From: Mycobacterium sp.
GTDB taxonomy: Bacteria; Actinomycetota; Actinomycetes; Mycobacteriales; Mycobacteriaceae
NCBI GenBank assembly: GCA_020438865.1
Contig: JAGQTU010000033.1
Span: 1-38,133 of the forward strand
Length of the DNA stretch: 38,133 nt
Reading direction: 5' to 3'
Shown here: one piece after another, positions 1 through 38,133 of the stretch
Position numbering within the stretch: the first letter of the stretch is position 1
How the letters are laid out: every line of letters begins with the position of its first letter
Notes under the pieces: model-generated
The model's input: the letters and a program-made list of their open reading frames with translations, nothing else
Databases searched by the model: none
Told to the model about the DNA's origin: nothing
Translations under genes and position numbers: made by a program

Positions 1-1088
1 AGGTCGCGGCCGGGCCCGCCCAAGGGAAGCTCGAGCTGCTGGGCGCCGCCCCGGTCGATGTTGGACACCGCGAACCCGATCAGGGTGAGCCCCCGCTCGG
101 CGATCAGCGGAGCGGCCGCCGCCACCAGGCCGCGCGCCGCGGCCAGCAGCGGCGCGGTCGACGCGGTGGCCCCGGGCAACGTGTGCGAGCGGGTGACCCG
201 GGTGAAGTCGTCGAACCGGAGTCGCAGCACCACCGTGCGGCCGGTGCGGTTGGCCGCGCGCATCCGGCGGGTGATCCGGTCGATCAACCCGATGACCACG
301 GCGTCCAACTGGGTGGGCGGGTAGCGGCGCCTGCCCAGCGCCCGCTGGGCACCCACCGAGCGCCGGTGCCGGGTCGTGCTGACCCGGCGGCGGTCGATGT
401 TGCGGGATAGCGCGAACAGCTGCGCGCCCATCGCCCGGCCGACCAGGGACGCCAGCGTCGACTCGCTGAGCTCGGCCACCTGCGCGACGGTTTGGATGCC
501 GTGCGCCTGGAGTTTCTCGGCGGTCTTGGGACCCACCCCCCACAGCCGCCGGACCGCCAGCGGGTGCAGGAACGCCAGCTCGCGGTCCGGAGGCACCAAC
601 AGCAGTCCGTCCGGTTTGGCCACCTGACTGGCGACCTTCGCCAGGAACTTGGTACGGGCGATCCCCACGGTGATCGGCAGCCCCACCCGCTCGCGCACCT
701 GCTCGCGCAGCGTCGCCCCGATCTGCAGCGGCTCGCCGGAAAGCCGCCGCAGGCCGGCGACGTCGAGGAAAGCCTCGTCCACCGAAATGGGCTCCACCAG
801 TGGGGTGATGTCGCGGAAGACATCGAAAACGGCGTCGCTGGCGAGGCCGTAGGCCGTCATCCGCGGCGGGACGACGACGGCGGCGGGGCACAGCCGCCGG
901 GCCTGCCCACCGCTCATCGCGGTGCGCACCCCGTAGGCCTTCGCCTCATAGCTGGCCGCGAGCACCACGCCGCCGCCGACGATCACCGGCCGGCCGCGCA
1001 GCGTGGGATCGTCGCGCTGCTCGACCGATGCGTAGAACGAATCGAGATCAGCGTGCAGGATGCTCGCCCGCCCCTCGGACACGAACAC
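1..1088 (-). CDS. dinB: DNA polymerase IV, Y family (DinB), C-terminus cut by window edge
   Basis: Error-prone translesion polymerase that copies past damaged bases. Reading the minus strand from GTG at 1088 gives 362 residues running off the window. The palm carries the first metal ligand in ADLDSFYASVE (D14) and the catalytic pair in SVDEAFLDV (D104, E105). The steric-gate position is aromatic (Y19), so this is not the ribonucleotide-using DinB2 type, which has Leu there. The last visible residues, AQQLELPLG, match a beta-clamp-binding motif (QLxLPL), and little of the protein should be missing. A GTG at 1082 is an alternative start. It begins 24 nt after the upstream penicillin-binding protein stop, in the same direction, so the two are probably cotranscribed. 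M. smegmatis has several DinB paralogues; which one this is cannot be told here. Confidence 0.9.
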   Translation of the reverse strand, partial: MFVSEGRASILHADLDSFYASVEQRDDPTLRGRPVIVGGGVVLAASYEAKAYGVRTAMSGGQARRLCPAAVVVPPRMTAYGLASDAVFDVFRDITPLVEPISVDEAFLDVAGLRRLSGEPLQIGATLREQVRERVGLPITVGIARTKFLAKVASQVAKPDGLLLVPPDRELAFLHPLAVRRLWGVGPKTAEKLQAHGIQTVAQVAELSESTLASLVGRAMGAQLFALSRNIDRRRVSTTRHRRSVGAQRALGRRRYPPTQLDAVVIGLIDRITRRMRAANRTGRTVVLRLRFDDFTRVTRSHTLPGATASTAPLLAAARGLVAAAAPLIAERGLTLIGFAVSNIDRGGAQQLELPLGGPGRD

Positions 1089-1112
1089 ATGTTCGCATGC
1101 CGGTCCGACGGT

Positions 1113-3692
1113 CTACGGCGGCGGTGGCGGCGGCTCGGGTGGCGGCGGCTCGGGTGGCGGCGGTGGCGGCGGCTCGGGTGGCGGCGGTGGCGGCGGAGGA
1201 GGTGGCGGCGGTTCCGGCGCCGGCGGGGGTGGAGGTGGTGGCGGTGGCGTCGGGGCCATCATCGGGATGGTGATCGGCGGCAGGCCGGGGATCTCGATGA
1301 TCTGGACATCCGGCGGTGGGGGCGGCGGTGGCGGCGCCTCGGGCGGCGGCGCGTCGACCGGCCCGGTGTCCTGGACCGGCGGGCGGTACACCGGTGCGGG
1401 TGCGATCCCATTGCTGGTGTTGATCGTGATGATCGCCCCGGGGAACGTCTTGCCCTTGGGGTTGGTCCCCACGATGGCGCCGGCCCGCAGGTAGCTGTTG
1501 ACCGGCGACGGCTGGTCGGACACGACGAACCCGGCGTCCTGCAGCCGTTTGCGGGCGGCGTCGAAACTCATGCCGGTCACCACCGGCACCTCCTTGCCGC
1601 CGGTGCCGTCGACGTAGCGCGGATCGGTGGGCGGCAGCGCGACCGGGCCGAAGTCGGTCGCGATCGGCTTCATCGCCAGGAACCAGGTGCGGGCCGGTTC
1701 CTTACCGCCGTAGAGGTTTCCGTAGTCGCCGCACTTGCGCAGCGGGAAGGAGCACAGCCCACCGGGTTTCGGCGAGTCGTCGAAGATGTAATTCGCCGCG
1801 GCGTACTGGTTGGTGTAGCCGAGGAACCCCGACGAGCGGTGGGACTCGGTGGTCCCGGTCTTGCCCGACATCGGCAGGTTCCAGCCCACCGAGCCGGCCG
1901 AACCCGCGGCGGTGCCGCCGGTCGAGTCCTTGCCCAGGGCCACCGACAGGGTGTTGGCCAACCCCTCGGAAACCGCCTGTTCGCACTTCGCCTGCGGCAG
2001 GGGCACTTCCCGGCCCCGACGGTCGAAGACCTTGTCGATCGGACTGGGCGGGCACCAGGTTCCGCCGGAGGCCAGCGTCGCCGCCACGTTCGACAACTCC
2101 AGGGCGTTGAGTTCGAACGGCCCGAGGGTGAAGGAGCCGAGGTTCTGCCGTTTGATGTAGTCAGCCAGGCTCTCGTTGTTCTTCGGGTCGTAGGCGCGCG
2201 CCGTCCCCGGTTCGCCGTAGGAGCGCAGGCCGAGCCGGACGGCCATGTCGACCGCCCGCGCGACCCCGGTCTGCTGAATCAGCTTGGCGAAGGCCGTGTT
2301 CGGCGACTGGGCCAGTGCGTCACTGACGCTCATCTGGGCCGGGTAGCCGCCGGCGTTCTTCACGCACCAGGTCTGCGGCGGGCACCCGGGCAGGTTGCTG
2401 CTGCCCAGACCCTTGCCCTGGAACATGGCAGGCACGTCGAGTTGAGCATTGATGCCCATGCCCATGTCCAGCGCGGCGGCGGTGGTGAAGACCTTGAAGA
2501 TCGAGCCGGCGCCGTCGCCGACCAGTGAGAAAGGTTGGGGCTGAACGGTTTGGCCGGCATCGAGCTTCAGGCCGTAGCCGCGGTTATCGCCCATCGCCAG
2601 CACCCGGTGGGCGTCCTTGCCCGGGCGGATGACACTCATCACGCTGGCCACCCCGGTCAGCGTGGGACTGGCCACGGTGTCGATCGCCTGCTTGACGCTG
2701 TTCTGCACCTTGGGATCCAGCGTGGTGCGGATCAGGTACGCGTTGCGGGCGATCTCGTCGCGGCTGATCCCGGCGCGGGCAAGGTACTCCAGCGCGTAGT
2801 CGCAGAAGAAGCCGCGATCGCCGGCGGCGATGCAGCCCTGCGGCAGCGCGTTCGGTTGCGGCAGAATGCCAAGTGGTTGTTCCTTGGCGGCCCGCAGCGC
2901 GTCGGCCTGATCGGGCACGTTCTCGACCATGGTGTCCAGCACCACGTTTCGCCGGTCCAGTGCACCCTTCGGGTTGGTGTACGGGTTGAGCGCGCTGGTG
3001 GACTGCACCATGCCGGCCAGCAGGGCGGCCTGCTGCCAGTTCAGCTGCGCGGCATCGATACCGAAGTAGGTGCGCGCGGCGTCCTGCACGCCGTACGCGC
3101 CGTTGCCGAATGACACCAGGTTCAGATAGCGGGTCAGGATCTCCGGCTTGGTGAGGACCTTGTCCAGGGCGAGTGCCATCCGGATCTCGCGCAGCTTGCG
3201 GGCCGGTGTGGTTTCCACCGCCGCCTTGCGCTCGGCGTCGGTCTGTGCGTTCACCAGCAGGTTGTAGTTCTTCACGTACTGCTGCTCGATGGTCGAGCCG
3301 CCGCGGGTGTCGACCGCGCCCTGCAGGTAGCCCGCCAGCCCGGTCAGGGTGCCTTGCAGGTCGACGCCGTTGTGCTCGGCGAAGCGCTTGTCCTCGATCG
3401 AGACGATCGCCAGTTTCATGGTGTCGGCGATGCGGTTGGTAGGCACCTGCCAGCGCCGCTGCAGGTACAGCCAGGCGATCGGGTTGCCCGCCACGTCCAC
3501 CATGGTCGTGACCCCGGGAACGGTGCCGTCGATCAACTGGGCCGAGTCGTCGGCGGCCACTCCAGAGGCGTTGTTGACCACCACACCCAGGCCGCCGACG
3601 GCCGGGAACATCAGTGCGGCCAGCACGACTGCGGCCAGCCAGCAGTACCACACCGCTCGGGTGAGCACTCGCAGCCGCTTGTCGTCCGACAT
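1113..3692 (-). CDS. Bifunctional penicillin-binding protein, PonA2 type, with PASTA domain and proline tail
   Basis: Class A PBP of 859 residues that polymerises glycan strands and crosslinks peptides in the periplasm. In order: short cytoplasmic tail and one membrane helix (about 12-38); GT51 transglycosylase with catalytic Glu in SIEDKRFAEHNGVD (E100) and RGGSTIEQQ (130-138); transpeptidase with SIFK (S397), SPN (463-465) and KTGT (611-614); one PASTA domain (about 700-762); then a tail of about 90 residues that is mostly proline. The core closely resembles M. tuberculosis PonA2 (Rv3682, 810 aa), but PonA2 normally lies by whiB4, so this may be a PonA2-like paralogue. The long tail is unusual. 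The start ATG has no Shine-Dalgarno; TAATCT lies 6 nt upstream, suggesting leaderless mRNA. dinB follows closely. Confidence 0.93.
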   Translation of the reverse strand: MSDDKRLRVLTRAVWYCWLAAVVLAALMFPAVGGLGVVVNNASGVAADDSAQLIDGTVPGVTTMVDVAGNPIAWLYLQRRWQVPTNRIADTMKLAIVSIEDKRFAEHNGVDLQGTLTGLAGYLQGAVDTRGGSTIEQQYVKNYNLLVNAQTDAERKAAVETTPARKLREIRMALALDKVLTKPEILTRYLNLVSFGNGAYGVQDAARTYFGIDAAQLNWQQAALLAGMVQSTSALNPYTNPKGALDRRNVVLDTMVENVPDQADALRAAKEQPLGILPQPNALPQGCIAAGDRGFFCDYALEYLARAGISRDEIARNAYLIRTTLDPKVQNSVKQAIDTVASPTLTGVASVMSVIRPGKDAHRVLAMGDNRGYGLKLDAGQTVQPQPFSLVGDGAGSIFKVFTTAAALDMGMGINAQLDVPAMFQGKGLGSSNLPGCPPQTWCVKNAGGYPAQMSVSDALAQSPNTAFAKLIQQTGVARAVDMAVRLGLRSYGEPGTARAYDPKNNESLADYIKRQNLGSFTLGPFELNALELSNVAATLASGGTWCPPSPIDKVFDRRGREVPLPQAKCEQAVSEGLANTLSVALGKDSTGGTAAGSAGSVGWNLPMSGKTGTTESHRSSGFLGYTNQYAAANYIFDDSPKPGGLCSFPLRKCGDYGNLYGGKEPARTWFLAMKPIATDFGPVALPPTDPRYVDGTGGKEVPVVTGMSFDAARKRLQDAGFVVSDQPSPVNSYLRAGAIVGTNPKGKTFPGAIITINTSNGIAPAPVYRPPVQDTGPVDAPPPEAPPPPPPPPDVQIIEIPGLPPITIPMMAPTPPPPPPPPPAPEPPPPPPPPPPPPEPPPPPPPEPPPPEPPPPPP

Positions 3693-3698
3693 GCCGAT

Positions 3699-3704
3699 AG
3701 ATTA
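3699..3704 (-). promoter_or_regulatory. -10 element of the PonA2-type gene (leaderless)
   Basis: TAATCT on the minus strand, 6 nt before ATG 3692, fits the mycobacterial SigA -10 pattern TANNNT placed so that transcription would start at the start codon. No -35 was identified. Confidence 0.5.
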
Positions 3705-3769
3705 GGTGCCGGGGCTGGGGACGGCGTCATTAACCCCCGCGCCAAAAACGTCGGTGGGCCGGCCCCGCG

Positions 3770-4246
3770 TCACGGGGTGACGACGATCCCGTCGTCGTCG
3801 CTGTAGGCCAACTCCCCCGGCACGAACCGCACCCCGCCGAAACTGACCGGCACGTCGCGTTCCCCGGCGCCGGTCTTGGTGCTCTTCCGCGGGTTGGTGC
3901 CTAGGGCCTTGATACCGATGTCGAGGGTCTTCAGCGTCGCCGCATCGCGCACCGCGCCGTGCACGATCAGCCCGGACCAGCCGCTCACCCGGGCCAGCTC
4001 GGCGATCACGTCGCCCACCAGTGCCGCGTGTAGGGAGGCGTCGCCGTCGATCACCAGCACCCGGCCCGCACCCGGCTCGGACAGCACCGATTTCAACAGG
4101 GCGTTGTCCTCGAAACAGCGAACTGTGCTGATTGGTCCGGCGAACTCCGAGCGCCCGCCGAACTGGCGGAACTGGAGATCACAACTGCGGACGTCCGCTC
4201 CGATGTCGTCGACGAGATCGGCGGTGGCGCGGAAGCTGACGGTCAT
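3770..4246 (-). CDS. rraA: RraA-family protein (regulator of RNase E activity A)
   Basis: 158 residues, matching the full length of Rv3853 (RraA, historically misnamed MenG). RraA proteins are compact trimers with the HMG/CHA-aldolase fold; in E. coli RraA binds RNase E and slows RNA decay, while some relatives are true aldolases. Seen here: the conserved core [29 protein letters not shown] and the ending YSDDDGIVV. The start was taken at [16 protein letters not shown] because homologues begin there; an in-frame ATG five codons upstream (4261) is possible. It lies between the Hns gene and the penicillin-binding protein gene on the same strand, 19 nt after the Hns stop, so it may be cotranscribed with Hns. 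The role in RNA decay is inferred from family only. Confidence 0.92.
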
Positions 4247-4265
4247 CCGGCCATTATGCAAGCGG

Positions 4266-4748
4266 CTATTCGTCGTCGTGGCGCCGCAGCCGACGGATCA
4301 GCAGCGCGAGCAACACGGTGACCGCGAACGCCACCGCGAACGGCAGCGGTGACCGACCGGAGTCCGACATCGTCGCCGGCAGCGGCCCACCGACCGCGTC
4401 GGCGGCCTGGTCGACCGTCGACTTCGCCTTGGCGGCGGCTTCCCGGGCGGCGGCCTGTGCCGGCGGCGGCGAACCGTTCCCGGCGGCCAATGCCGCATGC
4501 GGGGCCGGCGCGGTCAGGGCCGGGTGTTCGGCGGCCGGTTCGAGCGCGGGCGGCGGCGCCTTCTTCGCCGGGGCGGCCTTCTTCCCCGGGGTCTTCTTGG
4601 CCGCGGTCTTCTTCGCCGGGGCGGTCTTCTTCGCCGGGGTGGTCTTCTTGGTGGCCTTGGCCGGGGACTTCTTAGGCGGGGGCTGCTGCGGCGGCACAGG
4701 GGGCATGGCCTCGGCACCTTCGTCGGGCCGGTCCTGCGGGTCTGCCAT
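4266..4748 (-). CDS. hns: Lysine/alanine-rich membrane-anchored histone-like protein Hns (Rv3852 type)
   Basis: 160 residues. The N-terminus [11 protein letters not shown] resembles Rv3852. Residues about 25-75 are tandem KKTPAKK/PAKK blocks like the histone H1 or HupB tail, expected to bind DNA electrostatically. A Pro/Ala linker and an [18 protein letters not shown] helix follow, then one C-terminal membrane helix ([20 protein letters not shown]) with a positive cytoplasmic end. So it should tether to the inner face of the membrane. Rv3852 was named for H-NS-like behaviour but is not a sequence homologue of enterobacterial H-NS, and its part in nucleoid organisation is disputed. The start ATG at 4748 has AAGGAG about 7 nt upstream; longer in-frame starts are not needed. 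Confidence 0.88.
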
Positions 4749-4878
4749 CGGGCTGCTCCTTCGCGGGGTCGTGTCGCGTACGCCTGCAGTGGTCCCCATC
4801 ATGCCAGTCGCCGTCTGCCCGTCGGTCGGCTTCAGCAGGTAACCGCCAGTGCTGCCAACCCCCGCCATCGGCCCGGTG

Positions 4879-5376
4879 TCACGAACGGCGCCGCAGCGCC
4901 CATATCGCGGCCCCAACCACCAGCAGGACGGCCCCGGCCAGGAACGGCCACACCGGAATCCCGTTGTCGGTCGGAGCGGATGCCGTCGACGGCCCGGGTG
5001 TGCCCGGGCCCGTCACCGATACCGTGAACGACCAGGACCCCGACACCACGTGGCCGTCGGCGGAGGTCACCCGATAGTTCACCGTGTAGCGGCCGGCCGG
5101 GCCCAGTGGGCGCAGCGCGACGCCGACCGTGGCGCCCTGCACCTCCGGCGGCCCGGACGACCACAGGTTGCCGTCCGGGCCGACCACCGTCATCGCGGCG
5201 AACGCGCTCTGCAACTGCTCGTTGAACGTCGCGGTGACCCGGGCCGGACCCGTGGTCAGCGTGGCGCCGTCGGCGGGGTCACTGGCCGTCAGAACGGCGT
5301 GCGCCCAGGCGGCCGGCGCCGCGGTGAGCGCCACCGTGACGACCAGCAGCACCGCCGCGAGCAGTCGCCGCGTCAT
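4879..5376 (-). CDS. CopC-domain copper-binding protein, membrane anchored
   Basis: About 165 residues: signal peptide (MTRRLLAAVLLVVTVALTAAPAAWA), a mature end beginning HAVLTASDPADGATL, a beta-sandwich ending SADGHVVSGSWSFTV, a Thr/Ser/Pro linker and a C-terminal membrane helix with RRR. The N-terminal His after signal cleavage and the His in DGHVVSG are the usual Cu(II) ligands of CopC/YobA proteins, which bind periplasmic copper. No CopD partner is next to it. The start is uncertain: ATG 5376 gives a normal signal peptide, and ATG 5433 would add 19 residues and begin 4 nt after the preceding stop. It is likely in one transcript with the DUF6474 gene upstream. Its position matches Rv3851, but I cannot confirm orthology. 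Confidence 0.82.
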   Translation of the reverse strand: MTRRLLAAVLLVVTVALTAAPAAWAHAVLTASDPADGATLTTGPARVTATFNEQLQSAFAAMTVVGPDGNLWSSGPPEVQGATVGVALRPLGPAGRYTVNYRVTSADGHVVSGSWSFTVSVTGPGTPGPSTASAPTDNGIPVWPFLAGAVLLVVGAAIWALRRRS

Positions 5377-5436
5377 GACCGGCGCCGCGCCGCGCAGCGG
5401 CGCACCGGGATCGGCCAGCGTGACGGACGACATCGG

Positions 5437-6093
5437 CTAGAGGACGCCGAGCCGGGCCATCAGGTCGGCATCGATGCCGTCGAGCTGTTCGATGATGGCC
5501 GCGTGCGCGGCGCGGCGCCGCGGGCCCGGCATGTTCTCGGCGGCGGTCACCGCGGCCGACAGGGCGGTGAGCCGCTCGGTCATGGCGGCGACGAACTGCT
5601 TGGTCTCGGCGTCCTTGGGCTTCTTGTCGGCCACCACCCGCAGCGAGTTCTCCGCGCCGGAGATCCGCGCCGACAGCTGCCCGCCCTGGCCGGAGAACTG
5701 GCCGAGTTGGCTCAGCGGCACCCCGAGGCGGTCGGCCCGGCGCTCGTCGATGGCCCCGCGTGCGGCGATCGCGGCCCGGTAGGCGACCGGGACGACGACC
5801 GGCGCCAGCAGCCGGGAAACCGTCAGCGCCCGGCGGATCCGGGTGGGGGAGAGGAGTTTGCCCTCGCGGGCGGCCTTCAGCTGGGTTTCGGCAACCTTCA
5901 CCGCGGCCCGGTCGGCGTCCCGCTGGGCCTGGAGCTGGGCTTTGATCGCCTTGGTCTCGGCGCGCTCGGTGGCCTTGATGCGGCGGGCCTCGTTCTTGGC
6001 GGCGAGCCGGGCCTCCAGCTTGGCGCGGGCCTTGATCGCACGGGCTTCCGCACGCCTCGTCGCACGGCTTTTCCGCTTCTTGAACAGGCCCAT
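5437..6093 (-). CDS. DUF6474 family protein (Rv3850-like)
   Basis: 218 residues, the same length I recall for Rv3850, function unknown. The first half (about 1-80) is very rich in Arg, Lys, Ala and Glu and should form one long basic helix or coiled coil (RRAEARAIKARAKLEARLAAKNEARRIK and onward). A hydrophobic stretch follows (LLAPVVVPVAYRAAIAARGA, about 95-115), perhaps a membrane hairpin, then an alpha-helical C-terminal domain. No catalytic motif is visible. GGGAGGCAG 6-13 nt before the ATG is a good ribosome-binding site. It heads a minus-strand run with the CopC, Hns and RraA genes and is divergent from the ImmA-like gene. Confidence 0.85.
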   Translation of the reverse strand: MGLFKKRKSRATRRAEARAIKARAKLEARLAAKNEARRIKATERAETKAIKAQLQAQRDADRAAVKVAETQLKAAREGKLLSPTRIRRALTVSRLLAPVVVPVAYRAAIAARGAIDERRADRLGVPLSQLGQFSGQGGQLSARISGAENSLRVVADKKPKDAETKQFVAAMTERLTALSAAVTAAENMPGPRRRAAHAAIIEQLDGIDADLMARLGVL

Positions 6094-6314
6094 CCGTGCT
6101 GCCTCCCGGGTAAGTCGTGGGCGGTCGGCAAGGGTGGCTCGCGACCGGATGGGCTAACCCTATCGTCCGGCTCAAGACGCACAATCACGACCTGCGGATA
6201 TGCCACAATGTTGCGAATGAACGCCGTCGGCGCACAGGTGCGCCGCAAACTCGAGGAAGACAAGACAGGGCTGTCGTCCGCACTCCGCGACGATTAGCCA
6301 GCCGGGGACAGCCC

Positions 6315-6350
6315 GGGGGAACCGGGGGATACCGGGGGATACCGGGGGAT
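6315..6350 (+). repeat. Tandem 10-bp repeat forming a G-quadruplex motif before the ImmA-like gene
   Basis: Three exact copies of ACCGGGGGAT (6321-6350) follow a degenerate copy. Together they place four runs of five G at 6315-6319, 6324-6328, 6334-6338 and 6344-6348, separated by 4, 5 and 5 nt. This fits the G-quadruplex rule, lies on the coding strand and sits just before the ribosome-binding site of the next gene. Confidence 0.85.
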
Positions 6351-6363
6351 AGAGGAAGCCGAC

Positions 6364-6855
6364 ATGCCCGCCAGCCGAGTAGTTACCAAAGCCGTGAGCG
6401 ACGTCCTGGACCTGGCGCCCCGGGACGGCGAGGTGTCGTTGATCCGGCTGGTCGAAGCCGTCGCCGACGAGCGGTCGCGACCCATCGAGATCACCACCGA
6501 CGACCTGCCGCCCGGTGTGTGCGGGCAATGGCGGCAGTACAGCGACCACGACGTGTTCCTCATTCAGCGCGGCCTGCCGACCTGGGACCGCACCCTGGCC
6601 CACGAACTCGGGCACCTGGTGCTCGGCCATGACGGCATGCTCGTCACCGACATGGCCCGGGAGGTCGCCGAGTTCGCCAGCGACGACCTGATCAGCTACA
6701 TGCTCAACCAGCGGACCGGGTGCATGGGCCCCAGCGGGGAGGACGCCGAGCAGGAGGCCGAGGACTTCGCGGCGCTGCTCATCTACCGGCTCGGCCGGCT
6801 GCCGTCCGACCGCTCCTCGATCGTGCAGGTGCGCCTCGGAGAGGCGTTTGGTTGA
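6364..6855 (+). CDS. ImmA/IrrE-like zinc metalloprotease
   Basis: 163 residues. HELGHLVLGH (H80, E81, H84) is the zincin motif, and EQEAEDFAALLIYRL supplies the usual downstream acidic ligand (E131) and family signature. ImmA/IrrE proteases typically cleave a partner repressor of the XRE type (ImmR, DdrO) to induce a mobile element or stress regulon; substrates vary. GAGGAAG lies about 6 nt before ATG 6364. The downstream membrane protein starts inside its stop codon (TTGA), so the two are one translational unit. An XRE-fold regulator, EspR, lies just beyond, convergent. In M. tuberculosis the flanking genes Rv3850 and espR are neighbours, so the pair looks inserted. Whether EspR or another protein is the substrate is unknown. 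Confidence 0.85.
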   Translation: MPASRVVTKAVSDVLDLAPRDGEVSLIRLVEAVADERSRPIEITTDDLPPGVCGQWRQYSDHDVFLIQRGLPTWDRTLAHELGHLVLGHDGMLVTDMAREVAEFASDDLISYMLNQRTGCMGPSGEDAEQEAEDFAALLIYRLGRLPSDRSSIVQVRLGEAFG

Positions 6856-8009
6856 TCGTTTGGGTGATCGCCGGCCTGCTGGGCATGGCCACCGGCCTGC
6901 GGATCGGGTGGGCGCTGGTCAACAAGCAGTCGGTGGTCAGTTCGGCGATGATTGTGGCGCTGGGCAACCTGGCGCTGGTGGCGGCCTTCAACTGGCCCCC
7001 GCTCACCGTGCTGATCGACCGGGCGCTGCATTGGCCAAACATCTCCGTCGGCCTGAGCCAGGTGGCGCTGGTCGGCTGCGCCGCGGGCAGTTGCGTGATG
7101 ATCACCAGCGTGGCCTCGCCGCACAGCCCGGCGGCCACTCGCCGGATCGCGATGTTCCAGTACGTCGTGGCGGCCGCCATCGCGGCCACCACGCTGGTGC
7201 TGTTCTTCCGGGCCGGCCAGCAGCCCGAGATGTCACCGCAGGAGTATCTGGGCCGTAACTCCGGCTCGTCGAGCAGCTCGCTGCCCTGGCTGCTCCCGTT
7301 GCTCTACGTGCTGTTCGCGCTGACCCTGATCTCCTGGGCGGGGATGCGGCACTCCAACCGCACCCGGCGCGGGCGGGCGCTGTTCCTGTTCACCCTGGGG
7401 ATCGCGCTGATCCTCGCGGCCACCGCCTACTTCCTGATGCGGGCGGTCGCCAGCACCCACCTGGTCGGCATCGGTACCGCGGCGACGCTCTTGGGCGTCG
7501 CCATGCTGATCGTCGCGCTGGGCTCGCTGCTGCCCGCGATCGAGGATTGGTTCGGCGGCCGGCGGGAGATGCGGATGATCGCCCCGATACTCAAGGAGCT
7601 CGAACGGCGGCAGCCGGACGTCGGTATCGGCGAGCGGCCGCGCGGCCCGCTGATCTTCCGCGTCGCCGAGCGGCTGTCGCTGATCTCCGATGCGCTGTAC
7701 CTGGAGGCCACCGACGCCCAGCAGGCGCTCACCGGTCGCGGGTTCGGTCCGGGTAACGAGCTGCTGGCGGACCTGGACCCGCCGGACGTCAGTCCCACCG
7801 AGCAGGCCATCGCGGTGGCCAAGTGGATCTACGCCGGCCGGGGGATACCGCGATCAGCAGACAACGCCGAGCGCCGTGAGGCGGATGCGACCTTCCCGGG
7901 CGTGGAGTGGCTGCGGCAGCCGGAGACCTTCTCCGACCGGGAGTGGATTCTCGAGATCGCGCAGCAGTACCGCTCGCTGGAGCGCTCCGGACACGTCAAG
8001 AGCCCGTGA
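6852..8009 (+). CDS. Seven-helix membrane protein coupled to ImmA-like protease (MAB_1171c-type)
   Basis: 385 residues from TTG 6852, which overlaps the preceding stop as TTGA and has GGAGAGG 7 nt upstream; starting here puts the first helix at the very N-terminus. Seven hydrophobic segments can be counted in the first 230 residues (from IVWVIAGLLGMATG to GVAMLIVALGSLLPAI), followed by a soluble C-terminal domain of about 150 residues (from EDWFGGRREMRMIAPILKEL). No transporter or enzyme motif is recognised. Similar proteins, called MAB_1171c-family putative transporters, often sit beside ImmA/IrrE proteases in actinobacteria (from memory). A sensor or transducer for the protease is a reasonable inference, not shown. 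The gene is convergent with espR. Confidence 0.8.
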   Translation: MIVWVIAGLLGMATGLRIGWALVNKQSVVSSAMIVALGNLALVAAFNWPPLTVLIDRALHWPNISVGLSQVALVGCAAGSCVMITSVASPHSPAATRRIAMFQYVVAAAIAATTLVLFFRAGQQPEMSPQEYLGRNSGSSSSSLPWLLPLLYVLFALTLISWAGMRHSNRTRRGRALFLFTLGIALILAATAYFLMRAVASTHLVGIGTAATLLGVAMLIVALGSLLPAIEDWFGGRREMRMIAPILKELERRQPDVGIGERPRGPLIFRVAERLSLISDALYLEATDAQQALTGRGFGPGNELLADLDPPDVSPTEQAIAVAKWIYAGRGIPRSADNAERREADATFPGVEWLRQPETFSDREWILEIAQQYRSLERSGHVKSP

Positions 8010-8069
8010 CGGCGCGGGTCCGTGACGGGCTCGTGACGTTGCGGGCGACCCGAGGGGCCGCGGCGCGGG

Positions 8070-8468
8070 CTAAGCGTCCAGGTGTTCCCGGCGACGCAGC
8101 TCGTCGACCTTGTGGACGAGGTCCTGCTGGGCCTCCGGCGACAGGCCGACGGTGCGCGCGGCAATCCGGCGGACACCTTCGTCGCGGGTGTTGGCGAGCC
8201 AGGTTAGTTCCTTGTCGAGCTTCGCGTAGTACTCGTCGTCGGTGAAGTACGCCGGCTTGATCCGGAAGAAGTTGGCAAGCGCCTGCATCGTCTGCGTCGA
8301 CGGGTTGGTGCGGTTGCCCGACCGCAGCTGCGACAGGTAGGGAGCGGACATGGTGACGCCCTCCGCCTTGAGTGCCGCGATCACCTCAGCCGAGGTGTGA
8401 GGGCCACGTCCGGGCGGGTAAACCGTGTCGAACAGGCGATTCAATCGCGCGGCGAACGTCGTGCTCAT
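8070..8468 (-). CDS. espR: Nucleoid-associated transcription regulator EspR
   Basis: 132 residues, full length of Rv3849 and nearly identical in the N-terminal half (MSTTFAARLNRLFDTVYPPG). An XRE-type helix-turn-helix occupies about 20-65, with the recognition helix in MSAPYLSQLRSGNRTNPS; the C-terminal helices (from about 85) form the dimer interface. EspR binds many chromosomal sites, bridges DNA and activates espACD, needed for ESX-1 secretion. The start at 8468 follows GGAGGT about 9 nt upstream; an upstream in-frame ATG (8483) lacks this. It has its own promoter region of more than 300 bp, as expected of an autoregulated global regulator. Confidence 0.96.
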   Translation of the reverse strand: MSTTFAARLNRLFDTVYPPGRGPHTSAEVIAALKAEGVTMSAPYLSQLRSGNRTNPSTQTMQALANFFRIKPAYFTDDEYYAKLDKELTWLANTRDEGVRRIAARTVGLSPEAQQDLVHKVDELRRREHLDA

Positions 8469-8800
8469 CGTGTTGACCTCCACATGCTGAACCAGCTTCT
8501 GTCGTCGTAGGCTTATTTGCTGACCATCGTAGCGATAGTTCTGCCGACAACCAAGTGCAAACTACCGAAAAATTAACGACACCGGACAATATTGACATTC
8601 TGGCAAACATTCCGGCCCGTCGAACACAACCGTACACCCTGGTCGCGGCGCTGAACCGGGCAAAGACGGCCGGCCGGATGCGCGGCGCCGGCCCCGGTCT
8701 CCCGACGTGCTGTATCCGCAGGTCCCGTGAGATTTTGCCGGGCAACCATCGGATCGGCGCCCGCGGAGCGTGCCACGATTTGCTGCCTAACGATCGGGCG
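8469..8800 (-). other. espR upstream region, no gene
   Basis: 332 bp without a credible gene on either strand. It is AT-rich for this genome between about 8500 and 8620. It holds a likely espR promoter (8526-8554) and probably regulator-binding sites, which I cannot define by eye. From about 8640 to 8800 I see nothing specific; the open frames there are weak and not convincing. Confidence 0.5.
8526..8554 (-). promoter_or_regulatory. Probable espR promoter
   Basis: On the minus strand TTGGTT (8554-8549), a 17-nt spacer and TACGAT (8531-8526) form a reasonable SigA promoter. It would give a 5' leader of about 50 nt containing the GGAGGT ribosome-binding site. Confidence 0.45.
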
Positions 8801-9496
8801 TCAGGCGCCGTCCGGCGGCGCCGCGGGCGCCGGGGCCGAGCCGCGGGCGCGGCGGTAGTGCAGGAAAGCGGCCGCGGCCGCGCTCACCGCAACGGCCGCG
8901 CTGACCGCGATCGCCACTTCCGGCCAACCCAGCGCGGAGTGGAACAGGATCCACACGCCGAACACTCCGAACAGCACCGCGGCCATCGCCCGCAGGAAGC
9001 GTTCGGGTAGCCGCCGGTGCAGCAGGCGCCCGGCGGCGATCGCCACCCCGTCGGCCAACACCATGCCGGCGGTGGCCCCGATCCACACCCCCGCCCAGTT
9101 GTGGTCGCTGGCCAGCGCGACGGTGGCCAGCATGGTCTTGTCGCCCAACTCGGCCAGGACGAACGAGGAGACCACCGCGAGAATGACGAACCGGTGCTCG
9201 GCAACCGGGTCGTCCGGGTCGTCGTCGGGCTCGTCCTCGCCGCGCCAGGTCCAAATCGCGAAACCGATGAATGCCACGGCCGCCGCGAAGGCGATCGGGC
9301 GCTGCGGCAGCGTCAGGCCCAGGAAGTGTCCGATCGTCACCGACAGGCCGTGCACCAGGAACGCGGCGATGCCCACCCCGGTCAGCACCACCCACCACCG
9401 GTGGCGCAGCGCGTAGGTCATGGTGATCAGCTGCGATTTGTCACCGAGTTCGGCGAGGAACACCACCCCGAGGCTGACGAGAACGGCGGCGAGCAT
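8801..9496 (-). CDS. TMEM165/GDT1 family cation (Mn2+/Ca2+) exporter
   Basis: 231 residues, inner-membrane protein. Two inverted repeats each carry the family signature: VVFLAELGDKSQLITM near the N-terminus and SFVLAELGDKTMLATVAL at about 115-135. An acidic loop (GEDEPDDDPDDPVAEH) separates the halves, each with three predicted helices, and the C-terminus is Ala/Pro-rich. Family members export Mn2+ or Ca2+ by proton exchange. The start is ATG 9496; a longer open frame begins inside the riboswitch and is rejected. The yybP-ykoY element upstream argues strongly for manganese efflux. The position corresponds to Rv3848, between espR and the Rv3847-like gene. Confidence 0.9.
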   Translation of the reverse strand: MLAAVLVSLGVVFLAELGDKSQLITMTYALRHRWWVVLTGVGIAAFLVHGLSVTIGHFLGLTLPQRPIAFAAAVAFIGFAIWTWRGEDEPDDDPDDPVAEHRFVILAVVSSFVLAELGDKTMLATVALASDHNWAGVWIGATAGMVLADGVAIAAGRLLHRRLPERFLRAMAAVLFGVFGVWILFHSALGWPEVAIAVSAAVAVSAAAAAFLHYRRARGSAPAPAAPPDGA

Positions 9497-9558
9497 GGGC
9501 ACGACCTTTCGACGCGTCGTCCGGAGCCCCGCTTGCGCAGGGCCACCGGACATCCGGT

Positions 9559-9651
9559 CGAAGGTCTCGCCCACCGAACGTCTCCGTTCGGTTCGCCGGC
9601 CGGGCTGTGCGCCAGTATGTCGACACGACGATTGGGGGCTACTCCCCTTCG
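9559..9651 (-). ncRNA. yybP-ykoY manganese riboswitch
   Basis: The leader of the TMEM165 gene matches the aptamer hallmarks. The 5' arm CGAAGG (9651-9646) pairs with CCTTCG (9564-9559) as P1. Next to it is the conserved GGGGAGTAGC (9647-9638). CGACATAC follows in the first loop region, and GGCGAGACC (9571-9563) ends the aptamer. These elements bind Mn2+ between two docked loops. The ATG lies about 62 nt downstream; the expression platform is not obvious. Family knowledge: this riboswitch turns on Mn exporters when Mn2+ is high. Confidence 0.88.
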
Positions 9652-9663
9652 CTGATGGGCTTC

Positions 9664-9669
9664 ACGCTA
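9664..9669 (-). promoter_or_regulatory. -10 element for the riboswitch transcript
   Basis: TAGCGT (TANNNT) on the minus strand would start transcription near 9657, a few nucleotides before the first aptamer helix. The placement supports the riboswitch call. No -35 is clear. Confidence 0.45.
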
Positions 9670-9762
9670 GCGACCCGCGCGGGGCGCCGCCAGTCGGGAA
9701 GCGGAGTTCGGGCAGCCGAAATCACGGATCATCGGCGCCGAATCGCCGGTGTCCGAACGGTG

Positions 9763-10296
9763 TTATGCGGCAAGCAGCATCGCGAGAATGGCGGTGTCGG
9801 GGTGGCTGATCGGGTCGACGCCGACCCGGCTGACCATCGAGGTGATGGTGCCGTCGGACTCGGCCTCGACCCAGGCGGCGCGATGCTCGAGACCCAGATG
9901 CGGCAGACCGGGCAGCAGCACGCATCCCGATGCGGCACCTGAACATTCGGGCAGCGACGGCATCGTCTCCGAGGGTGGATGCAGCATCAGCAGCGCCGGC
10001 GGTTGACGGTCCGCGAAATGCCCTGGCGGCACCGCAGATTCACCGACCACGGTGCCCTCGGCCAGCACGAGGCCGACGGTGCCGGGTTGCGGCCGGTCCG
10101 GAAGCTCTTCACGAACCCCGAAAATGGTTGTGGTGGAGAGCAATCCGGGTAGGGATGCGACGCGGACCGCGACGATCAGCAGCTGGGCCCACTCCTTGGT
10201 CGAATCCGGCCACCGACCGGAGACCACGAAACCCTTCAGCGCACCCCGAGAATGAAACGGGGCGACTTCGACCGCACGCCCGGAACCAGCTTCCAT
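9763..10296 (-). CDS. Conserved mycobacterial protein, Rv3847-like, function unknown
   Basis: 177 residues, the length I recall for Rv3847 and at the same place next to the TMEM165 and espR genes. Soluble, with no signal peptide or membrane helix. Visible features are FVVSGRWPDSTKEWAQLLIVAVRVASLPGLLSTTTIFG near the N-terminus, a Pro-rich middle and a hydrophobic C-terminus. No motif ties it to a known enzyme. GGAGGACGAG just before the ATG is a good ribosome-binding site and fixes the start. In M. tuberculosis the next gene out is sodA; here it is not. Confidence 0.85.
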   Translation of the reverse strand: MEAGSGRAVEVAPFHSRGALKGFVVSGRWPDSTKEWAQLLIVAVRVASLPGLLSTTTIFGVREELPDRPQPGTVGLVLAEGTVVGESAVPPGHFADRQPPALLMLHPPSETMPSLPECSGAASGCVLLPGLPHLGLEHRAAWVEAESDGTITSMVSRVGVDPISHPDTAILAMLLAA

Positions 10297-10471
10297 CTCG
10301 TCCTCCGCGACATCTCGTACCTGTGCGACACGACAGCGGGTCGGTTCGGATCAGAATGCGGTAATCGCCCACTGGCACGCAAGACGACACGAGTGCCAGG
10401 CGCAGCGCAATTGTCGAAAGCCGCCGCGCACCACGCCGCCCCGCGGCGAGGCGGGCGCACCCGGTGCCGGA

Positions 10472-10630
10472 TCAGAACAGGACGATCAGTGCCAGGATGC
10501 CGAGCAGGACCAGGGCGATGACGCCGGCGCGCATCGCGGCCATCATGTAGGACCGGTTGCACGTCGAGGAGGACGCAACCCACTGCGACGGCTGCGATGC
10601 CGATGGCGTGCCGAACGACTGCGATGCCAT
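10472..10630 (-). CDS. Small single-pass membrane protein, 52 residues
   Basis: MASQSFGTPSASQPSQWV, then a short Cys-containing stretch and one strong C-terminal helix (MRAGVIALVLLGILALIVLF) ending at the stop codon, so it is tail-anchored. AGGA lies about 9 nt before ATG 10630; a longer in-frame start at 10663 is possible. The Ser/Gln-rich N-terminus is low in charge. I do not recognise a family. The helix and ribosome-binding site make it a plausible gene, but it could be spurious. Confidence 0.6.
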   Translation of the reverse strand: MASQSFGTPSASQPSQWVASSSTCNRSYMMAAMRAGVIALVLLGILALIVLF

Positions 10631-10679
10631 CAGAACGTCCTGACCTGCGTGTTCAACTACCACCCCTAGTGAAGTTAGT

Positions 10680-10695
10680 CACAGCACCTGCTGTG
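10680..10695. promoter_or_regulatory. 16-bp palindrome upstream of the 52-residue gene
   Basis: CACAGCACCTGCTGTG has exact 7-bp arms around a 2-bp centre, 50 bp before the start of the small membrane protein. It looks like a dimeric regulator site. The regulator is unknown, and it does not match the mycobacterial LexA box. Confidence 0.35.
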
Positions 10696-10939
10696 AGCGC
10701 GATCATAGCGCCTGGCATGCCGCCGGTGAAATCCGCGGCAGTCTGACCTGCGCGGAAAGAATCGGGCCGATGGAGAGAAGACGGATTCGGACATCGCCGG
10801 TCTGGGTAACCGCCGAAGAGTCTGCTTCGCACGGCGTGTCGTGCGGCGCGTCGCACCGCCCGTCGCCTTGGTTAGGGCGCCAAGCGATTTCGCTCGGTCA
10901 TGATCAAGTTGTTGATCGGCGTGTCGACACACCGGCCCG

Positions 10940-11038
10940 TTATCCACAGGTGCGTCAATCCGCGGTGCCCACACGGTGCGCGCACGGGCTTTCGGCCTCG
11001 TACCAGCCTGTGGATAAGCCTGTGGAAACTGTGGATAG
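10940..11038. promoter_or_regulatory. DnaA-box cluster
   Basis: TTATCCACA at 10940-10948 is a perfect consensus DnaA box; TGTGGATAA at 11009-11017 is a perfect box in the opposite direction. TGTGGAAAC (11021-11029) and TGTGGATAG (11030-11038) are near matches in the same direction as the second. Four sites in 99 bp in a GC-rich genome, outside the dnaA-dnaN region, is far above background. Possible roles are titrating DnaA, reactivating it or regulating transcription by it. Confidence 0.7.
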
Positions 11039-11208
11039 TCGAGTCATTGCTGGACTCAACCGGCCGCCGAACCTGCACCGCGTGCCACAAATCGGGGTCC
11101 TGAACTGGGCATCAACGACTACTGGGCGGGCGCCGGCGCGGTACCGCCGACTGGCCGGCGTTGCGCAACTGCCGGTGATATCCATCCGGATCCGCCAGAC
11201 CCGATCGC

Positions 11209-11214
11209 TAGGCT
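11209..11214 (+). promoter_or_regulatory. -10 element of the DUF4328 gene (leaderless)
   Basis: TAGGCT, 6 nt before GTG 11221, with no Shine-Dalgarno in between. Fits leaderless transcription. Confidence 0.5.
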
Positions 11215-11220
11215 GGTCCG

Positions 11221-12285
11221 GTGATTCAGGTGTGCTCCCAGTGCGGAACGCGCTGGAACGTGCGCGATCGCCAGCGCGCGTGGTGCCCGCGCTGCAACGG
11301 CGCGCTGATGGCGCCCGACCCGCGGTGGAGTGCGCCGCCCGCCGGCCCACCCAGCACCGCCGGCCCACCGCCGGCCGGTCGTCCGCCGGTCCCGCACCGC
11401 CAGGCGCCGCGGCTGCCGTCGGGGTTCCGGTGGATCGCGGTACGTCCCGGACCGCCGCCTCCGCCGCGGCGCCGGCGTCGGCCGCTCGGTCCGACCCCGC
11501 GCTATCTGTCCATCCCGCGCTGGGGACTCGTCGACCCGATCGTCCCCGCGGCGACGGCGGATCACGCCGTCCGCACCGGTCCGTCGCCGGCCACCGTGCG
11601 GGCCGCCCTGCTGGCGGCGGTCAGCGTCTTCGGCCTGGCCGCCTTCGTCCACGTCCTCCGGTACGTGCTGCTGCTGATCAACCGCACCTCGCTGCTGCCG
11701 CCACTGGTCGCCACCGCGGCGTTGTGGCTGGGCGTGGTGGTGAGCCTGGCCGCGTTGGTCGCGGTCATCGTGGCGGCGGTGGTGATGACTTCGTGGCTGG
11801 TCGCGCGCAGGGCGGCGGTGTTCCGCCACCGCGGCCAGGACGACCCCCGGCCGGTGTGGGCGCTGTGGGTCGGCTGTCTGACGCCGATCGTCAACCTGGT
11901 GTGGGCCCCGGTTTTCGTCATCGAACTGGCGCATGCCGAGGATTCGCAGGCCCGGCTGCGCGGGCCGATCACCGCGTGGTGGATCGCCTGGGTCTTCGCG
12001 ACCGGGTTGGCCATCTTCGCGTCGGCGACCAGCTTCACCAGCCGGCCGCAGGGCATCGCGGACAACACGGTCACCACGATCGTCACCTATCTGCTGGGCG
12101 TGGCGGTCCTGGTGCTGCTGTGGCAGGTCTTCGACGCGTTCGTGCGCAAGCCGGTGGAGCGTCCCCTGCACCGCTGGGTGATCATGGCCCCCGCCGAGAC
12201 GGCCGGCCCGGCCGACACCGCGACCCCGGCCGATACCGATTCCCCCGCACCGGTTGAGCAGGAACAGCAGGAACCGGCAGCATAG
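11221..12285 (+). CDS. Zinc-ribbon DUF4328 membrane protein (Rv3843c-like)
   Basis: 354 residues. The N-terminus is a zinc ribbon (CSQCGTRWN...WCPRCNG), followed by a Pro/Arg-rich linker to about 120. Then come about five or six membrane helices (from VRAALLAAVSVFGLAAFVHVLRYVL to VTYLLGVAVLVLLWQVFDAFV) containing the DUF4328 pattern PVWALWVGCLTPIVNLVWAPVFVIELAH. The tail is acidic and Pro/Thr-rich. Function unknown. Start is GTG 11221, leaderless. It ends 4 nt before glpQ1, so the two are probably cotranscribed, as in M. tuberculosis (Rv3843c-Rv3842c). Confidence 0.88.
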   Translation: MIQVCSQCGTRWNVRDRQRAWCPRCNGALMAPDPRWSAPPAGPPSTAGPPPAGRPPVPHRQAPRLPSGFRWIAVRPGPPPPPRRRRRPLGPTPRYLSIPRWGLVDPIVPAATADHAVRTGPSPATVRAALLAAVSVFGLAAFVHVLRYVLLLINRTSLLPPLVATAALWLGVVVSLAALVAVIVAAVVMTSWLVARRAAVFRHRGQDDPRPVWALWVGCLTPIVNLVWAPVFVIELAHAEDSQARLRGPITAWWIAWVFATGLAIFASATSFTSRPQGIADNTVTTIVTYLLGVAVLVLLWQVFDAFVRKPVERPLHRWVIMAPAETAGPADTATPADTDSPAPVEQEQQEPAA

Positions 12286-12289
12286 GGCT

Positions 12290-13114
12290 ATGACGCTGGC
12301 CGACGGTGCGCACGGCGGGCATCCCTTCGTGGTGGCCCACCGGGGGGCGTCGGCCGACCGTCCCGAGCACACCCTGGCCGCCTACGAACTGGCGCTGCGG
12401 GAGGGCGCCGACGGCGTCGAATGCGACGTTCGGCTGACCCGCGACGGCCACCTGGTCTGCGTGCACGACCGCCGGGTGGACCGCACCTCGACCGGCACCG
12501 GCCTGGTCAGCGATATGACGCTGGCGCAGCTCAAGGAACTGGACTGGGGCGCCTGGCACAGCAGCTGGCGGCCGGACGGCGCCAACGGCGACACCGGCCT
12601 GCTCACGCTGGACGAGTTGGTGCGCCTGGTCCTGGACTGGAACCGCCCGGTGAAGCTGTTCATCGAGACCAAACATCCGGTGCGCTACGGCGCGCTGGTG
12701 GAGAGCAAGGTGCTCGCGCTGCTGCACCGCTACGGGATCGCCGCCCCGGCCTCGGCCGACCTGTCCCGCGCGGTGGTGATGAGCTTCTCGGCCGCTGCGG
12801 TGTGGCGCATCCGCCGGGCGGCGCCACTGCTGCCGACCGTGCTGCTGGGGGAGACCTCGCGGTACCTCGGCGGTAGCGCGGCCACCACGGTCGGCGCTAC
12901 GGCGGTCGGTCCCTCGATCGCCACCCTGCGCGAGCATCCCGAACTCGTCGACCGCGCCGCGGCGCAGGGCCGCGCGATGTACTGCTGGACCGTCGACCAC
13001 TACGAGGACGTCGGCTTCTGCCGCGACGTCGGGGTGGGCTGGATCGCCACCAACCACCCCGGCCGCACCAAGGCCTGGCTGCAGAACGGTCTCACCGGCG
13101 CCGGCCTCGACTAG
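12290..13114 (+). CDS. glpQ1: Glycerophosphodiester phosphodiesterase GlpQ1
   Basis: 274 residues, the length of Rv3842c. It hydrolyses glycerophosphodiesters (deacylated phospholipids) to glycerol-3-phosphate and an alcohol. The TIM-barrel signature is complete: VVAHRGAS (catalytic His 17), PEHTLAAYELAL, EGADGVECDVRLTRDGHLVCVHD with the metal-binding Glu/Asp and second catalytic His, and the late CWTVDHYEDV strand. There is no signal peptide, so it is probably cytoplasmic. ATG 12290 matches the homologue start; an upstream in-frame start overlaps the previous gene and is not needed. The gene is convergent with the LCP gene, 4 nt apart. In M. tuberculosis bfrB lies between them; here it is missing. 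Confidence 0.95.
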   Translation: MTLADGAHGGHPFVVAHRGASADRPEHTLAAYELALREGADGVECDVRLTRDGHLVCVHDRRVDRTSTGTGLVSDMTLAQLKELDWGAWHSSWRPDGANGDTGLLTLDELVRLVLDWNRPVKLFIETKHPVRYGALVESKVLALLHRYGIAAPASADLSRAVVMSFSAAAVWRIRRAAPLLPTVLLGETSRYLGGSAATTVGATAVGPSIATLREHPELVDRAAAQGRAMYCWTVDHYEDVGFCRDVGVGWIATNHPGRTKAWLQNGLTGAGLD

Positions 13115-13118
13115 ACGC

Positions 13119-14417
13119 TCACTGCTGGGCGTCGAGCACCTCAACGGGGAGTGGCGTGTCCGAGCGCAGCGCGTCGAACAGCTTGGTGGCGCCGTCGGCG
13201 TCCCACACCACCACCGACCCGGAGTCGCTGCCGGTGAACTCGCCGATCGGGACGGTCACCGTGGTGGGCGACCCGTGCAGCGCCCAGCCCAGCCGGGCCA
13301 GGTCCCACACATGGGCGTCGCTGTCGACGGTCAGCGCCCCGATCGCCGCGTGCGGGATGGCATACCAGCGCCACGGGTTGAGCCAGACGGCTGGGCTGCT
13401 CGCCCGGTGCAGCAGCGCCGACATGAACTGCCGCTGGTGGATCATCCGGTCCAGGTCGGCGCGCGGGGTGGCCCGGGAGCGGACGTAGCCGAGCGCGTTG
13501 CGGCCGTCCAGCGTCTGGCATCCGGCAGGCAGGTCGATGCCGGCCAACGGGTCGCTGATCGGTTCGGCCGGACAGACCTCGACGCCGCCCAACGCGTCGA
13601 CCAGGGTGGGAAACCCGCCGAAGCCCACCTCCGCGTAATGGTCCAGGCGCAAACCCGTGGCCTGCTCGACCGTCTGGGCAAGCAGCGCGGGGCCGCCGTC
13701 GACGTAGGCGGCGTTGATCTTGTCGCTGCCGTAGCCGGGGATGTCGACGTAGGAGTCGCGCGGGATGGACACCATGGTTGCGGGGAGGTCGGAGCCCAGG
13801 CCGGGCAGGTGCACCACGAGGATCGTGTCGGTGCGCCCGGTACCCAGGTCGCCGCCGGTGGACAACTCGGCCTGCTGCTCGGGCGTCAAGCCCTCGCGGC
13901 TGTCGGTGCCGACGAGGAGCCAGTTGGTGCCGCGCCCGGCGGCCGGCCGGCCGTCGTAGTCGCTGAACACCGCCACGCGATGCAGCTTGGAGTCCGCCCA
14001 GGCCGCGGTGCCGGCCCCGGCCGCGACGGCGGCCACGACCAGGACGACGAGCCCGACGACGACGCGCCGGCCCCAGCGCCGCTTCTTGCGCACCTTCGGG
14101 CGGGGCGGCGGGGCGACCGGCCGCGCCGCGGCGACCGGCGGTCGGGGCCGGGGTTGGAACGGCGGCGTTGGTGGGCCCGACGGTTGGCGCGGCGGAAGCG
14201 GCGGCAGGGTCTGCCGCCGGGACGGGGGCCGTTGAGAAGGTGGAAGCGGTGGGCGTGGCGGCGGGGCCGACGGGCGCTGCGGCGGTGTGGGTGGCGGGGG
14301 CCGGTAGCCGGGGTCGCGGCGGATGACCTGTGGCGGTTCCGGCGGCGGAGCGGACTGCCGGGGGATCCGCTCGGTGGGCGGATCGGGCCTGGGCCGGCGC
14401 GGCCAGTCGTCGCTCAC
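13119..14417 (-). CDS. LytR-CpsA-Psr (LCP) family ligase
   Basis: 432 residues. Residues 1-110 are a Pro/Arg-rich cytoplasmic tail, one membrane helix follows (about 113-140, VVVGLVVLVVAAVAAGAG), then the extracellular LCP domain: NWLLVGTDSR, GRTDTILVVHL, TMVSIPRDSYVDIPGYGSDKINAAY, and GCQTLDGRNALGYVRSR with the Arg residues that bind the pyrophosphate. LCP enzymes transfer polymers from a polyprenyl carrier to peptidoglycan; in mycobacteria this is arabinogalactan attachment. It sits where M. tuberculosis has Rv3840, much shorter as I recall. Start is GTG 14417 with TAAATT 6 nt upstream (leaderless). Confidence 0.93.
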   Translation of the reverse strand: MSDDWPRRPRPDPPTERIPRQSAPPPEPPQVIRRDPGYRPPPPTPPQRPSAPPPRPPLPPSQRPPSRRQTLPPLPPRQPSGPPTPPFQPRPRPPVAAARPVAPPPRPKVRKKRRWGRRVVVGLVVLVVAAVAAGAGTAAWADSKLHRVAVFSDYDGRPAAGRGTNWLLVGTDSREGLTPEQQAELSTGGDLGTGRTDTILVVHLPGLGSDLPATMVSIPRDSYVDIPGYGSDKINAAYVDGGPALLAQTVEQATGLRLDHYAEVGFGGFPTLVDALGGVEVCPAEPISDPLAGIDLPAGCQTLDGRNALGYVRSRATPRADLDRMIHQRQFMSALLHRASSPAVWLNPWRWYAIPHAAIGALTVDSDAHVWDLARLGWALHGSPTTVTVPIGEFTGSDSGSVVVWDADGATKLFDALRSDTPLPVEVLDAQQ

Positions 14418-14423
14418 CAGGAC

Positions 14424-14429
14424 AATTTA
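14424..14429 (-). promoter_or_regulatory. -10 element of the LCP gene (leaderless)
   Basis: TAAATT on the minus strand, 6 nt before GTG 14417. Confidence 0.5.
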
Positions 14430-14447
14430 CGCGCCCGGCGGCTCAAT

Positions 14448-15227
14448 TCACTTCAGCCAGCCGGTGTGGCCGGCCAACAGGACGTAGCCCACGAACGCCA
14501 CGGTGTCGATCAGGCCGTGGGCGATGACTAGCGGCCACAGCCGGCCGCTGCGGCGCCACGCGTACCCGAACACCAGGCCCATCGCCACGTTGCCGAGCCC
14601 GGCGCCGAACCCCTGGTAGAGGTGGTACATCCCGCGCAGCGCGCTGGAGGCGAGCACCGACTTGGCGCTGCTGAGCCCGAGTTGCTCGAGCCGCGTGATC
14701 AGGTAGCCGACGACCACCACCTCCTCGGCGAAGCCGTTGGCGAACGCCGACAGGATCAGAACCGGGAGCCGCCACCAGCTGTGGTGCAGCGCGGACGGCT
14801 CCACCTCGGCGTTGAGCCCCAGCGCACGGGCCGCGAGGTACAGCAGCAGCCCCGGGATGCCGATCAGGGCGGCCAGGCCCACCCCGCCCAACACGTCGGG
14901 GCGCCACCGCGGCCGGCCCAGCCCGATGCGGGCCGGGCCGATCCCGCTGCGCCACAACAGATAGAGCGCAAGGCCGCCCCAGGCCACCAACTGCGCGATC
15001 GAGGCCAGGTTGAGCCCGAGGTTGACCAGGTCGTAGCGGGACTGGTTCGGGTTGAGCCGGACCCGGTGACCGGCGAGCCCGGACAATACGGCGTCGGTCA
15101 GCTGCAGGACCGCGATCACCGCGCTGACCCCGAAGGTGACGGCCAGCATGACGCCGACCTCGATGCGTATTCCCCGCCGGTTCGACTCGACCGGGTCGCC
15201 GATCGGATCGTCGTGGGGCGCGCTCAC
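14448..15227 (-). CDS. CPBP-family intramembrane protease
   Basis: 259 residues with about seven membrane helices. CPBP (Abi/Rce1-like) proteins cleave within the membrane using paired Glu and His residues. Seen here: AFANGFAEEVVVVGYLITRL (the Glu pair), SALRGMYHLYQGF (second motif, His), and VIAHGLIDTVAF (HxxxD). The Arg normally in EExxxR is absent at that spacing; the nearest is in YLITRL, a variant I believe is common in actinobacterial members. Substrate unknown. GTG 15227 has TACCGT 6 nt upstream (leaderless). It lies between the LCP and DUF2470 genes, all minus strand. Confidence 0.87.
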   Translation of the reverse strand: MSAPHDDPIGDPVESNRRGIRIEVGVMLAVTFGVSAVIAVLQLTDAVLSGLAGHRVRLNPNQSRYDLVNLGLNLASIAQLVAWGGLALYLLWRSGIGPARIGLGRPRWRPDVLGGVGLAALIGIPGLLLYLAARALGLNAEVEPSALHHSWWRLPVLILSAFANGFAEEVVVVGYLITRLEQLGLSSAKSVLASSALRGMYHLYQGFGAGLGNVAMGLVFGYAWRRSGRLWPLVIAHGLIDTVAFVGYVLLAGHTGWLK

Positions 15228-15233
15228 CCCGTC

Positions 15234-15239
15234 ACGGTA
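15234..15239 (-). promoter_or_regulatory. -10 element of the CPBP gene (leaderless)
   Basis: TACCGT on the minus strand, 6 nt before GTG 15227; it lies in the 37-nt gap after the DUF2470 gene. Confidence 0.45.
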
Positions 15240-15264
15240 ACGGCCCGGCCCGCTGGCCCCGCGG

Positions 15265-16047
15265 CTACAGCCGCCGCGCCCGCAGGCCGTTGACGAATGG
15301 GCAGCCCATCAACCGCCGGATCGCGCGGCCCAACCCGGTGACGTCGTGCACCGGCTCGGGGAACGGCAGGCGGACGTCGTGGTCGCTTGTACCGTCAGCT
15401 CCGCTGCCCTCGACCCGCAACCGCACCCCGTAGCGGTCCAGCCCGAGCGGGCGCACCCGGCCACGCCGCAGCACCGCGGGCAGCTTGTCGGCCAACCGGG
15501 CGATCACCTCGGGGTGATCGCTGTCGAGATGGCGCAGCCACGCGGACTCCAACTCGCAGAACGGGTCGGCGGCAGCGGCCAGCAGGTCAGCGGCCCCGAC
15601 CGGCTCGGCGCCGCCGGCGTCGGCGACCACGATCGAGTCGGCGCCCAACAGCACCAGGTCGTGCCCGGATCCCACCTCCAGCAGCGCCGGGTTGGGGTGG
15701 TCGGTGGCGATCAGGTCCAGCAGGTCGCGAAGTGCCGCGCCCGGCACACCGTGCAGCCGTCCGCGGACCCACACCAGCGAGCGGACCGGCTCGCGCAGCG
15801 GCAGCGGCGCGTAGTCGGTGAGCTCGAGCAGCGCGGGCACGCCGCCGGTGTCGGCGCCGGCCGCGGCCACCGCGGCCGCCGAGCGGTGCGGCACTGTCAG
15901 CGCGAACGAACCGTCCGGCAGCAGGTGATGCACCGGGGCCGGGGACGGCGGCGCCCCGTCGGCGGCCAGGATCGCGGCGTCGGCGCGCACACAGGCACTG
16001 CGGACGCGTTCGGCGGTGGTCGGGGCTGGGAGGGTCACCGAGGGCAT
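15265..16047 (-). CDS. DUF2470 / HugZ-like protein, iron regulated (Rv3839-like)
   Basis: 260 residues, close to Rv3839 (258). The N-terminal part resembles the split-barrel flavin/heme-binding fold of HugZ and pyridoxamine-phosphate-oxidase relatives. The C-terminal part (from about 165, FCELESAWLRHLDSDHPEVIARLADKLP) is the DUF2470 domain found in heme-utilisation proteins. So heme binding or degradation is plausible but unproven. GGAAGG lies about 9 nt before the ATG. An IdeR box sits 17 nt upstream of the start, so it should be repressed in iron-replete cells; Rv3839 belongs to the IdeR regulon in M. tuberculosis. Divergent from pheA. Confidence 0.88.
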   Translation of the reverse strand: MPSVTLPAPTTAERVRSACVRADAAILAADGAPPSPAPVHHLLPDGSFALTVPHRSAAAVAAAGADTGGVPALLELTDYAPLPLREPVRSLVWVRGRLHGVPGAALRDLLDLIATDHPNPALLEVGSGHDLVLLGADSIVVADAGGAEPVGAADLLAAAADPFCELESAWLRHLDSDHPEVIARLADKLPAVLRRGRVRPLGLDRYGVRLRVEGSGADGTSDHDVRLPFPEPVHDVTGLGRAIRRLMGCPFVNGLRARRL

Positions 16048-16064
16048 CGCACACCTTCCAATAG

Positions 16065-16083
16065 TGAGGTAAGCCTAAGTTAA
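16065..16083 (-). promoter_or_regulatory. IdeR (iron box) operator
   Basis: Minus strand TTAACTTAGGCTTACCTCA matches the 19-bp IdeR consensus TTAGGTTAGGCTAACCTAA at 15 positions and is partly palindromic. It contains TAGGCT, a possible -10, so IdeR-Fe2+ would block RNA polymerase. It lies between the DUF2470 gene and pheA. Confidence 0.85.
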
Positions 16084-16128
16084 CTTTGACGTCGCGGCGA
16101 CGCAAGCCTTCCGGACCCGCCGACCGGA

Positions 16129-16134
16129 TAGGGT
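16129..16134 (+). promoter_or_regulatory. -10 element of pheA (leaderless)
   Basis: TAGGGT, 6 nt before GTG 16141, without a Shine-Dalgarno. Confidence 0.5.
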
Positions 16135-16140
16135 TGGGTC

Positions 16141-17055
16141 GTGGCCCGCATCGCCTACCTCGGACCCGAGGGCACCTTCACCGAAGCGGCGCTGTCGAAC
16201 ATGGCCGCAGCCGGCACCGTGCCCGCCGGCTTCACCCCGATACCGGCGGAGAGCACACCGGCCGCGCTGGAGGCCGTACGATCCGGCGCGGCCGACTTCG
16301 CCTGCGTGCCGATCGAGAACTCGATCGAGGGTGGCGTGCTGCCGACCCTGGACAGCCTGGCCGGCGGTGCGCCGCTGCAGATCTACGCCGAACTGACCCT
16401 CGATGTGGCGTTCAGCATCGTGACCCGGCCGGGCACCGGCGCGGCCGAGGTGAAGACCGTCGCGGCCTTCCCGATCGCGGCCGCGCAGGTCCGGAACTGG
16501 CTGGCGGCCAACCTGCCGGGCGCCGAGACCGTGCTCGCCCGCTCCAACGCCGCCGCCGCCGCCGACGTCGCGGCCGGTCACGCCGACGCCGGGGTGAGCA
16601 CCGCGCTGGCCGCCCAGCGCTACCAACTGGCCTGCCTGGCCGAGGGGGTCGTCGACGAGCCGACCGCCCGCACCCGGTTCGTCCTGGTCGGACCGCCCGG
16701 TCCGCCGCCGCCGCGCACCGGGGCCGACCGCACCTCGGTGGTGCTGCGGATGGACAACACGCCAGGCGCGCTGGCGGCGGCGATGAACGAGTTCGGCATC
16801 CGTGACATCGACCTGACCCGCATCGAATCGCGGCCCACCCGCACTGGGCTCGGGACCTACATCTTCCTGCTGGACTGCGTCGGCCACATCGATGACAGCG
16901 CCGTCGCCGAGGCGCTCAAGGCCCTGCACCGGCGCTGCGCCGACGTCCGGTACCTCGGGTCCTGGCCGACCGGGTCGTTGACCGGCGCGGTGCCGCCCGA
17001 ACCCGACGAGGCCGACCGCTGGTTGGCGCGGCTGCGCAAGGGCGCCACGCCATGA
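16141..17055 (+). CDS. pheA: Prephenate dehydratase
   Basis: 304 residues, Rv3838c orthologue. It converts prephenate to phenylpyruvate, the committed step of phenylalanine synthesis. The periplasmic-binding-protein-like catalytic domain covers about 1-185: IAYLGPEGTFTEAAL, CVPIENSIEGGVLPTLDSL, and ARTRFVLVG with the catalytic Thr. An ACT domain follows (about 198-275: TSVVLRMDNTPGALAAAM and LTRIESRPTRTGLGTY); the ESRP motif binds phenylalanine for feedback inhibition. No chorismate mutase domain is fused. It starts with GTG 16141. The phosphatase gene overlaps its stop (ATGA). Confidence 0.97.
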   Translation: MARIAYLGPEGTFTEAALSNMAAAGTVPAGFTPIPAESTPAALEAVRSGAADFACVPIENSIEGGVLPTLDSLAGGAPLQIYAELTLDVAFSIVTRPGTGAAEVKTVAAFPIAAAQVRNWLAANLPGAETVLARSNAAAAADVAAGHADAGVSTALAAQRYQLACLAEGVVDEPTARTRFVLVGPPGPPPPRTGADRTSVVLRMDNTPGALAAAMNEFGIRDIDLTRIESRPTRTGLGTYIFLLDCVGHIDDSAVAEALKALHRRCADVRYLGSWPTGSLTGAVPPEPDEADRWLARLRKGATP

Positions 17056-17738
17056 GTGGCCGGCTCATCCTGGTCCGGCACGGCCAGTCGCACGGCAATG
17101 TCGAACGCCGCATCGACACCCGCCCACCCGGCGCCGACCTGACCGACCTGGGCCGCGAGCAGGCCCGCGAATTCGCTCGCCGCCGGACCCGCAGGCCGGG
17201 CCTGCTGGTGCACTCGGTGGCCCGCCGGGCCGCGCAGACCGCCGCCGAGATCGCCACCGAACTGGGGCTGGCGGCCGCCGAGTCGGAGGGCATCCACGAG
17301 GTGCAGGCCGGCGAGTTGGAGAACCGCAACGACGACGACGCGATCGCCGAATTCAACGCGATATACCAACGCTGGCATCAGGGCGAGGTCGACGTCGCAA
17401 TGCCCGGCGGGGAGAACGCCCGCGATGTCCTCGACCGCTACCTGCCGATCATCACCGACCTACGGCTGCGCTATCTGGACAACGAGGACTGGACCTCCGA
17501 CATCGTCGTGGTCAGCCACGGCGCCGCGATCCGGTTGACCGCGGCCACCCTGGCCGGTGTGGACAGCAGCTTCGTGCTGGACCACCATCTGGCCAACGCC
17601 GAGTCGGTGGTGCTGGCACCGATCACCGACGGCCGGTGGAGCTGCCTGCGCTGGGGCGCGAAGAAGCCGCCGTTCTATCCCGCACCGGACGTGCACCCTG
17701 TCGAGGACGCCCTGGAGTCCCCCGACCCGATGGGCTGA
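17052..17738 (+). CDS. Histidine phosphatase (phosphoglycerate-mutase-like), Rv3837c type
   Basis: 228 residues. LILVRHGQSHGNVERR (phospho-accepting His 10), the Arg-rich LVHSVARRAAQTAAEIA and the second His in VVVSHGAAIRL complete the histidine phosphatase active site. EVQAGELENRND gives the acid residue region. Annotated in M. tuberculosis as a phosphoglycerate mutase, but the substrate is not evident; members include phosphatases of glucosyl-3-phosphoglycerate and other small metabolites. Its ATG overlaps the pheA stop (ATGA), so translation is coupled. That arrangement is conserved in mycobacteria but does not by itself prove a role in phenylalanine synthesis. Confidence 0.92.
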   Translation: MSGRLILVRHGQSHGNVERRIDTRPPGADLTDLGREQAREFARRRTRRPGLLVHSVARRAAQTAAEIATELGLAAAESEGIHEVQAGELENRNDDDAIAEFNAIYQRWHQGEVDVAMPGGENARDVLDRYLPIITDLRLRYLDNEDWTSDIVVVSHGAAIRLTAATLAGVDSSFVLDHHLANAESVVLAPITDGRWSCLRWGAKKPPFYPAPDVHPVEDALESPDPMG

Positions 17739-17742
17739 CCGG

Positions 17743-17940
17743 CTAGACCGCCAGCCGCCGTTCGCTTTGCTGACAGCAATCGCACCCGACGGTGTCGCAA
17801 TCGATCACCAGGCCGTGCATGACCAGTTCCGGGCCGGAACAGCCGTCCTCGGTGCATTCCGAGCGACGCAGTGCGTGACGGATGAGGGTGCCATGGCAGT
17901 GCGCCGTCCCCGTCTCGCACTCCCGGCAGATGTTGCCCAT
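17743..17940 (-). CDS. Small cysteine-rich protein, probable metal-binding
   Basis: 65 residues with nine Cys (5, 8, 15, 29, 34, 48, 53, 55, 56) and several His, beginning MGNICRECETGTAHCHGTL and ending VGCDCCQQSERRLAV. CxxC, CHG and CDCC arrangements suggest a zinc-ribbon-like or metal-clustering fold. I recall similar short proteins in other mycobacteria but no function. Only a weak ribosome-binding site (AACGAG) is seen. It is convergent with the histidine phosphatase gene, 4 nt apart. The composition and conserved-looking start make a real gene likely. Confidence 0.7.
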   Translation of the reverse strand: MGNICRECETGTAHCHGTLIRHALRRSECTEDGCSGPELVMHGLVIDCDTVGCDCCQQSERRLAV

Positions 17941-18049
17941 GGCTCGTTCTTAGCACTACGCCCCGACAGCGCGACGTTGCCGCGCCTGAGGAGGCGTAAG
18001 CCCCTTACGCCCCAGGCGAAAGAAATGGGCAAATCGCCGGGTCGTGCAG

Positions 18050-18055
18050 TAAGTT
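18050..18055 (+). promoter_or_regulatory. Probable -10 element for the lipoprotein transcript
   Basis: TAAGTT (TANNNT) would start transcription near 18062, at the foot of the hairpin described next and 87 nt before the lipoprotein ATG. Confidence 0.35.
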
Positions 18056-18064
18056 GTAAGGCCT

Positions 18065-18085
18065 CAGCCCTTCGGGGGTGGGCTG
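18065..18085 (+). promoter_or_regulatory. Hairpin at the 5' end of the lipoprotein leader
   Basis: CAGCCC (18065-18070) pairs with GGGCTG (18080-18085) around a G-rich loop. A second short stem, CTGC/GCAG (18091-18094 with 18105-18108), follows. No U tract follows, so it is not a typical terminator; it may stabilise the mRNA 5' end. Confidence 0.4.
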
Positions 18086-18148
18086 GTTTACTGCCGGGCC
18101 AGCCGCAGTTTCAGCGCTTCTTTCCGGCACGGAGATTAGGACTCGAAA

Positions 18149-18415
18149 ATGAGCTCAAGTCGTGTGACTCGTCAGATCGCACTTTTTGCTGGGGGTCTCG
18201 CCATCGTCGGTATGGGCGCCCTGAGCGCCTGCGGTAAGAGTGAGAAGGAGGCGCCGAGCACCACGCCGTCGCCCACCAGCACCAGCGCCCCCGCGCCCTC
18301 GCCGACCGAGAAGAACGTCGGCCCCGGCGGCGCGAACTCGTTCACGCCCACCGTCAAGGCCCCGCCGGCGCCGACCGCGCTGCCGGGCAACGTCATCACC
18401 GGCGGCAGCCGCTAG
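18149..18415 (+). CDS. Small lipoprotein
   Basis: 88 residues. The signal peptide has an Arg-containing start and a hydrophobic core (IALFAGGLAIVGMGA). It ends in the lipobox LSAC, so Cys 28 should be lipidated after cleavage. The mature part is a Ser/Thr/Pro/Ala-rich disordered stretch ending TALPGNVITGGSR, with no catalytic domain. AGGA lies about 9 nt before the ATG. It precedes the S53 protease by 40 nt on the same strand and may be cotranscribed. No specific function can be read from the sequence. Confidence 0.82.
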   Translation: MSSSRVTRQIALFAGGLAIVGMGALSACGKSEKEAPSTTPSPTSTSAPAPSPTEKNVGPGGANSFTPTVKAPPAPTALPGNVITGGSR

Positions 18416-18455
18416 GCCGTCAACCGCACCAGTCAGCCCTGCCCGGTCGCCGGCC

Positions 18456-20060
18456 GTGATCCGGATACTCCGCTCACGAACGATGTCCGTGGTGGGGCTG
18501 CTGGCCGTTGTCACCACCGGCGCGCTATTGGCCGCTGATCTGCGTCCGTTTCCGGCCCCGTCCGCACCGCAGCAGATCAGCGGCCCATACGCGTCGCTGC
18601 TGGCCAGCTCGACCGACCTCGGCCCCGCGCACGCCGAGCACGTCCAGCTGACCGCCGCCCTGGCCGACTCGTCGCGGCCCGCGCTGTTGATGGGCTGGGC
18701 CAGGCAGCAGGACCTGTCGGTGCGCTGGCGCCCCGGGGACTCCTGGGCGATCGTCGAGGGTGAGCCCGCTGCGGTGGCCGGCGCATTCGACGTTGACGTG
18801 CACGACTACCGCGGCATGCGCGGCCAGGTCTTCTACGCCTCCCCGCAGCAGCCCGCGGTCCCGGCCGCGGTGCGCGGCGAGGTCGTCGAACTGGGCCGCA
18901 TCCTCGGCTACACCCCGCACCGGGAGTCCAGGCCGCCGCTGCCGCTGGAGGTGCCCGATCAGGGCCTGACCCCTGACGCCCTGCTGCGCACCTACAATGC
19001 CGAGCCGCTGCGGGCCAGCGGCCACACCGGCAAGGGCGTGACCGTCGTCGTCTTCGCCTTTGACGGGTTCGACCAGGCCGACCTCGACATGTTCGCGACC
19101 ACCTTCAACCTGCCCAAGTTCGTCCCGGACGTGGTGGGCGGCATGCCGCAGGCCCGCCGCGGCGAAGCCACGATGGACCTCGAGGCCGTCCACGCGCTGG
19201 CGCCGGACGCGAAGAAGGTCCTGGTCAACGCGCGCTCCACGGTGGAAGGCGACGGCGGCTACGAGAAGATCGCCACCATGATGGAGGACGCCGAGCGGCG
19301 CTATCCCGGTGCGATCTGGAGCTTCTCGATCGGCTGGGGCTGCGACAAGCTGATCACCGCCGCCGACCTCGCCCCGGTGCGCGCCGCACTCGCCGCCGCC
19401 CATCGCAAGGGCACCACGGCGTTCAACGCCAGCGGGGACCTGGCCGGACTGGAATGCAAAGGCGGCCAGGAATGGTCGAGCCCGCCCAGCGTCAACGACA
19501 TCGGCGTGGACGCGGTGGCGTCGATTCCGGAGATGACCGACGTCGGGGGCACGACCCTGTCGACCGACGCGAACGGCGGCTGGCTGGCCGAGCAGTCCTG
19601 GTTCGACGCCCCGCTCTCGCAGGGCACCGGCGGGGGAGTGTCGGCGCTGTTCGAGCGCCCGGAGTGGCAGCAGGATCTCAGCGTCAACCGCGGCGCCGGC
19701 CAGCGGCTCACCCCCGACATCGCGGCGGTCGCGGATCCGTTCACCGGGGTGAAGATCGTGTTCAACCAGCAGGTCGTGGTCGGTGGCGGGACCTCGCTGG
19801 CCGCCCCGGTGTGGGCCGGCCTCGCCGCGCTGATGACGCAGTACCTGAAGCAGCGCGGCGGCCAGGCGATCGGCGACCTCAACCCGATGCTCTACCGGGT
19901 GGCCGCGGGCGCCCCGCTGCCCGCGTTCCGGGACATCACGCTGGGCGGCAACGCGGTTGAAGTGGCCCAGCCGGGCTACGACCTGGTGACCGGGCTGGGT
20001 ACCCCCGATGTGAACAATCTTGTCCAGAACCTTCTCGTGGTACAGAGGTTGGCCGAATGA
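18456..20060 (+). CDS. S53 family (sedolisin / kumamolisin-like) serine-carboxyl protease
   Basis: 534 residues from GTG 18456, chosen because it puts RILRSR before the hydrophobic segment SVVGLLAVVTTGALLAA, giving a signal anchor; ATG 18483 is an alternative. The pro-domain (about 40-170) has the usual pro-kumamolisin pattern. The catalytic domain carries GEATMDLEAVHALAP (E237 and D241), the oxyanion Asp in NASGDLAG (D328), and GGGTSLAAPVWAGL (S447). The C-terminal calcium site is present (RDITLGG and GYDLVTGLGTPD). S53 enzymes are secreted, usually acid-active peptidases that remove their own pro-domain. The next two genes follow within 8 nt or overlap, suggesting one export-linked unit. 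I do not recall this gene in the matching M. tuberculosis interval. Confidence 0.9.
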   Translation: MIRILRSRTMSVVGLLAVVTTGALLAADLRPFPAPSAPQQISGPYASLLASSTDLGPAHAEHVQLTAALADSSRPALLMGWARQQDLSVRWRPGDSWAIVEGEPAAVAGAFDVDVHDYRGMRGQVFYASPQQPAVPAAVRGEVVELGRILGYTPHRESRPPLPLEVPDQGLTPDALLRTYNAEPLRASGHTGKGVTVVVFAFDGFDQADLDMFATTFNLPKFVPDVVGGMPQARRGEATMDLEAVHALAPDAKKVLVNARSTVEGDGGYEKIATMMEDAERRYPGAIWSFSIGWGCDKLITAADLAPVRAALAAAHRKGTTAFNASGDLAGLECKGGQEWSSPPSVNDIGVDAVASIPEMTDVGGTTLSTDANGGWLAEQSWFDAPLSQGTGGGVSALFERPEWQQDLSVNRGAGQRLTPDIAAVADPFTGVKIVFNQQVVVGGGTSLAAPVWAGLAALMTQYLKQRGGQAIGDLNPMLYRVAAGAPLPAFRDITLGGNAVEVAQPGYDLVTGLGTPDVNNLVQNLLVVQRLAE

Positions 20061-20067
20061 GCGTCCG

Positions 20068-21276
20068 ATGAGTACCGAAGCGGAATCCGACGCCGTTCCC
20101 ACCATGGAGTGCCGGGTCTGCCAGACCGAGGTGCCGGCCGGGGCGTTCTGCGGGCTGTGCGGCGGGCACCTGACCCCCGAACCCGGTGACGGACCGCAGT
20201 GGCTGCGCCCCGGCACCTTCGGCCCCGCGCCGGACGAGTCGCTGTTGCGCCCGTCGATCGCGAGTTCGTTGTTCCCACAGCTGCCGCAGCGCTCCCGCAC
20301 CCCGTTCCGGGTCGGGCTCGCGCTGATCGTGCTCGGCCTGGCGGTGTTCGCGGTGCTGAAGGTCCCGGCCGCGTTGATCACCGTCGCCGCGCTGGGTCTG
20401 CCGCTGTTGTTCCTGCTCTACCTCGCCGAGTCCGATGCCTATCGCGACCTGCCTGCCCGGGTCCTGGCCGTCGCGGCGGTGTTCGGCGCCGCCCTGGGCG
20501 TGGGCTATGTCCTGCTGACCGGGGAGATGGTCGCCCGTTCGTACGGGGTGCCGATGGCGGCCGGGCTAGCGATGCACCACGTCATGCGCGAAGGGGTGGC
20601 GATCCCCACCGGCGGGATGCTGCTCATGCTGGTGCCGGTCGCGCTGGCCCGGCTGCTGCCGTACAAGCCGCGGGAGGTGTTGGACGGCTTCGTCGTCGGT
20701 GCCCTGGGCGCGCTGATGTTCGCCGCCGGGGCGACGCTGACCCGGCTCGCCCCGCAGTTCGCCACCGGCCTGTTCGCGCACAGCCGCCCGATCAAGGGGC
20801 TGATCGTCGAGGCGGCCATCTGCGGGGTGACGATCCCGCTGACCGCCGCGGCCGCCGGGGGCGCATTCGGGATGGCGCTGTGGTTCCGGGGGCAGACCGG
20901 CAATCCGCACGAGCGTCCGGGGCGGGTGCGGGCCCTGCTGTTCGGGTTCGCCGCGGTGATCCTGGTGGCCCACCTCGCCGTGGGGGTCGTCGACGTCGTC
21001 GGGCTGCCGCAGCTGGTGATGCTCACCATCCATGCCGTGATGACGCTGTTGGCGCTGTTGCTGCTGCGGGTCGCCGTGCAGATCGCGTTGCTGCACGAGG
21101 CGCACGATCCGGTCTCGTTCACCGATCCGCTGTTGTGCGTGCACTGCGAGCACGTGGTTCCCGACATGGCCTTCTGTCCGGCCTGCGGCGCCGCCAGCCG
21201 GGCCTCCTCGCGCACGTCCCGCGCGGACCGCAGGCGGTCGCGTCCGGTGCGCACCGTCGCCGCGGAGGGACAGTGA
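20068..21276 (+). CDS. Multi-pass membrane protein with N- and C-terminal zinc ribbons
   Basis: 402 residues. It opens with a Cys4 zinc ribbon (MECRVCQTEV...FCGLCGGHL), has about seven to eight membrane helices (from FRVGLALIVLGLAVFAVLKVP to LVMLTIHAVMTLLALLLLRVAV), and closes with a second ribbon (LLCVHCEHVV...FCPACGAAS) and an Arg-rich tail. Both ribbons should be cytoplasmic. I do not recognise the membrane domain; it lacks the paired-Glu motif of PrsW or CPBP proteases. ATG 20068 follows the S53 stop by 7 nt; no strong ribosome-binding site. Its stop overlaps the next start (GTGA). Confidence 0.83.
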   Translation: MSTEAESDAVPTMECRVCQTEVPAGAFCGLCGGHLTPEPGDGPQWLRPGTFGPAPDESLLRPSIASSLFPQLPQRSRTPFRVGLALIVLGLAVFAVLKVPAALITVAALGLPLLFLLYLAESDAYRDLPARVLAVAAVFGAALGVGYVLLTGEMVARSYGVPMAAGLAMHHVMREGVAIPTGGMLLMLVPVALARLLPYKPREVLDGFVVGALGALMFAAGATLTRLAPQFATGLFAHSRPIKGLIVEAAICGVTIPLTAAAAGGAFGMALWFRGQTGNPHERPGRVRALLFGFAAVILVAHLAVGVVDVVGLPQLVMLTIHAVMTLLALLLLRVAVQIALLHEAHDPVSFTDPLLCVHCEHVVPDMAFCPACGAASRASSRTSRADRRRSRPVRTVAAEGQ

Positions 21277-22016
21277 GCTCGGCGACGGCCGAGGCCGAGC
21301 CGGAACTGTATCCGGGCTACGCGCTGCCGCCGGGCACCTATGCCGCTCCGGAACTGCGCCGCACCCGGTTCGGGCGACTGCTCGGGCGCTGGGGCATCGC
21401 GATCGCGGTGGTGGGCGCTGCCCTGATCGGGCTGACGATGACGGTGACGAAGAAGCCGCCGCACTTCATGTGCCCGCCGGACTGCGGCCGCCCGCCGACC
21501 GGCATGCCGGTGGCCGCGCTGCCCCGGTTCACCGCGCCGGACGGCTCGTTCTCGGTAGCCTACCCGGCACCGAACGCGGCCTACGAGGTCAGCCGGAACG
21601 GAAGCCATGTGATGGCGAAGTTCACCGCCGGGGACACCGGCGTGATCGATCTGTTCTCCGAGCCGGCGGCCGGTCGCACACCGAAGCAGATCGCCAAGGA
21701 CCTGATCAAGCGAAAGTTCCCGGACGCCAAGATCGCTTACGAGATCCCCAACGCGATGGTCGGCTACCAGCCCGGCTACGGCGAGGTCGCCGACTCCTGG
21801 CCGCAGGGCACCAGCAACAGCTACATCAGGATCCGGACCGTGCTGCTGGTGGCGGTGAAGAACGATCTGGCGCTGGTCGCCGGTGCGTCCGGGCCGTACC
21901 ACGCTTTCGGGCCAGACTTCGGGCCCGGCCTGCCGTCGGGGGTCAACCTGCAGATCGCCCAGGACATGGGCAAGTACGTCAACAGCTTCACCTGGAAGGG
22001 TGATCCTCCCCGCTGA
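21273..22016 (+). CDS. Single-pass membrane protein, extracytoplasmic domain of unknown function
   Basis: 247 residues from GTG 21273, overlapping the previous stop as GTGA, with GGAGGGA just upstream. A short cytoplasmic part (to about 38), one membrane helix (WGIAIAVVGAALIGLTMTV) and an outer domain of about 185 residues beginning with a Cys pair (FMCPPDCGRPP). The domain contains FTAPDGSFSVAYPAP and a stretch with alternating charge typical of small lipid- or peptide-binding folds, but no family is recognised. The last gene of the S53 protease unit, it probably acts with the two proteins before it at the membrane. Confidence 0.82.
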   Translation: MSSATAEAEPELYPGYALPPGTYAAPELRRTRFGRLLGRWGIAIAVVGAALIGLTMTVTKKPPHFMCPPDCGRPPTGMPVAALPRFTAPDGSFSVAYPAPNAAYEVSRNGSHVMAKFTAGDTGVIDLFSEPAAGRTPKQIAKDLIKRKFPDAKIAYEIPNAMVGYQPGYGEVADSWPQGTSNSYIRIRTVLLVAVKNDLALVAGASGPYHAFGPDFGPGLPSGVNLQIAQDMGKYVNSFTWKGDPPR

Positions 22017-22017
22017 C

Positions 22018-22038
22018 CCAGCGCTGAATCAGCACTGG
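22018..22038. terminator. Hairpin between convergent genes
   Basis: CCAGCGCTG and CAGCACTGG can pair (one mismatch) around AAT, just after the membrane-protein stop and before the end of the metallopeptidase gene. Terminator-like, but without a U tract. Confidence 0.4.
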
Positions 22039-22056
22039 TTGAATCCTCAAAGCGCC

Positions 22057-22395
22057 TCAGCCCCAACCCAATTCGTGCAGCCGGTCATCGTCGATGCCGA
22101 AGTGGTGGGCGATCTCGTGGATCACCGTGATCGCGACCTCGGTCACCACGTCATCCTCGGTGTCGCAGATCTCCAGCAGGGTGTCCCGGTAGATCGTGAT
22201 GGTGTCCGGCAGCGCCCCGGCATAGCTGGAGTCCCGCTCGGTGAGCGCGATGCCGTGGTAGAGGCCCAGCAGCTCGGGATCCTCCGGATCCCGGTCCTCG
22301 ACGAGAACCACGACGTTGTCGATCGCGGCCGCCAGCTCGGGCGGGATCAGGTCCAGCGCATCGCCGAGGAGTTCGTCGAACCGCTGCGGGCTCAT
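22057..22395 (-). CDS. Zincin-like metallopeptidase family protein (Rv3836-like)
   Basis: 112 residues from ATG 22395; GTG 22407, overlapping the upstream stop as TAGTG, would give 116. The motif VTEVAITVIHEIAHHFGIDDDRLHELGWG is HExxH with a downstream Asp/His, as in the minimal zincin family (formerly DUF1025) with a MetTn-like fold. The N-terminal helix FDELLGDALDLIPPELAAAIDNVVVLVED and the segment LYHGIALTERDSSYAGALPDTITIYRDTLL are characteristic. Proteolysis has not been shown for most members. It follows the septum-formation gene directly, matching Rv3835-Rv3836, and should be cotranscribed. Confidence 0.9.
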   Translation of the reverse strand: MSPQRFDELLGDALDLIPPELAAAIDNVVVLVEDRDPEDPELLGLYHGIALTERDSSYAGALPDTITIYRDTLLEICDTEDDVVTEVAITVIHEIAHHFGIDDDRLHELGWG

Positions 22396-22406
22396 CGAGA
22401 CGGGCA

Positions 22407-23795
22407 CTAGGCAGGCGGCGGCGCGGCGGGCTCCACGGGCGCGGCCGGAGCCTCCAGCGGCGGGCCTTCGACGGCCGGGGCCTCGCCGCCGCCCCCGCCG
22501 TCGGCCGGGGGTGCCGGTGGGGCGGGGGCGGGCGCCGGTGCCGGTGCCGGTGCCTGGGACTGGGGAGCCGGGCCAGGCTGCTGCTGCTGGGGCAGGTGCT
22601 GATTGCCCTGCTGGCTGGACTGCGAGTTGTTGGGCACCGATTGCGAGTACGTGGGTGCGGACTGTGAATACGACGGTGTCGACTGTGGATACGACGGCGT
22701 CGACTGGTCGGGGGTGGGCATCGGCACGATCGGCGGCAGGTTCAGCCGTTCCTGGGGGATGTCCGGCGGCGGGATCGGCGGCTGTCCATTGATCAGCAAC
22801 GCACCCTTGGCGCTGTTGAGCAGGGTGGCCCAGCCGCCGTTGCCCAGGGTGGCGCCGATGCTGCACGCGACCTGGTGGCTGCCCGCGGTCCAGCTCGGTA
22901 GCGAGATGGTGCTGTAGATCAGGGTCAGCGTGGTGGTTCGCAGCTGCAGGGGCGCCAGGAAGGCATCGGTCATCCGGGTGCAGGCGTCTTTGATGAAGGA
23001 GTCCTGGTCCTGCTCGGAGGGCAGCCCGCCGGGGAACTTCTCGGCCAGGTTCACCGTGCCGGTGACCTCCATCGCGTGCGGCGCCGAGCAGTCGACGGGC
23101 ACGTCGGTGGGCTGATTGGTCGACGGGTCGATCCCCAGGCAGGTGCCGGCCGGCCAGACCTTGGACTGGTCGAGGTCGGCGACCCTGCCCTTGAACGCGA
23201 TCTGCTGGTTGTCGGCGCCGGGAAGCTGCAGCCCGCACAGCATCCGCCGCTCGCCGGACTGCTTCCAGGCCTTGTCGCCCGCCCACAGCATGCTGATGGT
23301 GAAGCGGCTGTTCGGGTCGTAGCGGTCACCGAGATACTCGCGGACCGCCGGCTGGCACTGCTCGACGCTGATCTGCTGGATGCGCGCCTCCGAGGGCGGC
23401 GGTGCGTCCGGGCCGTACTCCGCACCCGGGAAGGTGCGCATGTCGATCGCCTCGGCGACCTCGAAGCGATGCTCACCTGAGCAGTCGACGATGGTGGCGG
23501 CATCGGGCGATTTGTCGGGCCAGTTCAGGCAGTCGCCGCGCTTGGCGTTGGCGAAGGCGGCGCTGCCCTTGAAGCCGATCCCGGCCCGGGCGTCCGAGCC
23601 GGCGTAGCCGGCCAGCCTGCCGTTGCCGCCGATCGGCAGCGCGATGATGACACCGGCGATCAGCAGCCCGCCGAGCGCGGTCAGCAGCAGGGCCCGCCGG
23701 GTCGACGTCGCCTGCAGCGTGCGCAGTAACGCCGGGCGTGCCGTATCGCGGGCAGGCTCGTCGGACGCGCTCATGCGCTCGGATAGCTGCAACAT
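22407..23795 (-). CDS. Septum-formation family membrane protein (Rv3835-like)
   Basis: About 462 residues. A cytoplasmic stretch is followed by one membrane helix ([24 protein letters not shown]). The outer part has two related Cys-containing repeats ([32 protein letters not shown] and [33 protein letters not shown]), the Septum_form pattern. It ends with a low-complexity tail: Ser/Tyr/Pro repeats (STPSYPQ-like), Gln-rich, then Pro/Ala. The role in division is inferred from the family name only. The start is uncertain: ATG 23795, ATG 23774 and TTG 23834 are all in frame and none has a strong ribosome-binding site. Divergent from serS. Confidence 0.85.
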
Positions 23796-23848
23796 CGGTG
23801 TCCATTGTGGCAGGGGCGCCGAGTGCTGTGACAAGTGATGCAGTTGTA

Positions 23849-23854
23849 ATGTTA
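23849..23854 (-). promoter_or_regulatory. Candidate -10 element for the septum-formation gene
   Basis: TAACAT on the minus strand would start transcription near 23842 and give a leader of about 47 nt to ATG 23795. It could instead serve the TTG start at 23834. Confidence 0.35.
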
Positions 23855-23922
23855 TGGGGTTGTGCTGTGCGGGTGCGGCCCGCCACCGAGGAGGGCCGTC
23901 CGGCCGCGTCCGCGGCCGAAAG

Positions 23923-23928
23923 TAGGGT
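23923..23928 (+). promoter_or_regulatory. -10 element of serS (leaderless)
   Basis: TAGGGT, 7 nt before GTG 23936, no Shine-Dalgarno. Confidence 0.5.
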
Positions 23929-23935
23929 TCTGGTC

Positions 23936-25189
23936 GTGATCGACCTCAAACTGCTGCGCGACGACCCCGACGTGGTGCGCCGGTCCCAGCTCAGCCGTGG
24001 CGAGGACCCGGCCCTGGTGGATGCGCTGCTGGCCGCCGACACCGCGCGCCGGGCCGCGATCTCCACCGCGGACACCCTGCGCGCCGAGCAGAAGGCCGCC
24101 AGCAAGAAGGTCGGCTCGGCGGCGCCGGACCAGCGTACGGCCCTGCTGAAGGCGGCCAAAGAGCTTGCCGCACAGGTCAAGAGCGCCGAAAGCGCACAGG
24201 CCGAGGCGGAGGCCGCGTTCACCGCCGCTCACATGGCGATCTCCAACGTCGTCATCGACGGCGTTCCGGCCGGTGGTGAGGACGACTACGTGGTGCTCGA
24301 CGTGGTCGGGGAGCCCACCCGGCTGCCGGATCCGAAGGACCACCTCGAACTCGGCGAGAGGCTCGGGCTGATCGACATGGAGCGCGGCGCGAAGGTGTCC
24401 GGCTCCCGGTTCTACTTCCTGACCGGCCGGGGCGCGCTGTTGCAGCTGGGCCTGCTGCAACTCGCGGTGCGGTTGGCGACCGACAACGGCTTCACCCTGA
24501 TGATCCCGCCGGTGCTGGTGCGCCCCGAGGTGATGGCCGGCACCGGCTTCCTGGGGGCCCATGCCGACGAGATCTACCGGGTCGAACACGACGACCTCTA
24601 TCTGGTCGGTACCTCCGAGGTGCCGCTGGCCGGCTACCACTCAGCCGAGATCCTCGACCTGTCGGGCGGCCCGCTGCGCTACGCCGGCTGGTCGTCGTGC
24701 TTCCGCCGGGAGGCCGGCAGCTACGGCAAGGACACCCGCGGCATCATCCGGGTGCACCAGTTCGACAAGGTGGAGGGCTTCGTCTACTGCAAGCCCGAGG
24801 ACGCCGAGGCCGAACACCAGCGGCTGCTGGGCTGGCAGCGGCAGATGCTCGCGCTGATCGGGGTGCCCTACCGGGTGATCGACGTCGCCGCAGGCGATCT
24901 CGGCTCGTCGGCCGCCCGCAAGTTCGACTGCGAGGCGTGGGTGCCCACGCAGCAGGCCTACCGGGAACTGACCTCGACCTCCAACTGCACCACCTTCCAG
25001 GCTCGCCGGCTGGCCACCCGTTACCGCGACGAGACGGGCAAGCCGCAGATCGCCGCGACGCTCAACGGCACCCTGGCCACCACCCGCTGGCTGGTCGCGA
25101 TCCTGGAGAACCATCAACAACCGGACGGCAGTGTGCGGGTGCCCGCCGCTCTGGTTCCCTTCGTCGGGACGGAGGTCCTGCAACCGTGA
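23936..25189 (+). CDS. serS: Seryl-tRNA synthetase
   Basis: 417 residues, Rv3834c orthologue (419). It charges tRNA-Ser with serine. The N-terminal two-helix coiled-coil arm (about 25-105, rich in Ala, Lys and Glu) holds the tRNA long variable arm. The class II core has the [15 protein letters not shown] serine-binding region, motif 2 ([26 protein letters not shown]), [13 protein letters not shown] and motif 3 ([19 protein letters not shown]). GTG 23936 is chosen because homologues begin with [17 protein letters not shown]. The next gene overlaps its stop (GTGA), so the pair is coupled. No T-box is seen upstream, and the promoter appears leaderless. Confidence 0.97.
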
Positions 25190-26004
25190 TCGAACTCGAC
25201 CTCGAGGAGTTGCGTAGCTGGTTCGGGTTCGGGGTGGCGGGCAACTTCGCCGGCCACCTCGACCAGGCCGGCGAGGCGGTCGACTTCGCGACCGTGGCGG
25301 CCGAGGAGGGTGCGCCCAAGGGCATCTTCCCTTGGTATGCACCGGGATACGACAGCTTCCTCGGCGAGTTCCCGTTGTCCCACGACGCCCTGATGGTGCC
25401 GACCGAGGGTGCCGAGGACGGCGGCCCGCTCAACCTGCAGATCGAGCCCGAGGTGGCGCTCGCCTGCCGGGTGGTCTGGCATGGCGACACGGTGTCGAGC
25501 CTGCAGCCGTTCGCGCTCGGCGCCTTCAACGACTGCTCCATCCGCAGGCCCAACGCGCCGAAGATCAGCTACAAGAAGAACTGGGGCCCGGCCTCCAAAG
25601 GTGTTGCGCACCAGTTCTTCGACATCAGCGACCTCACGCCGGACGGCCCGACCGCGACGCTGCGCCTGCTGTGCCACCTGCGCACCGCCGACGGAGTGCA
25701 CCACGAGTACGGGGTGGACAGCCCACTGCTCGGTTATTCGTACTACGGCGAGGTGCTGCTCGACTGGATCGTGGAACGGCTGGCCAACCAGAAGGGCGCA
25801 CCGGAGACGCCCCTGGAGGACGTCGGGGCGCTGCTGGTGGCCTGCGGGCGTCCGGAGCACGTGCTGATCGGCATCGGCGCCACCCGGTACACCAAGCTGG
25901 GCGAGTCGACGTATCTCAAGCCCGGCGACGAGGCGATCGTCCGGGTCTACGACACCGAGAGCGACGCACGCTCCGAACTTCGCCAACTGGTGTGGGAACC
26001 GTGA
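25186..26004 (+). CDS. Conserved protein of unknown function (DUF5718-like), coupled to serS
   Basis: 272 residues from GTG 25186, overlapping the serS stop as GTGA, with GGAGGT upstream inside serS. Soluble; no signal peptide. Distinct segments are [20 protein letters not shown] and [31 protein letters not shown], followed by [20 protein letters not shown]. These resemble what I remember of DUF5718, with a loose likeness to fumarylacetoacetase-fold proteins (acidic residues in a beta-rich core), but catalytic residues cannot be assigned. I do not recall it beside serS in M. tuberculosis. An AT-richer gap follows. Confidence 0.75.
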
Positions 26005-26260
26005 TTAGGTGTGTTGCAAAACACGCGGCAACGAATTCGACAACTTGTCTCTAATTTCAGCGGCGTCAATATAACCGCACGGCGGCGACCGCGGTTGGAT
26101 ACCGGTCGACGCCCTGCCAGGGGGCATTTCGACGCATTCCTTTGATTGCCCGGCCCAAATAGACCGCCGGACTTTTTCCTAATTCAACATCGCCGCCGCG
26201 TGTGCGCTACCGTCAATTTGTCCCCACTGAATTGGGCGAGGGGCCGAGGGGGTTGACGCG
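26005..26260. other. Lower-GC intergenic region before the prenyltransferase gene
   Basis: 256 bp with several AT-rich stretches, unlike the coding DNA around it. A small inverted repeat, GTGTTGCAAAACAC (26011-26024), may end the serS transcript. TACCGT (26208-26213) is a possible -10 for the next gene. No gene is seen. Confidence 0.5.
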
Positions 26261-26914
26261 GTGGACCGGTTACCGGCTCATGTGGGGTTGATCCCGGATG
26301 GGCTGCGCCGGTGGGCACGGGCGAACGGCGCGACGCTGGCGGATGCCTATCGCCGCGGTTCGGAGAAGGTGACCGAAATCCTGCTGGCGCTGCAGCGCAA
26401 CGACGTGCAGACGGCGTCGGTGTACAACCTCAGCCGCGCCAACCTCGCCCGCCCGGACGATCAGCTGGAAGCGGTGTACGCCGCCTCCATCTACTTTCTG
26501 ACCACCCTGGTGCCCGCCAACTTCGACCCGGCGAAATGCAGCTTCCGGATGCACGGCGACCGCGACCTGCTGCCCGCGGAGTTCGTGGCGGCGGCGGAAA
26601 GCCTGGAAGCGACGATGACCGGGCCGGAGTTCCGGATCAACCTGCTCGCGGCCTACGACGCGGCGGACGAACTGCGCTCGGCCCATCGGCGGGCGCAGGC
26701 CCAGGAGTGCGATATCAACGACGCGTTCGAGATCGGTCGCGTCGACATGGTCATCCGCACCACCGCCGAGCCGTTGCTCAGCGGCTTCCTGCCGTACCAG
26801 AGCCAGTACGCCCAGCTGCTCTTCCTGGACACCCCGCTCAACGACCTGGACGCCGCCCGGGTGGACGGCCTGGTCGCCGACTACCGGCTGATGCCGCAGT
26901 TGCACGGACGCTAG
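26261..26914 (+). CDS. Non-canonical cis-prenyltransferase (UppS-fold)
   Basis: 217 residues, shorter than typical UppS (about 250). The fold signature is clear: HVGLIPDGLRRWARANG aligns with the UppS start and keeps the catalytic Asp (D13) but has Leu where the Asn of DGNxRWA should be. NLSRANLARPDDQLEAVYAA, INLLAAYDAADEL and IRTTAEPLLSGFLPYQSQYAQLLFLD follow. In the last block the Arg two residues after Glu (EHR/EQR in UppS) is Leu (EPLL), while the Arg of RTTAE is kept. So it is a cis-prenyltransferase relative with altered diphosphate-binding residues, perhaps making short or irregular prenyl products or using another acceptor, as Rv3378c does. GTG 26261 has GAGGGGG upstream. The FAD gene follows by 2 nt. 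Confidence 0.85.
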   Translation: MDRLPAHVGLIPDGLRRWARANGATLADAYRRGSEKVTEILLALQRNDVQTASVYNLSRANLARPDDQLEAVYAASIYFLTTLVPANFDPAKCSFRMHGDRDLLPAEFVAAAESLEATMTGPEFRINLLAAYDAADELRSAHRRAQAQECDINDAFEIGRVDMVIRTTAEPLLSGFLPYQSQYAQLLFLDTPLNDLDAARVDGLVADYRLMPQLHGR

Positions 26915-26916
26915 CC

Positions 26917-28323
26917 ATGGACCAGAACCCAGTGATCATCGGCGCGGGTCCCGCGGGGCTCACCGCCGCACTGAAGCTGGTGGAGCGCGGCGTGAAACCG
27001 CGCATCATCGAATCGGCGAGCGAGGTCGGCGGCCTGGCCCGCACCTGCGGCCGCGGCGAGTGGCGGGTGGACCCGGGCGGCCACCGTTTCTTCACCAAGA
27101 GCGAGGAGATCCTGGACCTGTGGCGCTCGCTGCTGCCCGCCGACCAGTGGGTCGCCGTGCAGCGCAGTTCGGCCATGCTGGTCCACGGCCGGTTCGTCCA
27201 GTACCCGCTCGTCGCCCGTGACCTGATGGCCCAGTTGGGTCCGCGCCATGCCCTCCAGGGGCTCGGGAGTTTCCTGTGGGCCAAACTCGGCGGTAGCGGC
27301 AACCACGACGATTCGGACAGCTTCCGGGAGTGGGGCGAACAGGAGTTCGGGCCCTACTGGTACAAGATGTTCTTCGACGGCTACGTCCGCAAGACCTGGC
27401 TGGCCGACCCCGACCACATCACCAGCGACTGGGCGAACCAGCGGATCAAGCCGATCAACTGGCGGCTGGGCAAGGAGCCGGCCCTCGAAGAGCAGGACGC
27501 CTTTCTTTACCCGCGGCTCGGACCCGGCCAGCTCTGGGATGCGGCCGCCGCCCGGCTGGCGGAAGACGGGGTCGTTCCCGCATTCAACACGCGGGTGGTC
27601 AAACTGGGCTTCGACGGAGAGGGCTGGACGGTCTTCCTGGACAGCGGCGAGACCCTGACGACGGACGCGGTCTTCTCCACCATGCCGCTGCGCCAGTTGG
27701 TGGACGCGTTGGATCCCGCCCCGCCCCGGCCCATCCGCTCGATGGCCGCCGCGCTGCGGCACCGGTCGCTGATCACGGTCGCCGTCGCCCTGCGGACGCC
27801 GCTGGATGCGCCCTACAACTGGGTGTACACGCCGAGCAAGAAGCTGCGGGTGGGACGGATCCAGAACTACAGCCGTTGGTCGGATGCGCTCGCCCCGAAG
27901 GGCTGGGCGGGGAGCTTCCTGGGGCTCGAGTACTACACGGCGCCAGGCGACGAGCTCTGTGCGGCCGACGACGAAGAAATGAAAAGCATTGCCCACCAAG
28001 ACCTGCACACGTTGGGCATCGACGACTCCGACATCGACCGGATGATGGTCGAGCGCATGCCGTTCGCCTACCCGATCTACGACGACGCCCGGGATCGCAG
28101 CGTCTCGTACGTCCGCGACTATCTGACCAGTCACTACCCGACACTGCACCCGATGGGGCGCAACGGGACCCACCACTACGACAACCAGGACCACGCGATG
28201 CTGTCGGCGCTGCGCAGCGTGGCCCTGTACTTCGGTGAGCACGTCGATCCGTGGCAGGTCAACACCGATATCAGCTACCACGAGTCCGGGCTGCTCAACG
28301 GCGAGGAGCAAGCGGCCGGCTAG
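26917..28323 (+). CDS. FAD-dependent oxidoreductase of the amine oxidase / UGM-like superfamily
   Basis: 468 residues. The Rossmann dinucleotide site is VIIGAGPAGLTAALKL at the N-terminus. GGLARTCGRGEWRVDPGGHRFFTK is typical of protoporphyrinogen-oxidase and UDP-galactopyranose-mutase relatives, and the C-terminal FAD contact falls in DHAMLSALRSVALYFG with VNTDISYHES. SDSFREWGEQEFGPYWYKMFFDGYVRKTW forms the substrate domain. Substrate unknown; relatives act on prenyl, steroid, porphyrin or sugar-nucleotide substrates. It begins 2 nt after the cis-prenyltransferase stop, so a shared prenyl pathway is a good inference. Its TAG stop and that of the Rv3819-like gene on the other strand share the palindrome CTAG (28320-28323). 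Confidence 0.85.
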   Translation: MDQNPVIIGAGPAGLTAALKLVERGVKPRIIESASEVGGLARTCGRGEWRVDPGGHRFFTKSEEILDLWRSLLPADQWVAVQRSSAMLVHGRFVQYPLVARDLMAQLGPRHALQGLGSFLWAKLGGSGNHDDSDSFREWGEQEFGPYWYKMFFDGYVRKTWLADPDHITSDWANQRIKPINWRLGKEPALEEQDAFLYPRLGPGQLWDAAAARLAEDGVVPAFNTRVVKLGFDGEGWTVFLDSGETLTTDAVFSTMPLRQLVDALDPAPPRPIRSMAAALRHRSLITVAVALRTPLDAPYNWVYTPSKKLRVGRIQNYSRWSDALAPKGWAGSFLGLEYYTAPGDELCAADDEEMKSIAHQDLHTLGIDDSDIDRMMVERMPFAYPIYDDARDRSVSYVRDYLTSHYPTLHPMGRNGTHHYDNQDHAMLSALRSVALYFGEHVDPWQVNTDISYHESGLLNGEEQAAG

Positions 28324-28661
28324 TGCCGGTCGAGCACCTCGTCGAGCATGGCCAGGAACTCCTCCGGATGCACCGGGGTGAACGCGGGGCGTGGGTAGGA
28401 CCCGGGCACATCCACAGTGACCAGGGTGGTCTTCAGCGGCCTGCGGATGTCCAGTGGCAGCCACCGCCGCAGATCCGAACTGCCCCATAGCCGGAACCGC
28501 TGCATCAAGAGTCCGAGCGGCTCGGCCGAATAACCGCGGATCGCGCGCACCGGAATGACTTTCGAGGTGCCGGAGGGAAAATGGTAGCGCCGCAGCGTCA
28601 GGGCGTGCCGGTCCAGTTGGACCAGGCCGTCGTCGTAGTACTGCCGCGGCGGTGCGCTCAC
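28320..28661 (-). CDS. Conserved protein, Rv3819-like, function unknown
   Basis: 113 residues from GTG 28661, which overlaps the stop of the upstream gene as GTGA, with GAGGTG upstream; a GTG at 28673 is an alternative. Soluble and basic, with LTLRRYHFPSGTSKVIPVRAIRGY, WGSSDLRRWLPLD and TTLVTVDVPG. The pattern of beta-strands looks like a PH-like domain, but this is a guess. Coupled to the Rieske protein gene as in M. tuberculosis (Rv3818-Rv3819). Confidence 0.82.
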   Translation of the reverse strand: MSAPPRQYYDDGLVQLDRHALTLRRYHFPSGTSKVIPVRAIRGYSAEPLGLLMQRFRLWGSSDLRRWLPLDIRRPLKTTLVTVDVPGSYPRPAFTPVHPEEFLAMLDEVLDRH

Positions 28662-30208
28662 GCCCGGGAACACCTCAGCTGGTGGCCCCTAGCGGTCAGG
28701 CAGCGCCCGGTCGCCAGATCCCATTGCCAGCCGTGCAGATTGCAGGTCAGCGTCGAGTCCTCCACCACGCCGAACTTCGACAGGTCGGCCTTCAGGTGCG
28801 GGCAGCGGCGCTGAATCTCCCAGCCGTCCAACGTGATCGTCGCGGTGTCGTCGTGCGTCTCGGCGAACCAGCCATCGGCGTAGGCGATCCGCTCGTCGGT
28901 GAGGCACTTGAAGAAGGTGTACAGGTATTCGTTGTAACCGCCCACCCGCCACGCGCGGAACCGGGTGGACAGGAAGATCGTGTTCACCCAGTCCGGCTCG
29001 TCGTCGCGGAGCACCGTGCGCACCAACTCCGGAGCGATCTCGAAGCCGTACCTGAACTTCTCATCCGGAATGGGTTCGCGCACAGCACGTTTGGGGAAGT
29101 CCAGCACCACCGTTTCCGGGCCGAGTCGCAGTTCGACCGGGTAGCCGATACCGTCGCAGATCTGGTCGCTCTGGACCATGATCGGCTCGAACAGCGCGCG
29201 CAGCGGCTCCAGCAGCGGATCACCGGTCGCCGGCGCCCAGGCGGCCTTCTCCGCGGCCAGCACCGGCGCCATCCGCTGCGCGTAGGCGGCGATGTAGTCG
29301 GCCTTGCCGGTGGTGAAGATCGCCTCCACTTCGTCGACGGGAATCGGGTGGGTCAGCGAATTCAGCTGCGCCCCGGTGAAATCCGCAACCGAACCGGGGA
29401 TCATCAGCAACCCCCCGTCGTGGCCGTGCAGCCGCATCTGCTCCAGGAAGACCATCTCGTCGGGGAAGATGTTGGCCGGATCGCCGTGGTCGTCGTTGAG
29501 GTCGCGCAGTTCGGGATCCAGGAAACACGGCGGCCCTGCCGAGGGGATCACCCAGGTGGCGCCGGCGTCGGCGATGTACTGTCGGCAGCGGTCCATCCCG
29601 CGCTGGCGCTTCTGGCTGCCGAACGACTCCTTGGCGCGGGCCGGCATGTCGTAGACCATCGGGTACCAGATGGCCCCGGAGTACTGCAGCATGTGCACGT
29701 CGATGTGGCCGAACTCCTCGGCCAGCATGTCCAGCGCCAGCGGCCGCGAGTCGTTCATGTTGAACACGGTGGTGGTGCCGTCGGAGATGACGATGCCGGA
29801 GTCGCCGATCGGGCCGTCGGCCGGGGCGCGCAGCGCGATGACCATCACGTCCAGATCGCCCTTGGGCCCGCTGACGCGGTGCTTGACCGAGTCGGTGGTC
29901 TCGAAGAACCGGTGAAAGCCCAGCTTCTCCAGCTCCCGCTTGAGGTCGGGGACCGGGAAGTCCGGCAGCAGGACCACCGCGTCCTTGTTGACGTGCTCGG
30001 CGAGCAACTGCGGATCGAAGTGGTCCTTGTGCAGGTGCGAAATGTATAGGTAGTCGCAGTCGCCGAGGGCCGCCCAGTCCAGGCCGCTGTTGTCCGGGAA
30101 CACGAACCACGAGCCGAAGTACGCCGGGTTCAGCCACGGGTCACACAGAACGCTGCCCGCTTGGGTATCGATCCGAAAACCGGCGTGGCCGATGCATGTG
30201 ACCTGCAC
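28658..30208 (-). CDS. Metallo-beta-lactamase fold protein fused to a Rieske domain (Rv3818)
   Basis: 516 residues, equal to my memory of Rv3818. The N-terminal domain (about 1-300) is a UlaG-like metallo-beta-lactamase fold: VTCIGHAGFRI, VLCDPWLNP, and the metal motif YISHLHKDHFD. The C-terminal 110 residues are a Rieske [2Fe-2S] domain: RRCPHLKADLSKFG and LTCNLHGWQWDLATGRC supply the Cys-His pairs. The combination recalls CMP-sialic-acid hydroxylase, a Rieske monooxygenase with a lactamase-like catalytic domain, though there the Rieske comes first. A hydroxylase function is inference. GTG 30208 has GGAAGAGG 5 nt upstream; longer reading starts lack this. Divergent from the acyltransferase genes. 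Confidence 0.92.
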   Translation of the reverse strand: MQVTCIGHAGFRIDTQAGSVLCDPWLNPAYFGSWFVFPDNSGLDWAALGDCDYLYISHLHKDHFDPQLLAEHVNKDAVVLLPDFPVPDLKRELEKLGFHRFFETTDSVKHRVSGPKGDLDVMVIALRAPADGPIGDSGIVISDGTTTVFNMNDSRPLALDMLAEEFGHIDVHMLQYSGAIWYPMVYDMPARAKESFGSQKRQRGMDRCRQYIADAGATWVIPSAGPPCFLDPELRDLNDDHGDPANIFPDEMVFLEQMRLHGHDGGLLMIPGSVADFTGAQLNSLTHPIPVDEVEAIFTTGKADYIAAYAQRMAPVLAAEKAAWAPATGDPLLEPLRALFEPIMVQSDQICDGIGYPVELRLGPETVVLDFPKRAVREPIPDEKFRYGFEIAPELVRTVLRDDEPDWVNTIFLSTRFRAWRVGGYNEYLYTFFKCLTDERIAYADGWFAETHDDTATITLDGWEIQRRCPHLKADLSKFGVVEDSTLTCNLHGWQWDLATGRCLTARGHQLRCSRA

Positions 30209-30338
30209 GTATCCTCTTCCCAATGGTCGTCGCACCCATGACGAGCTTAGCGGCCCGGGTGGGGGGCGACCGCCTCGCCCGGGGCCGGTGCCGATCACCG
30301 GTACCCGAAGGCGGCTGTGCCGGGTGTGTGCGCGGCAC

Positions 30339-30344
30339 TAGGCT
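30339..30344 (+). promoter_or_regulatory. -10 element of the first acyltransferase gene (leaderless)
   Basis: TAGGCT, 7 nt before GTG 30352, in the 143-bp gap between divergent genes. Confidence 0.5.
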
Positions 30345-30351
30345 GGCCGCT

Positions 30352-31128
30352 GTGGAGCCGGTATACGGGACAGCCATCCGGATTGCGCGCGGATTGTGGC
30401 GCATGCAGGGCCTGCGTTTCGCCGTGACCGGGGTGGAGCATCTGCCCAGGGCGGGCGGTGCCGTCGTGGCGATCAACCACACCAGCTACTTCGACTTCAC
30501 CTTCGCCGGATTGCCCGCCTACGAGCAGGGCCTCGGCCGCAAGGTGCGGTTCATGGCCAAGAAGGAAGTATTCGACCATCCGATCGGCGGGCCGCTCATG
30601 CGGGGCATGCGCCACATCCCCGTCGATCGCGGCAGCGGTGCCGCCTCGTTCGACGCCGCGTGCCTCGCCCTGAAGGCGGGCGAATTGGTGGGGGTCTACC
30701 CCGAGGCCACCATCAGCCGCAGCTTCGAGCTCAAGGAGTTCAAGTCCGGGGCGGCGCGAATGGCGATCGCGGCCGACGTCCCGATCGTCCCGCACATCGT
30801 GTGGGGCGCCCAGCGGATCTGGACCAAGGGCCACCCCCGCAAGATGTGGCGGCCCAAGGTGCCGATCGCGGTCGCGGTGGGGGAGCCGATCCCGCCGACG
30901 TTGCCCGCCGAGGAGCTGACCGCCCTGTTGCGCTCACGCATGCAACACCTGCTCGAACAGGTTCAGGACGCCTACGGCCCCTATCCGCCCGGTGAGTTCT
31001 GGGTGCCGCGCCGGCTCGGCGGCGGCGCGCCGACGCTCGCCGAGGCGGCGCAGCTGGAGGCCGAGGAGGCTGCCGCCAAGGCGGCGCGACGGGAAGGACG
31101 GCCGGACGCGACGGGGGCATCGGGGTAA
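30352..31128 (+). CDS. 1-acylglycerol-3-phosphate O-acyltransferase family (PlsC-like), Rv3816c type
   Basis: 258 residues. PlsC-like enzymes transfer fatty acyl groups, typically to lysophosphatidic acid at the inner membrane. All blocks are visible: AVVAINHTSYFDFTFAG (HxxxxD catalytic pair), FMAKKEVFDHPIGG, MRHIPVDRGSG, VGVYPEATISRSFELKEFKSGA and VPIVPHIVWGAQRIWTK. The C-terminal tail GEFWVPRRLGGGAPTLAEA is specific to the mycobacterial group. GTG 30352 matches homologues. The second acyltransferase starts 5 nt after its stop and the HAD gene follows, forming an operon. The acceptor is not known. Confidence 0.93.
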   Translation: MEPVYGTAIRIARGLWRMQGLRFAVTGVEHLPRAGGAVVAINHTSYFDFTFAGLPAYEQGLGRKVRFMAKKEVFDHPIGGPLMRGMRHIPVDRGSGAASFDAACLALKAGELVGVYPEATISRSFELKEFKSGAARMAIAADVPIVPHIVWGAQRIWTKGHPRKMWRPKVPIAVAVGEPIPPTLPAEELTALLRSRMQHLLEQVQDAYGPYPPGEFWVPRRLGGGAPTLAEAAQLEAEEAAAKAARREGRPDATGASG

Positions 31129-31133
31129 CACCG

Positions 31134-31880
31134 ATGGAGCCCGTCTTCCGCACCCTCGAGATCGCCGCCACCATCGCCACCCGGGCAGCGGGCACCGTGA
31201 TCACCTATCAGGGCCTGCAGAACATCCCCGAACGCGGCGGTGCGGTGATCGCGATCAACCACACCAGCTACATCGACTTCCTGCCCGCGGCGCTGGCCAC
31301 CCACCAACGCAACCGGCGCATGCGGTTCATGATCAAGGCCGAGATGGCCGACGTGCGGATCGTGGCCTTCCTGATCAAGCACACCGGCACCATTCCGGTC
31401 GACCGCAGCGCCGGCGCCGATTCCTACGCCGAGGCGGTCCGGCGGCTGCGGGCCGGTGAGCTGGTCGGGGTCTATCCCGAGGCCACGATCAGCCGCAGCT
31501 TCGAGCTCAAGGAGTTCAAGAGCGGCGCGGTGCGGATGGCGTTCGAGGCGCGGGTGCCGATCATCCCGCTCATCGTCTGGGGCGCCCACCGGGTGTGGAC
31601 CAAGGACCATCCGAAACGGTTGGGCCGCAACAAGATACCGTTCACCGTGCGGGTCGGCACCCCGTTGCTCCCGGTCGGCACACCCGTCGAACTCGATGCG
31701 TCGATGCGGGCGGCGATGACCACCATGCTGCACGAGGTGCAGGAGCAGTACCCTCATCCCGGCGGCGCCTACTGGGTGCCGCGCCGCCTCGGGGGCGGGG
31801 CGCCGACACTCGCGGAGGCCGCCCGCATCGAGGAGGCCGAACTCGCAGAGCGCGCCCGCCGGGCGGCCGGGCGACACTGA
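31134..31880 (+). CDS. 1-acylglycerol-3-phosphate O-acyltransferase family (PlsC-like), Rv3815c type
   Basis: 248 residues, a tandem paralogue of the previous gene. AVIAINHTSYIDFLPAA (HxxxxD), MRFMIKAEMADV, GTIPVDRSAGADSY, VGVYPEATISRSFELKEFKSGA and IIPLIVWGAHRVWTKDHPKRL are present, with the same C-terminal PRRLGGGAPTLAEAARIEEAE. One block of 25 residues is the same in both copies. M. tuberculosis has three such genes in a row (Rv3814c-Rv3816c); here there are two. The HAD phosphatase start overlaps its stop (TGATG). Confidence 0.93.
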   Translation: MEPVFRTLEIAATIATRAAGTVITYQGLQNIPERGGAVIAINHTSYIDFLPAALATHQRNRRMRFMIKAEMADVRIVAFLIKHTGTIPVDRSAGADSYAEAVRRLRAGELVGVYPEATISRSFELKEFKSGAVRMAFEARVPIIPLIVWGAHRVWTKDHPKRLGRNKIPFTVRVGTPLLPVGTPVELDASMRAAMTTMLHEVQEQYPHPGGAYWVPRRLGGGAPTLAEAARIEEAELAERARRAAGRH

Positions 31881-32692
31881 TGCTGCCCGCCCTGATCGCC
31901 ACCGACGTCGACGGCACCCTGCTGGACGCCGACGAGCGGGTCACCCCGCGCACCCGGCAGGCGGTGCAGGCCGCGGTCGCGGCGGGGGCCGAGTTCGTGT
32001 TGGCGACCGGCCGGCCCCCGCGCTGGATCGCCCCGGTGGTCGACGCGCTGGGGTTCGCGCCGATGGCGGTGTGCGCAAACGGCGCGGTGATCTACGACCC
32101 GTCTGCGGATCGGATCATCTCGGCCCGCACCCTGCCGGTGGACCTGCTCGCCGAACTCGCCGAGATCGCCACCCGGGTCATCCCCGGCGCCGGCCTGGCG
32201 GTCGAACGCGTCGGTCGCAGCGCACACGACTCGGCCACCCCGCAGTTCGTCAGCTCACCGGGTTACGAGCATGCCTGGCTCAACCCGGACAACACCGAGG
32301 TGTCGATGTCGGATCTGCTCAGCGCCCCCGCGGTCAAGCTGCTCATCCGCAAGGCCGGCGCCCGCAGCGCCGACATGGCCGAGGAGTTGGTTAAACACAT
32401 TGCGGTGCAGGGCGATATCACCTACTCGACCAACAACGGCCTCGTCGAGGTCAACCCGATCGGCACCAGCAAGGCCACCGGCGTCGAGGAGGTCGCACGG
32501 CCGCTGGAGATCACCGCCGAGGACGTGGTGGCCTTCGGTGACATGCCCAACGATGTGCCGATGCTGCGGTGGGCCGGTCTCGGGGTGGCGATGGGCAACG
32601 CCCATCCGGAGGCGATCGCCGCGGCCAACGAGGTGACCGCACCCAACACCGACGACGGGCTGGCGCGGGTGCTGGAACGGTGGTGGCTCTAG
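31880..32692 (+). CDS. HAD-superfamily (Cof-type) hydrolase, Rv3813c type
   Basis: 270 residues. IATDVDGTLLDADERVTPRT is HAD motif I (two Asp, nucleophile and acid/base); VLATGRPPRW is motif II; IRKAG is the Lys region; and VVAFGDMPNDVPMLRWAG is motif IV with the Mg-binding Asp. The cap (about 85-190) is of the Cof/C2B type, so it is probably a sugar- or small-phosphate phosphatase; substrate unknown. The ATG overlaps the acyltransferase stop (TGATG), giving coupling. An operon with two acyltransferases suggests a phosphatidate-type substrate, but this is speculative. Convergent with the amidase gene. Confidence 0.93.
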   Translation: MLPALIATDVDGTLLDADERVTPRTRQAVQAAVAAGAEFVLATGRPPRWIAPVVDALGFAPMAVCANGAVIYDPSADRIISARTLPVDLLAELAEIATRVIPGAGLAVERVGRSAHDSATPQFVSSPGYEHAWLNPDNTEVSMSDLLSAPAVKLLIRKAGARSADMAEELVKHIAVQGDITYSTNNGLVEVNPIGTSKATGVEEVARPLEITAEDVVAFGDMPNDVPMLRWAGLGVAMGNAHPEAIAAANEVTAPNTDDGLARVLERWWL

Positions 32693-32709
32693 CGCGGCCG
32701 GGATTACAG

Positions 32710-34332
32710 TCAGGGCGCGATGATGCGGCTGAACCGCTCGAGCTGTACCGGCGGCCCGTCCACCGGAGGCGGCGGCATCACCAGCGTCATCCCGTCGATC
32801 ACCCGCAGCACGTTGTGGGTCTGCCGGTCGAAGTTCAGGGTGCCGTGCTGGAAGTTCTGCACGATCCACTCGGGTTCCTGGATCTCGGCGCTGGTGGGCA
32901 GGCCCAGCGCGCCACGCTCGTAGCCCAGTGAGGCCCAGGCCTCGTAGATCGCCCCGCCGAGCGGCTGCGCACCGCTGGCCGGCGACCAGTAGATGGCGCC
33001 GTGCTCGAAGGTCGCGTAGCGGGTATCGCCCTCACCGGCGGCCTCCGGCGAGGTGGGTGCGCCCAGCGGGCCCTCCTTGCCGCCCATCGCCTCCCAGCGG
33101 GCGAAGATGGCGCCCCCGCGCAGCGAGTCCACCAGATCGGGCGGCCGGTTGAATCGCGATGCCAGATCACGGATTTCGGGCAGCATCGCGTAGCCGGCAT
33201 TGCCCGGGCACTCGGTGTTGCCGACGTCGCGGTGGGCGAAGATCGTCGGCAGCGTGACCGATCTGCCGCCGGGCACCACGGTGTACTGGCCGCCGGCCGA
33301 GGTGAGTTGCACGGTGCCGACCGGGTTGACGTGATCGAGGTTCATCCGCCAGCCGAGCAGGCGGCCGACCGTCTTGACCTGGATGTCGGTGGGTGGCACG
33401 TCCTCGAAGTCGCCGATCATCGACACCCCCCACACGTCGCGGTTGAACCCGCCGGTGTGAGATCCCAAGACGTCCTTGGTGATTCCGCCTGCCCGCCCCT
33501 CGAAGACCTGGCCGTACTTGTCCACCAGGGCGTTGTACGCGATGTCGCACCATCCCAGGGTCCGGGTGTGGTAGGCGTAGATCGACCGCACTATCGCCGC
33601 GGAGTCCTCGGGTGCGTAGTCGTTGCTGCCCGCGGTGTGGTGCACCACGGCGGCGTGAATCGTGCTGCCGTACACCGGGCCGCCGCACCGCATCGACTCG
33701 TCGGCCCCCCACTGCGTGCGCGGAATGATGTTGGGCGGCTGCCCCGGCGCCAGCACCGCGGTCGGCGGGGCCCACTGGGTGTCCACCGGAGCCTTGGGCG
33801 GCGTGATCAGCACGGCCGAGATGTTCTGTGAGAAAGAGTGTTCGGCGGTGGCGGGCAGGTAGCCGAGTTCACCGCCCGCAGCCACGCCTTGCTCCGGCGT
33901 CGCGACGGTGAGGGGGGCACCGGCGGGCCGGGTGACCGCGATCTGCACCGCGGTGGTGGTGCCGACGAATACCGGATCGGTGCCGCGCGGGCCGCCGGCC
34001 TGGCCGTCGTCGGCGTTGGACTCCAAGGTGTCGGCCTCGTACCACGGGCCCCAGGAGCCGTCCGGTCGCTTGGCCCGCACCCGGGCCGAGGTGCCGGTCA
34101 GGTCGCTGCCGGTCAGCGCCACCATGGAGAACGGGGTCGCCTGGCTGACCTCGCGGATGCTCTCCCCGCCGCCGAGCCCGGTCAGGGGTTGCTGCGCGAG
34201 CAGGGTGTCGTCGGCGCGGGGGACGTCAGGCTTGTGCTGGCCAGGCAGGCCGGTGACGGCCCACGGCAGTACCACGACGGTCGCCGCGATCGCGGTGAGC
34301 AGGATCGTCGGCGCTGGACGGCGGGACGGCAC
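32710..34332 (-). CDS. N-acetylmuramoyl-L-alanine amidase-like PGRP protein with LGFP repeats (Rv3811)
   Basis: 540 residues (Rv3811: 539). Signal peptide or anchor (PTILLTAIAATVVVLPWAVTG), an N-terminal beta-rich domain, then the peptidoglycan-recognition/amidase_2 domain (about 205-400): AAVVHHTAGSNDY, GWCDIAYNALVDKYGQVFEGRAGG, and IFAHRDVGNTECPG, which give the zinc ligands His, His and Cys. The C-terminal part has LGFP repeats (WEAMGGKEGPLGAPTS, WASLGYERGALGLPTS), which bind the envelope in corynebacterial relatives. It should cleave or bind peptidoglycan outside the membrane. GTG 34332 has TAACAT 6 nt upstream (leaderless). The large hairpin between erp and this gene may separate their transcripts. 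Confidence 0.93.
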   Translation of the reverse strand: MPSRRPAPTILLTAIAATVVVLPWAVTGLPGQHKPDVPRADDTLLAQQPLTGLGGGESIREVSQATPFSMVALTGSDLTGTSARVRAKRPDGSWGPWYEADTLESNADDGQAGGPRGTDPVFVGTTTAVQIAVTRPAGAPLTVATPEQGVAAGGELGYLPATAEHSFSQNISAVLITPPKAPVDTQWAPPTAVLAPGQPPNIIPRTQWGADESMRCGGPVYGSTIHAAVVHHTAGSNDYAPEDSAAIVRSIYAYHTRTLGWCDIAYNALVDKYGQVFEGRAGGITKDVLGSHTGGFNRDVWGVSMIGDFEDVPPTDIQVKTVGRLLGWRMNLDHVNPVGTVQLTSAGGQYTVVPGGRSVTLPTIFAHRDVGNTECPGNAGYAMLPEIRDLASRFNRPPDLVDSLRGGAIFARWEAMGGKEGPLGAPTSPEAAGEGDTRYATFEHGAIYWSPASGAQPLGGAIYEAWASLGYERGALGLPTSAEIQEPEWIVQNFQHGTLNFDRQTHNVLRVIDGMTLVMPPPPVDGPPVQLERFSRIIAP

Positions 34333-34338
34333 AAGCAG

Positions 34339-34344
34339 ATGTTA
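34339..34344 (-). promoter_or_regulatory. -10 element of the amidase gene (leaderless)
   Basis: TAACAT on the minus strand, 6 nt before GTG 34332; it lies downstream of the erp hairpin, so the amidase can be transcribed alone. Confidence 0.5.
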
Positions 34345-34411
34345 CGTATGGGTCCACTGTTGCAAGTGTTTCGACACGGACCACAGTGAAGAAAGTGATA
34401 ACTGGGGGTTT

Positions 34412-34494
34412 GCCTGCAACGGCACCGCAGGGGCCTCTCCGGGTGCAACGGCCGACCGGCCGGTCCCACCCTGCGGTGCCGTTCCGACGCAGGC
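34412..34494 (-). terminator. Large hairpin between erp and the amidase gene
   Basis: A 15-bp perfect stem (34418-34432 with 34469-34483, core ACGGCACCGCAGGG) is extended by GCCTGC/GCAGGC (34412-34417 with 34489-34494) after a 5-nt bulge. The loop holds another palindrome, GACCGGCCGGTC. It begins 8 nt after the erp stop. Very stable and placed like a terminator, without a U tract. Confidence 0.65.
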
Positions 34495-34501
34495 TTCTCC
34501 T

Positions 34502-35377
34502 CTAGCCGGCCGCGGCGGGTGCCGCGGCGGCCGCCGACGAAGCGCCCTGAATCGCCTGGGTGATCGAGGGCATCACGACGCCCTTGAGCAGGTCGATCGC
34601 CTGGCCGACGCCGAGCTGATTCGCGGCGCTGCTGAGGTCACTGATGATGCCGCCCGAGGCCGGCGCGGAAGGCACGGCCAGGGACGGGTCACCCAGGATC
34701 GGGTAGGTCCCGGCCACCGGGCCCAGAGGCGCGCTGATCGGCTGTTCGATGGGCAGTCCGATGCCGGTCGACGGCGTCAGCCCGCCGGTGCCGACCTGCG
34801 GTGAGGTCAGCCCGGGCGTGGTGAGCCCCGGATTCGTCAGGCCCGGATCGGTCAGCGACGGCGTGGTCAGGCCAGGGGTGGTCAGGCCGGGCGTGGTCAG
34901 GCCAGGGGTGGTCAGGCTGGGCGTGGTGAGCCCCGGGGTGGTCAGGCTGGGCGTGGTGAGCCCCGGGGTGGTCAGGCCAGGGGTGGTCAGGCTGGGCGTG
35001 GTGAGCCCCGGGGTGGTCAGGCTGGGCGTGGTGAGGCCCGGCGTGGTGAGGCCGGGTGTGGTGAGGCCGGGGGCCGTCAGGCTCGGGGTGGTCAGCGCGG
35101 GTCCGGCCTGCACCGGCTGGGCGCCGGCCGGGCTGAGGCCCGTCGGCAGCGGCGGCAGGTTGATCCCGAACTGCGACAGGCCCTGCTGCAGTGCGGAGAG
35201 CAGCTCGTTGGGCAGGTCGGTGACCACGGCGGCCTGGACGAAGTCCCGATGCTCGGGCGCCTTCTGCGGGCCTGCGGTCAGCTCCATGACACCGACCACT
35301 GCGAATGGACTTGCCACAGCCAGGGCGGCGACTGCGCTCATGGCTGTCGAGAGCTTGCGTCGACGTCGGTTCGGCAC
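34502..35377 (-). CDS. erp: Exported repetitive protein Erp
   Basis: 291 residues, orthologue of Rv3810 (pirG). VPNRRRRKLSTAMSAVAALAVASP is the export signal. The N-terminal domain (FVQAAVVTDLPNELLSALQQGLSQFGINLPPLP) is followed by 20 five-residue repeats (LTTPG/LTTPS, about residues 92-190), a linker with TYPILGDPSL, and a hydrophobic C-terminal domain (QLGVGQAIDLLKGVVMPSITQAI). Erp is a surface protein needed for normal growth and virulence; repeat number varies between species. GTG 35377 has GAGGAGA 6 nt upstream, as in other Erp genes; an in-frame ATG exists a few codons upstream but is not needed. Divergent from glf. Confidence 0.96.
   Translation of the reverse strand: MPNRRRRKLSTAMSAVAALAVASPFAVVGVMELTAGPQKAPEHRDFVQAAVVTDLPNELLSALQQGLSQFGINLPPLPTGLSPAGAQPVQAGPALTTPSLTAPGLTTPGLTTPGLTTPSLTTPGLTTPSLTTPGLTTPGLTTPSLTTPGLTTPSLTTPGLTTPGLTTPGLTTPSLTDPGLTNPGLTTPGLTSPQVGTGGLTPSTGIGLPIEQPISAPLGPVAGTYPILGDPSLAVPSAPASGGIISDLSSAANQLGVGQAIDLLKGVVMPSITQAIQGASSAAAAAPAAAG
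34800..35098 (-). repeat. erp pentapeptide (15-bp) tandem repeats with 75-bp higher-order unit
   Basis: About 20 in-frame 15-bp units encode LTTPG or LTTPS variants. Within them a 75-bp block starting at 34898 recurs, starting again at 34973, showing recent duplication in multiples of five units. In-frame length change is expected between strains. Confidence 0.85.
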
Positions 35378-35401
35378 GGAAGTCTCCTCAATCATGTAGG
35401 C

Positions 35402-35418
35402 GTTCAGGTGTTCTGAAC
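35402..35418. promoter_or_regulatory. Inverted repeat upstream of erp
   Basis: GTTCAGGTGTTCTGAAC has exact 6-bp arms around 5 nt, about 25 bp before the erp start. It may be a regulator site or a 5' mRNA hairpin. It does not fit the mycobacterial SOS box. Confidence 0.35.
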
Positions 35419-35631
35419 TAGTTGGAAGCCCCGAGGCCGGCCGTGCGCCGAGGTCGAAGCCAACCACGATCGATGGTACTTCTGTGACTGGTGAGACCAG
35501 AGTGGCGATGCGGAATCGTGAGCGAATCGCGACCTTGATTCCGTTGGCGGGGCAGTGATCCTCCGTCGATTCTCGCTGGATTCTTCGTCGCCGCCGGGCC
35601 TTGCGATGAGGGGCGCAACGCCGCGGTCGGA

Positions 35632-35637
35632 TACCCT
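35632..35637 (+). promoter_or_regulatory. -10 element of glf (probably leaderless)
   Basis: TACCCT, 8 nt before ATG 35646. Only a weak AGGG lies between them. Spacing suggests transcription starts at or next to the ATG. Confidence 0.45.
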
Positions 35638-35639
35638 AG

Positions 35640-38133
<2,494 letters not shown>

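Follow-up and report, generated by a model that had tools for sequence, protein, structure and literature searches.

Gene pair and its surroundings

What can a cis-prenyltransferase with an apparently altered pocket for IPP do together with a flavoenzyme whose gene begins directly behind its own? The question is posed by a stretch of 38,133 nucleotides from a Mycobacterium sp. (hereafter the window), in which the cis-prenyltransferase (CPT) is encoded at 26261..26914 (forward strand, GTG start, 217 aa; PF01255) and a UGM-like FAD enzyme of the PRK07208.1-3 family at 26917..28323 (forward strand, ATG start, 468 aa; NF005547); by the ORF coordinates, the stop of the first gene and the start of the second are 2 nt apart. 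The pair is preceded by a gap of 256 bp (26005..26260, no strand assigned) with 57.8% GC, against approximately 0.66–0.71 GC in neighbouring 500-bp windows; 192 of 251 aligned bases of the gap match locus L083 of a near relative, and a putative promoter of the pair perhaps lies inside it. The 2-nt spacing, the Leu replacements in the DGN and RTxxE motifs, the kept catalytic Asp and the low-GC stretch upstream had all been read from the DNA in an earlier note, and all were confirmed from the ORFs and the sequence.

Upstream, the gene order runs from serS through a DUF5718 gene (25186..26004, forward strand, start uncertain; PF18985, 245.5 bits) to the CPT gene; downstream, on the opposite strand, follow a short ORF without a Pfam match and an Rv3818-type gene (28658..30298, reverse strand; beta-lactamase fold, SCP2-like and Rieske; PF25451 (SCP2_Rv3818), PF00355, PF13483), this and the DUF5718 gene being given for context only. 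A separate glf-type ORF, named by its look and by alignment, is found at 35646–36953. The names serS and Rv3819 are used as the earlier reader used them, and we take the locus to be the position of the sulfolipid-1 genes in M. tuberculosis. Only the window and L083 (evidently on the same contig as L080) have the pair at this location; in the other loci examined it lies elsewhere.

The cis-prenyltransferase

The enzyme scores 98 bits against PF01255 (curated cut-off 27) and, although it matched 16 NCBIfam models, reached the cut-off of none, the uppS equivalog TIGR00055 included (77.2 vs 109.55 bits); two other CPTs in the same genome have far higher PF01255 scores. The idea that it is unlike a standard undecaprenyl or decaprenyl synthase is thus borne out.

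Residues were counted in an alignment of 44 family rows against 49 canonical-like CPT rows. The catalytic Asp13 (26297..26299, forward strand like all codons given here), which we take to be D26 of E. coli, is retained in every row of both sets, and the S1 residues R30 and R77 are likewise present in 44/44 family rows. Replaced are the Asn of the DGN motif (N28), now Leu15 (26303..26305), with 31 Leu and 13 Met in the family column vs 44 Asn and 5 His in the canonical-like one, and the IPP-diphosphate Arg of ExR, now Leu172 (26774..26776), where Leu stands in 44/44 family rows and Arg in 49/49 canonical-like rows; the window enzyme reads RTTAEPLLS in place of RTSGExRLS, and the position is presumably R200 of E. 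coli. Two further changes, additional to those in the earlier note, are Gln185 (26813..26815) for the conserved Glu of YAE (Glu213; Glu in 6/44 family and 49/49 canonical-like rows) and Leu214 (26900..26902) where the RxG motif near the C-terminus, here LHG, normally has its Arg (Arg in 11/44 and 49/49 rows, respectively). As judged by alignment, this is a CPT that retains the allylic-diphosphate (S1) side, with most of the IPP-diphosphate (S2) residues replaced, mainly by Leu.

Ser58, Asn61, Arg64, Arg166 and Ser174 are retained in 44/44 family rows as well, the first two being, we assume, the Asn-Ser pair of the proton shuttle. Such a pair is described as the proton shuttle of ordinary condensation in PMC6450523, and according to PMC7573591 human R211, which by motif order would correspond to the Leu172 position, contributes to holding the S2 phosphate; its exchange in R211Q lowers activity only about 5-fold. 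Since the pair appears intact and the human exchange costs no more than this, ordinary IPP condensation by the family is possible.

In the CPT tree, the family forms a side branch (support 100/96) together with rows from Streptomyces, Bacteroidota and Chloroflexota, and the branch persists after removal of the motif columns; the Chloroflexota enzyme, which retains Arg and Glu, joins by a long branch. Six pairs compared gave dN/dS values of 0.13–0.29 for the CPT and 0.09–0.15 for the FAD enzyme, that is, purifying selection on both.

The flavoenzyme

With 668.6 bits (cut-off 380), the FAD enzyme is a member of NF005547 (PRK07208.1-3, 'hypothetical protein'), a family with no function on record, and a literature search by the term PRK07208 gave no match; the score against the Pfam family PF01593 (Amino_oxidase) is 72.9 bits. 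Its closest relative in the PDB is the UGM 4dsg (near full-length profile match, E 1.7e-50), and the same search places it far nearer UGM than any carotenoid enzyme. Residues R182, Y317, R327, Y419 and Y453 of AfUGM, whose roles in diphosphate binding are listed in Table 3 of PMC3624792, correspond to Arg176, Tyr304, Arg314, Tyr385 and Tyr421, which are invariant in 23/23 aligned rows. The equivalents of UGM H63, R447 and N457 and the flavin-contact residues compared are also retained, as are the uracil-stacking positions Y104 and F158 (Tyr96 and Phe152 in the window enzyme). Changed in the window enzyme are F106 and Q107 of the uracil site and N163 nearby; the 4u8k chain used for comparison has Ala at 107, and bacterial UGMs are also without Q107 (PMC3624792). 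By these residues the enzyme is classed as UGM-like, with the full UGM diphosphate set. The comparison with protoporphyrinogen oxidase that the earlier note had proposed led nowhere: such models stay far under their cut-off (top score 51.3 vs 517 bits among the best 25 of 38 matching families), and the PDB relatives are UGMs.

Several matches to the FAD enzyme contain internal TGA codons; in 4/4 loci checked these are ordinary stops that the search had read through.

Distribution of the pair

Within the genus, 297 genomes were surveyed; at most 5 first-pass candidates for the FAD enzyme or the sugar transferase discussed below, or at most 10 for the CPT, were scored per genome, and because of this limited number the counts are lower bounds. 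CPT orthologues occur in at least 50 of the 297 genomes, the own genome counted, and the FAD gene lies directly 3′ of the CPT gene in 51/51 loci, with 5–76 nt between match ends. Co-occurrence had been set beforehand as a test of the pair, which it passed. Two genomes that seemed to have the FAD gene without a CPT are contig-end truncations: in G008, where the contig is 3,146 bases long, the match stops 2 bases short of the contig end, and in G185 it starts at base 3. As the pair, its spacing and the substitutions recur in the relatives examined, they are not due to chance; from gene order, the two genes are best described as a conserved, relocatable operon of many environmental mycobacteria.

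Outside the genus, the search of 396 Actinomycetota genomes gave a family-level score in the own genome only (388.7 bits; next best 109.4), and among 199 Streptomyces genomes (E≤1e-30) the query's own genome alone matched, with 0/198 others; another search supplied L128, the second Streptomyces locus. In the Streptomyces loci, looked through mostly by eye with one neighbour scanned, no gene of glycan synthesis was recognised nearby. Glycosyltransferase genes form a cluster in the Bacteroidota locus (L129), and a PF00953 sugar-1-phosphate transferase is encoded near the Chloroflexota CPT (L131). Of the 29 Altiarchaeota genomes, 4 have the FAD type (E≤1e-40), giving 6 matches in all. Two of these have a CPT nearby, both in the genomes from which the loci were taken; in the flanking sequence examined around the other 4, no CPT was found. 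In these two loci, FAD enzyme, CPT and an oligosaccharyltransferase occur together, the CPTs retaining the canonical motifs.

Polysaccharide genes beside the pair

At least 38 of the 51 loci have a gene for a polyprenyl-phosphate sugar transferase (PHPT) no more than 6 kb from the pair, in 30 of them upstream on the same strand at a distance of 21–489 nt and in 8 downstream on the opposite strand; in the other 13, the window among them, none was found within 6 kb among the candidates scored. As raw counts, which include shared ancestry, at least 49 of 50 genomes with the CPT have a PHPT vs at least 34 of 247 without. The three neighbouring PHPTs scanned exceed the TIGR03025 cut-off of 295.55 bits (388.1, 391.6 and 417), as does the window genome's own, which is encoded on another contig (G000:C366; 393.6 bits). 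A GAF gene precedes the latter (L078).

Seven named loci add a GT4, a beta-helix protein and three membrane proteins with 7–10, 6–7 and 2–3 predicted TM segments. Pfam matches of the membrane proteins are weak and below cut-off (best O-ag_pol_Wzy, 14.5 vs 26.6 bits), so the labels flippase, polymerase and chain-length factor rest on look and hydropathy counts; some of the loci look like exopolysaccharide-type clusters. Such a cluster also exists without the pair (L208), for which reason the pair is regarded as accessory, and the notion that it is needed for polysaccharide synthesis was discarded. The pair is absent from six other PHPT loci of CPT-less genomes too, two of which (L209, L210) have a GT4-like neighbour. 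With a PHPT beside 38/51 loci and further polysaccharide genes beside some, 'lipid-linked glycan module' is a better description than the prenyl pathway proposed in the earlier note.

Proposed function and alternatives

We put the odds at roughly even that the pair serves lipid-linked glycan synthesis together with the PHPT, the CPT being non-elongating and the flavoenzyme acting on a diphosphate-linked intermediate. The CPT would accept a ready-made prenyl diphosphate and ionise it or transfer the prenyl group without the usual repeated addition of IPP, and the diphosphate of its acceptor, if it has one, would be bound in another manner; the flavoenzyme might use its flavin N5 for a UGM-type reaction with a prenyl diphosphate, a lipid-linked sugar or a nucleotide sugar, and the product could feed or decorate the surface polysaccharide primed by the PHPT. 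The substrates of both enzymes are those we infer from sequence; the pair may thus tailor the lipid-linked unit of the polymer in a manner not yet described. This proposal draws on the adjacency in 51/51 loci, the proximity of the PHPT, the absence of R200 and of N28 (each present in 0/44 rows), purifying selection, the supported branch, the invariant UGM diphosphate set and the glycan contexts also seen in Bacteroidota, Chloroflexota and Altiarchaeota. Counting against it are the intact Asn-Ser pair, the 13/51 loci without a near PHPT, clusters without the pair (L208), the Streptomyces loci without recognised glycan genes, the canonical CPTs of Altiarchaeota and the 4/6 FAD matches there without a CPT, the Chloroflexota row with its Arg, Glu and long-branch join, and a PHPT association that is raw as to phylogeny.

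It is also possible, if doubtful, that the CPT condenses IPP after all, via a rebuilt S2 site, to a dedicated carrier of unusual length or stereochemistry, the FAD enzyme then being no more than a co-transcribed mutase that converts nucleotide sugars from pyranose to furanose. Ser58, Asn61, Arg64, Arg166 and Ser174 (44/44), the UGM diphosphate residues together with Tyr96 and Phe152, and the PHPT neighbours would all suit such a carrier and mutase, whereas the loss of R200 and N28 in all 44 rows, the changes at F106, Q107 and N163, and the polysaccharide cluster of L208 would not; moreover, adjacency in 51/51 loci, though the PHPT is sometimes distant, hints that the two enzymes are tied together more tightly than this.

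A more specific form of the non-elongating proposal, which we think rather unlikely, is that the CPT clade has dropped IPP and prenylates another acceptor, while its UGM-fold partner attacks the diphosphate-bearing carbon via N5; the acceptor would belong to polysaccharide synthesis and the flavoenzyme's substrate would be prenyl- or lipid-linked. To our knowledge, chemistry of this kind for tailoring a lipid-linked glycan has no described counterpart. It is improbable that the FAD enzyme reduces or isomerises the first isoprene of a polyprenyl diphosphate made or bound by the CPT, yielding a dolichol-like carrier: the amine-oxidase superfamily, to judge from weak matches, also includes carotene desaturases and isomerases, and the two Altiarchaeota loci place both genes next to an oligosaccharyltransferase, but the PDB search favours UGM by far over carotenoid enzymes and the UGM diphosphate set is among the conserved residues. 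Most improbable is the free terpenoid pathway of the earlier note, with an Rv3378c-like or lavandulyl-like product then modified by the flavoenzyme, for which the altered second site and a 75.7-bit match of the family profile to cyclolavandulyl synthase (ordinary isoprenyl transferases reach 124.6) might speak, and which gains no support from a PDB search without any Rv3378c-named chain at E≤0.01, from partly annotated gene lists in which no terpene cyclase was noticed beside the pair, or from loci whose context is polysaccharide.

A single housekeeping prenyl synthase is generally taken to supply the lipid carriers of surface glycans; if the proposed function of the pair is true, certain bacteria would adapt the carrier, or the first sugar linked to it, to one particular polymer. 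For the uncharacterised PRK07208 flavoenzymes the pair provides a functional hypothesis that can be put to the test; it also offers a natural collection of CPTs, over 40 in number, with a changed IPP pocket and, among environmental mycobacteria, points to a system that makes a surface polysaccharide; a literature search combining mycobacterium, polyprenyl glycosylphosphotransferase and exopolysaccharide returned no mycobacterial system by title.

Comparison with known systems

With UppS, Rv2361c and Rv1086 (PF01255) the CPT shares the Pfam fold family, the catalytic Asp, the S1-side residues and the order of motifs; unlike them, the family has lost Asn28 and Arg200 (both 44/44), Glu213 (38/44) and the RxG Arg (33/44). 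Rv3378c, the tuberculosinyladenosine synthase, of which a structure has presumably been solved, is of the same cis-prenyltransferase superfamily, but closer kinship was rejected, none of the 35 PDB chains that the family profile retrieved (E≤0.01) being named Rv3378c or tuberculosinyl/diterpene synthase. According to PMC6450523 it transfers a prenyl group to adenosine, not IPP. The cyclolavandulyl diphosphate synthase (5ygj, 5gul), also of the CPT family, matches the profile less well than several ordinary isoprenyl transferases; we take its reaction to be a non-standard condensation. The FAD enzyme resembles eukaryotic-type UGM (4dsg, 4u8k, 3uka) over nearly its full length and in the equivalents of R182, Y317, R327, Y419, Y453, H63, R447 and N457, but differs in lacking those of F106, Q107 and N163 and in having a curated family of its own. 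The exopolysaccharide priming transferase (TIGR03025), finally, is the known system met as a neighbour gene, which in the genome of the window is found on a separate contig.

A two-gene cassette

The gene for the altered-pocket cis-prenyltransferase (CPT; 26261–26914, plus strand, 217 aa) is followed on the same strand by that for a flavoenzyme resembling UDP-galactopyranose mutase (UGM), here called the FAD enzyme (26917–28323, plus strand, 468 aa); as the earlier note had it, only 2 bases separate the two. Upstream lie serS (named by inspection) and a DUF5718 gene (PF18985), and the downstream neighbours, both on the opposite strand, are an Rv3818-type gene (28658–30298; PF25451), whose product joins a beta-lactamase fold to SCP2-like and Rieske domains in one chain, and a short ORF. 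The genome (4.96 Mb in 366 contigs, 90.9% complete) encodes two more CPTs, which score 255.5 and 235.9 bits against PF01255 versus 97.3 for that of the pair; given these scores, the two are probably the housekeeping prenyl synthases.

The co-occurrence check called for by the earlier note gave a uniform result: across 297 genomes of the genus (own included; 275 with at least 90% completeness and at most 5% contamination), CPT and FAD genes are adjacent on the same strand in all 51 loci, with 5–76 nt between match ends. At cut-offs of E≤1e-30 for the CPT and E≤1e-60 for the FAD gene, 50 genomes have the former and 52 the latter; all 50 CPT genomes also have the FAD gene, and in both FAD-only genomes the match is cut at a contig end. 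A first survey of 100 related genomes (own included, 59 others of the same genus and 40 others of the same order) had found close CPT relatives (45–74% identity) in 11 of the 59 (12 loci) and none at this level in the 40; the FAD gene follows at all 12 loci, while queries with 13 further window proteins gave no match around them. Scanning of named genomes yielded 64 CPT loci, and the FAD gene follows the CPT in 44/44 mycobacterial-type ones (L083–L126), a count leaving out one CPT fragment at a contig end (L139) and 19 distant rows. Holders of the pair include M. austroafricanum, vaccae, chubuense, parafortuitum, iranicum, hodleri, tusciae and novocastrense.

The nearest relative (L083, a metagenome-assembled Mycobacterium, 93% identity) has the gene order of the window, serS-DUF5718-CPT-FAD; elsewhere the pair sits with purK/GtrA genes, ribosomal protein genes, dus and a phoU/pst region, or tig/clpP genes (GtrA and Dus identified by Pfam, the others by inspection). 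Two transposase-like genes (IS21 type, by inspection) were seen at L042:12998-15063, roughly 3 kb away from the CPT match, and suggest a possible route of cassette movement. Both genes are under purifying selection, with dN/dS values of 0.13–0.29 (CPT) and 0.09–0.15 (FAD) in the window-L083 comparison and five others.

Active site and phylogeny of the CPT

The 44 mycobacterial CPT relatives were aligned with 49 canonical-like CPTs, which are the nearest matches of the searches and not a random sample; columns follow E. coli numbering. The catalytic Asp, Arg30, Ser71, Asn74, Arg77, Arg194 and Ser202 are kept in all 44. The Arg200 position is Leu in 44/44 versus Arg in 49/49 controls, the Asn28 position is Leu or Met in 44/44 (controls: Asn in 44, His in 5), and Glu213 and the Arg of the C-terminal RxG motif, each present in 49/49 controls, are absent from 38 and 33 of the 44, respectively. 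Judged from these columns, the clade is one in which the donor (allylic diphosphate, S1) side is retained and most of the IPP (S2) side lost, and the CPT likely works without the usual IPP elongation.

According to PMC7573591, R205, R211 and S213 hold the S2 phosphate in the human enzyme and the RxG motif contributes to both sites; PMC6450523 has magnesium bound by Asp76 of the M. tuberculosis decaprenyl synthase and its Arg292, which is taken as the RxG Arg, touching the diphosphates. The main rival is an ordinary condensing CPT with a rebuilt pocket, accompanied by a nucleotide-sugar mutase. Two points count against loss of IPP condensation: the Asn-Ser pair, described as the proton shuttle in PMC6450523, seems to be retained, and human R211Q lowers activity only about 5-fold (PMC7573591).

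Trees were built from 59 chosen rows (16/44 mycobacterial, 26/49 canonical-like, 16/19 distant, plus that of the window). A branch with support 100/96 separates the mycobacterial CPTs, accompanied by two from Streptomyces, two from Bacteroidota and one from Chloroflexota, from the remaining rows; the same branch was recovered without the motif columns, and the tree program warned of a long-branch join of the Chloroflexota and Bacteroidota rows. The Streptomyces pair has DGT for DGN and an ExR block lacking both Glu and Arg, the Bacteroidota pair has DGG and likewise no ExR Arg, and the Chloroflexota row has DGT, yet retains the ExR Arg and the YAE Glu. Another unusual CPT group was noticed in Armatimonadota and Planctomycetota (L132-L134, L136-L138); DGN is kept, RWGGxRRLSGFLP(V/I)Q stands in place of RTSGExRLS, and the YAE Glu is aligned with Asp.

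Glycan genes around the pair

Of the 12 loci first surveyed, 8 have beside the pair a protein from one similarity cluster, whose three scanned members exceed the cut-off of TIGR03025, polyprenyl-phosphate sugar transferase (PHPT). Strong matches (E≤1e-120 to the query P0001) lie within 6 kb of the pair in 38/51 loci (in 30 of these PHPT precedes the pair in the same orientation, in 8 it follows on the opposite strand) and occur in 49/50 CPT genomes versus 34/247 without CPT (Fisher p 2.6e-32, uncorrected for phylogeny); among the named loci, 33/44 have a match above 400 bits and one further scores 394. The PHPT of the window's own genome lies on a different contig, behind a GAF-domain gene (L078:7912-8601) of which counterparts precede PHPT in many mycobacteria; the GAF protein cluster has members in 32/44 named loci and could represent a regulator of polysaccharide synthesis. 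In seven named loci, GAF-PHPT-CPT-FAD has as neighbours a GT4 glycosyltransferase, beta-helix proteins and a set of three membrane proteins, which together look like an exopolysaccharide cluster; a Pfam scan of the membrane proteins did not confirm their identities.

As a control, seven PHPT loci were taken from genomes without the pair; in L081, L206, L207 and L208 the PHPT is a near one, in L209, L210 and L211 a more distant one. L208 (6095-13734) is an exopolysaccharide-type cluster lacking CPT-FAD, in which GAF, PHPT, GT4 and beta-helix genes are joined by both larger membrane proteins, and a GT4-like neighbour (31–34% identity) is seen at L209 and L210; the pair is therefore an accessory of the glycan system and not its core.

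Outside mycobacteria, an FAD gene of this kind (25% identity) adjoins the CPT at both Streptomyces loci; for L127, the one scanned, PRK07208.1-3 is the top model, below cut-off. At two Altiarchaeota loci, an FAD gene above the PRK07208.1-4 cut-off lies about 0.5 kb from the CPT, in the order flavoenzyme, PIN-like gene, canonical CPT, STT3/AglB-type oligosaccharyltransferase (L145:7356-13533, L146:8064-13603); by inspection, the PIN-like gene is on the other strand and glycosyltransferase-like genes precede the flavoenzyme. Four more Altiarchaeota FAD-type matches had no CPT in the flanks examined. One Bacteroidota CPT (L129) is within a glycosyltransferase cluster and the Chloroflexota CPT has a PF00953 sugar-1-phosphate transferase 2.3 kb away; neither genome gave a full-length PRK07208.1-4 match.

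A place for the pair in lipid-linked glycan synthesis is the most secure part of the interpretation; a free terpenoid pathway is a less likely rival. The flavoenzyme plausibly acts on a diphosphate-linked partner from this pathway, by an inferred chemistry. A literature search found nothing on a combination of CPT and FAD oxidoreductase in actinobacteria, which is not proof of absence, and no mention of PRK07208 or of 8WU7, under which the nearest solved CPT is deposited.

The FAD enzyme compared with UGM

The FAD enzyme belongs to PRK07208.1-3 (668.6 bits, cut-off 380), a curated family with no function stated, and its best solved relatives are UGMs; a prenyl saturase or isomerase, another rival reading, has these relatives against it. 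The diphosphate residues R182, Y317 and R327 of Aspergillus fumigatus UGM correspond to R176, Y304 and R314; in the second stretch of the 3uka alignment, Y385 and Y421 stand where UGM has Y419 and Y453. The roles are those of Table 3 of PMC3624792, and R182 and R327 are also described as important in PMC3893270. All five are invariant in 23/23 aligned rows (the window, 18/44 mycobacterial, two Streptomyces and two Altiarchaeota), which makes it likely that the substrate carries a diphosphate, which may be attached to a nucleotide, sugar lipid or prenyl chain. The window enzyme retains the uracil-stacking Y104 and F158 of the fungal enzyme but not F106, Q107 and N163; the flavin-side H63, R447 and N457 are conserved too.
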